Notes under the pieces: generated by a model | Told to the model about the DNA's origin: nothing | Seen by the model: the letters and a program-made list of their open reading frames with translations, nothing else | The model's database searches: none | Source of the DNA: Acidobacteriaceae bacterium | Lineage (GTDB): Bacteria; Acidobacteriota; Terriglobia; Terriglobales; Acidobacteriaceae | Direction of reading: 5' to 3' | NCBI GenBank assembly: GCA_003134815.1 | Contig: PLCO01000017.1 | Location: 29,269-93,268, forward strand | DNA: 64,000 nucleotides | In this document: positions 1 through 64,000 of the stretch, one piece after another | How the letters are laid out: each line of letters opens with the position of its first letter | Numbering within the stretch: the stretch's first letter is position 1 | Translations under genes and position numbers: made by a program

Positions 1-939
1 CTCGTAAGAGCGGAGGAAGTGCGAGGAGGCCGGCATGGACGAGCTGGCGTACATTGTCGGCGCCGGGGCAAACTCGGGCAGGGTTCCTGCGACGTAAAAG
101 TGCGGAGCATGGCCCAGCGCGAGCGAGTGAACCTGGCGGGTGGCGACCAATCCGCGGAGAACTTCACGAACCTTGCTGCGCGCGGTCAGGGGCGCAAGGA
201 ACATTTCCACTTCTTCCATGCTTGCGGCGATTACGGCCTGCAGGTAGATGGAGGCGAGCACCGAGATGGCGGTGACCTGTGACGTAGACGCGCCTTCCGC
301 GATGGCTTTTTGGTAGCGGACGCGCAGAAGCTGCCACTGCGGCGTTTTGCCGGCTGCGGACACAACCGGAATGATGCGCAGTTGCTGCCAGAGCTCGGTG
401 ATGGCGCGCAGAACGGCGGACTCGGAGACTTCGCGGCCGAGCGAATGCCGCAACTGAGTGATGGTGGCCTCGCCGGTTTCAAGTTGCTTGTAAGCCTGGA
501 TGGCCAGAGCCGAAACTTGCCGCGATCCGGTCAATTGAGGAATGCGGCGCCAGTCGCGATCGCCACGCAGTGCGTAAACGTAAGGCAGCACCCATGCCGC
601 AACCACGAAGTCGGGCCCCTCGCCCGGCTGGCCCAGAAGATTAAGGCGAACCGCAACGCCCTCAGACTCGAGGCGAACCAGCAGATCTTCGGCAATGGAA
701 ACCAGCTTGGCCGTGGGAGAAGATGTGTGCTCGCCGGCAACGGCTTCAACAAAGGTTGGTGCAGTGAATGAGGCGAATTGTCGCCTCGGCAAAAAGAGAC
801 ACAACCCCGTCTCCTCCAACCACGTACGGGCCTCATCAATCGTCAACTGCCCGCGTCCGTTCAGGCGCATCCTTTCGGAGCGCGATGCTTCCATCTGTTC
901 TGCTGTCAAAGAAAACCTCGCTTCCAGGTAGGCGATCAC
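1..939 (-). CDS. Winged-helix/AlkZ(YcaQ)-related DNA-binding-like protein, partial (runs off left edge)
   Basis: Not in the ORF track because it has no stop inside the window. The reverse complement reads open from GTG 939 (or ATG 894): MIAYLEARFSLTAEQMEASRSERMRLNGRGQLTIDEARTWLEETG...QVSALAIQAYKQLETGEATITQLRHSLGREVSESAVLRAITELWQQLRIIPV... Family call is tentative. Confidence 0.55.
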   Translation of the reverse strand, partial: MIAYLEARFSLTAEQMEASRSERMRLNGRGQLTIDEARTWLEETGLCLFLPRRQFASFTAPTFVEAVAGEHTSSPTAKLVSIAEDLLVRLESEGVAVRLNLLGQPGEGPDFVVAAWVLPYVYALRGDRDWRRIPQLTGSRQVSALAIQAYKQLETGEATITQLRHSLGREVSESAVLRAITELWQQLRIIPVVSAAGKTPQWQLLRVRYQKAIAEGASTSQVTAISVLASIYLQAVIAASMEEVEMFLAPLTARSKVREVLRGLVATRQVHSLALGHAPHFYVAGTLPEFAPAPTMYASSSMPASSHFLRSYE

Positions 940-950
940 GGCCAGAATCC

Positions 951-968
951 CGCGCTCCTAGGAGCGCG
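951..968. repeat. 18-bp perfect palindrome CGCGCTCCTAGGAGCGCG
   Basis: Read directly between mutL and the left-edge CDS. Confidence 0.8.
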
Positions 969-1010
969 TCCGGCCACCCTCCAAGCCGCCGAGGGGTCTC
1001 TTAAGGGACC

Positions 1011-3080
1011 CTAAATTCGGTGAAAGGCCCGCTGGATTTCCTTCCAAGAATACAGTAATGCGATTGGACGTCCATGCGGGCAGCTGGTTGGGTGACTGGT
1101 CTTCGCAAGCTCTAACAGCAACCATTCTATACGTTTTGGATCAAGAGCGGTATTGATCTTGATGGCAGAGTGGCAGGCAATGGAGGCGGCGATGCGCGAG
1201 CGGAGGCGGTCAAGTTCCTCATTCCGAAAGGGTTCACCGGAATCTGCGGTGCTCTGATCGATGACTTCAGCAAGCGTCCGATCCAGTTCTGCGCCTTCAA
1301 GGCCCACGGGGGCCGCTTTTACCGCAAGTGTTTGAGGGCCAAAGGGTTCCACCTCAAAACCGTTGTGTTCAAGCTCCTCAGCGATCCGGGCAAAGACGAC
1401 CATCTGTTCGGGCTTTAATTCCACAAGCATTGGCATCAGCAGTCGCTGGCGCTGGACGCGTTCCACCTGACGGTCGCGGAGGATCTTCTCAAAAAGCACC
1501 CGTTCGTGTGCAACGTGCTGATCGATGATCCACAAGCCGTCGTCGCCGGCGGCCAAAATGAAAGACTCGCGCAATTGCCCGAGCGGTTTGAGGGAGCCGA
1601 GGCGGTTGAGGGAGCTGGCAGACTGCTCAGCTTCCACCAGAGCCGCGGCTGCGGCGGAATCGTTGGCGTAAGCTGCTGCTCCGTTGTAGTTTGGTCTGCA
1701 ATCGCCGGCGGTTTGGGCGGCGTTTGGCGCGAAGAGGGCGTTGGCGGCAGCGCCCATGGCCTCAGGATCAAAGCTGCGGACAAAATTAGCCATGGGCTGG
1801 CCGTCGGGAAGGCCGCGGCCATCAACACTTCGCTCGCCAAATGGCAACGAGCCTGGAACGGGCAAAGGCAAACGCGGGGTCAGGTGGAACGATTCTGCAT
1901 CGGCGAGACCAGCCGGATCGGATTCCGGTGCACCGGGCAAGGGCGACGCCGCGGGCGGCATTAGCGACGGGCTGGCCGTGGGCTGCGAATCGAGAGCGGC
2001 AAGAAATCCGGCGGCAGGGCGAGATTGAATGAGCGCAGTGCGCAGGCTGTCGCGAACAAAGTCGTGGATGCGGCTCTGCTGGCGAAAGCGGACTTCAGTC
2101 TTGGCCGGGTGGACGTTCACGTCCACTTCCTCAGGCGGCATTTCAAGGAAGAGCAAAACCACGGGGAAGCTGGTCGGCGGGATTACGTTGCGATACGCCT
2201 CGGTGATGGCGTGCATCAGAAGTCGGTCGCGGATGAGCCGCTTGTTAATGAAGATGTAGATGGAGTTGCGGTTCAACTTTTGCAGTTCGGGCTTCGAGTA
2301 AAAGCCGGAGAGGCGCAGCGAGCCGGGATCGCGCAGAGGCTGCTCGGGATCTTTTTTCCAGGGAGGAGGCTCGGGCAGTCCACCACGCTCGAAGGGCGCC
2401 TCGGCGGCGACGGGAAGCAACTGGCTGAGCGTCTCCTTGCCAAAAACCTGGAAGATGCGCTCGGCGGTGCGGGCGACGGGAGGAGCGGTGAGGATGGTGT
2501 GGCTCGCGGAGAGAAGATCGAATTGATTTTCAGGATGGGCCAGCGCGTAGTGCGTCACCAGCGCGGTGACGTGGGCCAGCTCAGTGGATTCGGCGCGAAG
2601 AAATTTTCGCCGCGCGGGAGTGTTGAAGAAGAGATCGCTGACGGCGATGGTTGTGCCACGGGGCAGAGCCGCATCCTCAACGCGATGAATTTTGCCGCCG
2701 GCTACGTCAATGCGCGTACCCGCAGCTTCGTCTCCGGTTGCTGTCTCAAGCGTTACGCGCGCGACGGATGCGATCGAGGGCAGCGCCTCGCCGCGGAAGC
2801 CGAGGGTGGCAATCGAAAGCAGATCGTCCGCGGTACGCAGCTTCGACGTGGCGTGGCGCTCGAAGGCCAGCAGAGCGTCGTCGCGGTTCATGCCGTGGCC
2901 GTCGTCGGAGACGCGGATCAGCTTGCGCCCGCCGCCTTCCACCTCGACGCGAATGCGCGACGCTCCGGCGTCGAGAGCATTCTCAAGCAGCTCTTTAACG
3001 ACGGATGCGGGCCGATCGACCACCTCGCCGGCGGCAATCTGGTTGGCAACTTGATCGGAGAGGATACGGATCTGGCCCAT
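1011..3080 (-). CDS. mutL: DNA mismatch repair protein MutL
   Basis: MGQIRILSDQVANQIAAGEVVDRPASVVKELLENALDAGA (GHKL ATPase motifs), GFRGEALPSI, C-terminal ACHSAIKINTALD...CPHGRP. Confidence 0.97.
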   Translation of the reverse strand: MGQIRILSDQVANQIAAGEVVDRPASVVKELLENALDAGASRIRVEVEGGGRKLIRVSDDGHGMNRDDALLAFERHATSKLRTADDLLSIATLGFRGEALPSIASVARVTLETATGDEAAGTRIDVAGGKIHRVEDAALPRGTTIAVSDLFFNTPARRKFLRAESTELAHVTALVTHYALAHPENQFDLLSASHTILTAPPVARTAERIFQVFGKETLSQLLPVAAEAPFERGGLPEPPPWKKDPEQPLRDPGSLRLSGFYSKPELQKLNRNSIYIFINKRLIRDRLLMHAITEAYRNVIPPTSFPVVLLFLEMPPEEVDVNVHPAKTEVRFRQQSRIHDFVRDSLRTALIQSRPAAGFLAALDSQPTASPSLMPPAASPLPGAPESDPAGLADAESFHLTPRLPLPVPGSLPFGERSVDGRGLPDGQPMANFVRSFDPEAMGAAANALFAPNAAQTAGDCRPNYNGAAAYANDSAAAAALVEAEQSASSLNRLGSLKPLGQLRESFILAAGDDGLWIIDQHVAHERVLFEKILRDRQVERVQRQRLLMPMLVELKPEQMVVFARIAEELEHNGFEVEPFGPQTLAVKAAPVGLEGAELDRTLAEVIDQSTADSGEPFRNEELDRLRSRIAASIACHSAIKINTALDPKRIEWLLLELAKTSHPTSCPHGRPIALLYSWKEIQRAFHRI

Positions 3081-3150
3081 AAGAACTCAGGGTATCGCAA
3101 GTTGTTGAACCAGATCCGATGAATGGTCTGCGCAAAGTTCGCGCAGATTC

Positions 3151-4824
3151 CTAATTTGACGCCGGTGCGCCGGCCTTTACCGGCTTGTTCGCCGCAGCCG
3201 TTTTGACCCTACTGCGGGAACTCGGCGTTGTGCCCGGCTCCGCTGAAGGCGCCGGCCCTTCCAGCATGGAGGCCTTGCGAATTACCGCCTCGGGAGCGGT
3301 AGTGGAAAAGCCCGGGTTGTTCGTCAACTGGGCATCAAACCACTGCGGAGGCAAGTACCACCTTCCGTCGCCGGCCGCAGTCAGATAGTCGTAGATCAGC
3401 GGCATGTTCGAAGGCAGCCCGCCGTGGTCGCGTTCTGAGAGGGCGACATAGGCCTTCAACTCGCTGGCGATTTGGTCGTGGTTGGACGGGTCCTCGGCCT
3501 CCATCAAAGCGACGGCGTATTCCAGGTGAGCCGCAGGAATAGCGCCCCGGTCGGCGTCGAGACGAAGCGCGGTGGTCAGATGGTTGAGGGCGTCCTGGCG
3601 CTCGTTGGGAGTGCGCGCGGTGAGGCGTTCGAGCTTGGCCAGATAGAAGCTCGCGTAGGGATCGTCAGGCCGCTCCGCAACGGCGCCATCGAGATTCCTT
3701 TTGGCGACGGCAAATAGATCGTAATCCATGGCCAGGATCCCGTTATCGCGCTTGACGGAGGAGCTCATGGGCCCGAAGTCGGGACTATTGGAATTGAATC
3801 CGTTGCCCTTGACCCGCAACTCAATCTCTGCCTTCAGGTCGCCGCCAAAGAGCGAGTCCAGATGCGCCTGCCGCTCCTTGATGCGCGGAGCGCTGCCCAT
3901 AAAACCGAGCCCCATGCGCGAGTCCGCAGTGACGACTTGATTGAGCGAAGCAAAAAGGCGATTGATGTCGCGCGGGTCGTAGCCCTGTTCAATCATCAAA
4001 TTGATCGCCATGTCGTCGGCGTCGTCCTCTTCTTTCGAGGCCCAGAGGACCGGCTCGATCTGCGGATGAATGAAGTAGTGGCCGATTTCCATCCCCGTGG
4101 CCAGCCCGGCGCTGCCGCCGAGCAACCCACCAAGGCGCAGCGGAATCATGGCGCCGCCGAGTCCAGCGCCCATGACCATTGAGCCGACGTCGGTGATCAT
4201 CTTTTCCTTTTCGGCCTTCTCCTTGGCCAGCTCTCCGGCCACATGCTTGTCGCGGATGCGCAGGTAAGCTTGCCGCAATTCAACATGGGCAATTTCATGC
4301 GCCAGGATGTAGCTCAGCTCCGACTCGCTGTCGAGCATGGAAACCAGTCCAGTGGAGAGGTAGATGGTTCCCGTGGAGAGGGTGAGAGCTTTGGGGATGG
4401 GATCGTACAAGACGCGGAAGGTGTAAACGTTGGTCGAGTTCTTGGGAACGAGCCTTTGCCCGATGTGGTTGACGTAGCTTTGCACCACGGGATTGCTGTA
4501 GAGACGCTGCTGATCAAACGAGTCGCCGGCAGCGGCGTCCTGGGCCAATCCCTTGCTTGCGGTCAAGTTGATGCCATATGCAAGTTGCATGTCGTTGCGG
4601 CGCAGCGTGTCCCATTCCTGCTGAATGGCATCCTGCACCTCGGGCATCCCTTCGACCCGGGCGATCTTGTCCTTGTCGACGTTGCTGATGTCGTTCGGAT
4701 CCTGCGGCTTCTTGTTTTTCCCCGAAAGCGCGTTGGATATTTGGGACATCTGAGCCGAAGACGGCGGCGCTGTAACTCCGCAGACAAGCAGAGCACAAAA
4801 GGCGATGGCGAGAAGTCTTTTCAT
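3151..4824 (-). CDS. M48-family metalloprotease with C-terminal helical/TPR-like region, secreted
   Basis: Signal peptide MKRLLAIAFCALLVCG; HEIAH zinc motif (ILAHEIAHVELRQ); ORF start moved to the internal Met. Confidence 0.85.
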   Translation of the reverse strand: MKRLLAIAFCALLVCGVTAPPSSAQMSQISNALSGKNKKPQDPNDISNVDKDKIARVEGMPEVQDAIQQEWDTLRRNDMQLAYGINLTASKGLAQDAAAGDSFDQQRLYSNPVVQSYVNHIGQRLVPKNSTNVYTFRVLYDPIPKALTLSTGTIYLSTGLVSMLDSESELSYILAHEIAHVELRQAYLRIRDKHVAGELAKEKAEKEKMITDVGSMVMGAGLGGAMIPLRLGGLLGGSAGLATGMEIGHYFIHPQIEPVLWASKEEDDADDMAINLMIEQGYDPRDINRLFASLNQVVTADSRMGLGFMGSAPRIKERQAHLDSLFGGDLKAEIELRVKGNGFNSNSPDFGPMSSSVKRDNGILAMDYDLFAVAKRNLDGAVAERPDDPYASFYLAKLERLTARTPNERQDALNHLTTALRLDADRGAIPAAHLEYAVALMEAEDPSNHDQIASELKAYVALSERDHGGLPSNMPLIYDYLTAAGDGRWYLPPQWFDAQLTNNPGFSTTAPEAVIRKASMLEGPAPSAEPGTTPSSRSRVKTAAANKPVKAGAPASN

Positions 4825-5197
4825 AAGACTCTCCTTTTCCATGAATGCGGCGTCAGCGGAGAACGCCGTTGACCGTTTCTGGCTGGGGGGAGGCCCGGTA
4901 ATCCCGAGTATAGGCCTGAATTTCGTGCCGAGTCAACGATGCGCGGGGGCGGCGGAAAAGTCGCAAATCGCAGCAATTGATGCGGTGATTCGCGCCTTGC
5001 GGTAGATCAATATGCAAGGCAGCAGGGTTTTCGGAATCGCAGGCCTTTTCGAGCGCTCGATACCACATGCAGAGACGCCAGTTCGAAGTGTGACGCAAAG
5101 CACACAAGGCGAACGCCAGGCACGCGACAATAGTCATGCAGGGATTCGAGTTAGACCGGGCAAAGCGGCCGGGTTTGTCGGCCGGGAGAGACGATTC

Positions 5198-6184
5198 ATG
5201 AGCGATCTTGCAACCTTGGCTGAGGCCGGTGCCGTTGACCCGCTTGTCGGGCACCCGCCGGACTATCACGTGTTTCACAATTTCATTCAGCGCTGCAAGA
5301 ATCTTCCGGCAATCACGACGGCAGTAGTTTGGCCGCTGACCGAGGTGGCAATGGGCGGCGCGGTAGAAGCTGCGGCAGCGGGGCTGATTGAGCCCACGCT
5401 CATTGGACCTGAAAAGGCGATGAAGGCTTTGGCGGCAAAGATTGGCGCCAACATCAGCGCGTTCCCGATCGTGCAGGCCGAAACCGAGGCTCATGCCGCC
5501 GAAGCTGCCGTGGCCATGTGCCGAGCAGGTGATGCGCTTGCGCTGATGAAAGGCAGTCTGCACACAGACGAGTTGTTGAAGCCCGCCTTGCAGCGCGATA
5601 CCGGGCTGCGTACAGCGCGGCGCATTTCGCATGTGTTCATCATGGATACGCCGGCCTACGCGCGGACGCTGCTGATCACCGACGCGGCCATCAACATTAC
5701 GCCGGACCTTGAAGACAAGATTCACATTGTGCAGAATGCGATTGACCTGGCGATCGCGCTGGGAATTCCAGAGCCCAAAGTTGCGCTGCTTTCGGCGGTG
5801 GAGACGGTGAATCCGAAGATCCAGTCAACGCTGGACGCGGCGGCGCTATGCAAAATGGCCGATCGCGGCCAGATCACGGGCGGAATTCTCGACGGGCCGC
5901 TGGCATTCGATACCGCGGTGAGCGCAAAGGCGGCGCAGATCAAGAAACTGGTTTCGCCGGTCACGGGGCAGGCCGACATTCTGGTTGTGCCCGACCTTGA
6001 GAGCGGCAACATGCTGGCCAAGCAACTGGAATATTTAGGCGGAGCGCAACTGGCCGGTATCGTGCTGGGCGCGCGGGTGCCCACGATTCTTACCAGCCGC
6101 GCGGACTCGGCAGAGACGCGGCTGGTAAGCTGCGCCGTGGCCGTGCTGCTGCACTACGCGGCGCACCCGGCGATGAAGGTGTAG
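5198..6184 (+). CDS. Phosphate acetyl/butyryltransferase family protein
   Basis: MSDLATLAEAGAVDPLVGHPPDYHVFHNFIQRCKN...GILDGPLAFDTAVS...DILVVPDLESGNMLAKQLEYLGGAQLAGIVLGARVPTILTSRADSAETRLVSCAVAVLL. Confidence 0.88.
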   Translation: MSDLATLAEAGAVDPLVGHPPDYHVFHNFIQRCKNLPAITTAVVWPLTEVAMGGAVEAAAAGLIEPTLIGPEKAMKALAAKIGANISAFPIVQAETEAHAAEAAVAMCRAGDALALMKGSLHTDELLKPALQRDTGLRTARRISHVFIMDTPAYARTLLITDAAINITPDLEDKIHIVQNAIDLAIALGIPEPKVALLSAVETVNPKIQSTLDAAALCKMADRGQITGGILDGPLAFDTAVSAKAAQIKKLVSPVTGQADILVVPDLESGNMLAKQLEYLGGAQLAGIVLGARVPTILTSRADSAETRLVSCAVAVLLHYAAHPAMKV

Positions 6185-6456
6185 CTCTTTCAATCGAATC
6201 CTCAGAATTGAATGGCTGTCGCCCTCTCGCGCCTCGTGCGGCCTCGTGACGTTACTAAAGGCCAATGCCTCTTCGTAACGTTCATGCGGTTGATTTTCAT
6301 TTGACTTCTGCGCTCGCCGGGATCATATTGTTTGTCAAATTCCCCTCGGGGTCAAACATGGGCCGAGCATCGCTGGGCTCACTGCCAATGTCCTCGCCAT
6401 CGGACACCCTCCGAGCGCGTGTCCGGTGACCTTTCGCGTGAACGATACATCGCCGA

Positions 6457-7068
6457 ATGGAGACCCCCATGATCAGACCCCTCTTGCTCGCCCCGCATGG
6501 CGCGGGGCTTCGTCTTCACGCCATCAATCCCCGCTCTTCACCCAACACCGCGTGGTTGATTCCTCTCCTGTTCCTCGTCGCATTCGCCTTCGCGATAGCG
6601 TGTTCAGCGCAAACAGGCGTAACAGTTCACAACCATGGTCCCGCGCCCATGATCGATGGCTCGGTCCATCCGGAGCAGGTACCAGACGTTGTTGCGTATC
6701 GTTTGGTTCTGCTGGGACTGTCGCAGCCCGCAAATCCGACGGATGCCCAAACGCAACGTCACCTGGCGCAGTTCCGAGCAATCGGAATGAAGGACAACGA
6801 TAACACGATGTTGATCTCGATCCTGTCTCGCTTCAGAGACGACTATCGCAGCATGATCGAGACCTACAATGCGGCCGCGACAGCCGCCAATGCCAGCGGC
6901 CAGCGAGCGGACATCAACGGATTCCTGCTGGAGCGCGATCAATTCATCCAGTCGACTCACGACCAGCTAAAGGGCGCTTTGAGCCCCGTTGGATGGGGCC
7001 GTCTCGATGCCTATGTCCAGGGCAATAAGAAGCACATGAAAATCAGCGTCGCGGAGGCAAGCCGATGA
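6457..7068 (+). CDS. Hypothetical secreted protein
   Basis: Hydrophobic leader WLIPLLFLVAFAFAIACSAQ followed by a helical domain; overlaps the next ORF by 4 nt. Confidence 0.7.
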   Translation: METPMIRPLLLAPHGAGLRLHAINPRSSPNTAWLIPLLFLVAFAFAIACSAQTGVTVHNHGPAPMIDGSVHPEQVPDVVAYRLVLLGLSQPANPTDAQTQRHLAQFRAIGMKDNDNTMLISILSRFRDDYRSMIETYNAAATAANASGQRADINGFLLERDQFIQSTHDQLKGALSPVGWGRLDAYVQGNKKHMKISVAEASR

Positions 7069-7733
7069 AATCGAATTTGTGGCTCACGATTGCGGCCGTT
7101 GCCGTCGCCCTCCTGGCCTGCAAGGAGGCCTCGGCTCAAGGATGTTCCGTCAGCTACGATCCCAGCTTCAGCCTCTGGGAAGATGTTTCCGCGGACGCTA
7201 CCAACATCTATACGCAGGTCGGCATCGACGGATCGGGTACGATGACGGTGGAAGGCATGTGCGACCTTCCCTATATCACGCATACCGCGTACATCTGGAA
7301 CAGCGTCGGGAGTGTGGGTAATAGCTGGGTGCCTACGGGCGAATTCTGCCCGGATTGCTATGTTTCTACTGAGCAAGACGACATTGTCCCATATGATCCC
7401 GCCCAAAACTACACGTTCGACTATGAAGGGCAGATGTGGTGCAACATCGGCGGTGAGTTTTTTGATGTTTTCGGGTCGATCAAAATATCGACCACCTACG
7501 GACTCCTTCAAGGCATTATTAGCATTCCAGCAGGAAACGTCTGTGTATATGTACCGGCTTGTTCGAGCGGCACTCCTACTTGCGGCAATCCTACCGGTGA
7601 AGACTATGTCGGGGAAGGCGGAACCTGTTCTGCGTACTCGCGAGGGAGTTTCATAAGTGCCCTGGACGAGAACGGAAATAGAGAGTGCGCTGGAGTTTAT
7701 TTTCAAGCCACCGGACCGGGGCCGTGTAACTAG
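7065..7733 (+). CDS. Hypothetical secreted cysteine-containing protein
   Basis: Signal peptide MKSNLWLTIAAVAVALLACKEASAQ; multiple Cys; ATGA overlap with the upstream ORF. Confidence 0.7.
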   Translation: MKSNLWLTIAAVAVALLACKEASAQGCSVSYDPSFSLWEDVSADATNIYTQVGIDGSGTMTVEGMCDLPYITHTAYIWNSVGSVGNSWVPTGEFCPDCYVSTEQDDIVPYDPAQNYTFDYEGQMWCNIGGEFFDVFGSIKISTTYGLLQGIISIPAGNVCVYVPACSSGTPTCGNPTGEDYVGEGGTCSAYSRGSFISALDENGNRECAGVYFQATGPGPCN

Positions 7734-7757
7734 GATGATGAGAAAGGAAACCGGCGG

Positions 7758-7970
7758 ATGATTTGGCTGAAGAGCTTGCTAGGCGGCGTGCTTGCGGCGG
7801 TAGTGGGAGGCTGTCTATCCTTGGTGATGATTTTCATCAAATTGCGGCGTGAGACACTGTCACGCTCAATCGGAGTGGACGTTTCGCTCCTTCGTAATCC
7901 ATTAGTTATTGTTTTCCTGGTAGGACTGTTCGTGGTTGGGTTTGCGATCTCGTTTTTTCGGCTGAAATAA
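7758..7970 (+). CDS. Small two-TM membrane protein
   Basis: MIWLKSLLGGVLAAVVGGCLSLVMIFIKLRR...NPLVIVFLVGLFVVGFAISFFRLK. Confidence 0.6.
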   Translation: MIWLKSLLGGVLAAVVGGCLSLVMIFIKLRRETLSRSIGVDVSLLRNPLVIVFLVGLFVVGFAISFFRLK

Positions 7971-8067
7971 TTCGGCTGGGCCTGCCTTCCGTTGTTTCTG
8001 GGACAGAACGCGATTGGCACCGACGAATCGAGCGTGATGAGCTGCACGAGCAACCCGTAGAGGAGAG

Positions 8068-8355
8068 ATGGTGTCCTTCATCCCACAAAACGCGTCTGGC
8101 CCCGCGGCTGGGAGCATGGCATTGCTGAAAGCCGTTGCGGGTGGGTTAGTCAGCCTGCTTTTCGCTTGGATCGTGATTGTTTCCGCTGATCTCTGGAAGG
8201 CCAAGATCATCGCTGCCAAACATGGGGCAACTGGCCTCGGTGCAGTGTCAGGGGGATGGACACTGCTCATGCGATCGCCGGTAATCGTTCTGGTGCTCTC
8301 TGCCGCGTTTGGACTCGGATTCTTCTTCATCGCCCGGCTCGCAGGCCGACACTGA
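8068..8355 (+). CDS. Small two-TM membrane protein, apparent paralogue of the 7758-7970 product
   Basis: LLKAVAGGLVSLLFAWIVIVSADLWKAK...RSPVIVLVLSAAFGLGFFFIARLAG matches the layout of the preceding small ORF. Confidence 0.6.
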   Translation: MVSFIPQNASGPAAGSMALLKAVAGGLVSLLFAWIVIVSADLWKAKIIAAKHGATGLGAVSGGWTLLMRSPVIVLVLSAAFGLGFFFIARLAGRH

Positions 8356-8409
8356 GGCGAATTCCGAACGAACCGCTGCGCCACGGAGCCAAATCGGGAG
8401 CCTTCGCAT

Positions 8410-8535
8410 CGTGCTCGGCGCGCGCGCGCCGACGATTCTGACCAGCCGGGCGGACTCGGCAGAGACGCGGTTGGTGAGCTGCGCCGTGGCCGTGCTGCTG
8501 CACTATGCGGCACACCCGGCGGTGAAGGTGTAGCT
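8410..8535 (+). pseudogene. Duplicated 3' terminal fragment of the phosphotransacetylase gene
   Basis: VLGARAPTILTSRADSAETRLVSCAVAVLLHYAAHPAVKV* versus VLGARVPTILTSRADSAETRLVSCAVAVLLHYAAHPAMKV* at the end of 5198-6184; hand alignment gives about 11 mismatches in 126 nt. Confidence 0.9.
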
Positions 8536-8614
8536 GAAGCGGCAATCACTGCGGCGGTAAGGGCCACTATCATAAGGTTGGCCCATTTGGGTTCCTATTT
8601 GGCAGGAGGCCTTT

Positions 8615-10501
8615 CTGTCGATCTCCGCTGCCACATCCCCCATTGTTGCCGCCGCAGGCGGCAGCTTTCTAATCGAATCGCGCACGCCGGATGAAATCTT
8701 CACCCCTGAAGATTTGAACGAGGAGCAGCGCCAGATTGCGGCGACCGCGGAGCGTTTCGCGCGCGAGGAGATTCTGCCGCGCGTGGCGGCGATTGAGGCG
8801 AAAGAGCCGGGCGCAATGCAGGCGGTGTTGCGCAAGGCCGCCGAGTTGGGATTCACCGCGGTCGATGTTCCCGAGGAGTACGGCGGCCTGGGGATGGACA
8901 AAGTAAGCTCGACGCTCATCACGGATCACATCTCCGTACTGGCCAGCTTTTCCACGGCGTTCGGTGCGCACATCGGCATCGCGACGCTGCCGCTGGTGTG
9001 GTACGGAACTCCAGAGCAGAAGCAACGCTACCTGCCGAAACTTGCGACGTGCGAGTGGATCGGCGCGTATGGATTGTCCGAGGCCAGCTCGGGTTCAGAT
9101 GCGATGAACATTCGCACGCGCGCGGTGCTCAGTGATGACGGCGCTCATTACATTCTGAACGGCGAGAAGCAGTGGCTGACCAATGGCGGCACTGCGGGGC
9201 TTTACACTGTGTTCGCAAAAATAGACGGCGAGAAGTTTTCGGCGTTCCTCGTCGAGCGAAACACGCCGGGTCTCAGCGTGGGCGCAGAAGAACACAAGCT
9301 GGGAATTCGCGGCTCGTCGACCTGCCCGCTGGTCCTGCAGGATTGCAAAATTCCGGCTGCGAATCTGCTGGGCGAGGCAGGCAAAGGCCACCACATCGCA
9401 TTCAATGTGCTGAACGTGGGCCGCTTGAAGCTGGGAGTGGCCTGCGTGGGCGGGGCGCGGCACGCGCTGGCGCAGACGATCCGCTATGCGAAGGAGCGGC
9501 ACGCGTTTGGGAAATCGATCGTCGAGTTTGGACTGATCCAGCGGAAGATTTCGGCGGCAGCGGCGCAGCTCTATGCGGCGGAGAGCATGGTCTACCGAAC
9601 CGCCGGCTTAGTCGATGCTCGGCTGGAACGGGCTCGATTGGATGGGGCGTGGCTCGAAGGCGCGAAGCTCGAAGGCGCGAAGCCCGAAGGATTGAAGCCC
9701 GAAGAATTGATCTCAGGGCAGGGCATCGATGTTCCGCGCAGTGCCGATATTCCCAGAAGCATTGAGGAGTACGCTGTGGAGTGCTCCATTTCGAAGGTCT
9801 ACTGTTCGGAGATGCTGACGCTGGTGGCCGACGAGCAGATCGCGACGATGGGCGGATATGGCTACGTCGAGGAGTATCCGGCGGAGCGCACGTACCGCGA
9901 CGCGCGGATTAATCGCATCTTCGAGGGAACGAACGAGATCAATCGGCTGATCATTACGGGATGGATGATGAAACGCGCGATGAGCGGAAAGCTGCCGCTG
10001 CTGATGGCGATCAAGCGCGTGATGGATGAGGTGACCGAGGCGCCTGCGTTCAGCGGCGATGGCGATTCTGACGAGCCGCTCAAGCGCGAGGCCGCGGTGC
10101 TGGCGGCGGTGAAGAAGATCGCGCTGTTCGCGGCGGGCGTGGCCAGCCAGAGGTTCATGACGGGTCTCGAGGAGCAGCAGGAGATCATGGCTGACCTGGC
10201 CGACATGATTATCCAGGTGTATGCGCTGGAGTCGGCGCTGGTTCGAGCCCAGAAGATTGCTGGCGCGGGCCGTAGCTCGGCCGAGGTTGCAACGGCGATG
10301 ACGGGGTTACTGGCGGATGAAGCGATAGCGCTGGCCGAACGCGCGGCGCGGCGCGTGCTGGCTGCATGCGGCGAAGGCGACGCGCTGCAAACGCAGTTGG
10401 CTATTCTGCGCCGGCTCGCTCGGGTTGTGCCGGCCGATGTTGTTGCGCTGGGCCGCGCGGTGGCCCGTCAATGCATCGAGCTGGAGCGCTATCCTGTCTA
10501 G
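8615..10501 (+). CDS. Acyl-CoA dehydrogenase family protein
   Basis: ORF 8714..10501 has acyl-CoA dehydrogenase motifs (GAYGLSEASSGSD, GYGYVEEYPAERTYRDARINRIFEGTNEINR). The frame stays open upstream (SISAATSPIVAAAGGSFLIESRTPDEIFTPEDLNEEQR) to a CTG at 8615 preceded by AGGAGG. Start uncertain. Confidence 0.93.
   Translation: MSISAATSPIVAAAGGSFLIESRTPDEIFTPEDLNEEQRQIAATAERFAREEILPRVAAIEAKEPGAMQAVLRKAAELGFTAVDVPEEYGGLGMDKVSSTLITDHISVLASFSTAFGAHIGIATLPLVWYGTPEQKQRYLPKLATCEWIGAYGLSEASSGSDAMNIRTRAVLSDDGAHYILNGEKQWLTNGGTAGLYTVFAKIDGEKFSAFLVERNTPGLSVGAEEHKLGIRGSSTCPLVLQDCKIPAANLLGEAGKGHHIAFNVLNVGRLKLGVACVGGARHALAQTIRYAKERHAFGKSIVEFGLIQRKISAAAAQLYAAESMVYRTAGLVDARLERARLDGAWLEGAKLEGAKPEGLKPEELISGQGIDVPRSADIPRSIEEYAVECSISKVYCSEMLTLVADEQIATMGGYGYVEEYPAERTYRDARINRIFEGTNEINRLIITGWMMKRAMSGKLPLLMAIKRVMDEVTEAPAFSGDGDSDEPLKREAAVLAAVKKIALFAAGVASQRFMTGLEEQQEIMADLADMIIQVYALESALVRAQKIAGAGRSSAEVATAMTGLLADEAIALAERAARRVLAACGEGDALQTQLAILRRLARVVPADVVALGRAVARQCIELERYPV
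9617..9706 (+). repeat. 15-bp imperfect tandem repeat (6 units) encoding pentapeptides inside the acyl-CoA dehydrogenase
   Basis: ARLER-ARLDG-AWLEG-AKLEG-AKPEG-LKPEE. Confidence 0.85.
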
Positions 10502-10519
10502 GGTCAGCGTCCGGTTCTT

Positions 10520-11401
10520 ATGCAGCCGATGTCATTAAAGACAATTCGCGTATTGCTGGCCGAGGCTGAGCGTTCCCTGGTTGAGGGGCCGAATGCGGAA
10601 CGCGCGCGGTGCGATACGGAGACGCTGTTGCTGCATTTGCTGAGGGCAGATGCGCCGGAGACAAATCTGGCCTGGCTGATCGCCCACGGACACGAAACTC
10701 TGCCGGCACACACGATTGCGTCATTTCGCGCATCGGTCGAACGCCGCCGCGCCGGAGAGCCTATCCAATACCTTACCGGCGAGGCGGAGTTTTACGGGCT
10801 GGACTTCAAGGTCAATCGCAACGTGCTGATCCCGCGGCCCGAGACCGAGCACCTGGTGGAGAAGGTCATTGAGATTGCGGGCGGGTTCACTCGGCCGCGC
10901 ATTGTTGACGTGGGTACCGGATCGGGAGCGATTGCCGTGGTCCTGGCCAAAAATTTGCCGGTCGCTCGGATTTACGCGACAGAGATTTCCGCAGCGGCTT
11001 TGCGTGTGGCGCAAGCGAATGCAGTCCGCAACGGCGTCGCGGACCGCGTGGTCTTTCACGAAGGCGATCTGCTGGCTCCCATCTCGGGCAAGCTGTTCAA
11101 TTTGATCGTCTCCAATCCGCCCTACGTATCAAATGACGATCGCGATTCGCTATCGGTGGAAGTGCGCGATTATGAGCCGGCGCAGGCGCTGTTTGCTGGT
11201 GGAGACGGCCTGGACGTCTATCGCCGCCTGATTCCCGCGGCGTTTGCGGCACTGACGCCGGGCGGATTTGTGGCGCTCGAGATCGGATTCGGCCAGCAGG
11301 CGGCGGTTGACGCGCTGCTGAGCGACGCGGGATTTCACAACATCGAGTTCACGGAAGATCTGCAAAGCATTCCTCGCGTGGCCGTCGCGCGACGCCCGTG
11401 A
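10520..11401 (+). CDS. prmC: Peptide chain release factor N5-glutamine methyltransferase
   Basis: IPRPETEHLVEKV, VDVGTGSGAIAVVLA, NPPYVS motif. Confidence 0.95.
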   Translation: MQPMSLKTIRVLLAEAERSLVEGPNAERARCDTETLLLHLLRADAPETNLAWLIAHGHETLPAHTIASFRASVERRRAGEPIQYLTGEAEFYGLDFKVNRNVLIPRPETEHLVEKVIEIAGGFTRPRIVDVGTGSGAIAVVLAKNLPVARIYATEISAAALRVAQANAVRNGVADRVVFHEGDLLAPISGKLFNLIVSNPPYVSNDDRDSLSVEVRDYEPAQALFAGGDGLDVYRRLIPAAFAALTPGGFVALEIGFGQQAAVDALLSDAGFHNIEFTEDLQSIPRVAVARRP

Positions 11402-11420
11402 ATTCTGGGCCGCACAGCAT

Positions 11421-11945
11421 CTAGGAAGCGCGGCCAGTCTTGTTCAGCTCCTTATAGAAGCCGAGGTCTTTGGCGAGCAGGCTCTTGACGATGTAGAGAA
11501 TCTGTCCGTAGTGCAGGCCGAAGTGTTCAACGACCTGGAAAACGGCGTCGAGGCCGCGCACATGGTAGCCCTGAATTTCGTAAGGCGCGAGCAATTCGTC
11601 GACGGTGAGGCGATCGAGGACTTTGGCGGCTTCGTCGAGCGTTGCGCCGAGGCGGGCGAGCAGCTCGGCGGCAGAAAGGCCGCCCTGCGCGGCGAATTCG
11701 GCCGGCCGATTGCGCTGGTCCTGATTCTGGTTGAACGAATCAACAAGCCATTGGCGGACGTTGCCGTCGAGATGCAGCAATAAATTGCCGATGCTGTTCG
11801 AGGCATCGTTGGGCCGCCACCAGATTTGTTCAGCGGTGAGCGGCGCGACGCATTCCTTCATGCGCGGCCAAAACTGCCGGAGGAGTTTCGTCCGCGAGAA
11901 TTCGACGAAGACGGAAGCGAGTTCTGTTTCACGTTGTGCCATCAA
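11421..11945 (-). CDS. DinB-family protein
   Basis: IGNLLLHLDGNVRQWLVD...VEHFGLHYGQILYIVK, DinB/DUF1572-like. Confidence 0.75.
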   Translation of the reverse strand: MMAQRETELASVFVEFSRTKLLRQFWPRMKECVAPLTAEQIWWRPNDASNSIGNLLLHLDGNVRQWLVDSFNQNQDQRNRPAEFAAQGGLSAAELLARLGATLDEAAKVLDRLTVDELLAPYEIQGYHVRGLDAVFQVVEHFGLHYGQILYIVKSLLAKDLGFYKELNKTGRAS

Positions 11946-11973
11946 GAATAGCTCTGAATCAGATTTGCGCTTT

Positions 11974-12002
11974 CCCCGGTCCCCAAATGCGAGGGACCGG
12001 GG
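11974..12002. repeat. Perfect 10-bp inverted repeat CCCCGGTCCC-CAAATGCGA-GGGACCGGGG
   Basis: Read directly between ndk stop and dinB-like start; may act as an attenuator or terminator or be a dispersed palindrome. Confidence 0.8.
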
Positions 12003-12039
12003 GCACCCATAGAGATTGCGACACGAAACAAGCGAAAAA

Positions 12040-12457
12040 CTAGATCAGCTCGTAGCCGGCGAACCAGTAGCCGATCTCGAAGGCCGCAGTGTCCGCCGCG
12101 TCGGAACCGTGGATTGCGTTCTCCTGAAGCGAGCGCGCAAATTTCTTGCGGATGGTTCCCTCTTCGGCGTTGGCGGGGTTGGTGGCGCCCATCAGCTTCC
12201 GCAGATCGGCGATCGCATTGTCCTTCTCGAGAACCATGAGAAACAACGGACCTGAAGACATGAAGTCCGTGAGGTCTGAGAAGAACGGCTTGGCGCTGTG
12301 TACGGCATAGAAGCCTTCGGCCTCGCGTTTGGTAATCGATTCCTTCTTGATGGCGACAAAACGGAAGCCGGCCTTGTCAATCTCGGCCAGAATGGCTCCT
12401 GTAAGTCCGGCGGCTACCGCGTCCGGTTTAACGATGCTGAAGGTGCGCTCGAGCACT
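12040..12457 (-). CDS. ndk: Nucleoside diphosphate kinase
   Basis: [31 protein letters not shown]...[23 protein letters not shown] start at 12457. Confidence 0.96.
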
Positions 12458-12630
12458 AGTGGGTTGCTCCTTGTTGGCGAATTTTGGGGTCGAATTTTCT
12501 CTCTATTCCATTGTAGTGGAAGGCTTTTGGCGCTGTGCAAGCGGGCTTCGAACGTGCGGATTCAAGCGGCAAATGCCGCTACAGCGTACGATCCATTACT
12601 TTCGTACATTGTCCGAGAGAGTCTGAGTTT

Positions 12631-12966
12631 ATCCCCCGAAAGTGCTATTCAGAAGACGTTTTTGGCGCAGACAAGCAATTTGATTTCTGCTACAAGTATC
12701 GAAGTAGCCAGAAATGTCCCGGGTTGTACAACCGGATTAGCAGTTGCCAATCGATCGGTTTTGGGGATTAAGAATGGCGTTCGTTGTTCTTCAAGCAGTT
12801 CATCCCCCAAAAGTGCTATTCAAAGGACGTTTTTGGCGCAGACAAGCGATTTGATTTCTGCTACAAGTATTGGTGTAGCCAGAAATGTACCGTGTTGAAC
12901 GACTGAAATAAAAGTTGCCGACAGATTTGCTTTGGGGATTGAGAATGACGTTAGTTGTCTTTCAGA
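12631..12966. repeat. Two-copy tandem repeat, period 171 bp, containing a conserved stem-loop
   Basis: Copy 1 from 12631, copy 2 from 12802, no indels by eye over about 165 bp. Both carry ATTTCTGCTAC-loop-GTAGCCAGAAAT and TTTGGGGATTrAGAATG. Confidence 0.88.
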
Positions 12967-13463
12967 TCGCTGCCGTGGTTGCCATCGCAATAGTTCTTTT
13001 GCGCTGGCGCAAAAGCGCGCAGCGCCGCAACTCGCAATCATGGGAGACCTTGCTTTCCCGGCTCCGCCCTGAGTGGAGCGCCCGCGAGTTGAGCGACCAT
13101 TTCCTGTGGCAGGAAGGTTTGAGCGCCACTCCTGAAGATGCATGGCAGCGCATGGAAGGTCCGAAGGGCCTGTGGGTGATGTACCAGAATGCGCGCGTCA
13201 TGCAGGAGATGGCAGGCTACGCCGCCAACCAATGCAAAGACGTGGATCGGCTGCTCATCGAGACTTTACATAGCGACGCGATGCAGATTCGTGTTTGCGT
13301 GCTGGCAGCCCTGACGCAGTACGCGTTCCGTCATGCCAGCGAAGGTGTCCGCGTGAACGCATTCCGCGCCGCCTCAATCTACACCGGCATGGCAGCGCGC
13401 ATGACGCAGTTGCTGCAGGAGCACGCAGCAGTCATGGTTCCGGACTTTGTAGCGGCAATGTAA
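12945..13463 (+). CDS. Hypothetical protein with N-terminal transmembrane helix
   Basis: MTLVVFQIAAVVAIAIVLLRWRKSAQRR...; start inside repeat copy 2. Confidence 0.65.
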   Translation: MTLVVFQIAAVVAIAIVLLRWRKSAQRRNSQSWETLLSRLRPEWSARELSDHFLWQEGLSATPEDAWQRMEGPKGLWVMYQNARVMQEMAGYAANQCKDVDRLLIETLHSDAMQIRVCVLAALTQYAFRHASEGVRVNAFRAASIYTGMAARMTQLLQEHAAVMVPDFVAAM

Positions 13464-13485
13464 TTGGATTTTGTGTTTCGAAAAG

Positions 13486-13513
13486 AAAACCCCGGCTTCG
13501 GCTGGGGTTTTTG
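13486..13513 (+). terminator. Intrinsic terminator-like hairpin AAAACCCCGGC-TTCG-GCTGGGGTTTTT
   Basis: Stem with UUCG tetraloop and a T run just after the 12945-13463 stop. Confidence 0.85.
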
Positions 13514-13560
13514 CTTATGTGTAGATGGCGCGGGGCGGGCTTGAGCCCGCAGCGGCGGGA

Positions 13561-14538
13561 TTATTTTTCCATCGTGTCGAGAAACGCGCCGATCCTCACG
13601 AATTCCTGTTCGGTCAAGCGGAAGGTGAGCGCAGCGGCGGTCTCTTCCACCTGCTTTGCGCTGCGGCCGCCCACAATCGGCGCGGTGATGGCGGGATTGC
13701 GCAGCACCCAGGCCACGGCCACCACGCCAGGGGTTACGCCGTGCGCGCTGCCGATCTCGCGCAGCAGCTCTACAAGGCGCAGATTCTGGCTCAGCCGCGG
13801 CTCGTTGAATTCCTTGTTCCTGCGGCGCCAGTCGTCGGGCGCCAGATTCGCCGCGCGCTCGGCAGACATTTTGCCGGTGAGCATGCCAGAGAGCATGGGC
13901 GAGTAATTGATGACGCCGATGCCGTTGGCCAGCGTGAAGGGAAGAATCTCCGCTTCGATAGCGCGGCGCAACATGGAGTAAGGCGGCTGCAGGCTGGTGA
14001 TGGGCGCGATGTTCATGGCGCGCTTCATCTGCTCGACGGAGAAGTTGGAGACGCCGATCCAGCGGATCTTGCCGTGCTCCTGCAGCCGCGCAAGCGCCTC
14101 CCACCCTTCTTCAATGTCGCTGTCCGGATTGGGCCAGTGAATCTGGTAAAGGTCGATGGTGTCGACCTGCAGGCGCTTGAGCGAAGCTTCAACCTCTTCG
14201 GCAAGCGACTCGGCCTTGAGCGAGTAGTAGACAGAGCGATCGGGGTGCCAGCGCAGCGAACACTTGGTAAAGATGTAAGGCTTGCGCGATAGCGACTTGA
14301 CGGCGCGGCCGACTATTTCTTCCGAGTGGCCGAGGCCGTAGACGGCAGCGGTGTCAATCCAGTTGATGCCCAGATCGACCGCGCGATGGACGGCGGCGAT
14401 GGAGTCTGCGTCGTCCTGCGGGCCCCAGGAGGATGCCCAATCGCCCCCGCCAATGGCCCAGGTGCCTATGCCGATGGGAGTTAGTTCGAGGTCCGAGTTG
14501 CCGAGGGTGCGCAGGGAAGGCGAAGCAGTCTGTTCCAT
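13561..14538 (-). CDS. Aldo/keto reductase
   Basis: IGIGTWAIGGGDW..., GINWIDTAAVYGLGHSEEIVGRA, IRWIGVSNFSVEQM. Confidence 0.94.
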   Translation of the reverse strand: MEQTASPSLRTLGNSDLELTPIGIGTWAIGGGDWASSWGPQDDADSIAAVHRAVDLGINWIDTAAVYGLGHSEEIVGRAVKSLSRKPYIFTKCSLRWHPDRSVYYSLKAESLAEEVEASLKRLQVDTIDLYQIHWPNPDSDIEEGWEALARLQEHGKIRWIGVSNFSVEQMKRAMNIAPITSLQPPYSMLRRAIEAEILPFTLANGIGVINYSPMLSGMLTGKMSAERAANLAPDDWRRRNKEFNEPRLSQNLRLVELLREIGSAHGVTPGVVAVAWVLRNPAITAPIVGGRSAKQVEETAAALTFRLTEQEFVRIGAFLDTMEK

Positions 14539-14912
14539 ATATAGAGCCTAGATGATTTGCGCGGGCCAGCCGCTTCGAAAATAAAGTCCCAAACAGTTCA
14601 TAACAGCACAGATTTCAGTCCGGCGAGATCGTATCGTCAAAAATTGTGCACTCCCCAGAGCGGCGGCAGCGCTGCCGGTTCATCCGGCCATCCCCTTGAG
14701 GGCCGCACACCCTTTTTCGTTGCCGCCGCACCTGCTTCAATTACACCCCGATAGAGAGCCTGTCACAGGGCTGCGCGGGGACCGCGCGGGGACTGCGCGC
14801 CGCTAATCGCGGAGATGATACCGGATAAAGTTGGGCCTGCTTGGTCAGGGCTGTCTGTTGAACGATTCGGGGAGCGGTTTGGCGGAACGGAGCGGTGGAA
14901 CCGTCTGGCCAA

Positions 14913-15806
14913 CTATTTCTTGGGTTTGGCAGCAAGAACCAAATCGATCGTCGAATTCGCTTCTCCGCGTCGAACCGTAACTTTGATTTGATCGCCAATC
15001 TTGCCGAAGAGCATTTCGTTGGCGGCTTCTCCTTTGCTGGCCGTCAAAGGCTGGCCCTCGATCGCGACGATTTCGTCGCCGGGCTGGATGCCGGCCTTTG
15101 CCGAGGGGGAGCCGGCGTCCACCTTTGTCAACAGCGCTTTGGTCTTATTTGCCTGGTCGATCTCAAAGCCCGTCGAGCCAAGGTCCGAGGCCTTAATGAA
15201 TCCATAAGGCTTGAAATGCCCGTAGCAAAACGCGATTGCGGCCGCGCCGGCGGGGCCGATGCCGATGCAGGGAGCAAACTGGCCCCTCCAATTGATCATG
15301 TCTTTAACCGAAGTCATGAAGCCGGAAGCCGTGGGTCCGGCGGGAGCATTTTGTGCCGCGCGCACGAGGCTGACGTCGACCTGAGAACCGGCGCGCTTCA
15401 ACGTCAGGTGCAGCGTATCGCCGCGCTGCCCGAACACGCCTTTGGCGGCGATCATTCCGGGCGTCGGCTGCACCGGCTTGCCGTTCACGGCGATGACGGC
15501 ATCACCCACTTTGAAACCCGCAGTGGCGGCGGGAGACTGCGGACCGATCGCAGTGACGGCGCCGTCGCTATCGCCCTTGGTCCCGATGGTGAGACCCGAG
15601 TATCCAACCTGGCTGTTCAGGATGAAACCGGCCTGCTCAAAAAGACTGGCGCACTTCTTGACGGCGGGAGCGGCGATTGGGCCGAAGCCAACGCACGGGG
15701 CGGTTGCGCCCTGCTGGTTGGTGAGTGTGTCGATTTGCGCCGTGGCCGGTGCCGCAGCGAAGACCAGCGCTATCGCGGCCAGAAAACCTACTTTGAAACG
15801 ATTCAA
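14913..15806 (-). CDS. Secreted PDZ-domain protein (two PDZ repeats)
   Basis: GFKVGDAVIAVNGKPV and AGIQPGDEIVAIEGQPLTA; signal peptide with Ala-rich cleavage region. Confidence 0.85.
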   Translation of the reverse strand: MNRFKVGFLAAIALVFAAAPATAQIDTLTNQQGATAPCVGFGPIAAPAVKKCASLFEQAGFILNSQVGYSGLTIGTKGDSDGAVTAIGPQSPAATAGFKVGDAVIAVNGKPVQPTPGMIAAKGVFGQRGDTLHLTLKRAGSQVDVSLVRAAQNAPAGPTASGFMTSVKDMINWRGQFAPCIGIGPAGAAAIAFCYGHFKPYGFIKASDLGSTGFEIDQANKTKALLTKVDAGSPSAKAGIQPGDEIVAIEGQPLTASKGEAANEMLFGKIGDQIKVTVRRGEANSTIDLVLAAKPKK

Positions 15807-15979
15807 GACAACCTCCAGATTTCGTGAGAAGCCAGTTAAGGTAAGGCGGGATTTGCCTGGACGGGCCGAGCGGGAGGGGAGCGCCGACCTGCTTCTTGCA
15901 TGGTACGCGACAACGGTCGGGTTATTGCATCAGAAAATGTGGGCGGCCCAGCTGCGGTTGACGAGGTGCGCCATCGCGA

Positions 15980-16357
15980 TCAGGCGGCGCGGGTTCGCGA
16001 GGTTCTTGCGGGCTTCTTCGCCGCCCGTTTGCGGGCTTTCTTTTGCTGCGGCACGACGGAAAGGCGCAGGCCGAGCGGCTCAGCTATTGCTTCGATCACT
16101 TTCATCCGCGGATTACCTTTTCGCGAGAGCACGCGGCGAAGAGTGGCCGGGCGAATGCCGGATTGACGTGCGATGACGTTGAGCCCACGAAATGCTTCCG
16201 CCAGGGATCGCAGTAGCAGCAAGCAACCACCGCGCGTCTTAATATCGCTCAGGCCGTTGACGGCGAGCCTCGCGCACGCGGCCGCAAGCTTCCGATCTTT
16301 GCGAAGCAACTCGACTTCAAGTCTTTGATTTGGACCTACCACGATTCGGTTTTTCAT
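15980..16357 (-). CDS. HTH addiction-module-antidote-like regulator, no cognate toxin seen
   Basis: IARQSGIRPATLRRVLSRKGNPRMKVIEAIAEPLGLRLSVVPQ followed by a basic tail KKARKRAAKKPARTSRTRAA. Confidence 0.65.
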   Translation of the reverse strand: MKNRIVVGPNQRLEVELLRKDRKLAAACARLAVNGLSDIKTRGGCLLLLRSLAEAFRGLNVIARQSGIRPATLRRVLSRKGNPRMKVIEAIAEPLGLRLSVVPQQKKARKRAAKKPARTSRTRAA

Positions 16358-16456
16358 CTATCGCTAACCTCCGACAAATCCATTGACGCCTCCGTTTCCA
16401 GTCGGCCCAAAACTCTTTAGCGCGCTCAATGTCGCTATCTTGGCTGCTTTTGTCTC

Positions 16457-17068
16457 TTATTCCTGGGGCCGGGTTGCACGTCTTAATACATCGGCCACTT
16501 CGTACGTTTCATCGCGGCGGAGCATGTCGCCGATTCGGCTTCGCCTGCCTCGCGTTACAAATTCAACGTGGTTACTCAGGTCGTGCCATGGCGTCACGGT
16601 CTCGATCGCTTCGATCTCAGCCACCGGCAGTTCGAGTTTTCGTTTCCAGAAGAGCGCTGCGCGCGTCCACGAGAACATCCCGTTTTCGATGAGGATCTCC
16701 TCGACGCCGAACGAGCGCCACATTCCAACGCGGACTGCAATGAAGTACCAGAGCAGGATGAATCCGATGAAAGGGAGAAGAATGAGGTCCCGGGAGGACA
16801 ACGGTTTCCTGAAAAAGGGTGAAACGAAAACAGACGCGAAGAACGAAAAAGCGGCAGTAAATGCCGCCAGCATGAAGATGTACATCAGCCAGTCGCTTTT
16901 TCGGGCGATTTGCACGACTACTGCGCCGTTTTGCTCTCGCCGCACGGAGACGCGCCTTGGGCCGTTGGATGGAAACACTAGCGTGAACTCCCTCAGGAGA
17001 ATTCTTGCACACTCCGCGCATTTCCATTGACGCAAGCCGAAGTAAGAGGATTCGAAGTTCGAAGCCAA
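16457..17068 (-). CDS. Hypothetical membrane protein
   Basis: Two hydrophobic segments (WLMYIFMLAAFTAAFSFFASVF, LILLPFIGFILLWYFIAV). Confidence 0.6.
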   Translation of the reverse strand: MASNFESSYFGLRQWKCAECARILLREFTLVFPSNGPRRVSVRREQNGAVVVQIARKSDWLMYIFMLAAFTAAFSFFASVFVSPFFRKPLSSRDLILLPFIGFILLWYFIAVRVGMWRSFGVEEILIENGMFSWTRAALFWKRKLELPVAEIEAIETVTPWHDLSNHVEFVTRGRRSRIGDMLRRDETYEVADVLRRATRPQE

Positions 17069-17088
17069 AGTGCGACCGAGGAAAAGGC

Positions 17089-17146
17089 AACCGCAGATCC
17101 TTCGACTCCCCCTCGCATTGCTCGGGGTCGCTCAGGATGACAGTTG
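17089..17146 (-). repeat. Dispersed repeat, copy A (TGTCATCCTGAGCGACC...GGGAGTCGAAGGATCTGCGGTT on minus strand)
   Basis: Matches the sequence at 54471-54525 in opposite orientation, both ends conserved. Confidence 0.8.
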
Positions 17147-17175
17147 TGTTTGCGCCACGGATTTCGGACTAGCGG

Positions 17176-18237
17176 CTAATTCAAAAACATCGTCCGATAC
17201 AGCGTGTCGCGCTGGACTGGTTTGAAGCCGGCGTCGCGGATGATGCGGCGCAGCTCTTCTTCCGTGGTGCAGTTCGACGTGCCTGCCGCGCGAACGACAT
17301 TTTCTTCGAGCATCACCGAGCCTACGTCGTTGCCGCCGAAGTGGAGGCCGAGCTCGAGCACCTTCAACCCCTGCGTGACCCAACTGGCCTGCACATTCTC
17401 AATGTTGTCGAGATAAAGGCGCGCGATGGCGAGAACCTTGAGGTATTCGACGGACGTTGCTTCGTCCCAGCCGCGGCCGCCGAGCGCGGTGTTCCCGGGC
17501 TGAAAGCTCCAGGGGATAAAGGCCGTGAATCCGCCAGTCTCTTCCTGCAGGCGGCGGACCGTTTCGAAATGATTAACGCGCTGATCGAAACTCTCGCCGA
17601 CGCCGAACATCATGGTCGCTGTGGTGCGCATGCCTAATTGATGTGCGGTGCGGTGCACGCTGACCCAGTCTTCGGTGTCGCATTTGAGGCGCGCGATGCG
17701 ATGGCGGACTTCGTCGTCGAGAATTTCAGCGCCGCCGCCGGGAATGGAATCAAGGCCGGCATCGCGCAAGCGAGCGATGGTGGTGCGCAGGTCGAGGTTG
17801 GAGTACTCGGCGATGGCAAGGACTTCAGAGGCCGACAGGCAATGCAGCCAGATTTGTGGGAACCGCTCTTTGATGCCGCGGAAGAGCCGCTCAAACCAGT
17901 CGATCTTGAGATCGGGATGAATGCCGCCCTGCATCAGCACGCCGGTACCGCCCATCTCCAGAGTCTCGGCGATTTTTGCGCAGATGGTTTCGAAGTCGAG
18001 GATGTAGCCGTCGCTCGAGTTGGGGTGGGGCTTGCCGTTGATGGGCAGCGGACGGTAGAAGGCGCAGAAGGTGCAGTACTCGGTGCAGTAGTTGGTGTAG
18101 TTGATGTTGCGATCGATGATGTAGGTGACCACGCCCTCGGGATGCAGGCGGCGGCGTACGGCATCGGCCTCGAACCCCAGCCCGATCAGGTCTGGCGATT
18201 CAAAGTAATCGAGTGCCTGCTGGTGCGAGATCGGCAT
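17176..18237 (-). CDS. mqnC: Cyclic dehypoxanthinyl futalosine synthase (radical SAM, menaquinone futalosine pathway)
   Basis: DRNINYTNYCTEYCTFCAFYR (CxxxCxxC), VLMQGGIHPDLKIDWFE, IPGGGAEIL, SWVTQGLKVLELGLHFGGNDVGSVMLEENVV. Confidence 0.93.
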   Translation of the reverse strand: MPISHQQALDYFESPDLIGLGFEADAVRRRLHPEGVVTYIIDRNINYTNYCTEYCTFCAFYRPLPINGKPHPNSSDGYILDFETICAKIAETLEMGGTGVLMQGGIHPDLKIDWFERLFRGIKERFPQIWLHCLSASEVLAIAEYSNLDLRTTIARLRDAGLDSIPGGGAEILDDEVRHRIARLKCDTEDWVSVHRTAHQLGMRTTATMMFGVGESFDQRVNHFETVRRLQEETGGFTAFIPWSFQPGNTALGGRGWDEATSVEYLKVLAIARLYLDNIENVQASWVTQGLKVLELGLHFGGNDVGSVMLEENVVRAAGTSNCTTEEELRRIIRDAGFKPVQRDTLYRTMFLN

Positions 18238-18319
18238 GGCTTGATTCTAGCAATTCAGTTGCGTCAGCTGCGCGGCACATCATCGAATGCGGGCGCTTTC
18301 TTACGGCAGCCCAACAGGT

Positions 18320-18823
18320 CTATTTCCAGACGAAGGTGGCCTTGTCTTTGTCCTTGCGGGCTTTCGAAACGGGAAAGACCTGGCCGTGCATGACGACGAA
18401 GACGCCGGGCGAGAGCAATCGCGCGGCAAGCAGGCTCTCGGTAAGGTTTTGCAGCCCGTCGCTGCCTTCAAAGCCGAGGGGCGTCATGGCTCCGGTCAGG
18501 ATAATGGGCACCTTGAGACCGGGAAAGGCCGACTCGAGAAACAGGCCGGTTTCGACCATAGTGTCGGTGCCGTGAGAGATCACGATCGGAGCGTTTTCTT
18601 TGATAAGCTCGCCGACGCGGTCGCGGACCTCGATGCGATCGGCGTCGGTCATCTCCAGCGAGTCCTTGTTCATCACGTGGATTGTTTGGATATCGGTGTC
18701 CGGCAGTCGCAGCGCGCGCAGATAACGGTCCAGCTTGGCGGCGCGATTCTCAACGACACCGCTTTGCTCGGAGTAGACCTTCTCGATGGTTCCGCCGGTC
18801 GAGAGCAAATAAATGCGCTGCAT
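18320..18823 (-). CDS. Short asparaginase-domain protein
   Basis: IYLLSTGGTIEKVY, ISHGTDTMVETGLFL, IILTGAMTP; only the N-terminal asparaginase domain is present (167 aa). Confidence 0.85.
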   Translation of the reverse strand: MQRIYLLSTGGTIEKVYSEQSGVVENRAAKLDRYLRALRLPDTDIQTIHVMNKDSLEMTDADRIEVRDRVGELIKENAPIVISHGTDTMVETGLFLESAFPGLKVPIILTGAMTPLGFEGSDGLQNLTESLLAARLLSPGVFVVMHGQVFPVSKARKDKDKATFVWK

Positions 18824-18835
18824 CGCTCAGCCCCT

Positions 18836-18945
18836 AGCAAAATCAACCACGCGCCTCAGCAAAATCAACCACGCGTCTCAGCAAAATCAACCACGCGCCT
18901 TAGCAAAATCAACCACGCGCCTCAGCAAAATCAACCCTACGCGCT
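18836..18945. repeat. 22-bp tandem repeat, 5 contiguous units (AGCAAAATCAACCACGCGCCTC)
   Basis: Units begin at 18836, 18858, 18880, 18902 and 18924; the last is degenerate and overlaps the galE stop. Confidence 0.95.
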
Positions 18946-19986
18946 ATAGTGCTTCTGGTGCCAGATCCACGCGGTGCGGACGATGTCGTCAAGCGAGGTG
19001 TAGCGCGGTTTCCAGCCGAGTTCGCGGATGGCTTTTTCAGAGCTTGCCACCAGGACAGCCATATCGCCGGGACGGCGGGGATGAATCTCGGCCGGGATTG
19101 GATGGCCGGTTACGCGGCGCGCCGATTCGATGACGTCCCGCACGCTGAAGCCCTGACCGTTACCAAGGTTATAGATGAGAGGCGCCTGATTTTCGGGCTT
19201 CGCGGCCTTCTCTGACTGCGCGTCATTTCCGGGGCGCGCATTGAGGGCATCGAGCGCAAGAAGGTGCGCATCGGCCAGGTCGGTGACGTGGATGTAATCG
19301 CGGATGCAGGTACCGTCGGGCGTTGGATAGTCGTCACCATAGATGCGAATGGCCGCGCGGCGACCGAGCGCGACATCGAGAACCAGCGGGATCAGGTGGG
19401 ATTCCGGCTCGTGCGCTTCGCCGCGGGTGATGCCGGCCGAGCCTTCGTGCGCGCCGGCCACATTGAAGTAGCGCAGCGCGGCGTAACGCAGGCCGTGGAT
19501 GCGATTGAACCAGGCCAGCATCTGCTCCACCAGGAGCTTGGACTCGCCGTAGGGATTGGTCGGCGCGAGGCGCGCATCTTCCTGAATCGGAACGGATTCC
19601 GGCTCGCCGTAGACGGCAGCGGTGGAGGAAAAGACCAGCCGTTTTGGCCCTGCAGCCAGCATGGCCTCGAGCAGCGAGAGCGTGGAAGCGGTGTTGTTGC
19701 GGAAGAAAATCTCCGGCCGCACCATCGACTCGCCAGCCTCAATGAGCGCGGCAAAGTGGAGGACGGCGTCGAAAGGCTGGCCTTGTTTGCGGGCGTTTTC
19801 AAAGATGGATTCAAGAGCCGGCCGGTCGGCCAACTCACCCTCGATGAATTCGATCCCCGCAGGCAGTGATTCGCGCCGGCTATGACTCAAATTGTCAAAA
19901 ACGACCGCCGTATGGCCCATTTCGGCAAAAAGGCCCGCTACAGTTCCACCGATGTACCCCGCCCCGCCCGTCACAAAAATCTTCAC
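18937..19986 (-). CDS. galE: UDP-glucose 4-epimerase
   Basis: MKIFVTGGAGYIGGTVAGLFAEMGHTAVVFDNLSH, YGESKLLVE, TPDGTCIRDYIHVTDLADAH. Confidence 0.96.
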   Translation of the reverse strand: MKIFVTGGAGYIGGTVAGLFAEMGHTAVVFDNLSHSRRESLPAGIEFIEGELADRPALESIFENARKQGQPFDAVLHFAALIEAGESMVRPEIFFRNNTASTLSLLEAMLAAGPKRLVFSSTAAVYGEPESVPIQEDARLAPTNPYGESKLLVEQMLAWFNRIHGLRYAALRYFNVAGAHEGSAGITRGEAHEPESHLIPLVLDVALGRRAAIRIYGDDYPTPDGTCIRDYIHVTDLADAHLLALDALNARPGNDAQSEKAAKPENQAPLIYNLGNGQGFSVRDVIESARRVTGHPIPAEIHPRRPGDMAVLVASSEKAIRELGWKPRYTSLDDIVRTAWIWHQKHYSA

Positions 19987-20412
19987 AAAAAAACTACCCT
20001 CGCTCGTCCAGAATGGGTTACTTTGAGTCTATAAGAATAGTCTCGGACTGTGCGGCCAGTCGAGCCGCCCGGCCAGTGACTTCCGCGTGGGCTGGTTGGC
20101 CATGCCGGGAGATCGAACAAAGCGTTCCGGGAACTGAAATAGTCGGGTTGCTGTTACCTTCCCGATTCGGTAATCCCGCAGCGCACTTCCTGTCGCGAGA
20201 CCTGCGACCGATTCCCTGTAAGTGCCTTGGATGATCAAGGAAAGGACTGAAGTGCCCGAAGGGCAGTAGCCGCGGGTTGGGAAAGGGTGTTTATGCGGAT
20301 TCCCCCGTGTCCTTGGTACCATTGACTACACAGTTTGGGTGATCTGCGAGTAACCTGGTGCTTCGTATAATAGTAATGGTCACTTTCAAATTCTCCCTCA
20401 TGGAATCTGGAT

Positions 20413-20464
20413 TTGAAAGCGATGAAAGAACTAGGCGCTTGAAAGCGATAAAAGAGCTGGACGC
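20413..20464. repeat. 26-bp direct tandem duplication (TTGAAAGCGATrAAAGArCTrGrCGC)
   Basis: Two adjacent copies, 4 mismatches. Confidence 0.75.
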
Positions 20465-20722
20465 AGCCATCGGGATTGTATGGAAGCAGATGCGGCTGCG
20501 CTGGACATCGTTTTGAGCTGCCGGCATGATCGGCTCTTGCACTCGTGACCGGCTGGTAGAAGCAGTTTCTGTTCGATTGGGCTCAGTTTGTGCTCGACGG
20601 AATGTGGTAAGAGACGTAAAGGGGCGCAACAAGCCCTTGGCTTGAAGGTTTCGTTTCACGATTTTGCCATTTTTCCCGAATTGGCCTCCGCAGAGCGGCG
20701 GCCGTAAGAGAGGTTCTGAAAC

Positions 20723-21766
20723 ATGCCGGCATCGTATACCCCTGGACAGAGCACATTTGGCCTGTTGCCCGAGCCCGAGTTCCGCCCGCTACCCTTCCTC
20801 ATGAGTGGCGGCATCAACGTGTTGATCGCCGTGACAGCCATCATGATCGGAATGACGGCGAAGCATGTTCTGGAACAGCACTATGAGATGACGGAACTCA
20901 TCGTTCCCAGCACGCCTCCGCCGCCGGCGATCAAGATCAGGCAGCCTCCGCCGCCGGTTGTGCCTTCTCCCCCGGAGCCTCCCAAGATCGTGCTGCAACC
21001 GCGACAGATTGAGATGCCCAAGCCGCTGCCCGCGCCAAAGCCCGTGCAGATGGAAGCCCGCGTAAACCTGCCGGCCGTTCAGCCGAAGCCGCAGACGGTG
21101 ATTCTGGCGCCGCAGCCCAAAGCGGCTCTCAGGGCGGCAATGCCGGCACAAGACAACACGCTGAAACCGTCGACAGCGCCCGTACATCTGGGCGATACCT
21201 TCGGAGCAACGCCGAATCCCAATTCGACACGTCCAGCCACGGTTGCCGCCATCGGGAATCCTAATGGCGGCATGAATGGCCCGGCCGTTGCTCCGCATGG
21301 AGTGGTCGGTTCTACTGGAATTGGCAACGGCCTCAAATCCGGCTCGAGCGCCGGCACGCCAGGCAAAGTGGCCTCGGCCGGCATTCCAGGCGCCACCGGC
21401 ACGGGACCGTCGTCCAATTACGGCAAGGTCGCCACGGCAGGAATTCCGGGTATTACCCAGATCGCTGCTGCGCCGAAGATGAACACGGCGGTGGTGCACT
21501 CGACGGCGGTCGAAGTTCTTTCCAAGCCGCCGGTGCGTTACACGAACGAAGCGCGGCAGATGCACGTCGAAGGAGATGTGGTGCTGAGCGTGACGTTCCT
21601 GGCCAACGGTCAGGTGGTGGTGCACAGCGTGCTTCAGGGACTCGGTCACGGGCTTGACGAGGAAGCCAAACGCGTGGCGGAGCAGATTCGCTTTCGTCCC
21701 GCGACCAACAATGGCCAGCCCGTGGACGTAACGACGAAGATTACCATTACGTTCCAGTTGGCGTAG
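20723..21766 (+). CDS. TonB-family energy transducer
   Basis: Pro-rich spacer, C-terminal PPVRYTNEARQMHVEGDVVLSVTFLANGQVVVHSVLQGLGHGLDEEAKRVAEQIRFRPA. Confidence 0.88.
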   Translation: MPASYTPGQSTFGLLPEPEFRPLPFLMSGGINVLIAVTAIMIGMTAKHVLEQHYEMTELIVPSTPPPPAIKIRQPPPPVVPSPPEPPKIVLQPRQIEMPKPLPAPKPVQMEARVNLPAVQPKPQTVILAPQPKAALRAAMPAQDNTLKPSTAPVHLGDTFGATPNPNSTRPATVAAIGNPNGGMNGPAVAPHGVVGSTGIGNGLKSGSSAGTPGKVASAGIPGATGTGPSSNYGKVATAGIPGITQIAAAPKMNTAVVHSTAVEVLSKPPVRYTNEARQMHVEGDVVLSVTFLANGQVVVHSVLQGLGHGLDEEAKRVAEQIRFRPATNNGQPVDVTTKITITFQLA

Positions 21767-21891
21767 AAACGCGACCCAATTGGCGTAGCATCACGATGGT
21801 AAGCACAAAAATGGCCCAACAGCCGGCAGCCGTGTATGGAATGGCGCGCAGGGCCGCAACAGAGCCCTAAAAAGTTCAACAGGAGTCACAC

Positions 21892-23826
21892 ATGATGTTT
21901 CGGAAGATCCCCCTAACCTTCCTGATTCTGACCGTCGGAGTTGCGTGCGCATACGCAAAAAAAGAACCGAAATACGAACAGGCCCGCCAGCTCACCGCCG
22001 AACAGGCTGCATTGGTACAAAGAGCCGTCGCGCAGGAAAAGGTGCTCATCAAGAACATCCAGCTGCGCACGCCGCTGGTGGAAACCTACATTCAGGACAC
22101 ACGGCCCGACGTGAAGCTCTACGAAGTTCCCACAGACGACCAGTACATGCTCAGCCGTGTGGACTTCAGCAAGGGGTTCTTCGACAAGGCATACCAGCCC
22201 AAGGATGAGGCCAAGCACGGATTCTTCAAAGGCTCGTTTGCGGCCATGACGGGACTGAGCAAGGCTCTGGGCCTGGAAAAGTTTACCTACAATCCCAACG
22301 GATTTATGCAGATGATGTTCATCGATCCGTCGGGATTCGATCAGCAGCATTATGTCTTCAGCTTCGTCCGCCGCGAATTTGTGGGCACCGTCCGCACCTG
22401 GGTCTACGACATGCATCCCAGGGCCGACGTCAAGGGCATTGGCCGGTTCTACGGGCGCATCTGGATCGAGGATGAAGGCGCTAACGTGGTCCGATTCAAT
22501 GGCACCTACACCGGGCCGACCTCGGAAGATGCTTCAAAATATTACTTCCACTTCGACAGTTGGCGCATGAACGTGCAGCCCGGGATCTGGCTGCCCGCGG
22601 CCGTTTACGTTGAGGAGACGCAGCGCACCGAGGCCAGCAAGGTTGTGGGCCTGAAGGCGCAGACGCACTTTTGGGGCTACTCGCTGACGCTGCCCACGCG
22701 CGAGAGCGAGAACGTGAGCGTGAAGGTAGACGAAGCCGTGGACAACAGCAACGACGCGCAGGATGTGGGTCCGCTGCAGGCTTCGCGGATGTGGATTACC
22801 CAGGCCGAGAACAACGTCATCGACCGGCTGGTTGAAGCGGGCCTGGTGGCGCCGCTTGATCAGGGCGGCTATGAGAATAAGGTTCTGGACCAGATTGTGA
22901 TCAACCTGGTGGTGCCCAACAACCTGGCATTCACTGATCAGATTCACACGCGCGTGATGCTGACCGATACTGTGGAAGCGACAACCGTAGGCAACACGAT
23001 CCTGCTGAGCAAGGGGCTGATCGACAGCCTGCCCAGCGAGGAAGCGATCGCTTCGGTGATCTCGATGGAACTGGCGCACATCGCCATGGGCCACCACATT
23101 GACACCCGCTACGCATTCAACGACCGGCTGCTCTTTCCTGACACCTCGACGTTCCAGAAGATCAACATGAACCACTCCGACGTGGACAACGACACCGCGG
23201 CCAAGAAGGCTCTTGAGTATCTTGAGAACTCCATGTACAAGGACCGGCTGGCCAATGCAGGCCTTTACTACGAGCAGTTGGCGGATCGTTCAAAGCAGTT
23301 GAAGGCGCTGAATACGCCCATGCTCGGCGACTCGCTGCTGAAGGGCGATGGCACGCCGTGGATGGCCGCGGTGGAGCACATGGCGCCCAAGCTGAACTGG
23401 GACGACTTGTCGCAGACCCCAGCGCTGCCGCTGGGAAGCTGGCTCAAGACCGATCCCTGGGACGACACTGTGCACATGTTGAGCGCCAAGCGCTATGCGC
23501 CCATGAACGCTCGCGACAAGATGCCGTTCGAAGTGACACCGATCTTTTACAAGCTGCAGCATTACGAGGAGGCCAGCGTAGAGCCGCCCGCGGCCGTGCC
23601 GGTGGTTGCGGCGCCCGCTGCTCAGCCTGCTAATGACCAGCCGGCCGCAGCGCCCGACAATGCGCCCGCTCCGCCCACTCAACCGTCAAGCAGCGCTGCC
23701 CCAGGCAGCGCGGGCCCGAGCGGCTCTATCCCGGTCAGCGCTGCCCCGACGCCGGACCAGCAGACCGCAGCCGGTGGCACGCCCCCGCCGCAGCAACCAG
23801 CAGCAGCACAAAATCCGCAGCCATAA
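21892..23826 (+). CDS. Secreted M48-like peptidase-domain protein
   Basis: N-terminal signal; TVEATTVGNTILLSKGLIDSLPSEEAIASVISMELAHIAMGHH; Ala/Pro-rich tail. Confidence 0.7.
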   Translation: MMFRKIPLTFLILTVGVACAYAKKEPKYEQARQLTAEQAALVQRAVAQEKVLIKNIQLRTPLVETYIQDTRPDVKLYEVPTDDQYMLSRVDFSKGFFDKAYQPKDEAKHGFFKGSFAAMTGLSKALGLEKFTYNPNGFMQMMFIDPSGFDQQHYVFSFVRREFVGTVRTWVYDMHPRADVKGIGRFYGRIWIEDEGANVVRFNGTYTGPTSEDASKYYFHFDSWRMNVQPGIWLPAAVYVEETQRTEASKVVGLKAQTHFWGYSLTLPTRESENVSVKVDEAVDNSNDAQDVGPLQASRMWITQAENNVIDRLVEAGLVAPLDQGGYENKVLDQIVINLVVPNNLAFTDQIHTRVMLTDTVEATTVGNTILLSKGLIDSLPSEEAIASVISMELAHIAMGHHIDTRYAFNDRLLFPDTSTFQKINMNHSDVDNDTAAKKALEYLENSMYKDRLANAGLYYEQLADRSKQLKALNTPMLGDSLLKGDGTPWMAAVEHMAPKLNWDDLSQTPALPLGSWLKTDPWDDTVHMLSAKRYAPMNARDKMPFEVTPIFYKLQHYEEASVEPPAAVPVVAAPAAQPANDQPAAAPDNAPAPPTQPSSSAAPGSAGPSGSIPVSAAPTPDQQTAAGGTPPPQQPAAAQNPQP

Positions 23827-23945
23827 GATAGAATGAGTGCCGCCGAGACCGGATAGTATGCATCATACGAAATGAGGGCGTCCAATCCGGTCCTTAGCGT
23901 GAGTCTTCCCGCCGTAGCCTGGCGAGACAGATTCACGGAAAGTGG

Positions 23946-24518
23946 ATGCTAATCAAGCTCATGAATCGATCGATCCTGGCATTCTTTTGCTTCGCGGCTT
24001 TCTTCCCGCTTGTTTCAGTCCGCGCTCAGGTTGTGCCTGCGGCTACTTCAGGGAGCTTTCACCTTTCCGCCGGCGCGCTCGGCTCGCTCGCCCAACCCGA
24101 TTACGCCGGCGAGGGCATCGCGCAGACCAGTACCAACCGCTTATACGGCGTCGGCGCATATGTGGATGCACGCTTCAGTCGCTGGGTGCAGGTGGAGGCT
24201 GAAGGCCGATGGTTGCGCTTTAACACGGCCTATAATCCGCCCAACAGCGAGAACACCTACCTGATTGGCCCGCGCATTCCCATTGGCACCTTCCACCGCG
24301 TAACTCCTTATGGCAAGTTCCTGGTAGGCCTGGGCAACGGCGGCTTTCTCAGCGGCAGCACATTCGTACTCGCCTACGGCGGCGGCGTGGACTTGAGGCT
24401 CACCCGCCGCTTCACGCTGCGAGCAGTCGACTTCGAGTATCAGCAGTGGCGCGTCAATTCTGCCGTTACACTCCAGCCCTACGGCGGCAGCGTGGGCATC
24501 AGCTACAGAATCTTCTAA
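23946..24518 (+). CDS. Outer-membrane beta-barrel protein
   Basis: Signal peptide; alternating aromatic pattern; terminal YGGSVGISYRIF. Confidence 0.7.
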   Translation: MLIKLMNRSILAFFCFAAFFPLVSVRAQVVPAATSGSFHLSAGALGSLAQPDYAGEGIAQTSTNRLYGVGAYVDARFSRWVQVEAEGRWLRFNTAYNPPNSENTYLIGPRIPIGTFHRVTPYGKFLVGLGNGGFLSGSTFVLAYGGGVDLRLTRRFTLRAVDFEYQQWRVNSAVTLQPYGGSVGISYRIF

Positions 24519-24551
24519 CGCGGATCTCTTGCCCTATGGCCTCACCCCGCC

Positions 24552-26030
24552 TTATGGATAAACATTGAGCGGCGTTGCCTTCGCAGTGGGCATGGGCACA
24601 TGCAGAATTCCGGCCACGGTGGGCGCGATCTGCCGCATGTCTACCAAACCTAAATCGCGATGGCGCGCGATTCCGGCTCCCACGGCAAAAAACGACGACC
24701 GCATCTCGGGATACTCGGGCGAAAATCCGTGCGAGCCGCGATTGCCGGGAATCGGAGTGACAAGGCTGCCGCTGAGTCCGTTTGCGGTATAGTAGCCGGG
24801 TTTCAGAACCACCAGAAAAGCAGCATCTGGATAAGCCCCGCGCTTTTTCATCGCGTCGCGATCCAGAATCTCCGCGATTCCGTTGTCAGGGTTCGCGGCC
24901 AGGCCGTCGAGCATCCCCTTCACCTGCTGCTCGGTTGCGTGGTCGTTGGGATCGTGCAGCATGATCGCCGCCATTCCGCCGGCCATCCACGGTTGAGCTT
25001 TCCATGAGCTGACAACGGGAGACTTCGTCGCCGGATCCATCCCGCCTTGAATGAATCCTGCTTGCAGAAATGGAATGACGAGATTGACGGCGTGCGAAAT
25101 ATTCATGAAGCCGTGATCGGAGACGATGACCAGAACTGCGGAGGGATTGCCGACGAACACCTGATGCGCGAGGCGAGCCACCATGCCATCGAGCGCCTCA
25201 AGGTCGGCGCAGGCCTCGGGGCTAAAGGGCCCGTGCGTATGCTGGGATTCATCGAGCGAGCTCAGGTGCAGCGTCATGAATGCTGGCTTGTACCGGCGCA
25301 GAATTTCGAGGGCATAGCGGGTCTTCATTTCGTCGCCCGCGATCGAGGTGTCGTTGCCGTTCATGTAGGGGCCGGCCGCGGGCTTCAACTGCTGCAGCAG
25401 CGAGTCCGGCCGCGCCAGCGCTGCCATCAGAAGCTGGTCATCGGGATTCGCGCTGTCTGACGGGCTCGCGCTCCGCCAATATTCGGGGATCAGGTAGTCA
25501 ACATCGGTGGCGCCCGCGCTCACGGGCCAACCGACGCTGGCCGTGCGCAGCCCGGCGCGGTGCGCAACCTGCCACAGCGTGGGAACGCGAATTTCGGCGG
25601 CGTACCAGTTCCACGCGCCCCTGAATCGCTGCTCGGGGTCAAAGACCTGATTGTTCTCAATGCCATGCTCGGCGGGCCAAACGCCGGTGATGAGCGTGGT
25701 GTGGCTCGGGTATGTGATGGTCGGCCAAATGCCCACCACGCCGTCCGCGTAAGTTCCTTTCGCGAGAAGAGTGCGCAGGTAGGGCAGCTTCATTCCGTGC
25801 GCGTCGGCCTGCGTAATGTACTCGGGCTTGAGCCCGTCGATCGAGATCATCAGAACGGGCGCGGCGTGGGCCCCGGCCGCGAAGGCGATTGCGAAGGCAA
25901 GAGCGAAGACAACATAGACAAGCGGCAAAACCAAGAAACGCCGGCCGGAGGTAATAGCGGGACGGCAAACCGAACGGCGAACAAAATTGGGGACGAAATC
26001 GCGAACGGGACGGCGAGCGGGTGCGTTCAT
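24552..26030 (-). CDS. Alkaline phosphatase / nucleotide pyrophosphatase family protein
   Basis: APVLMISIDGLKPEYI, TYPSHTTLITGVWPAEHGI, VIVSDHGFM; start set to MNAPARRP after an AGGAGCT. Confidence 0.88.
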   Translation of the reverse strand: MNAPARRPVRDFVPNFVRRSVCRPAITSGRRFLVLPLVYVVFALAFAIAFAAGAHAAPVLMISIDGLKPEYITQADAHGMKLPYLRTLLAKGTYADGVVGIWPTITYPSHTTLITGVWPAEHGIENNQVFDPEQRFRGAWNWYAAEIRVPTLWQVAHRAGLRTASVGWPVSAGATDVDYLIPEYWRSASPSDSANPDDQLLMAALARPDSLLQQLKPAAGPYMNGNDTSIAGDEMKTRYALEILRRYKPAFMTLHLSSLDESQHTHGPFSPEACADLEALDGMVARLAHQVFVGNPSAVLVIVSDHGFMNISHAVNLVIPFLQAGFIQGGMDPATKSPVVSSWKAQPWMAGGMAAIMLHDPNDHATEQQVKGMLDGLAANPDNGIAEILDRDAMKKRGAYPDAAFLVVLKPGYYTANGLSGSLVTPIPGNRGSHGFSPEYPEMRSSFFAVGAGIARHRDLGLVDMRQIAPTVAGILHVPMPTAKATPLNVYP

Positions 26031-26153
26031 GCGGAGAGCTCCTGTTTGTATTTTGATGGGAAGCGACGAAGCCGTCCGCACTCTCAAGTTAAATTCACAA
26101 GCGAGCGGCGATGAAGACTGCGGGGGAAGTATACAGGGGAGAAGCACCGACCC

Positions 26154-26187
26154 GAAAAGAAAAGGGCCGCTCCGAAGAGCAGCCCCA
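26154..26187 (-). terminator. Intrinsic terminator after ftsH (minus strand)
   Basis: Minus strand GGGGCTGCTC-TTCG-GAGCGGCCC followed by TTTTCTTTT. Confidence 0.75.
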
Positions 26188-26217
26188 CTGTGAACTAAGA
26201 ACTACGAACTGTCTTTC

Positions 26218-28146
<1,929 letters not shown>

Positions 28147-28404
28147 CAACGTCTCCTTTTTTAGGGCGAAGAGGGAACAACCGATCCGTCCCCGATGCCA
28201 GCCCTTGCCAGAGGCCACTTACTTAGACGCAACCGCGCCCAACAAAGTGGCAAAAACTGCCCAATACCCACGGAAGACACGCGTCACGCGCCGCCAGTAA
28301 AGCAGTAACCTGATTGTACTCCCAGGGCGGCGAAACATGCATACCTGGCCATGCTACGAAAGGGGCAGGACCTTCGGGGTCAACCTCGGACGTCACCTTG
28401 GCGA

Positions 28405-29910
28405 TCAGCGGTCTCTAGCGCTGGCTTCGGTTGCAGGTCCGGCGGCGCCGCTGGCCACAGAATCCGCGGAAATGATCATCTCCGGATCGGGTTCGAGTTC
28501 CACGCCTCGCATCCAAATAATTTGCCCCCCCACTTCGAGAACCGGCCAGAGCATTCGGTCCGATCCCGTAACCCGCAGGCGCTCCAGAACTTCCTTCACC
28601 TTGCGCGGACCGGCTGAGTGGCGTAGCGTGACACGGTCGCCAGCCTTCCAGTTGCGCAGGATAGCCGTTCTCGCGTGCGGGCCGCTGCAATCATTCGGGG
28701 TTGCGTCGGCCGTTGCAGATTGGCGAGCCGCGGACTGGCGAATCCCGATGCGAATCCGGAGCCTGAAGGCGGGCGCTTCGATCTCGCCCGGAATTGCGAC
28801 TGTGTAAGCAAGCGGCGGCGCTTCCGCGCTTTCCCCTTTTGGATTGAGTTCGAACTGGATCGAAAGCCTCAGCTCGCGGGCGGTTTTTTCCGCGCGCAGA
28901 CTGTGGGGCAGCGCGAGCTTTTGGCCTACGCGGCCGTCGAGCGCAAGCGAGCGCACGGCTTCCGTTGCAGCAAAGTCGAGTGAAGCGCCGAATTGACTGG
29001 CCGCGTATCGAATGAGCCGCCGTTGCATCGCCGGAGCGAGAGCAGCCAGCCTGCTTACCTCAATGGCCAGCCCGGAATCTAGCCCACCGCCTGCAGCGCG
29101 GCCGCCTCCGCGAACTGGACGGCCCGGCAGCAGCAACTGCGGGGCCAGCCGGGCCAGCTCCGCCTGCCACCAGGATTCTTCGTCGCGGGCCAAGGCGGCC
29201 ATCTGCGCCATGTGCTGGCGCAGCCGGGGATTCCAGCCCTCGAGCAGCGGCAGCAGCTCGTGGCGGATGCGATTGCGGGTGAAGGTCAAATTGCGATTCG
29301 ACGAGTCCTCGCGCCAATCCTGGCCGAGCTCGCGCAGGTAGGCCTCGATCTCAGCGTGCGTTGCAGCCAGCAGCGGCCGCAGAATCAGGCCCGCGCCCCC
29401 GTTTTCCAGTTTTGAATCTTCAAGTTTTGGACAGATTCCTGCTAAACCTTCCGTCCACGCGCCACGTAGAAACTTTGCCAGCACCGTCTCGGCCTGGTCG
29501 TCGAGCGTGTGCGCGGTGGCGATTGCATCGAGGTTTTCCGAGACGAGGAGTTGCCGGAACCACGCATAGCGCAGCCGCCGCGCGGCTTCTTCAATGGATT
29601 CAGCCGGCTTGCCGGATTTTCGATCGGCATGCGCTTCGGCAGCAGCATCCACACGCGCCTCATGAAATGGCAGGCCGAGTCTCACAGCTAGCTCGCGACA
29701 GAATTCCAGGTCGCCGTCGGCTTCGGCTCCGCGCAATCCGTGGTGCAGGTGGGCGGCGTGAAGCACGAGTCCCAGCTCCCCGCTGCGTGCTGCCAGAATC
29801 CGCACCAGCGCCACCGAATCCGCGCCGCCCGAGAGCGCAACGGCCAGGCGCATCCCAGCCTTGAACAGCGCGAGATCGAGCGAAGGCGTGGATGGCGAAG
29901 TTGCGCGCAC
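28405..29910 (-). CDS. tilS: tRNA(Ile)-lysidine synthetase
   Basis: LAVALSGGADSVALVRIL PP-loop; TAHTLDDQAETVLAKFLRG. Confidence 0.94.
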   Translation of the reverse strand: MRATSPSTPSLDLALFKAGMRLAVALSGGADSVALVRILAARSGELGLVLHAAHLHHGLRGAEADGDLEFCRELAVRLGLPFHEARVDAAAEAHADRKSGKPAESIEEAARRLRYAWFRQLLVSENLDAIATAHTLDDQAETVLAKFLRGAWTEGLAGICPKLEDSKLENGGAGLILRPLLAATHAEIEAYLRELGQDWREDSSNRNLTFTRNRIRHELLPLLEGWNPRLRQHMAQMAALARDEESWWQAELARLAPQLLLPGRPVRGGGRAAGGGLDSGLAIEVSRLAALAPAMQRRLIRYAASQFGASLDFAATEAVRSLALDGRVGQKLALPHSLRAEKTARELRLSIQFELNPKGESAEAPPLAYTVAIPGEIEAPAFRLRIRIGIRQSAARQSATADATPNDCSGPHARTAILRNWKAGDRVTLRHSAGPRKVKEVLERLRVTGSDRMLWPVLEVGGQIIWMRGVELEPDPEMIISADSVASGAAGPATEASARDR

Positions 29911-29950
29911 GAAAGGATGATAGCGCGCCAGCGCCGATCGGCCAGCCTTT

Positions 29951-29995
29951 CAGTTCCTCGATATTCAGTCCCTCGATTTTAAGTCTCTCGATGCG
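29951..29995. repeat. 15-bp tandem repeat x3 (CAGTTCCTCGATATT)
   Basis: cagttcctcgatatt / cagtccctcgatttt / aagtctctcgatgcg, upstream of tilS. Confidence 0.8.
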
Positions 29996-30121
29996 CGGTC
30001 CTGTTTCGAGACCGGTAATAACTTCCTAAGCGCCGGCGACTCTACCACAATCGCGAAATACCTGTGAAAATGCGGCGCATTCAACTCAGACACTGCGAAT
30101 TTGACGATTTTGAGAGCATTT

Positions 30122-30805
30122 ATGCAGAATGTGATAATGCCGATTTCCACTCGCGATCTCTCAATGTTGCCGAGCATTGACAGGCTTGAGAAGATTAGTC
30201 AGTCAATCGCAATGCTTGATGCCATCATTTCGCCCGAATGGGATTATCGCTACTTCTCCTTCAACCCAAAGTGGGACTCAACCAAAAACGAAAGAATGGC
30301 CTCAATGCGAAATGGTTCAGGAGACGAGTATTTCTTGGTCTTTAGTCCGCTGGGTGCGATTCTGAAAGGTTTCGACCATGAGGCTCCGATGAGCCCCTGG
30401 GAACGCGATCCTGTTGCAGTTTGGCCGGGAGTTCTGGAAAGTGTGCCTGCGGCTTTCGCGTCGTTCCTGATTGAGCCAGCATTCAGCATGGGAGACTGCA
30501 CCTTCTGCATCTGGCGGGAACATAATGACGCGCATTGGCAGCGCGGTGCAGTCGCATTTCCAGAGTGTGATTCAGGCGATCCTGACGGATCAGAGGGGCT
30601 GCTTTGGATGTTCGACGGAAAACCAGAGACTTACATGGAATTCGCTTCGGAATACTACGAGAAGGCTCTGAACGTAGACCTGGTTCGACAGATTTACGCA
30701 CACGATGATCTAACGCCGCTGCTACTCGCGGAATTGAACCCGAAGGCGAGTTGGGAACGGTCTGCGCAGGATGCAGCTGAAATCCAGTATCCGATTCACA
30801 TATGA
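30122..30805 (+). CDS. Hypothetical protein
   Basis: Long ORF with globular composition (YRYFSFNPKWDS...GDEYFLVFSPLGAILKGFDHEAPMSPW). Confidence 0.6.
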   Translation: MQNVIMPISTRDLSMLPSIDRLEKISQSIAMLDAIISPEWDYRYFSFNPKWDSTKNERMASMRNGSGDEYFLVFSPLGAILKGFDHEAPMSPWERDPVAVWPGVLESVPAAFASFLIEPAFSMGDCTFCIWREHNDAHWQRGAVAFPECDSGDPDGSEGLLWMFDGKPETYMEFASEYYEKALNVDLVRQIYAHDDLTPLLLAELNPKASWERSAQDAAEIQYPIHI

Positions 30806-30940
30806 TTTAGCAGCCTCAGCGTTCACGTCAAGCTGTTCCGGTCGGCTCGTCGCTAATCCGGAAGTCACTTTTTCTATAGCATCGGTCTGACCAACGGCCG
30901 AGCGAAACGAATTCGGGCGCGCCTTTTATACTGGCTCGAT

Positions 30941-31402
30941 ATGGAAATCCGCACGGCTGAAAAAACCGATGCCGCTCTCATCTCAGCGCATCGCCGGGCA
31001 ATGTTTGCTGAGATCCAAACGCTCGATGAATCCCTTCTCAATGCGCTGGAGCGCCGATCCGTCGCATGGACAGAGCGGATGATCCGCGAAGGCAAATACT
31101 ACGGATGGATCGCGACCGACGCGGGCCGTCCCGTGGCATCGGCGGGCCTTTTGATTCTCGACTGGCCGCCACATCCATTCGACCCGGAGGGCGAGCTGCG
31201 CGGCTATCTGCTCAATGTGTACGTCGAAATGGAATACCGAAAGCGGGGTCTGGCGCACGAGCTCGTTGAGCGCTGCATGGCTGAAGCGCGCCGGCGCGGA
31301 ATCCGCGTGGTCACGCTGCATAGCTCGCAAGCGGGACGGTCGATCTACGAGCGCCTCGGTTTTCACGCGACGAACGAGATGATGCACACGGAGCCGGCCT
31401 AA
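30941..31402 (+). CDS. GNAT family N-acetyltransferase
   Basis: YLLNVYVEMEYRKRGLAHELVERCMAEARRRGIRVVTLHSSQAGRSIYERLGF. Confidence 0.9.
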   Translation: MEIRTAEKTDAALISAHRRAMFAEIQTLDESLLNALERRSVAWTERMIREGKYYGWIATDAGRPVASAGLLILDWPPHPFDPEGELRGYLLNVYVEMEYRKRGLAHELVERCMAEARRRGIRVVTLHSSQAGRSIYERLGFHATNEMMHTEPA

Positions 31403-31438
31403 GGCTGAAACCTTGCGCGGTGCTATACTCCACCAGTT

Positions 31439-32140
31439 ATGCAGGTGTTTGTCATTCTTCCGGCTGCGGGGTTGGGCACCCGGATGGCCGGCCCACAGCC
31501 CAAACAGTTTGTCGCGCTGGGCGGCGTTCCCATTCTCGTTCACTCATTGCGCGCCTTTGCCGCGGCGCCACGCGTGACGGCGATCTACGTGGCCGTGCGC
31601 AAGCCCGAGATGGAGCGCGCCGAAGCGCAGGTGGCGGAGTACGGATTTACCGGGCGCGTTCACGTCGTGGAAGGCGGCGAAAGGCGCCAGGAATCGGTGG
31701 CCAACGCGCTTGCCGCTCTGCCTGCCCTGCCGGACGATATTGTCCTGGTGCACGACGCCGTGCGGCCTCTGATCGATGCAGCCACCATTGAGCGCACCAT
31801 CGATGCGGTAGCCGAGTTCGGCGCGGCCATTGTGGGCATGCCCGCAACGGACACCATCAAGCAAGTGGAGCGGACCGCGCACGGAGCTCTGGTGACGGCA
31901 ACCATCCCGCGCGAATTTGTAGTGCAGGCGCAGACGCCGCAGGGGTTCCGTTTTGGGCTGCTGCAACGCGCCTTTGCTGAGGCCACTGCCGACGGCTTTG
32001 TGGGCACCGACGAGGCTTCGCTGGCCGAGCGCGCCGGATTTCCTGTAGCCGTGGTGCCCGGTTCTCAGGTTAATCTGAAGATTACGCAGCCGGGCGACCT
32101 GGAACTAGCCGAGTTCTATCTGCGGCAGCGAACGCATTAG
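31439..32140 (+). CDS. ispD: 2-C-methyl-D-erythritol 4-phosphate cytidylyltransferase
   Basis: VILPAAGLGTRMAGPQPKQFVALGGVPIL, VLVHDAVRPLID, QAQTPQGFRFGLL. Confidence 0.96.
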   Translation: MQVFVILPAAGLGTRMAGPQPKQFVALGGVPILVHSLRAFAAAPRVTAIYVAVRKPEMERAEAQVAEYGFTGRVHVVEGGERRQESVANALAALPALPDDIVLVHDAVRPLIDAATIERTIDAVAEFGAAIVGMPATDTIKQVERTAHGALVTATIPREFVVQAQTPQGFRFGLLQRAFAEATADGFVGTDEASLAERAGFPVAVVPGSQVNLKITQPGDLELAEFYLRQRTH

Positions 32141-32239
32141 TTTTGACAGACCCTAAAGAAGCCCCGATCGAAACGCCGAATCGCGGCCACCGCATCGAAA
32201 AAAACATCAGAGAGCCACGCGCTTGAGGCAGGCACGTTA

Positions 32240-32860
32240 ATGATGGACACACGCATCGGATTTGGCTATGACTCGCACGAATTCAAGCCCGGTGTGCCCC
32301 TGCGTCTGGGCGGCATGACGCTCGACCATCCCGAAGGCCTGGCCGGACACTCCGACGGCGACGTGCTGCTCCACGCCATCACCGATGCGCTGCTGGGCGC
32401 AGTGGCCGCGGGCGACATTGGCAGCTTTTTCCCGCCCGGCGATCCGCGCTGGAAAGACGCCGACTCCGCCATCTTTCTCAACCTGGCGCTGGAAGAGCTT
32501 CAGCACGCGGGCTACGGCATCGTCAACATCGACACGACGCTGATTCTGGCCGCGCCCAAGATCGCCCCCATTGCAGCCGAAATGAGCTCACGGGTCGCTG
32601 ACCTGCTGGGCGTATCCATCGATCAGGTGAGCATCAAGGCCAAAACGCCCGAGGGACTGAATCTCGATCACGTGGCCCAGTGCCACGCCGTTGCGCTTGT
32701 TGAGCGCGTGCAGGAGCCGGAAGAGTTGATGAGCATGAGCGAAGTGGTCGAGAGCCAGCGCCAACTCGAGGACGTGGTGGAAGACTTGCTCACCTCAGTC
32801 CACGGCGTGCCTAAGAAGCGGACCATCGTGCCGGTCTACGACACCGAAGACATCACGTAA
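32240..32860 (+). CDS. ispF: 2-C-methyl-D-erythritol 2,4-cyclodiphosphate synthase with C-terminal extension
   Basis: TRIGFGYDSHEFKPG, GLAGHSDGDVLLHAITDALLGA, DIGSFFPPGDPRWKDADS; extra ~45-50 aa after AQCHAVALVE. Confidence 0.95.
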   Translation: MMDTRIGFGYDSHEFKPGVPLRLGGMTLDHPEGLAGHSDGDVLLHAITDALLGAVAAGDIGSFFPPGDPRWKDADSAIFLNLALEELQHAGYGIVNIDTTLILAAPKIAPIAAEMSSRVADLLGVSIDQVSIKAKTPEGLNLDHVAQCHAVALVERVQEPEELMSMSEVVESQRQLEDVVEDLLTSVHGVPKKRTIVPVYDTEDIT

Positions 32861-32888
32861 GCAGTCTGTGCGGAAAGATCGCGCGCAG

Positions 32889-33260
32889 CTACAAATGCGG
32901 GACCTGGTAGCGCAGAATCTGATCGTCGACAGTAACCAGGGTCAGACCCTCAAGATTGGCCTGAGCGATCAGCATGCGATCGAATGGGTCCTGGTGAATC
33001 TGCTCGAGTGAGCCGGCCCATTCAGCATGGGCTACGGAGATTGGTAACGCTTGAAAACCGTGTGTCTCAATCGCCCCTGTAACGGACCCTCGAAAGATCA
33101 GCTTGCCTGAAGCCCGCTTGATGGCAATCTCCCACACCGAAACTGCACTTACAAAGATCTGGTTTTGAGCAGAGGCAATGGCTTCACGCATGCGATCCGG
33201 CAAGTGAGAGTCCCTTGCATCCCACCAGACAAACGCGTGCGTGTCGAGCAATAATCTCAA
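32889..33260 (-). CDS. Type II toxin-antitoxin PIN-domain toxin (VapC-like)
   Basis: MRLLLDTHAFVWWDARDSHLP...ISVAHAEWAGSLEQIHQDPFDRMLIAQANLEGLTLVTVDDQIL. Confidence 0.9.
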   Translation of the reverse strand: MRLLLDTHAFVWWDARDSHLPDRMREAIASAQNQIFVSAVSVWEIAIKRASGKLIFRGSVTGAIETHGFQALPISVAHAEWAGSLEQIHQDPFDRMLIAQANLEGLTLVTVDDQILRYQVPHL

Positions 33261-33263
33261 CTG

Positions 33264-33554
33264 TCACATGCCCCATTCTTTCAATTCTTCCTCTGAAAGG
33301 GGCGCGTCCCAATCCGGGGCCATGTACGTGATCCCTAACAAGTTCCGGCCCCAGAGTCGCTTTCGACCAGGCTTTTGTTTGCCTTCCATGTTCACCAACC
33401 GCGCCATCGGTTTGCCGGCCTTCGCGATCACGATCTCTTCGCCCTTGGCGGCCCGCTCCACAAGGCTGGAAAGCTGCGTCTTCGCCTCGTAAAGATTCAC
33501 TTGGAGATGCTTTGCGGACCTCTTCGCCTGCTTTGAGATTGTGTTAGCGGCCAC
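33264..33554 (-). CDS. Phd/YefM-family antitoxin
   Basis: VNLYEAKTQLSSLVERAAKGEEIVIAKAGKPMARLV; just upstream of the PIN toxin. Confidence 0.88.
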   Translation of the reverse strand: MAANTISKQAKRSAKHLQVNLYEAKTQLSSLVERAAKGEEIVIAKAGKPMARLVNMEGKQKPGRKRLWGRNLLGITYMAPDWDAPLSEEELKEWGM

Positions 33555-33754
33555 AATGAGACTCCTTCCATTTCATTTTGAGGCCAAAGCGCGAGTTGGT
33601 CAAGTTGGTCAAGTTCATCGTGGTTCAAGTTGCCGCCCTATCGGAATAGAAGGCCGGCCCAGAGCGGAAGTCCTGGTCCCACCGATTTTTGTTGAAGATT
33701 CATGCATTTAGCGGTACCTTGGCAGCGATTCCAATTCCGCTTTGGAGCGTTGCT

Positions 33755-34072
33755 ATGTTCAATCTCGCGTTCTTCCTGCAACAGGGACTTAACCCGGACC
33801 AGATTTCACACATCGTCGTGGCCGCGATGGCAATCCTGCCGATCATCATCCTGGTGTGTCTCGCCATCGTCATTATTCCCTTCTGGTTCATCAGCAAAAA
33901 AGCCGGCCTCTCGCCATGGCTTTCGCTCCTGGTTCTCGTTCCCTGTGTGGGGACTCTGATTCTGCTGTATGTGCTTGCGTTTGCCGAGTGGAAGGTTGTG
34001 CCGGCGCCGCAGCTCGGGTATCCCCCGCCGTATCCGCCGCCGCCAATGCCGCCGCAACTGCCCCCGCAGTAG
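33755..34072 (+). CDS. Small Pro-rich-tailed membrane protein
   Basis: Two hydrophobic helices then PPYPPPPMPPQLPPQ; start MFNLAFFLQQ. Confidence 0.55.
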   Translation: MFNLAFFLQQGLNPDQISHIVVAAMAILPIIILVCLAIVIIPFWFISKKAGLSPWLSLLVLVPCVGTLILLYVLAFAEWKVVPAPQLGYPPPYPPPPMPPQLPPQ

Positions 34073-34139
34073 TGAGACGCTGAACGCGGCCCGGCAGGGA
34101 GCCTTGCGATAGCATCGTGAAGGTAAACGAAACCATACG

Positions 34140-35630
34140 ATGCCTGATCCCAACTCCTCCGGCGCCCCCACTCCGCGCGTTCGCTTTGCGCCGTCGCCCA
34201 CCGGCTTTTTGCATGTGGGCAGCGCGCGGACCTTTATCTTCAATTGGCTCTACGCGCGCCACAACCATGGGACGATGGTGCTGCGGCTCGACGACACCGA
34301 CGTTGAGCGCAACACCGACGCCAGCGTGCAGTCGATCTTCGAGGGGCTGCGCTGGCTGGGTCTCGACTGGGACGAAGAGTATAAGCAATCCGAGCGTCTT
34401 GACTTGCATCGCCAGGCAGCCGAGGCGATATTCGCGAAAGGCCTAGCCTATCGCGATTTCACGCCTGCGCACGCGGCCCCCACACATTCGGAAGTTGACG
34501 ATCACTCCTCCTCGCAGGGCGCATGGCTCTCGAATCCCGGAATGCGCGAATTGTCTCGCGAAGAAAGCGACCGCCGCGCCGCTGCGGGTGAGCCGTTCGC
34601 GCTGCGTTATCGCGTGCCGCGCGGCGAGGGCAGAATTCTGCAATTCGTCGATGGCGTTTATGGCGCGCAGAGCAAGCCGGCCGACGAGGTGGAAGACTTC
34701 GCGCTGCTGCGGTCAGATGGCATGCCAACCTATCACCTCGCGTCGTGCGTTGACGACGCCGATCTACGCATCAGCAACATCATCCGCGGTCAGGACCACC
34801 TGACAAATACCTTCAAGCACCTGCTCATTTTCGAGGGGCTCGGCGCCCAGCCGCCGCATTTCGCGCATCTGCCGCTGCTCGTCGCTCCCGATGGCGCCAA
34901 ACTTTCCAAGCGCAAGCACGGCCCCGTCGTCAGCGTTACCACCTATCGCGATGCCGGCTTTTTGCCGCAGGCCTTCGTCAACTTTCTCTGCCTGCTCGGC
35001 TGGTCGCCCAAAAACGACCGCGAATTCTTGACCCTTGACGAGATTCGTGACCTGTTCACTCTTGAAGGCGTCAACCGCGCCAACGCCGTTATTAATTTCA
35101 CCGACGAAGACCCTTTTGATGCGAAGGCTGTCTGGCTCAACGCCGAGCACATCCGCGCCCTGCCGGTCGAGGAGCTCAGCCGCGACCTACAGCCATTCTT
35201 CGAGCAGGCAGGCTTCAACGCGTCGCCCGAAAAAATTCTCGCCGTCACGCCGCTCATCCGCGAGCGCATCAAGCTGCTGCGCGATGCAGTCGCAGCTGCC
35301 GACTTTTTCTTTCTCGACAAACTTGCGCCCTACGACCCGGCAGAACTGATTCCCCAAAAGGGCGACGCCGCGCTCGCAAGGCGCGTTTTGCAAACCGCCC
35401 TCGAAGTTTTGCCGGCGACCGCCTTCGACCACGATTCGCTCGACAAAGCTTTGCGCGATGCCGCCGCTTCGCTTGGCCTCAAGGCTGGTCCAATGTTCCA
35501 GCCCATTCGGGTCGCAGTTTGCGGACGCAAAAACGCGCCGCCGCTTTTTGAAACCATGGTCGTTCTGGGCCGCGAGGTGTGTCTTGAGCGCATCCGCCAG
35601 GCCGAACAGAACCTTCAATCGTTCGCTTGA
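34140..35630 (+). CDS. gltX: Glutamate--tRNA ligase
   Basis: [39 protein letters not shown]. Confidence 0.97.
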
Positions 35631-35666
35631 GCAGAGCCTCTGCGGGTGAAACAATAGGGAATTGGC

Positions 35667-36356
35667 ATGAATGATTTGAATGCTTTTGAAGAGAAGCAGC
35701 GCTATCGCTGGGGCGGGATTGCGGCGCTGCTTTTGGTGATCGGCTACGTGGCGACTATCCCGCTCTTCGCATGGGTGGGCGCGCCGCCGGTGACTGGCGA
35801 GGCCTGGTTCCGCTACGTGCCAGGTAAAACAACGGCGTGGTGGGTGATTCTCTGGCTTATGGTGGTCACCGATCTGCTTTATTTGCCGGTCTCATGGGCG
35901 CTATGGACCGCCTTGCGCAAGGCAGGAAGAAATCTGATGCTGGCGTCCGTAGCTTGCCTGCATCTGTTTGTGGTTCTCGATCTGGCAGTCACCTGGACGC
36001 ATCACGCTGCTCTACTGGCGCTCTTCCAAAACTACTCCCACGCCGCCGACGAGGCGCATCGGCTCGCCTATCTGGCTGCGGCCGAATATGCCTCCTCGAT
36101 TTATGCGACGCCACTGCTGACCTTTTACATCATCGCGATTCCATCTCTAGGCGTTCTGTTGGCGAGCATCGTGATGATTAAGGCACGGTTCGGGAAGGCC
36201 AGCGCCTGGGCCGGAGTGATTGCGGGGGTGTTCGGGCTGCTGTCGTTGACGGGCTTCTTTCCGCTGGTGATGGCGAACGCGTTGGGAGTGACGCTCTGGT
36301 TCTTCCTCGTCGGGGCGCGACTGCTGCGTTTAGGCAAAGCGATTGCCGCAGATTAA
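35667..36356 (+). CDS. Hypothetical multi-TM membrane protein
   Basis: Six or so hydrophobic segments. Confidence 0.65.
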   Translation: MNDLNAFEEKQRYRWGGIAALLLVIGYVATIPLFAWVGAPPVTGEAWFRYVPGKTTAWWVILWLMVVTDLLYLPVSWALWTALRKAGRNLMLASVACLHLFVVLDLAVTWTHHAALLALFQNYSHAADEAHRLAYLAAAEYASSIYATPLLTFYIIAIPSLGVLLASIVMIKARFGKASAWAGVIAGVFGLLSLTGFFPLVMANALGVTLWFFLVGARLLRLGKAIAAD

Positions 36357-36381
36357 CGCTTGAAACTTAGGATTGGCAGGA

Positions 36382-38121
36382 ATGACTGACTCACATACGG
36401 AAATCCAGGACGAACGTACTCACTCCAACTTCCTGCGCGATCAGATCGCCGAGGATGTGCGCACCAAGAAGTACGGCGACGCTCAAGTGCAAACGCGTTT
36501 TCCGCCCGAGCCCAACGGCTACCTCCACATTGGCCACGCCAAGGCCATTTTTCTTGACTTCGGTCTCGCCGATGAGTTCGGCGGCAAAACCAACCTCCGT
36601 TTTGACGACACCAATCCCGAGAAGGAAGAAACGGAGTACGTCGAGTCCATCAAGACGGATGTGCGCTGGCTAGGCTTCGATTGGGACCGACTCTGCTATG
36701 CCTCCGACTACTTCGGGCAGCTTTACGAGTGGGCGTTGCAGCTCGTTAAGGCCGGCAAGGCATACGTCGACGACCTCAGCGCCGATGAGATCCGCCGGCA
36801 CCGAGGGACGCTGACTGAACCGGGGACGGACAGCCCCTACCGAAATCGATCAGCCGAAGAAAATCTCGACCTGTTTCAACGAATGAAGTCCGGTGAGTTC
36901 GCCGACGGCAGCCGCGTGCTACGCGCGAAGATCGACATGGCGTCGCCCAACCTGAACATGCGCGATCCGGTGATGTACCGCATCCTCCACGCCACGCATC
37001 ACCGCACCGGCGATGAGTGGTGCATTTACCCCATGTACGACTACGCGCATGGCCAGTCCGATTCGATCGAGCGCGTAACGCACTCCATGTGCACGCTCGA
37101 GTTCACCGACCACCAGCCGCTCTATAAGTGGTTTATTGCCCAGCTCGGTATCTTCCCCTCGCAGCAAATTGAATTCGATCGTCTCAACCTGACTTACACG
37201 CTGCTCTCGAAACGCAAACTACTACAGCTTGTGCAGGAGAATCGCGTCAATGCCTGGGACGATCCGCGCATGCCCACGCTCTCCGGGATGCGCCGCCGTG
37301 GCTTCTCGCCCGGTGCTATCCGCTCGTTCGTCATTTCCGCCGGCGTGTCGCGCACCAACGGCATGGTCGAGATCGAGATGCTTGAGCACTTCCAGCGCGA
37401 CGACCTGAACCACCGCGCCCGCCGCGCCATGGCCGTGCTGCATCCGCTCAAGCTGGTCATCGACAACTATCCCGAGGGCCCCGAAGGGCAAAAGGAAGAT
37501 TTCGTCGAGTTCGTCGAAGTGGCCAACAATCCCGAAGATCCGTCGGCTGGGACGCGCCAGGTGCCGTTCTCGCGCGAGCTTTTTATTGAGCACGACGATT
37601 TCCGCGAGGTTCCGCCGCCGAAGTATTATCGGCTGTCTCCCGGAAAAGAGGTGCGCCTGCGCAACGCGTACTTCGTCACCGCGCAAAGGGTAGTCAAAGA
37701 CGCGCAAGGCAACCCCGTCGAGGTGCACTGCACCTATGATCCGGCGAGCCGCGGCGGCAACTCGCCCGACGGCCGAAAGGTCAAGTCCACCATGCACTGG
37801 GTTTCGGCCGCGCACGCCATCTCCGCCGAAATCCGCCTCTACGACAAGCTCTTCACCAAGCCCGATCCCGGCGACGTAGAAGAAGGCCAGGACGTCCTCG
37901 ACAATCTCAATCCAAACTCGCTCGAAATTCTTACCGGCGCAATGCTTGAGCCGTCGCTCGCGAACGCGAAGCTCGAAGACCGCTTTCAGTTCGAGCGCGT
38001 CGGCTACTTCTGTCTCGATCCCGACTCGGCCCCCGATTCAGTTGAGGGCAAGCTGGTCTTCAACCGCACGCTGCCGCTGAAAGACACTTGGGCCAAGATT
38101 GAAAAGAAGGCGGGAGCATAG
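36382..38121 (+). CDS. glnS: Glutamine--tRNA ligase
   Basis: [44 protein letters not shown]. Confidence 0.97.
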
Positions 38122-38160
38122 AGCCTGCTCACTGGCGAACAACTGCTCTCGTGCCGTAGA

Positions 38161-39915
38161 GTGATTCCGTTCACAAGGGAGAGATTCATCGTGCATCGGA
38201 ACATGAGAAGGTCGGAACGAGCAGTGGCAATTTCCGCGCTGGCGTTGGGATTCATCGGAACGGGCATCGCGGTCGCGCAAACGGCCGGCAGTGGGCTTGG
38301 CATCAAATCGCTGGGCATCTTTGACAACCAGTCCGACGTAGGCAGCGTCGTGCCCCCGGGAGTCGCAACCTACGACGCAGCAACCGGCGTCTACACCATT
38401 CGCTCAGCTGGCGCAAACCTGTGGGTCAATGTCGACGGATTCCACTTTGTGTGGAAGAAAGTTTCGGGCGACGTATCGCTCACCGCCGACGTGAAGCTGG
38501 CCGACGCCGGTCCAACTGCGAGCCCGCATCGCAAGGCGCTGCTCATGTTCCGGCAGACGCTCGAGCCCGACTCGATGTACGCCGACGCGGCAATTCACGG
38601 CTCGGGCGAAACGGCGCTGCAATACCGGCGCAACAAGGGCGACACCACGCAGGACATCGCCTTCAACATCGGCGCGCCCCAGCGGATGCGGCTTGAAAAG
38701 CGAGGCGACACCATCACGCTCTTCCTGAGCGCGCACGGCGAGCCGTTGCACCAGGTGGGCGCGACCATCAAGCTGCATTTCGGCGGCAATTTTTACGCCG
38801 GCCTGGGAGTATGCGCCCACAACAAAGACGCAGTGGAGCAGGCTACCTTCGCGCATGTGGAGCTGCAGCCGCTGACGACGCTTACAACGGCCGCTCCCGC
38901 GGGGCCGTTAACTCCCGCGCCTGCGGCGCCGGCTACATCCACGTCGGCACCCACTTCGACACCGACACCCATGGCGCTTTACAGCACTCTCCAGACCATC
39001 GCCATCGACAACAGTGCGCGCATGGCATTCGTGATCCAAACCGGCAAAGGGCAGATGGAAGCGCCCAACTGGAGCCGCGATGGCAAAACACTGATCTTTG
39101 ACCGCGCAGGCAAGTTGTGGAGCGTGCCTGCGGCTGAAGGCGACGGCGCGATCTCCGATGCTACGCCGATCGACATTGGCAACGCCACTGATTGCACCGG
39201 CAGCCACGGCCTCTCGCCCGACGGCAAATGGATCGCGATGACCTGCACCACGCCGGACCATCCCGGACGGCGCGTCTATATCGTTCCGGCAGCAGGCGCC
39301 ATTGTGCTTTCCGCGGCCGCCGCGCTGGCCGACGTGGCTAAAGCGTTTCGTTTCGCCCATGGTGAGGCCCTTTTGGTCACGGCGAATCCCGACTCCTACT
39401 TCCATAGCTGGTCGCCGGACGGGAAGTCGATTTTATTTACGCGGCCCAGCCACGGCACGCTCAACATTTATGCCATTTCGCCGGACGGCGGAGCGGAGAC
39501 CGCGCTGACCACGGGCGCCGGCGTGAGCGACGACCCGGATTTTTCGGCCGATGGGCGGTGGATTTATTTCAACTCCGACCGCGCGGGCGGAATGCAGATT
39601 TGGCGCATGAAGCCCGACGGCAGTCAGCCGGAGCAGGTGACCTTCGACGAGAAGCAAAACTGGACGGCGCATCCCTCGCCGGACGGAAAATCGATTTTGA
39701 TTCTGTCTTACGGCAAGGATGCGACCGGGCACGCGGCCAACAAGGACGTGACTTTGCGCATTCTCAACCTTGCCGACGGAAAGATCCGCGACCTGGTGCA
39801 GATTGTGGGTGGATCGGGCAGCGACAACGTGCCCAACTGGGCTCCCGATGGCGCGCACTTTGCGTTTGTGAGCTATCAGTTTCTGCCCGCGGACGATAAC
39901 GGCTCGACGCAGTGA
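38161..39915 (+). CDS. TolB-like WD40/PD40 beta-propeller protein
   Basis: Repeated WSPDGKSILFTRPS, FSADGRWIYFNSDRAGGMQIWRM, WAPDGAHFAFVS. Confidence 0.8.
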   Translation: MIPFTRERFIVHRNMRRSERAVAISALALGFIGTGIAVAQTAGSGLGIKSLGIFDNQSDVGSVVPPGVATYDAATGVYTIRSAGANLWVNVDGFHFVWKKVSGDVSLTADVKLADAGPTASPHRKALLMFRQTLEPDSMYADAAIHGSGETALQYRRNKGDTTQDIAFNIGAPQRMRLEKRGDTITLFLSAHGEPLHQVGATIKLHFGGNFYAGLGVCAHNKDAVEQATFAHVELQPLTTLTTAAPAGPLTPAPAAPATSTSAPTSTPTPMALYSTLQTIAIDNSARMAFVIQTGKGQMEAPNWSRDGKTLIFDRAGKLWSVPAAEGDGAISDATPIDIGNATDCTGSHGLSPDGKWIAMTCTTPDHPGRRVYIVPAAGAIVLSAAAALADVAKAFRFAHGEALLVTANPDSYFHSWSPDGKSILFTRPSHGTLNIYAISPDGGAETALTTGAGVSDDPDFSADGRWIYFNSDRAGGMQIWRMKPDGSQPEQVTFDEKQNWTAHPSPDGKSILILSYGKDATGHAANKDVTLRILNLADGKIRDLVQIVGGSGSDNVPNWAPDGAHFAFVSYQFLPADDNGSTQ

Positions 39916-39986
39916 GCGTTGGCTGAGACGGCAACGCTCACTGCGGAATGTTGGCTGCGCATCGCGCTGCTACTTCCCGATCACCG

Positions 39987-40487
39987 CTACTTCCCGATCA
40001 CATCGATCGGCACGTTGATCGTCTTGGGCGGCATGCACTGGTTCTGGTCGCAGGCCTGGTAGTGCAGCTTGCCCTGCACAAGGTGATTGCCCGGCGTGGC
40101 CACGATGCGCGCCTGAATGATGAACTCGCCGGTGTAGACGCTGAGCTTGGTTTTGGGATCGAAGGTCAGCGAGATGATGGTGCCGGGCGGATAGATGGCC
40201 GAATGAAGCTGCACACCCACACCTTCAGGAATCGAAAAATCCGTCGGGATCAGGAACGCATCGCTTGGCGTGTGCGAGTTGATGTGCAGCCCCTGCGCGA
40301 CGCGGAAGTGCAGCGTGACCGGGCTCGCCTTGCCCGCGGGGACGCTCACCTGCTCGGGAAAGAGATATTGCACTGCGTCGGTCTTGATGATGGAGCGATC
40401 CTGCATGGCCGGCGAAACCACCTGCGCCCGGCTCGCCAGAGCGGCGAGGCCCGAAACTGCAACCAATGTCCAGAGTTGTATCTTCAC
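39987..40487 (-). CDS. DsbD N-terminal-domain-like secreted protein
   Basis: FRVAQGLHINSHTP...GKLHYQACDQNQCMPPKTINVPIDV. Confidence 0.75.
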   Translation of the reverse strand: MKIQLWTLVAVSGLAALASRAQVVSPAMQDRSIIKTDAVQYLFPEQVSVPAGKASPVTLHFRVAQGLHINSHTPSDAFLIPTDFSIPEGVGVQLHSAIYPPGTIISLTFDPKTKLSVYTGEFIIQARIVATPGNHLVQGKLHYQACDQNQCMPPKTINVPIDVIGK

Positions 40488-40578
40488 GTCGACCTTCGAT
40501 CTTTGATCTCGATGCCCAACTTGGGCGGGTTCAGCCTAGCACGTCAAAGGGTTTAGGGGCGGCTGCCAGGATTGCACA

Positions 40579-41079
40579 TCAATTTGGCTCTGCCTTCACA
40601 TCAGAGACTGATTCGAGCACCAAGAAAAACCAAGGAATCTGCTTTCGCTTACAGACAAACAAGCCATGAAACGTGGCAGTGACCGAATAATTGGGAGGTG
40701 GCGGCGGATGAAGAGAACCGGGTGATGCTGCAAACCCCGGTAATGGGCCACCGTGGAGGTCGGTGGACATGGCGTCATAATGAGTGAACGTTTGCCATGA
40801 CTCGTCTTGCTTCAGCCTGAAGCGGACTCGAACTCCCGATTTTTCGGGAGTCTGCCACCAAAGGGCAGTCTGACATTGGTCGTTCCTTAAGCCACCGTTG
40901 TCCACTCCATGCCAAGTCGTCGCGCGAACGGTAATCATTTTCCCGCAAAACTGGGACGGATCTCGGTCAATGGCACAAAGATCCGCGTCTTGTGCATGCG
41001 CCGCAGAACATGAATACAGGATGGTAACTGCGAGCGCACAACGCAACGTGAGTTTCTGCATAACGAATCCTCTTCGCAA
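40579..41079 (-). CDS. Hypothetical secreted protein
   Basis: Leader LTLRCALAVTILYSCSAAHAQDADL. Confidence 0.55.
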   Translation of the reverse strand: MRRGFVMQKLTLRCALAVTILYSCSAAHAQDADLCAIDRDPSQFCGKMITVRATTWHGVDNGGLRNDQCQTALWWQTPEKSGVRVRFRLKQDESWQTFTHYDAMSTDLHGGPLPGFAASPGSLHPPPPPNYSVTATFHGLFVCKRKQIPWFFLVLESVSDVKAEPN

Positions 41080-41130
41080 GCTGCGTCAGATTAAGCGGCA
41101 GATTCTCCAACTCTCTGACTCGCCGATCTG

Positions 41131-41781
41131 CTAATCCTCCAGCGCCTTCTTGATGTTCCCTTCGATGTCGCTCTCCGAAGTCAGGCCCACGGATGCCGCC
41201 ACCACCTTGCCGTTGCGATCGACAAAGAACGACGCGGGCAAATCGTCGAGCCCGCCGTAGTCGGCGCTAATGCTGTCGCCGTCAAGCAGCACAGGGTAGG
41301 GAACCTTCATCTCGGTGACGAACTTGCCGGCGTTTGCCTCAGCCTTAGCCCATCCGGCTTTGTCGCTCGCCTTCAGGTCGTCGCCCTCGGTGTCCACTCC
41401 CAGCACCTCGAAACCCTGCGCTGCATACTTGTCGCGCAACTCGACGATCCACGGCGTTTCCACCTTGCACGGGCCGCACCATGTGGCCCAGAAGTTGATC
41501 ATCACAGCTTTGCCCTTGTAGCTCGCGAGCGAGACTTTGCTGCCACTCAGATTGTCAAGCGCGAAGGCGGGCGCAGGCTTGCCGTTGAGCGGCGAAATAT
41601 ATTCCGGCCCGCCGGTGTCAGGAGATGGCACAAGCACGCCCTGAGAGGCCCCGGCCAGCAGCCGCTCGACAGCTTGCCGGCGATACTCCATGTTCGCCCA
41701 GCCTGCCCAGGCAAAGATGGCCAGAATGAAAAAGACTGTTGTAATAACGACGGTATTTCGGCGCATGGGGAAAGCCTTCAT
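41131..41781 (-). CDS. TlpA/ResA-family thioredoxin-like protein
   Basis: MINFWATWCGPCKVETPWIVELRDKY. Confidence 0.92.
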   Translation of the reverse strand: MKAFPMRRNTVVITTVFFILAIFAWAGWANMEYRRQAVERLLAGASQGVLVPSPDTGGPEYISPLNGKPAPAFALDNLSGSKVSLASYKGKAVMINFWATWCGPCKVETPWIVELRDKYAAQGFEVLGVDTEGDDLKASDKAGWAKAEANAGKFVTEMKVPYPVLLDGDSISADYGGLDDLPASFFVDRNGKVVAASVGLTSESDIEGNIKKALED

Positions 41782-41855
41782 GAATCTATTGTACGAGCGG
41801 GTGTACGAGCCGGGCAGCAGGGATTACGGGCCGCTGGCTTTGCTGTTAGCATGAA

Positions 41856-42875
41856 ATGCCAATGAGCCTCACCAGGCCAATCAGCACTTCCGGGAATGTC
41901 GAGCCCTTCCAGCCCGCAGCGCTGGTCCGCACCGAGGCTGCCGCGCTTGAAGTGTTGGCCGCGCGCCTCGATGGGGCGATGGCCGAATCGTTTGCGCGCG
42001 CTGTGGAGATGATTCTGCGCTGCGGCGAGTCGCACGGGCGCGTCGTGGTCACCGGGATGGGCAAGAGCGGCATCATCGCGCAGAAGATCGCGGCTACGCT
42101 CAGCTCCACCGGCTCGCCGGCGCTGTTTCTGCATCCGGCCGAGGCGGTGCACGGCGACATCGGGATGCTGATGCGCGGAGATGTTGTTATCGCACTTTCC
42201 GCCTCGGGCGAAACCGAGGAGATTCTGCGCCTGCTGGCCACTCTCAAACGCAAAGGCGATGCGCTCATCACTTTCTGCTGCAATCTGCAATCGACGTTGG
42301 CTCAGGCGAGCGACGTGGCTCTCGATTGCAGCGTGGAGCGCGAAGCCTGCGGGCTGAATCTCGCGCCCACGGCGTCGACCACGGCGATGCTCGCGCTAGG
42401 CGATGCGCTGGCCGTTGCGGTGAGCCTGCGCAAGGGTTTTCGCGCGGAGGATTTTGCTGAGCTGCACCCGGGCGGCAAATTGGGTAAACAACTCGCCAAG
42501 GTCCGAGAGTTGATGCACACAGGCGAAGACGTTCCTGTTGTCGCGCCCTCAACGCCGATGGCAGACGTGATCTTCGAGATGTCGTCAAAAAAGCTGGGGA
42601 TGACGACGGTGCAGGAAAACGGGAAGCTGCGCGGCGTGATCTCGGACGGCGACTTGCGGCGATTGCTCGAACGCGAAGGCGGCGCGGCGCTCGGCAAGAC
42701 GGCCGGCGAAGCGATGAATGCTCGTCCGCGCACCATTGCCGCGGAAGAACTCGCGGCCCGCGCGCTCGCGATTCTCGAAGAGCGCAAGATCACTTCGCTG
42801 ATCGTCATCGATGCCGAGCACAAGGTCGAGGGCGTGGTGCATCTGCACGATCTGTGGGGTGTGGAGCTCATCTGA
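41856..42875 (+). CDS. kdsD: D-arabinose-5-phosphate isomerase, KpsF/GutQ family (SIS + CBS)
   Basis: GRVVVTGMGKSGIIAQKIAATLSSTGSPALFLHPAEAVHGDIGML; CBS pair at C-terminus. Confidence 0.94.
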   Translation: MPMSLTRPISTSGNVEPFQPAALVRTEAAALEVLAARLDGAMAESFARAVEMILRCGESHGRVVVTGMGKSGIIAQKIAATLSSTGSPALFLHPAEAVHGDIGMLMRGDVVIALSASGETEEILRLLATLKRKGDALITFCCNLQSTLAQASDVALDCSVEREACGLNLAPTASTTAMLALGDALAVAVSLRKGFRAEDFAELHPGGKLGKQLAKVRELMHTGEDVPVVAPSTPMADVIFEMSSKKLGMTTVQENGKLRGVISDGDLRRLLEREGGAALGKTAGEAMNARPRTIAAEELAARALAILEERKITSLIVIDAEHKVEGVVHLHDLWGVELI

Positions 42876-42954
42876 TGGCAGGGGTCAGAGAAACTGCTGG
42901 TCGAGGTTCGTGCTTTCTTCAAGGCAGTTGGGACTCGCACAATCACCGCGCCGT

Positions 42955-43374
42955 TCACCGATACTGCGGCGCCAGCAACGCGACCATCTCCAGGTCGCGG
43001 TCCAGAATGACGGATTTGTCGGGGTTGGAAGCGTCGTAGTGGACCTGAAGATGCTTGTCTTTAACCTGGCGCAGGAATTCATCGGCTTCTTCCTCGCGGC
43101 GAAAATGATGGACGTGGTTGCCTGAACGGTACTCGCCCACGAAGTAGGTGTAGGTAAGCTCGACCCAGTAGCGCAGCCCCTGTTTGTGAACTTGCCCGCT
43201 TTGGATCGTTCCGTCCGTTGCCGGCCATCCGGCCATCGCTTTGTTCTGCCGCCATTTCTGGTAAAGTCTCCGCGCGCCGAACGCCGCCAGCGCGCCCGGA
43301 ATAATCCCGCCCATCTTGAGGAGCTTGACCACCACAAACACGATCTCGCCCCAGGAGATGTGGTGGAAATTCAT
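42955..43374 (-). CDS. DUF3592-like membrane protein
   Basis: WPATDGTIQSGQVHKQGLRYWVELTYTYFVGEYRSGN...VKDKHLQVHYDASNPDKSVI. Confidence 0.65.
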   Translation of the reverse strand: MNFHHISWGEIVFVVVKLLKMGGIIPGALAAFGARRLYQKWRQNKAMAGWPATDGTIQSGQVHKQGLRYWVELTYTYFVGEYRSGNHVHHFRREEEADEFLRQVKDKHLQVHYDASNPDKSVILDRDLEMVALLAPQYR

Positions 43375-43440
43375 GCCTGAAAGTATGCCACAGAGCGTGG
43401 AAATCCGATTCGCGCTATGATTTTGTCAGGAGTTAAGGCA

Positions 43441-43704
43441 ATGACCACCCGCATCGTTCGCGCTGGAAACACGCTCACGGTTGAGATTCCGGAGGAGCTT
43501 GTCGCTCAGGCTGCGCTGCCTGTGGGCGAGCCGCTGGAGTGGGTTCCAAACGGGTCCGGCAGCATCGCGCTCGTGAAGCAGCCAAATCCCGACGCGAAGC
43601 CGAGGAAGCGATTGACGCTTGAGGAGCTTCTGGAGGGAATTCCAGAAGGGACACGGATCCCTGAATGCGATTGGGGACCTCCCCGTGGGGTTGAGTTTTG
43701 GTAG
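43441..43704 (+). CDS. AbrB/MazE-family antitoxin
   Basis: MTTRIVRAGNTLTVEIPEELVAQAALPVGEPLEW; overlaps the mazF-like gene. Confidence 0.82.
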   Translation: MTTRIVRAGNTLTVEIPEELVAQAALPVGEPLEWVPNGSGSIALVKQPNPDAKPRKRLTLEELLEGIPEGTRIPECDWGPPRGVEFW

Positions 43705-44049
43705 ACCCATATTGTCCCGATAGCGGAGACTTCATATGGATCGACTTCGATCCGCAGGTTGGGCATGAACAAGCCGGTCACAGATCTGCGATTGTGTTGT
43801 CGCCGAGGTCGTTCAATTCAAGGACCTCGCTGGTTTTCGCGTGCCCTATTTCCCGGCAAGCGCAAGGATTTTCCGTTTGAAGTTGTGCTTCCCACGCACC
43901 TCGCTGTACATGGGGTCGTACTATGTGAACACATGCGCAGCATGGATTGGCGGGCCCGCCGCGTCACCTTCGTTGGGAGGGCCCCGGACGAGATTCTTCT
44001 TGAGGTGCGCGAAGTGGTTGCAACCATCGCAGGCGTGGATCTCGAATGA
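43698..44049 (+). pseudogene. MazF-family toxin, frameshifted
   Basis: Frame 1 MVDPYCPDSGDFIWIDFDPQVGHEQAGHRSAIVLSPRSFNSRTSLVFACPISRQAQGF then stop 43878-43880; frame 2 continues PFEVVLPTHLAVHGVVLCEHMRSMDWRARRVTFVG. One extra T in TTTT 43869-43872 explains it. Confidence 0.85.
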
Positions 44050-44144
44050 CCGTCTGCACTGACTTCCCCAACATTTAGAATGAAAGCTGCTCTAATTTGC
44101 CTTGCGTTCGCCTAAGCGGACGGGAAAGTTCGCACAAAATCTCT

Positions 44145-46010
44145 ATGCACCGTTGGTCGAAGCTCTTTATACCCACACTGCGCGAGGCCCCGGCGGACGC
44201 CGAAGTGGCCAGCCACAAGTTTCTTTTGCGCGCCGGCTACATTCGCCAGCTCGGCGCGGGCATCTATAACTACCTCTTTCTTGGGGCACGCTCGCTGAAC
44301 AAGATCATCGGTATCGTGCGCGAAGAGATGGATCAGATCGCGCAGGAGTTTTACCTGCCGGCGATTCTGCCGCGCGAGCCGTGGGAGCAGAGCGGCCGCT
44401 GGACGACGATGGGCGATAATATGTTTCGCCTTAAGGACCGCAAGGGCGCGGATCTGTGTCTGGGGATGACCCATGAAGAGATCATGACGTCGATTGCGCG
44501 CAATGAGCTGCGCAGCTACAAGCAGTTGCCGCAGATCTGGTACCAGATTCAGACCAAGTTCCGCGACGAGCCACGGCCTAAGGGCGGCTTGCTGCGCGTG
44601 CGCCAATTCACCATGAAGGACAGCTACTCCTTCGACATTGATAAGGCGGGGCTCGACCGCAGCTTCGATCTGCACGACCGCGTCTATCGGTTTATCTTCA
44701 CCCGCTGCGGGCTCAAGTTCGTCGCCGTCGAGGCCGACTCGGGCGCGATGGGCGGCTCGCAGTCGCAGGAGTTCATGGTCTACACCGACGCGGGCGAAGA
44801 CCTGATTGCAAGCTGCCCCGTGTGCGGCTACGCGGCGAATCTGGAAAAAGCGACCTCGCGGCTTGATCCGGTTTTGGAGATGCCTCCAACCGGGGGCGGA
44901 AGTCCGGAGCTCGTACACACGCCCGGATGCGGTTCGATTGCCGATGTGGCCGCGTTCTTTGAAATCTCTCCGGCCTCCGACATCAAATGCGTCGCGTACA
45001 TGGCGTCCATCTCCGGCGAATTGAAGCCGGCAGTCGTATTCCTGCGCGGAGACCATCAAGTCAATGAGGCAAAATTGATGGGAGTTCTTTTCGCATCCGA
45101 GTTGAGGCCGATGCAGGCGAATGAGATCGAGGAGGTCTTTCATGCGCCCGCGGGTTTCCTCGGACCCATTGGCCTTGATCCGGCGAGCAAAGCAAAATAT
45201 GAAGCTGCATTCACGCTGGATGTTCTCGAATCCGAGCGCGGCGACGCCTCGAAACGGAATCGCCTCGACTTTTTCCATTCCGACGCTGGGGCTCGGGCGC
45301 CGCTGGTCATCGTCGATCGCGCGCTCGAAGGCCGGAAAAACATGGTCTGCGGCGCCAACAAGCTTGATTACCACCTGCGCAATGCGACGCTCGGCCGCGA
45401 TTTCAGCTGGACCATCGCCGCCGACATTCGCAGCGTGAACGAGGGTGAGGGCTGCCCGAAGGATGGCTGCAAGGGCAAGCTTGTCGTCGGCAAAGCCGTC
45501 GAGGTGGGCCATATTTTCAAGCTCGGCTACAAGTACTCCGAGTCCATGGGCGCGCGCGTACTCGACGAGAACGGAAAAGAAGTGACGCCGATTATGGGCA
45601 GTTACGGCATCGGCATCGAGCGCATTCTCACGGCGGCCATCGAGCAATCGAACGACGCCAACGGCTTCTGCCTGCCGGCCTCCATTGCGCCGTTCGCGGT
45701 GGTCGTTACCATTACGAATGTGGGCGACTTTTCGCTGCGCGCCGCCGGAGAGCAAATCGCCATCGATCTTGAAGCAGCGGGACTGGATGTGCTGCTCGAC
45801 GATCGCGATGAGCGCGCCGGCGTCAAATTCAAGGATGCGGATCTGATCGGCGTTCCCTACCGCATCAATGTGGGCAAGAAGGTTGCCTCAGGCCAAGTGG
45901 AACTGGTGACGCGTTCGACGAGCAGCAGCGTTGATGTAGCCTTGGGCGATGTAGTATCGCTGGTGAAGAAGCGCGTGGAAGAAGAGCGGCTGCTGGAAGC
46001 AAGTCTCTAG
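44145..46010 (+). CDS. proS: Proline--tRNA ligase
   Basis: [44 protein letters not shown]; editing domain and GIGIERIL. Confidence 0.97.
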
Positions 46011-46046
46011 CTGATTCCGGTTCTCCAGTGGTTTCAAGGAGCGGCA

Positions 46047-48509
46047 ATGGCACTACGAGTCCGAATCCCGAAGTCCCAATCGGGTCACCCTCTCAGGTCG
46101 CGGATTCTGCTGGTTCTGCTCGTGGTCGTTGCCGTTTGCGCGGTGACGGGCATTTCGATTTTCGCCTATTTCTACCACAAGTATGCGGGCATTGTTGATG
46201 AGCGGTTGAAGCAGCCGATGTTCGCCAGCACTGCCCAGATCTATGCTGCGCCGCGCGAGGTGCGCCCGGGGCAAAAGCTTTCCATTCATTGGATCGCCAA
46301 CGAGCTGCACAATGCCGGCTACACCGATGACGGAGCGTCGCAGGCTTCTCAACTGGGAACCTACAACGAAAGCGCGCAGCAAATTACTGTGCAGCCCGGC
46401 CCGCAGTCTTATCACGCGCCGGATGGCGCCACCATCCATGTGAACGGCGGCGTAGTAAGCGGGATTACCGACGCCCACGGCCAGGCGCTCTCGAGTTATG
46501 AGCTGGAACCGCTGCTCATTACGGGATTGAGCGAGGGCACGCAGCGCACCAAGCGCCGCGTGCTCACATACGACGAAATTCCGCAGAATCTTGTTCGCGC
46601 CGTGATTGCCATTGAGGACCGCCGTTTCTTTGAGCACGGCGGCATCGACTACTGGCGCATCCTGGGCGCGATGCGCAATGACATCTTCCACCTTCATCGC
46701 TACGAGGAGGGCGCATCCACGCTCACGCAGCAGCTTGCGCGCGGATTTTTCCTAACGCCCGAGCGCACCTATTCGCGCAAGATGCGCGAAGCCATCATCA
46801 GCATCATCCTCGAGCATCGTTTCGACAAGAAGCAGATCTTCGCCATGTACGCGAACGAGATCAATCTCGGGCAAATCGGCAGTTTTTCCGTCGACGGCTT
46901 CGGTGAAGCATCGCAAGCCTACTTCGGCAAGGATGTGAGCCAGCTCGACCTGGCTGAGTGCGCCATGCTGGCCGGGATCATCCAGAGCCCCAGCCGCCTG
47001 AATCCCTTTCATCATCCCGAGCGCGCGATACAACGCCGCAACCTGGTGCTCGATTCTATGGTGGAGACAGGCGCCATCACCAAGGATGAAGCTGAAACGG
47101 CCAAGACTGAACCATTGCATTTGGCTAAGAGCAGCGTGGACGAAAGCGAAGCGCCGTATTTTGTCGACCTGGTACATGAGCAACTGACGCAAAGGCTAGG
47201 CGACCGCGACTTCAACCGCGAAGGACTGCGTATCTATACTTCGCTCGATCCGGATTTGCAGCGTCTTGCGTCGCAGGCGATCGCTTCCACAATCCATGTC
47301 GTCGACACGCAGATTGATGCCGTTCACGCGAGCGACAAAAAGCTCGGCAAGCCGTACGCCTATCCCCAGGTTGCCCTGATCGCTCTTGACCCTCATACCG
47401 GTCAGGTGCTGGCGTTGGTGGGAGGGCGCAGCTACGGAACCTCGCAGGTGAATCACGCCGTGGCTCATCGCCCGACGGGATCGATTTTCAAACCGTTTGT
47501 CTATGCGGCTGCGTTCCAAACCGCGGTTGAGGGCACAATGCTGCCGGGTCAGACGAAACTTTTTTCGCCCGTGACCATGCTCGACGACGCGCAGCAAACC
47601 TATGGCGCAGGCACCGACTATGAATACACGCCGCACAACTTCGAAAGCGAATTTTATGGCGAGATGACTGCCCGATTAGCGCTGATGCGATCGGACAACA
47701 ACGCAACCATCAGCCTGGCGAGCATAGTGGGCTTCGATCGCGTGGCGGCGCTCGCTCGCGATGCCGGGATTAAGAGCGCGCAAGGCACGCCTTCCATGGC
47801 CATCGGCTCTTACGATGCCACGCCGCTTGACATGGCCGGAGCGTACACGACCTTTTCAAATGGCGGCGTGCATATCGATCCGTGGATGCTGGCCAGCGTG
47901 CGCACGCCCACCGGCGACATCGTCGAAGACTACACGCCCACCACGCGGCAGGTGCTCGATCCACGCGCCGCCTTCCTCACCACTTCCCTGATGGAAGCTG
48001 TTCTCGGAGGCAACGGGAGCGATCCCTGCACGGTTGGAGGACGAGATTACTGCGGAACCGGAGCCGGCGTCCGCAACATGGGATTTGTCTCTCCGGCTGC
48101 GGGCAAAACCGGCACCAGCCACGATGCGTGGTTTGCCGGCTTCACCTCGAACCTGCTGTGCATCGTGTGGGTTGGCAACGACGATTACACCGAGCTTGAC
48201 CCCCAAAACCGCGGCCGCATCCAGGGCGCGCGTGTCGCAGCTCCCATCTGGGCTGATTTCATGAAGCAGGCGGTGCAGCTGCCGCAGTATTCCGACACAA
48301 ACGACTTCACGCCGCCGGACGGCGTCCAGATTCAGACCATCGACAAGAACACCAACCTGCTGGCCAATGCCTCATGCCCCGACGACTTCTCCGCGGCATT
48401 CCTCGATGGCACTGCTCCCACCGAAACCTGCGACCACAAAGGCCTGAACGGCGAAGACCATCGCAACATCTTTCAGAAGATATTCGGGATCGGCAAGCCG
48501 TCCAACTGA
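46047..48509 (+). CDS. Class A penicillin-binding protein (PBP1B-like transglycosylase/transpeptidase)
   Basis: AVIAIEDRRFFEHGGIDYWRILGA, GASTLTQQLARGFFLTPERTYSRKMREAIISI; HRPTGSIFKPFVYAAAF, GKTGTSHDAWFAGF. Confidence 0.95.
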   Translation: MALRVRIPKSQSGHPLRSRILLVLLVVVAVCAVTGISIFAYFYHKYAGIVDERLKQPMFASTAQIYAAPREVRPGQKLSIHWIANELHNAGYTDDGASQASQLGTYNESAQQITVQPGPQSYHAPDGATIHVNGGVVSGITDAHGQALSSYELEPLLITGLSEGTQRTKRRVLTYDEIPQNLVRAVIAIEDRRFFEHGGIDYWRILGAMRNDIFHLHRYEEGASTLTQQLARGFFLTPERTYSRKMREAIISIILEHRFDKKQIFAMYANEINLGQIGSFSVDGFGEASQAYFGKDVSQLDLAECAMLAGIIQSPSRLNPFHHPERAIQRRNLVLDSMVETGAITKDEAETAKTEPLHLAKSSVDESEAPYFVDLVHEQLTQRLGDRDFNREGLRIYTSLDPDLQRLASQAIASTIHVVDTQIDAVHASDKKLGKPYAYPQVALIALDPHTGQVLALVGGRSYGTSQVNHAVAHRPTGSIFKPFVYAAAFQTAVEGTMLPGQTKLFSPVTMLDDAQQTYGAGTDYEYTPHNFESEFYGEMTARLALMRSDNNATISLASIVGFDRVAALARDAGIKSAQGTPSMAIGSYDATPLDMAGAYTTFSNGGVHIDPWMLASVRTPTGDIVEDYTPTTRQVLDPRAAFLTTSLMEAVLGGNGSDPCTVGGRDYCGTGAGVRNMGFVSPAAGKTGTSHDAWFAGFTSNLLCIVWVGNDDYTELDPQNRGRIQGARVAAPIWADFMKQAVQLPQYSDTNDFTPPDGVQIQTIDKNTNLLANASCPDDFSAAFLDGTAPTETCDHKGLNGEDHRNIFQKIFGIGKPSN

Positions 48510-48611
48510 CAAAGACTTGTACTCCGGGGTCGTGACTCCGACACGTGAACACTCGGGGGAGGTTCTCGCGCTTATTGGGGATCAAGAAACTAGCGGGGCG
48601 ACTTCTTCCCA

Positions 48612-49439
48612 TCATTTTTTGATTTCGATAAAATCTGCGTGCTGCAATAGCCTGTATTTCCCGTTGCTAAAGCGGTAGATTTCCGTCCAATTTTCCTTTT
48701 TGAGCGGATGGTTGTAATCCTCTCGGTCGGTACCTCGCGAGATGACCTCAATATCAAAATAATCACTAGAGCTATTCGCTTCTTGGTAGTTGGCGCAGAA
48801 CCTAACCGCAGCCGATGACCGGTATGCCACCTGCTTATTCAACTTATCATCGGGATCGATCGCCCCAAGATTGTCTTGCTCATCCTGAATGCTCCACACT
48901 TCGTCAACGGTAGAAGAAATGGGAATTAGCAGGGATCTGGCAGACCAAGCGAATCCCTGAGCCATATCAGAGTTCGACAACAGGATGCCATGCTTTTCCG
49001 GCCCGATCTGCGCAATGTCGACTCCCGGAGGGCCACCCCATCCGCCGTAAAACCCGACCGCTGGATTTCCGCTTTGCAGCGCCCAGTGTGGCGCCTTCCA
49101 TGCAAAGACGGCGATGCCTATAGCGGGCCGACATGCGTGACACTCATAACCCAAGGGGGCGTTCGCAGGCTTCGCGCTTGCTACGAAATACGCCTCCTCA
49201 ACTCCTTGCTCCTGAACCTGCGCGACCAATAAGACCGAGATGGAAACAGTGGAGTACTCCTTCCAACATGGCCACGCGGCGTGTTCCTGGCCCTTTACGC
49301 AAACCCAGTTAGCAGTTTTCTTCTCCGCGTCGTACTGGTTGTATAGCTGTTTAAGCGCCTCGTCTCGCGAAAAGGGCTCTTGCCCATGGAGAATTCTTAC
49401 TAGACATAAGCACATTAAGGAAAAGAGTAGAGTTTTCAT
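48612..49439 (-). CDS. Hypothetical secreted protein
   Basis: MKTLLFSLMCLCLVRILHGQEP signal peptide. Confidence 0.6.
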   Translation of the reverse strand: MKTLLFSLMCLCLVRILHGQEPFSRDEALKQLYNQYDAEKKTANWVCVKGQEHAAWPCWKEYSTVSISVLLVAQVQEQGVEEAYFVASAKPANAPLGYECHACRPAIGIAVFAWKAPHWALQSGNPAVGFYGGWGGPPGVDIAQIGPEKHGILLSNSDMAQGFAWSARSLLIPISSTVDEVWSIQDEQDNLGAIDPDDKLNKQVAYRSSAAVRFCANYQEANSSSDYFDIEVISRGTDREDYNHPLKKENWTEIYRFSNGKYRLLQHADFIEIKK

Positions 49440-49515
49440 CGATTCATCTCTCAACTTGGAGTCTTTTCAGGAGCGAGCAAATCGTAACACGCATTTGAAA
49501 GCGGGGACCATCATT

Positions 49516-50373
49516 CTACCCGTCTATGTCGGAGCCATCTGGCATCGGCTGGCAGCGCGGGCACCAGAACGTGACGCGGGCATCCTCGCCCTGTATGCGG
49601 CGGCGAATCAACTCGCCGCAGCGTCGACACGCTTCGCCCGCGCGGCCGTAGACCCACAGGCTTGCACCTGGGTCTGACGCGTGCGTGGTGCGGCGCTGTT
49701 GCCCGCGATAAGTAACGATCATGTCGCCGGAGTCCTCGAGCACATTGGCGCGTAGCAGTTTTCGCGCGCAGGCGATCGTCGTCGCGGCTTCGTCGCGCGT
49801 GAGCGTTCCGACCGCGCGGAATGGATGAAGTCCCTGGACGAAACAGATCTCCGATTTGAAGACGTTGCCGACTCCAGCCAGAACAGTCTGATCGAGAAGT
49901 GCGTCGGCGAGCGCTTCGTGTGGTCGACCCAGCAAGCGCGCGAGGGCGGTTTCGGTGTCGAACTCCTCGCTGAGCAGGTCGTTTTCCGAGCGGGCGATAT
50001 GCAGATCGCGGGCGAGCGACTGTTCAGTATGCATGCGCGCTACGGGCACGCGAAAGCCGACCGCCTGATACTCGCTGTTCTCAATCACGATCCGCATATG
50101 AAACCGCGGAGCCTGCCAGCGCTCGCCGTGCCGGTAAATGTGCCAGCGGCCGTTCATCAGCAGGTGTGATGTGAGGATTCCGCCGCCGGAAAAATGAATG
50201 AGCAGCCATTTGCCCCGCGATTCGACTTGATCGACAGTCTGGCCGACGAGCGGCGTGTCGTCATCGAATCTCGTAAGCAGCGGAAACGTCGACCGGAAGC
50301 CGATGACCGGCTTGCCCATGAGCGCGCGGCCGATGTTGCGCGCGGTGCGAAAGATGAAATCGCCTTCAGGCAT
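49516..50373 (-). CDS. nei: Fpg/Nei-family DNA glycosylase
   Basis: MPEGDFIFRTARNIGRAL, ILTSHLLMNGRWHIY, VLAGVGNVFKSEICF, zinc finger C-x2-C...C-x2-C. Confidence 0.9.
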   Translation of the reverse strand: MPEGDFIFRTARNIGRALMGKPVIGFRSTFPLLTRFDDDTPLVGQTVDQVESRGKWLLIHFSGGGILTSHLLMNGRWHIYRHGERWQAPRFHMRIVIENSEYQAVGFRVPVARMHTEQSLARDLHIARSENDLLSEEFDTETALARLLGRPHEALADALLDQTVLAGVGNVFKSEICFVQGLHPFRAVGTLTRDEAATTIACARKLLRANVLEDSGDMIVTYRGQQRRTTHASDPGASLWVYGRAGEACRRCGELIRRRIQGEDARVTFWCPRCQPMPDGSDIDG

Positions 50374-50407
50374 TCCTTCCCTCAGACATTCCTTATTGAT
50401 CCATTTC

Positions 50408-53400
50408 TCATTGCACTTCGGGCCTGCTTGGCTCAGAATGCGTAACGGGTAGAAGAATGCGGCGCAGATGCATCCCGAGCGGCCCGGGATGAAAGCCCGC
50501 ATCCATGAGGAATCGCGCCATTGGGTGCGCGGCAACGGGCTGGCCGTTAATGGTGGTGATCAGCACGCCGTCGTGATTGTTCGCGCGCATTCGATGCTGC
50601 CCGAGCGTGCACAGAAAATGCGCCAGCCCCGCGGCGGCTTGCGAACGCTCCGGCTCCTCAGCGGGCAAAAAGACCAGCAGATTAGGATTGCCGCGCTTGA
50701 GCCACGCCACAAGCTGGCCGTTGCGCAAAATCACCTCTGCGTAAGCCGCGCGAGTGAGGATGCGTGGCGCACTCTCCGAATCCTCTTCAGCGACGGGAAG
50801 GTCGGGCCAGCGCAATACAGAACCGTACGGGTTGGCCGGGTCGGTCGCCGCCAACTGCACAAACTCCGGTTTTTCAGCGGGCGGCTCTGTGCGCAACTGC
50901 CGCAGCAGGTCGACGGCAGCGGGCAACGCAAACTGCGTCGCGCCCAGGCCGCCTACAAAATAGCCGCGGCGAATCCGTCCGCTCTCTTCGAGCGCCTTCA
51001 GCACGTCATACACCGCGCTGAATCCGCCGGGCACATTTTCCGCAGCGACTGACTCGCGCAGCAGCACTCCATAGCGGTTGAGCAATTGCAGCGCCAGCGC
51101 ATGGCTGCGCTCCGTAGTCGCGCGCCGCAGGCCCTCCGCGCTCCGCTCCGCCGAGCGGAGCGGTAAAAGAGCCCAGCGCCCTTGCGCCGTTGGCGGCGTG
51201 GTCCGCCGCGAGCGGAATATTACACCCGTCTGATAGCGCCGCGGCGTGCGCGCGCTTTCTGGCCGCGCGATATACGCGCGCAGAGCATGCAACGAGTCGT
51301 TGGTGATGAGTCCGCGCCACACCAGGCTCCAAAGCGCTTCGATCGTTTCACCGGGATAGCCGCTGCCCGCAGCCTCGTGCAGCGCATCGAAGAAACTCGC
51401 GCCCGTCGATTCGAGAACAGCCAACAGCTTTTCTTCGCGCTCAGTCAGAGGTTCCGCGATCGGACGCTGCTGCGCCAGTAACGGCAGCTTATCGGCGAGG
51501 AAGAGCGCTATGCGGCCGTCGCGTTCGCCGATCGGCTCGACGCCGGCCCACGCTACCTCGCCGGCGGCGATCAAAGTGTCGAGACCAGCGGACGTAAAAT
51601 CGGCGATGCGCGCGGGCAAAATCGATGTTTCAAGCAGCGACGCAGGCAGCGGCGCGCCCTGCAGGCTCTCGATGGCGTCGAGCAGCGCGTCGAGGTGCGC
51701 AGTCCCAGTGCGGCGCGGCGCGAGCACTCCCTGCCAGTGCGTGAGAAAGCGCGCCAGCGTGTGCTGTTCTACCGGCTCCACTTCGCGGCGCAATTTCGCC
51801 AGCGACTTGCGGCGAATCTGCCGCAGAATCTCTGCGTCGCACCACTCGCGATGAAGCCCGCCAGGCCGAAAACCGCCTTCGAGCACGCGGCCCTCGTGCG
51901 CGAGTTGCCGCAACGCATTTTCGACAGCCTCTATATCCAGCGCAAAACGGTCCGCGGCCTCCCGCAGTGTGAACGGCCCATGCGTTCGCGCGAATCGCCG
52001 AACAAGCTCAAGCACCGGCTGAGCTACAGGCTCGAGCAGCGCAGCCGCCAAACCTGGCGGCAGTGGAATGCCAAGGCCATCGCGGTAGCGTGCGGCGTCC
52101 TCAGCAGCAATCAAGCGCTTTTCGCCCGCAATGCGCAGTTCCAAAAGTCGCCGCGATCGAACGAGCCGGTCGATATTGGTTAAGAGATCAACCGAAACGA
52201 CGCGCCGACCCAGCTCTTCGCGCGAAAGATCGCCAAGACGCAGGCACAAATCGTGAATCCCGTCGGCCGAACGCGCGCGATAACTTTCCGCAAGGCACTG
52301 CGCCGCTTCTTCCACTTCCGCAATCGCGTCGGCATCGAGTAGCTCGCGCAGATCGGCTTCGCCCAGCAACTCGCGCAACTGGTCCTGATCGATTGTCAAC
52401 GCTTGCGCGCGGCGCTCGGCCAGCGGCGCATCGCCTTCGTACACAAAGTTGGCCACATAGCTGAAGAGCAGTGAAGCGGCAAAGGGCGACGGCTTGCGGG
52501 TCTCCACCACATGCACGCGGAGCTGGCGCTGCTCAATGGCACGAAGAGTTTCAATGAGCGCAGGCATGTCGAAAACATCGCGCAGGCACTCGCGATAAGC
52601 CTCGAGCAGCAACGGAAACTGCGGATAACGCGAAGCCACGCTAAGCAGATCGTACGAGCGTTTGCGTAGCTGCCACAGCGGCGTGCGCTGGTCGGCGCGG
52701 CGGCGCGGCAGCAGCAGCGCGCGGCCCGCGGCTTCGCGAAAACGCCCGGCAAACAGTGCCGTCGATCCCAACTGGCGCAACACTAGCTGCATGGCTTCGG
52801 CAGACTCGACAAGAATCCAATCTGCATCGGGGGCTTCGTCGGTGTCAGGGAAGCGCAGAACGAATCCGTCGTCGCCCCACAGGGTTTCGACTTCAGGCCC
52901 GCCAGCGGCGCGGATGCGCGCAGCCACCGCCATCGCCCAGGGAATGTGAATGCGGCTGCCGAACGGCGTGAGCACGCAGACGCGCCAGTCGCCAAGCTCA
53001 TCGCGGCACCTTTCAACCACAATCGTCCGGTCGTCGGGAACCTGCCCGGTTGCCTCAGCCTGGTCGGCGAGAAAGCGCAACAGATTTTCCGCGGCGCCGG
53101 GATCGAGATCGTGGTCATTGACGAGGCGCGTAAGCGCCGCCGGCTGCGGCAAGGCGCGCAGCTCGCGAACCATGGCGCCGATGCGCCGTCCAAACTCGAG
53201 CGGGCGACCCGGGCCGTCGCCCTTCCAGAACGGCATCTTGCCCGGTTCGCCGGGCGCGGGAGTCACCAGCACGCGGTCGTGGGTAATGTCTGTGATGCGC
53301 CACGTAGACGCACCGAGAATGAACGTCTCGTTGGGGTGCGATTCGAAAACCATCTCTTCGTCGAGCTCGCCCACGCGAACCGGCTTGCCATCGGTGAAGG

Positions 53401-55435
53401 CGAGAAAGACGCCATAGAGACCGCGATCGGGAATTGTCCCCGCGTTCAGAATCGCGAGGCGCGCTGCGCCGTCGCGTGCCGTGACCACGTTGCGCACGCG
53501 GTCCCACGTCAGCCGCGGACGCAACTCGCCAAACTCGTCGGAGGGGTAACGGCCGCTGAGCAGATCGAGCACGCCATCGAAGGCCGAGCGCGAAAGCGAA
53601 CCGAACGGAGCTGCACCGCGCACAAGATTGAAAAGAGAATCGACAGAAACTTCAGGCTTCGGAGCTTCGGTATTTTGAGTTTCGGCCGAATCGAAGCCGG
53701 CAAATCGCAAATTCTCCGTGAGGTTTTTCCCCCGGCGAGTTGCTTTCCGCGCTTTTGCCGGAAGCGCAGCCTTCGGCGGCCGCACAGACGCGACAATCGC
53801 CACCAATTGCTGGCACAGCACATCGAGGGGGTTACGCGGAAAGCGCGTCGACTCAATGTGGCCGTCGTGCATGGCGCGCGTCACGGCCGCGCAAGCGACC
53901 AGGTCCGCTCGGTACTTGGGAAAGAGAATGCCTTCGCTCACGGCGTCCACATGATGGCCCGCGCGGCCAATGCGCTGCATTCCACTGGCCACCGACGGTG
54001 GCGACTCAATCTGAATGACGAGATCGACCGCGCCCATATCGATTCCCAGCTCAAGCGTCGAGGTTGCGCACAGCGCTTTGATCTGGCCCGCTTTGAGCTG
54101 CTCTTCAATCACCGAACGCTGAGCGGCGGCCAACGAGCCGTGATGCGCGCGCGCGATAGGCTCGCCGGCCAGATCATTGAGCGCTCCGGCAAGCCGCTCG
54201 GCAGTTTGGCGCGCGTTGACAAACAGAATCGTCGAGTTGCGTTCGCGAATAATTTCGAGCAGCCGTGGATGTATCGCGTTCCAGATCGAGACGCGCCGCG
54301 GAGTCTGCGAGGCCGGCCCCGACGGAATCTCTTCCATCTCACCCAGCCGCGCCATGTCCTCCACCGGGACCTCGATGCGCAGCTTGAGCTGCTTCGGCGC
54401 AGCGGCGTTCACGATGGTCACCGGCCGATAACGCAGCATGGCTGAATCGGCCACATCGCCCAACTCAGCGTTGTCATCCTGAGCGACCGAAGCGTCAGCG
54501 TAGGGAGTCGAAGGATCTGCGGTTGTTTTTAGCCCGCTTAGCGAATTCGCAGCGCCCTCCGCTGAAGCCGAAGTCGCCTCCTCACCGCGATTCTCTCTAA
54601 TTCCCTGTTCCCTATTCCCTATTCCCTGTACCTCCACTCCGCCCAAAAATCGAGCTACTTCTTCCAGCGGCCGCTGCGTGGCTGATAGCCCGATGCGCTG
54701 CAGCGGCTTTGCAGTCAGCGCTTGAAGCCGCTCGAGAGTCAGCGCCAGGTGCGCGCCACGCTTGGTGGGAACCAGCGCATGAATCTCGTCAATGATGACG
54801 GTTTCGACGGTGCGCAGCGCCTCGGCCGCCTGCGAAGTGAGGATCAGATAAAGCGACTCGGGCGTGGTGATGAGAATATCGGCGGGATGCCGTGCGAAAC
54901 GGGCGCGCTCCCGCTGCGGCGTGTCGCCGGTGCGCACGCTGATGAGCGGCTCGTGAAATGGAACGCCCATGCGCCGCGCCATGTTGGCCATGCCGGCCAG
55001 CGGCGAACGCAGATTTCGCTCGACATCCACTGCCAGCGCTTTGAGCGGCGAGACGTAGACAATGCGGCAACCTTGCCGCTTCTCAGTCCCGGCCTCTCGA
55101 TCCCTGCCAGGGCCCCCGGTGGGCGAACTGTGCCCGCTGGGGTGGCTCGGTCCCTTGGTCTCTTGTGCCCCGCCTTTCTGATCTCTGTTCTCTGATCTCT
55201 GATCTCTGCCTTGCAGCATCAGCCGGTCCAGGCACGCGAGAAATGCCGCCAGCGTCTTGCCTGTGCCCGTGGGCGCAAGGATCAGCGCACTCTCGCCGCG
55301 CGCAATCACCGGCCAGCCCATCCGCTGCGGCGCGGTGGGCGCGTCGAAGACGGCCTTGAACCACTCCGCAGTCACCGTGTGGAAGCAAGCAAATGGATCG
55401 GAGATTTCGGGCGGATTGTTTTTGGACGGGGACAT
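50408..55435 (-). CDS. lhr: Lhr-family ATP-dependent helicase
   Basis: LILAPTGTGKTLAAFLACLDRL, IVYVSPLKALAVDVERNL, DEIHALVPTKRGAHLALTLERL, GLSATQRPLEEVARFLGG, HHGSLAAAQRS, QRIGRAGH; start set to MSPSKNN. Confidence 0.95.
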   Translation of the reverse strand: MSPSKNNPPEISDPFACFHTVTAEWFKAVFDAPTAPQRMGWPVIARGESALILAPTGTGKTLAAFLACLDRLMLQGRDQRSENRDQKGGAQETKGPSHPSGHSSPTGGPGRDREAGTEKRQGCRIVYVSPLKALAVDVERNLRSPLAGMANMARRMGVPFHEPLISVRTGDTPQRERARFARHPADILITTPESLYLILTSQAAEALRTVETVIIDEIHALVPTKRGAHLALTLERLQALTAKPLQRIGLSATQRPLEEVARFLGGVEVQGIGNREQGIRENRGEEATSASAEGAANSLSGLKTTADPSTPYADASVAQDDNAELGDVADSAMLRYRPVTIVNAAAPKQLKLRIEVPVEDMARLGEMEEIPSGPASQTPRRVSIWNAIHPRLLEIIRERNSTILFVNARQTAERLAGALNDLAGEPIARAHHGSLAAAQRSVIEEQLKAGQIKALCATSTLELGIDMGAVDLVIQIESPPSVASGMQRIGRAGHHVDAVSEGILFPKYRADLVACAAVTRAMHDGHIESTRFPRNPLDVLCQQLVAIVASVRPPKAALPAKARKATRRGKNLTENLRFAGFDSAETQNTEAPKPEVSVDSLFNLVRGAAPFGSLSRSAFDGVLDLLSGRYPSDEFGELRPRLTWDRVRNVVTARDGAARLAILNAGTIPDRGLYGVFLAFTDGKPVRVGELDEEMVFESHPNETFILGASTWRITDITHDRVLVTPAPGEPGKMPFWKGDGPGRPLEFGRRIGAMVRELRALPQPAALTRLVNDHDLDPGAAENLLRFLADQAEATGQVPDDRTIVVERCRDELGDWRVCVLTPFGSRIHIPWAMAVAARIRAAGGPEVETLWGDDGFVLRFPDTDEAPDADWILVESAEAMQLVLRQLGSTALFAGRFREAAGRALLLPRRRADQRTPLWQLRKRSYDLLSVASRYPQFPLLLEAYRECLRDVFDMPALIETLRAIEQRQLRVHVVETRKPSPFAASLLFSYVANFVYEGDAPLAERRAQALTIDQDQLRELLGEADLRELLDADAIAEVEEAAQCLAESYRARSADGIHDLCLRLGDLSREELGRRVVSVDLLTNIDRLVRSRRLLELRIAGEKRLIAAEDAARYRDGLGIPLPPGLAAALLEPVAQPVLELVRRFARTHGPFTLREAADRFALDIEAVENALRQLAHEGRVLEGGFRPGGLHREWCDAEILRQIRRKSLAKLRREVEPVEQHTLARFLTHWQGVLAPRRTGTAHLDALLDAIESLQGAPLPASLLETSILPARIADFTSAGLDTLIAAGEVAWAGVEPIGERDGRIALFLADKLPLLAQQRPIAEPLTEREEKLLAVLESTGASFFDALHEAAGSGYPGETIEALWSLVWRGLITNDSLHALRAYIARPESARTPRRYQTGVIFRSRRTTPPTAQGRWALLPLRSAERSAEGLRRATTERSHALALQLLNRYGVLLRESVAAENVPGGFSAVYDVLKALEESGRIRRGYFVGGLGATQFALPAAVDLLRQLRTEPPAEKPEFVQLAATDPANPYGSVLRWPDLPVAEEDSESAPRILTRAAYAEVILRNGQLVAWLKRGNPNLLVFLPAEEPERSQAAAGLAHFLCTLGQHRMRANNHDGVLITTINGQPVAAHPMARFLMDAGFHPGPLGMHLRRILLPVTHSEPSRPEVQ
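54471..54525 (+). repeat. Dispersed repeat, copy B, embedded in frame in lhr
   Basis: TTGTCATCCTGAGCGACCGAAGCGTCAGCGTAGGGAGTCGAAGGATCTGCGGTTG; on the coding strand reads TADPSTPYADASVAQDDN. Confidence 0.88.
54600..54628. repeat. Heptamer tandem repeat (attccct/gttccct) in lhr
   Basis: attccctgttccctattccctattccctg; encodes QGIGNREQGIREN. Confidence 0.85.
55178..55209. repeat. Heptamer tandem repeat (gatctct/gttctct) in lhr
   Basis: tgatctctgttctctgatctctgatctctgcc; encodes GRDQRSENRDQK. Confidence 0.85.
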
Positions 55436-55547
55436 GCCGATCTCAAAAGAGTAGCGCAAAGGCCTTGGCGAAGACAAAGCGAAAAAATAGAGGCTCGAAA
55501 TCCCTGTTCAAGAGGTCAGAAAAAGCACAGCACCCTTGAGGTGGCCA

Positions 55548-56540
55548 TTATTGATGTTTGTGCTCCGAGTTTCCTATTCGCGCCACGCTGAACTGCGCCC
55601 CGGCAAACAGAATCAGCCCAGAGATATACGCCCAGAAGAGTAGCCCCACCGAAACATAGAACGGTCCGTAAAGCGATTCGAAATCCAGATGCGGCAGTGC
55701 CGTCGCATAAATGAATCTCGAAAGCAGCCAGACGCCTCCAGTAATAATCGATGTGCGCATAACCGGCCGCCAAGGCACTTTGCGGTTGGGAAGAATGAAG
55801 TAGACGGAAAAGAAGAACAGAATGGACGCGACGCCCGTCGAGAACGCCAACCATGCGTAACTCAGAGCGCTATAAGAGTAGTTCAGAATCCGAAAAAACC
55901 AGTTGTCTGAGTTATGCACGAGAGCGATAGCGAGCACCTTGTCCACGTTCACGTTCACCACCATGCTTGCCACGCCCAGTCCCAGCATCAGGAGCGCCAG
56001 TCCGAAAGCAATGGTCTGGTTGAAGAGGTAGTTGCGGCTCTTGCTCACGCCCCACGCTTGATTGAGAGCCACTTCCAACGGCAGGAAAATACCCGTGCAC
56101 GCAATCAGAATCATTACCAGAGAAAAAGCCTGTGCGCCGCGATGCTTCAACAGGGGCAGCACGGCCTCACCGACGATGGTAGTCGTCAGCCAGCCCGGCT
56201 GCTTGGTGACCGTTGGCAAAAAGTAGTTCACCATATCGTCCACCACGCTTTTCATCGCCTGCGAGTGAAAAACCGAGAGCGCCAGCGTGTAGAGCAGCAC
56301 GACGAACGGTATGAACGAGATGATCGCATTGGCCGCCACGCTGAAGGCAAATGTGTGCACTTCGCTGTCCAGCAAATACGCGATGAGCGCAGTGCCGCTT
56401 TTGCGCCAGCGGTACCACTTGGATTGCGCGGCCGGTTCGGTGGGGCCGGTGGCGGCGGCAGCCAGAGCAGCCCCGGCGCTCTCGATGTCGGTTGCCACTT
56501 CAGTGGCGACGCCGGACGCAGATTCCGAACCATCAGACAC
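55548..56540 (-). CDS. YihY/BrkB-family inner membrane protein
   Basis: FAFSVAANAIISFIPFVVLLYTLALSVF..., GGVWLLSRFIYATALPHLDFESLYGPFYVSVGLLFWAYISGLILFAGAQF. Confidence 0.88.
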   Translation of the reverse strand: MSDGSESASGVATEVATDIESAGAALAAAATGPTEPAAQSKWYRWRKSGTALIAYLLDSEVHTFAFSVAANAIISFIPFVVLLYTLALSVFHSQAMKSVVDDMVNYFLPTVTKQPGWLTTTIVGEAVLPLLKHRGAQAFSLVMILIACTGIFLPLEVALNQAWGVSKSRNYLFNQTIAFGLALLMLGLGVASMVVNVNVDKVLAIALVHNSDNWFFRILNYSYSALSYAWLAFSTGVASILFFFSVYFILPNRKVPWRPVMRTSIITGGVWLLSRFIYATALPHLDFESLYGPFYVSVGLLFWAYISGLILFAGAQFSVARIGNSEHKHQ

Positions 56541-56797
56541 GTTTCAATACCTCAAGCACGATTCATTTCCTCGGGCACAGATCAATTCCTCGTGAAGCCT
56601 TCTACGGCAATGCGGGCTCCGCCGTTCCCGCAATTCGACGTTCTCATTTTGACGCGCGCGAATGAAGGAAGGTGCTGCCTCAAGGATAGTCGGTTCTGCT
56701 CAAGCTCGCCGGACCACTGTCGGCGCTCACCTTCAATTCAAATGGTTGGATGCGCCCAGTTGGAAATATCGATTGGGTGCGCGAAATGGTGGCTGGC

Positions 56798-58042
56798 TCA
56801 CTCGCGCCGCAATCGCGTCAGCGCCCAGCGAGCCGCCGCGCGCAGGCCCTCGTCTGTCGTCGCCGCCCACTTTTCAAGTTGCCGCCCGAATTCTGCCTGC
56901 CCGCTATTGCCCATGGCGATGGCGATGTTTCGGCGCAGCCCCAGAAATCCTGTGCGGCGAACGGGCGAGCCATTGAATTGCCGTTCAAACTCTCGCTCAT
57001 CCATTGCCGCCAGCCAGTCGAGCGCCGGATTGATAAGTTCGGCGCGCGGCTCAAGCTCGGCGTCTGCGATGATCGGCCCGCTCTTGAGCGCCTTCCCATT
57101 CCACGGGCACACATCCTGGCAAATGTCGCAGCCAAAGACCTGCCGGCCGATGTTCGCGGCGAACTCCTCCGCGATCGGCCCTTTGTGCTCGATGGTCAGG
57201 TAGGCAATGCAGCGCGTCGCATCCATCTGATACGGCACGTCGAGCGCGCTCGTCGGGCAGGCCTCAATGCAGCGGGTACAACTACCACAGCGATCGGGGA
57301 CGAGCGCAGCGTGAGCATCTTCTTCGCGGATCGGCAATGACGTGAGCAAGGCGGCCAAAAATCCAAACGACCCCAGCTTGGGATGAATCAGACAGGTGTT
57401 CTTCCCCGTCCAGCCAAGTCCTGCCGCCGCAGCAAGCGCTCGCTCGACAATGGGCCCAGTGTCGACGTACGATCGCGACTCGAATTCGCCAAGCTGCTCG
57501 TGCATCCTCGCTTCAACCGCGCGCATCCGCTTCAACAGCACCTTGTGATAATCGCTGGGCCGGCGGTCGCCCCGCTCGTTGTCCTTACTACTCCACGCAT
57601 AGCGCGCGATCCACGCCCTCCCGCGCTCTGATTCTTTGGTTGAGAGCGGTGACGATGGGAAAGAGTAGCTGGCAAAGCAGACCAGCGCCGATCGCGCCCA
57701 GGGGAAGGGAACAATTGCTCGCTCGCGCAGCAACTGGCCATCGTCGGCTTTGCGTTCCAGGTAGCCCATCGTCCCCGCGCGGCCCGCGCCCACCCACTCG
57801 CGAAATCGTTCTGCGTCGCGCGCCTCGGCCTCGTAAGGCAGCGCCACCAGACCGGCTTCCTGAAAGCCCGCCTCAAGCGCCAAAGCGCGCGCATGCTCTC
57901 GCGACAATTCGCGGGGTCGCTTTCGTGACAGGCCAGTCGTCAGGTCCCGCTCCGGGATCGTTGCCTGTTCCGGGATTGTGGATCGATCACTCATGGAACC
58001 GCCAAACACTTGCCGAAACACTCTCATGGAACCGCCAAACAT
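56798..58042 (-). CDS. queG: Epoxyqueuosine reductase
   Basis: SYVDTGPIVERALAAAAGLGWTGKNTCLIHPKLGSFGFL; CGSCTRCIEACPTSA; CDICQDVCPWN. Start ambiguous (58042 or 57994). Confidence 0.94.
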   Translation of the reverse strand: MFGGSMRVFRQVFGGSMSDRSTIPEQATIPERDLTTGLSRKRPRELSREHARALALEAGFQEAGLVALPYEAEARDAERFREWVGAGRAGTMGYLERKADDGQLLRERAIVPFPWARSALVCFASYSFPSSPLSTKESERGRAWIARYAWSSKDNERGDRRPSDYHKVLLKRMRAVEARMHEQLGEFESRSYVDTGPIVERALAAAAGLGWTGKNTCLIHPKLGSFGFLAALLTSLPIREEDAHAALVPDRCGSCTRCIEACPTSALDVPYQMDATRCIAYLTIEHKGPIAEEFAANIGRQVFGCDICQDVCPWNGKALKSGPIIADAELEPRAELINPALDWLAAMDEREFERQFNGSPVRRTGFLGLRRNIAIAMGNSGQAEFGRQLEKWAATTDEGLRAAARWALTRLRRE

Positions 58043-58237
58043 CTCGCTGCGTATAGGTCAATGAACCGATCGAGTCTCTAGGGCCCTTCGGGTCCCACCC
58101 GAATTCAGCATAGCTCTCGCGTGACGGGCCAAGCGGGCATTAATGGGCTTCAGGAGACGGGCGTTAAGCACTTCGGGAGAATCGATCGGGCACCCCATGA
58201 TTCGCCCCGCGAGGGCGACTCACTGGAGGAGGATGCA

Positions 58238-58600
58238 ATGAACGAGACAATGAATGACACCATGTGCTGCACGGAATTCCCGCCTATCGCAGCGGGCGAA
58301 ATTACGGAGATCGTGAGAGGGAACGACAGCGCCCTGCTGGAGCGCTTCATGCCGCTCGTGCGCAGCCAATGCGTCACGCTTAATCTTGAAGCTGTCAAGC
58401 GCATCGATGCGGCCGGCCTTGCGGCTCTCATAACGCTCTATTGCACCGCGCGCGAATCGGGCCATGATTTCGCCATCCAGAATCCCTCTTCGCATGTGGC
58501 GGAGATTCTCGCTGTCGTTGGCCTTGACAAGCTCCTCGTGTCCCAACACGCAGGCAGCTTTTCAGGATTCGGTACACCGGCTGAGGCAACAGCCGCCTGA
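58238..58600 (+). CDS. STAS-domain protein
   Basis: CVTLNLEAVKRIDAAGLAALITLYCTARESGHDFAIQNPSSHVAEILAVVGLDKLL; GGAGGA before the start. Confidence 0.85.
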   Translation: MNETMNDTMCCTEFPPIAAGEITEIVRGNDSALLERFMPLVRSQCVTLNLEAVKRIDAAGLAALITLYCTARESGHDFAIQNPSSHVAEILAVVGLDKLLVSQHAGSFSGFGTPAEATAA

Positions 58601-58696
58601 TAGTCGGTAGCCCCCCCCAACGAGACACAAGATTGATCAACCTACTTCGGCGTAGAATGATTGCGTTTCTTCACTGCACACTTGAGGAACGGCAAG

Positions 58697-59245
58697 ATGC
58701 GGCCAAAGCCGCTCACAGTGATCGCGCTCTCGATCTTGGCAATCATTGGGGCCATTCCGTCGCGCGCCCAGGATTCGGCTTCCGCCAAAGCCTTCTTGGT
58801 GAACGTATACAGCCACTACCGGAACAATAGCTCCGGGATCTCTTTTTACGGCCCTCACGCTAATCTTTATTTCCACTCGTCTCTTTTGGCTCTGGAGAAT
58901 ACAGACGTCAAAGAGACGGAACCTGGCTACGCTCCGGCAATCGACTGGGATCCGATTTGCGGCTGCCAGGACTGGAATGGAATTTGGGACCTCAATATCG
59001 AAATCCATATGGAGTCGCCACAGCAGGCTGAGGCAAACGTGTCGTTTGCTGTGTTCGATCCGAAGGACCGCCCCGGGGACCAAACAAGCAAGCTGCCGAT
59101 CACGCTCGCAAGAGAGAACGGCGGCTGGCGCATCTGGGACATTCTCGACGAATCCGATCCGAAGTCGACCATTTCATTGCGCAAGCTGCTTGAAAATGAC
59201 CTCACCACCCTCCACCGGAACTCCCCGCGGGGGACGTCGCCCTAA
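58697..59245 (+). CDS. Secreted DUF3828-like protein
   Basis: Signal peptide MRPKPLTVIALSILAIIGAIPSRAQ; AKAFLVNVYSHY...GGWRIWDILDESDPKSTISLRKLLENDL. Confidence 0.65.
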   Translation: MRPKPLTVIALSILAIIGAIPSRAQDSASAKAFLVNVYSHYRNNSSGISFYGPHANLYFHSSLLALENTDVKETEPGYAPAIDWDPICGCQDWNGIWDLNIEIHMESPQQAEANVSFAVFDPKDRPGDQTSKLPITLARENGGWRIWDILDESDPKSTISLRKLLENDLTTLHRNSPRGTSP

Positions 59246-59560
59246 CGAAAATCCTCAGGAATCGCCCTGCAAACCGCTCACCCGTCCTGAAATGCGGTAC
59301 CTGATGCTCGCGTTTGGTACGACCGTTCCCTGGCCCACCCGCACCTTGTGACCAGGAGCACAGGCAACTCTATCCTCAAGACGATATTCCTGCTATCGAC
59401 ATAAGAATTCCGCCAAGCCCAGTCGTATATTCAGGGATTTGGTGCGCTCAGCCGCCTCGTATCTTCCAGTTGGCGCGTTAGGTGCCCGTTCCTTTACCCT
59501 TGCCTATAGACCGCAAAGCGGAATCCTGGAAGATCCAACAAGCAAGGGAGACTTTATCTC

Positions 59561-62290
<2,730 letters not shown>

Positions 62291-62313
62291 ACGCAATTCG
62301 GCTCAAACCAACG

Positions 62314-62347
62314 AGGGCGTCCGCAGTTGCGGGCGCCCTTGCTGTTT
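62314..62347 (+). terminator. Intrinsic terminator after ppdK
   Basis: AGGGCGtCCGCA-GT-TGCGGgCGCCCT then tgctgtttt. Confidence 0.75.
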
Positions 62348-62377
62348 TGCGCACCTTTTCACAAATAGCAGCGAAAG

Positions 62378-62418
62378 CGGTTGTCGTCCCGAGCGCAGTG
62401 GAGGGGCTACGGTTTCTT
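62378..62418 (+). repeat. Probable degenerate copy C of the dispersed TCATCCTGAGCG repeat
   Basis: gttgtcgtcccgagcgcagtggaggggctacggtttct resembles copies A and B at both ends. Confidence 0.45.
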
Positions 62419-62537
62419 GCGGCGCCGTCCGTGTTCCGTTGAAACGCAGTCTTGGGATTGCCGATAATCCGACGGCAATGCCGAAGACCGGCGGGGAGAT
62501 GAATTGTCGCTACCGTTGGTTATTCATGCTGACTGAG

Positions 62538-63429
62538 TCATACCTTTTTGAGTAGCTCTATGAATTCCTCTCCGGAAATCACGTTAGCGATCTTGAATCG
62601 TAGGCCATTGCGGACGGCTTGCGTCTTCCTTATAAGCTCGTCATCGGAGGTCACGAAGAGGTCACAATAAGGAAGCGCTGCGACCGCGTGAAACCGGTCC
62701 AACAGCCGATTCTCGTTAAGTATTGCATTGGTCTTCCATTGATTGAAAGTCAGAGACTCCTCTACACGGTGCGCAGGCATTTCGTCCATTCCGCCAAATT
62801 CAATGAAAAATGAGATAAACGTCTCAAACTTTTTCTCGCTCAGTATCCAGTTTTCGTATTGGTAGACCTCCTGAACTGGCAGCCCCCACCCGCCGAACAA
62901 TTGCGAACTGGCGGGCAATATACCTCTTTCTGATTTCGAAGATGGTTCTTGGGGACAGCTGGCCTCCTAGATAGGCAATGCGATTCAGGGAACTGATGGT
63001 CGACTGCCTTCTGAATTCAACATCAGCCTCAATTGAGGCTCGCGGACGCTGCCACACTGCCGCATAGTCGCGAATCGAGTACTTCTCCACAGTTTCCAAA
63101 GCACAGCGAAAAAACGATGCTTGGACCTCCGCAAGCGTACATATCGGATTAAATTGCGCCCGTTTTCCGTTCCAGAAGTTGTTCCACGCGACAACGAACT
63201 CTCGAAGCTGCAGATCAACCCTCTCGAGTATCCACGACGGCTTGAGCTCCTCTGAAATTGCAAGCAGCTCCTCCATATGCGGCGCGGCAGCATCCCCGAT
63301 CTCGTAGATGCTCCACGGGGACAGGATTAACGTCACATATCCAGAATTGCAGGCCTTTGCGGCGTTAGCTCTCCAACCATGTCGATTAAGACAGTTGATT
63401 AGGAAATTGTGATCGACGTAGGCGTTCAT
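62538..63429 (-). pseudogene. PIN-domain-like protein split by a frameshift
   Basis: N-part MNAYVDHNFLINCLNRHGW... (62824-63429) and C-part ...LLDRFHAVAALPYCDLFVTSDDELIRKTQAVRNGLRFKIANVISGEEFIELLKKV (62538-62918) join if one base is removed from the C5/G5 run at 62883-62887. Confidence 0.75.
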
Positions 63430-63544
63430 AGGGACTAAACGGCAGCCCTCCTTTCAGCGGAAGCAGGGAATTGGCAGGGGCGTTTCCCCAATCCCCAGCG
63501 GAAACCGCGCCGCATGCAACTAACCAGCATTATGCGGCTGGCCG

Positions 63545-63680
63545 CCCAGGTCCCGCTTTGGGACCTGGGATCGCACCAACGTGGGGATCGCCATAGCCCT
63601 CCCGGAGGGAGGGAAGAAGGTAGCCCAGGGCGTAAGCCCTGGGACATAGCGCCTCAATAACCTCCCAGCCCCGTAGGGGC
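63545..63680. repeat. Cluster of short hairpins
   Basis: CCCAGGTCCC-GCTTT-GGGACCTGGG (63545-63569); CCCTCC/GGAGGG (about 63597-63613); CCCAGGGC-GTAA-GCCCTGGG (63624-63643); GCCCC-GTA-GGGGC (63668-63680). Confidence 0.85.
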
Positions 63681-64000
63681 GAAAGAACAACTACGGTAGA
63701 GCCGACGCCGAATACACGCTGTCAACTCCCGTCGGCACCTCTCATACCCTTATCGCCCTGATTCCAAAGAAAATATATTTCCGCCCAAGTTTGCCGATCA
63801 TTTCGGCCCTTTGGCGCAAAATGGTTCCAGAAGATCCGAAAAAATCGGGTTCCCTGGCCTCAATCTTGGGCTCCTAACTCCTTTAGATAGACGACTTTAG
63901 GGTATTAAGCCCTTTGGAATCAATGGGTTAGCGGAAATGGTCGAAGGTACAAGTGCCTGAAAACAAAGCCCTTAACCACAAAATGGGGTGGGGGAGGGGG

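Follow-up and report, generated by a model that had tools for sequence, protein, structure and literature searches.

The region upstream of a small membrane-protein gene at position 12945 of the window (the 64,000-nucleotide stretch of DNA analysed here) is tandemly repeated, which raises the question of what the repeated element is and what its duplication does for the gene that follows. A repeat search returned two ungapped head-to-tail copies of 168 nt that are 83% identical and spaced 171 bp apart, with differences at 28 of 168 positions (31 of 171 when counted over the full period), in agreement with an earlier note on this DNA, which had described a duplication of period 171 without indels and with about 28 substitutions. 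Only 3 of the 28 differences fall in a central 60-nt stretch starting at 12639 (permutation p 0.024). The copies lie between ndk (Pfam NDK, minus strand, 12040-12459) and the gene, hereafter gene B. A search of the whole genome (4.18 Mb, 66 contigs) found no third copy, and a dispersed repeat or mobile element is ruled out by the presence of just two copies in the genome. The elements of the duplication are as follows.

12626-12793, plus strand: tandem copy 1, comprising leader and the first ~7 codons of B (repeat search, profile matches)
12774-12854, plus strand: 26-codon mini-ORF that starts at the duplicated ATG (MAFVVLQA..., followed by unrelated sequence)
12797-12964, plus strand: tandem copy 2, joined to intact gene B (repeat search; leader profile match of 52 bits)
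12934-12947, plus strand: ribosome-binding region and start of B (GGGGATTGAGAATG), a conserved 3' block of the leader profile
12945-13463, plus strand: gene B, for a 172-aa predicted membrane-anchored helical protein without a Pfam match (family search, predicted structure)

The duplicated unit begins inside the leader and ends at codon seven or eight of B. As the earlier note had stated, the copy 1 ATG at 12774 opens a mini-ORF of 26 codons (MAFVVLQAVHPPKVLFKGRFWRRQAI, then a stop codon). This ORF begins with 7-8 codons that repeat the opening of the real gene (MTLVVFQI...), which means that the repeat spans the junction of leader and coding sequence. The duplicate start and the mini-ORF are present because the unit in the source genome ends 7-8 codons inside B; the extra start is thus incidental to the position of that end point. 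The role of decoy that had been proposed for the upstream leader copy is possible.

Gene B is present in 72 of the 81 genomes searched in the genus, the Terracidiphilus/Occallatibacter group of Acidobacteriaceae, often in more than one copy, and in 41 of 43 when only good-quality genomes of the genus are counted; its carriers include Occallatibacter savannae and Terracidiphilus gabretensis. It was absent from the searched genomes of other families in the same order and class. The AlphaFold model of the product (pLDDT 77) has a predicted N-terminal helix at residues 2-29 followed by a helical bundle, which supports the earlier reading of this ORF as a small membrane protein. No Pfam or NCBIfam family was matched above cut-off and no PDB entry was matched by the model below E 0.28, so assigning a function to B from sequence or fold was set aside. 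Two loci (L020 and L022) harbor a second B gene about 1 kb from the first, each a whole-gene duplicate with its own leader copy, which indicates that the leader travels with B.

Downstream of B, an aldo/keto reductase gene is found in 9 of 9 mapped loci. Upstream of B, the six mapped loci outside the source clade have a gene for a ~270-aa polytopic membrane protein, hereafter gene A, and the source genome and three others (G035, G022, and G038) have ndk, DinB, and prmC in its place. The source genome retains one A gene, on another contig. Similar to B, A retrieved no Pfam or NCBIfam family above cut-off, and no function was assigned to it on that account. A and B are thus a genus-wide membrane-protein pair without a known family, and as a result the leader offers a handle on when B is used.

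The origin of the leader became apparent from a comparison of about 90 upstream regions of B within the genus. In four of these (L034, L036, L071, and L077) an A-type ORF reaches the start of B, with its stop codon overlapping the B ATG, and in a fifth (L064) a 61-codon in-frame A tail following a complete A gene is found at the B start. In the remaining loci the frame of A is broken or the gene is gone, and the tail is still there. A coding profile of the five tails matched decayed leaders with up to 146 bits (L026 146, L056 102, L061 101). Its match to copy 1 of the source genome is modest at 14.5 bits, the best of 1700 dinucleotide shuffles reaching 4.4, and copy 2 alone gave no match to this profile. 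The source copies are tied to the coding tail via intermediates, through an iterated leader profile that, applied to 89 target sequences from in front of B orthologues throughout the genus, matches 70, including both source copies (75 and 52 bits) and both copies in the sister genome G038 (61 and 48 bits). This genus-wide recurrence bears out the earlier proposal that the repeat is a cis-regulatory element.

The intermediates include A copies that are cut off near the leader boundary (L016 and L050 stop at -110, L063 at -125, L061 at -92, and there are others). The direction of change, gene first and leader second, follows from the homology of the leader tail to the C-terminal sequence FSPQMxSFLL... 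found in ordinary A proteins, and these are not located at the B start. At the level of sequence comparison, the similarity to an intact coding homologue together with a broken frame identifies the leader as the decayed last ~60 codons of the upstream membrane-protein gene A.

The conservation within the decayed tails is of a different kind from that of a coding sequence. Across 60 decayed leaders, third codon positions carry 0.71 bits, second positions 0.72 bits, and first positions 0.56 bits, and conservation is clustered. Because third and second positions are conserved to the same degree, what is constrained is not a protein, and no codon-type constraint is seen in the decayed copies. In the leader profile, per-column conservation is 1.2 bits at columns 91-100 versus 0.18 at columns 141-150, and the conserved blocks are GTTACTTtnGTGCA, ACAAAAG, nCACAA, TTCTGnTAnnAnT, CCGGG, GGTTACCAAA, and the ribosome-binding site. 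The leader has a GC content of 44% and the surrounding window one of 60%. From this nucleotide-level conservation we infer that the tail survives because it carries the control signals of B. One highly conserved block lies at the 5' end.

12596-12614, plus strand: 5' conserved block TTACTTTCGTACATTGTCC (family consensus GTTACTTtnGTGCAnTG), leader profile columns 7-20, of high information

This block is single-copy, just outside the duplicated unit, and matches the codons for (S)YLGAL of gene A in the four loci with an A-type ORF reaching B. No second exact site was found in the source genome, ruling out a regulon sharing the block.

The core of the leader comprises nCACAA, 17 bp, and TTCTGnTAnnAnT. 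Extended -10 promoters of the sigma-70 type have the form TGnTATAAT with a weak -35 element, and the family-wide pattern nCACAA / nnGACA - 17 bp - TGnTAnnA suggests that the leader core is a sigma-70-like promoter of this kind. Of 69 leaders, 63 have the motif TGnTA where it is expected; in contrast, only 1 of 30 ordinary A genes has it at the homologous codons. A -35-like element is present at 16-18 bp, the best match to TTGACA averaging 3.34 of 6 positions compared to 2.49 in shuffles, and the spacing is 17 bp in 45 of 61 cases. Both copies in the source genome contain the candidate promoter.

12668-12696, plus strand: putative promoter P1, CAGACA 12668-12673, 17 bp, TG 12688-12689, TACAAG 12691-12696 (family-wide conservation)
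12839-12867, plus strand: putative promoter P2, CAGACA 12839-12844, 17 bp, TG 12859-12860, TACAAG 12862-12867 (as P1)

These candidates share with extended -10 promoters the TGn directly before TA, the weak -35, and the 17-bp spacer. They differ in that the final T of the hexamer is usually missing (TACAAG, as in P1 and P2, or TACTAG), in the extra conserved blocks, and in having only a putative start. Across the leaders only 5% have the final T of the hexamer, and 84% have a T one base later. A simple, stringent consensus scan, which requires the final base of the -10 hexamer, found no plus-strand promoter in the region. Part of the genus (L023, L027, L028, L029, L031, L035, and L040) has, ahead of the leader and some 200-250 bp before B, another promoter-like block, GAAAGTgTCATTgACT-N17-TARGTTACT, which the source window lacks.

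We consider it probable that the repeated element is the promoter-leader of B, derived from the tail of A, and that its duplication in the source genome provides two serial promoters. By comparison, the element arose within the 3' end of A, such that the last ~60 codons of A overlapped the putative B promoter and the ribosome-binding site, and that copy of A has decayed or vanished in most of the genus. The 171-bp tandem duplication would have put two promoters in series, 171 bp apart, and both may fire. From the proximal promoter a leader of ~70 nt would be expected, and from the distal promoter a longer mRNA carrying the duplicated ribosome-binding site, the start codon, and the 26-codon mini-ORF before B. 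The truncated start on this long transcript would be accidental and non-productive. The likely effect of the duplication is more, or differently timed, transcription of B.

The promoter core does not account for GTTACTT, ACAAAAG, CCGGG, or GGTTACCAAA, and as such an operator or other function may share the region; the function of the 5' block TTACTTTCGTACATTGTCC is likewise left unexplained by it. The core could alternatively be mainly an operator, with a factor binding the dyad-like TACtAGTA / GTAC together with the GTTACTT block and the duplication doubling its sites. The extension of conserved blocks past the promoter core would fit such a role, as would the palindromic consensus TACTAGTA, with conservation of at least 84% at each of positions 0, 1, 4, and 6. 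However, complementarity across the dyad does not exceed that of shuffles at any pair (best 73 of 1000), on which ground a palindromic operator was rejected; the strict dyad is absent in relatives, so that the inverted-repeat operator of the earlier note gained no support; and the GTTACTT block occurs once in the genome, outside the duplicated unit. We regard an operator as the main role of the core as unlikely, though one overlapping the promoter is conceivable.

Returning to the serial promoters, the scanned leader sequences show how restricted the duplication is. The sister genome G038, with B 90% identical, has a tandem duplication of the same promoter core with a period of 113 bp, and among the scanned leaders the same core is duplicated only in the source genome and this sister. 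The others are single-copy, with the exception of L090, which has a different 71-bp repeat. Of the informative sites, eight group the two copies of one genome together and none groups a copy of the source genome with one of G038. Two independent duplications fit these sites, as does one shared event followed by homogenization or gene conversion.

A more elaborate account would have the promoter born in gene A, outliving A genus-wide, and independently duplicated in the two sisters, with a dual-start arrangement in the source genome whose extra start codon and mini-ORF on the long mRNA (the latter ending inside P2, with its stop just upstream of the P2 -10) tune B by ribosome occupancy or by polymerase reading through P2. 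We think this account improbable.

The leader might instead be neutral: a dead gene's tail that has yet to be erased and was duplicated by chance, with B transcribed from elsewhere. That the leader is certainly a decayed coding tail is in keeping with this. Nevertheless, conservation persists in short blocks at distances where B has diverged strongly at silent sites (pS 0.40-0.65), the source genome and G038 show a difference of 13-22% in the left part of the leader against a dS of 0.58, and the unit stayed with B in its new neighbourhood beside ndk. We consider a neutral relic very unlikely.

Each copy of the leader also contains a hairpin-like inverted repeat.

12683-12715, plus strand: inverted repeat of hairpin form in copy 1, with the left arm overlapping the putative -10 region (folding; unconserved in other leaders)
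12854-12886, plus strand: hairpin-like inverted repeat of copy 2 (folding; unconserved in other leaders)

The arms (12683-12693 / 12704-12715 and 12854-12864 / 12875-12886) are identical between copies, with one bulged C and changes at 3 of 10 loop positions, just as the earlier note had described them. In the source genome the hairpins fold with z scores of -3.6 and -3.1, outliers among 66 leaders with a mean of -0.39, at which the hairpin is overall as stable as in shuffled sequence; the G038 copies give -0.2 and +1.1, and G006 gives -1.1. Over 150 nt, the source copies likewise fold better than shuffles (z -2.7 and -3.0). The right arm drifts in relatives, and the stem is peculiar to the source genome. 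When the 11 source pairs were placed on 14 close leaders, 77.0% were paired versus 75.5% in shuffles (84 of 500), i.e., no excess of pairing, and RNAalifold gave next to no consensus fold (4 pairs at -0.39 kcal/mol, without any compensatory change). Rfam searches returned no match for the element at a loose threshold or for five relatives at the gathering threshold, which agrees with the earlier statement that no known riboswitch class was recognized; the sole Rfam hit of any kind, ArcZ at E 4.8, lies inside the coding region.

The hairpin is thus not a conserved RNA structure. Its left arm, ATTTCTGCTAC, includes the TG and first bases of the -10, and the arms are identical between copies because the promoter core is conserved: they sit within the 60-nt stretch holding 3 of the 28 differences, which is the whole promoter core. 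In this lineage the hairpin would have come about incidentally, from the -10 region together with the initially transcribed sequence, and its left arm would not be transcribed from its own promoter. A structured cis-regulatory RNA (a new riboswitch or leader RNA with the hairpin under selection and the upstream copy as decoy), of the kind that the earlier note had proposed, is therefore the least probable of the explanations and highly improbable: against the good folding of the source copies and their identical arms, the hairpin z scores of the nearest relative are near or above zero, no described RNA family was matched, and orthologous leaders show neither covariation nor stem conservation, the very outcome that the note had named as refuting its proposal. 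That note was correct and sharp in its observation and wrong in its main inference.

The individual steps of the proposed history have counterparts elsewhere. Tandem duplication is a known process of promoter duplication, and the present case has in common with it two head-to-tail promoters before one gene; it differs in that the copies are 17% diverged, and therefore long-lived, and in having either a separate origin in two sisters or homogenized copies. Intragenic promoters located toward the 3' end of the preceding gene have been mapped in Campylobacter jejuni and Helicobacter pylori, and whether such promoters are conserved tends to go with whether the downstream orthologue is present (PMC3847290). 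The candidate promoter of B similarly lies inside upstream coding sequence; in contrast to those, its host gene is decayed or gone in most species, and the promoter persists and is tandemly duplicated. Compared with bacterial pseudogenes and gene remnants (for example PMC522871 and PMC11078800), the leader is alike in being a frameshifted, truncated paralogue tail and appears to differ in being kept as a control region, with the constraint on nucleotides and not on frame. A literature search of limited journal coverage turned up no close precedent for the reuse of a gene remnant as a promoter, which is weak evidence.

The loci compared here would form a series of steps, from a coding tail with a promoter, to a broken frame, to loss of the gene, to promoter and gene in a new place, to a duplicated promoter, showing how a promoter in bacteria can be born within a neighbouring gene and persist after its loss. 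This is an instructive case of promoter evolution and not an exotic one. It also carries a caution for RNA-motif hunting in single genomes, where a hairpin with identical arms in two copies can amount to a conserved promoter plus a duplication.

Two further repeats were seen near these genes. In many relatives, an ORF consisting of proline-rich units in tandem, nearly identical to one another (for example MSPVIVPPLPPTVPSANQTVAD, about seven times over), lies upstream of A (L034 1-477, L033 1-375, L037 3-428, L024, and L023 3-254) and is absent from the source locus. A small palindrome, AGCGGCAAATGCCGCT, is located at window positions 12565-12580, between ndk and the leader, and is altered in G038.
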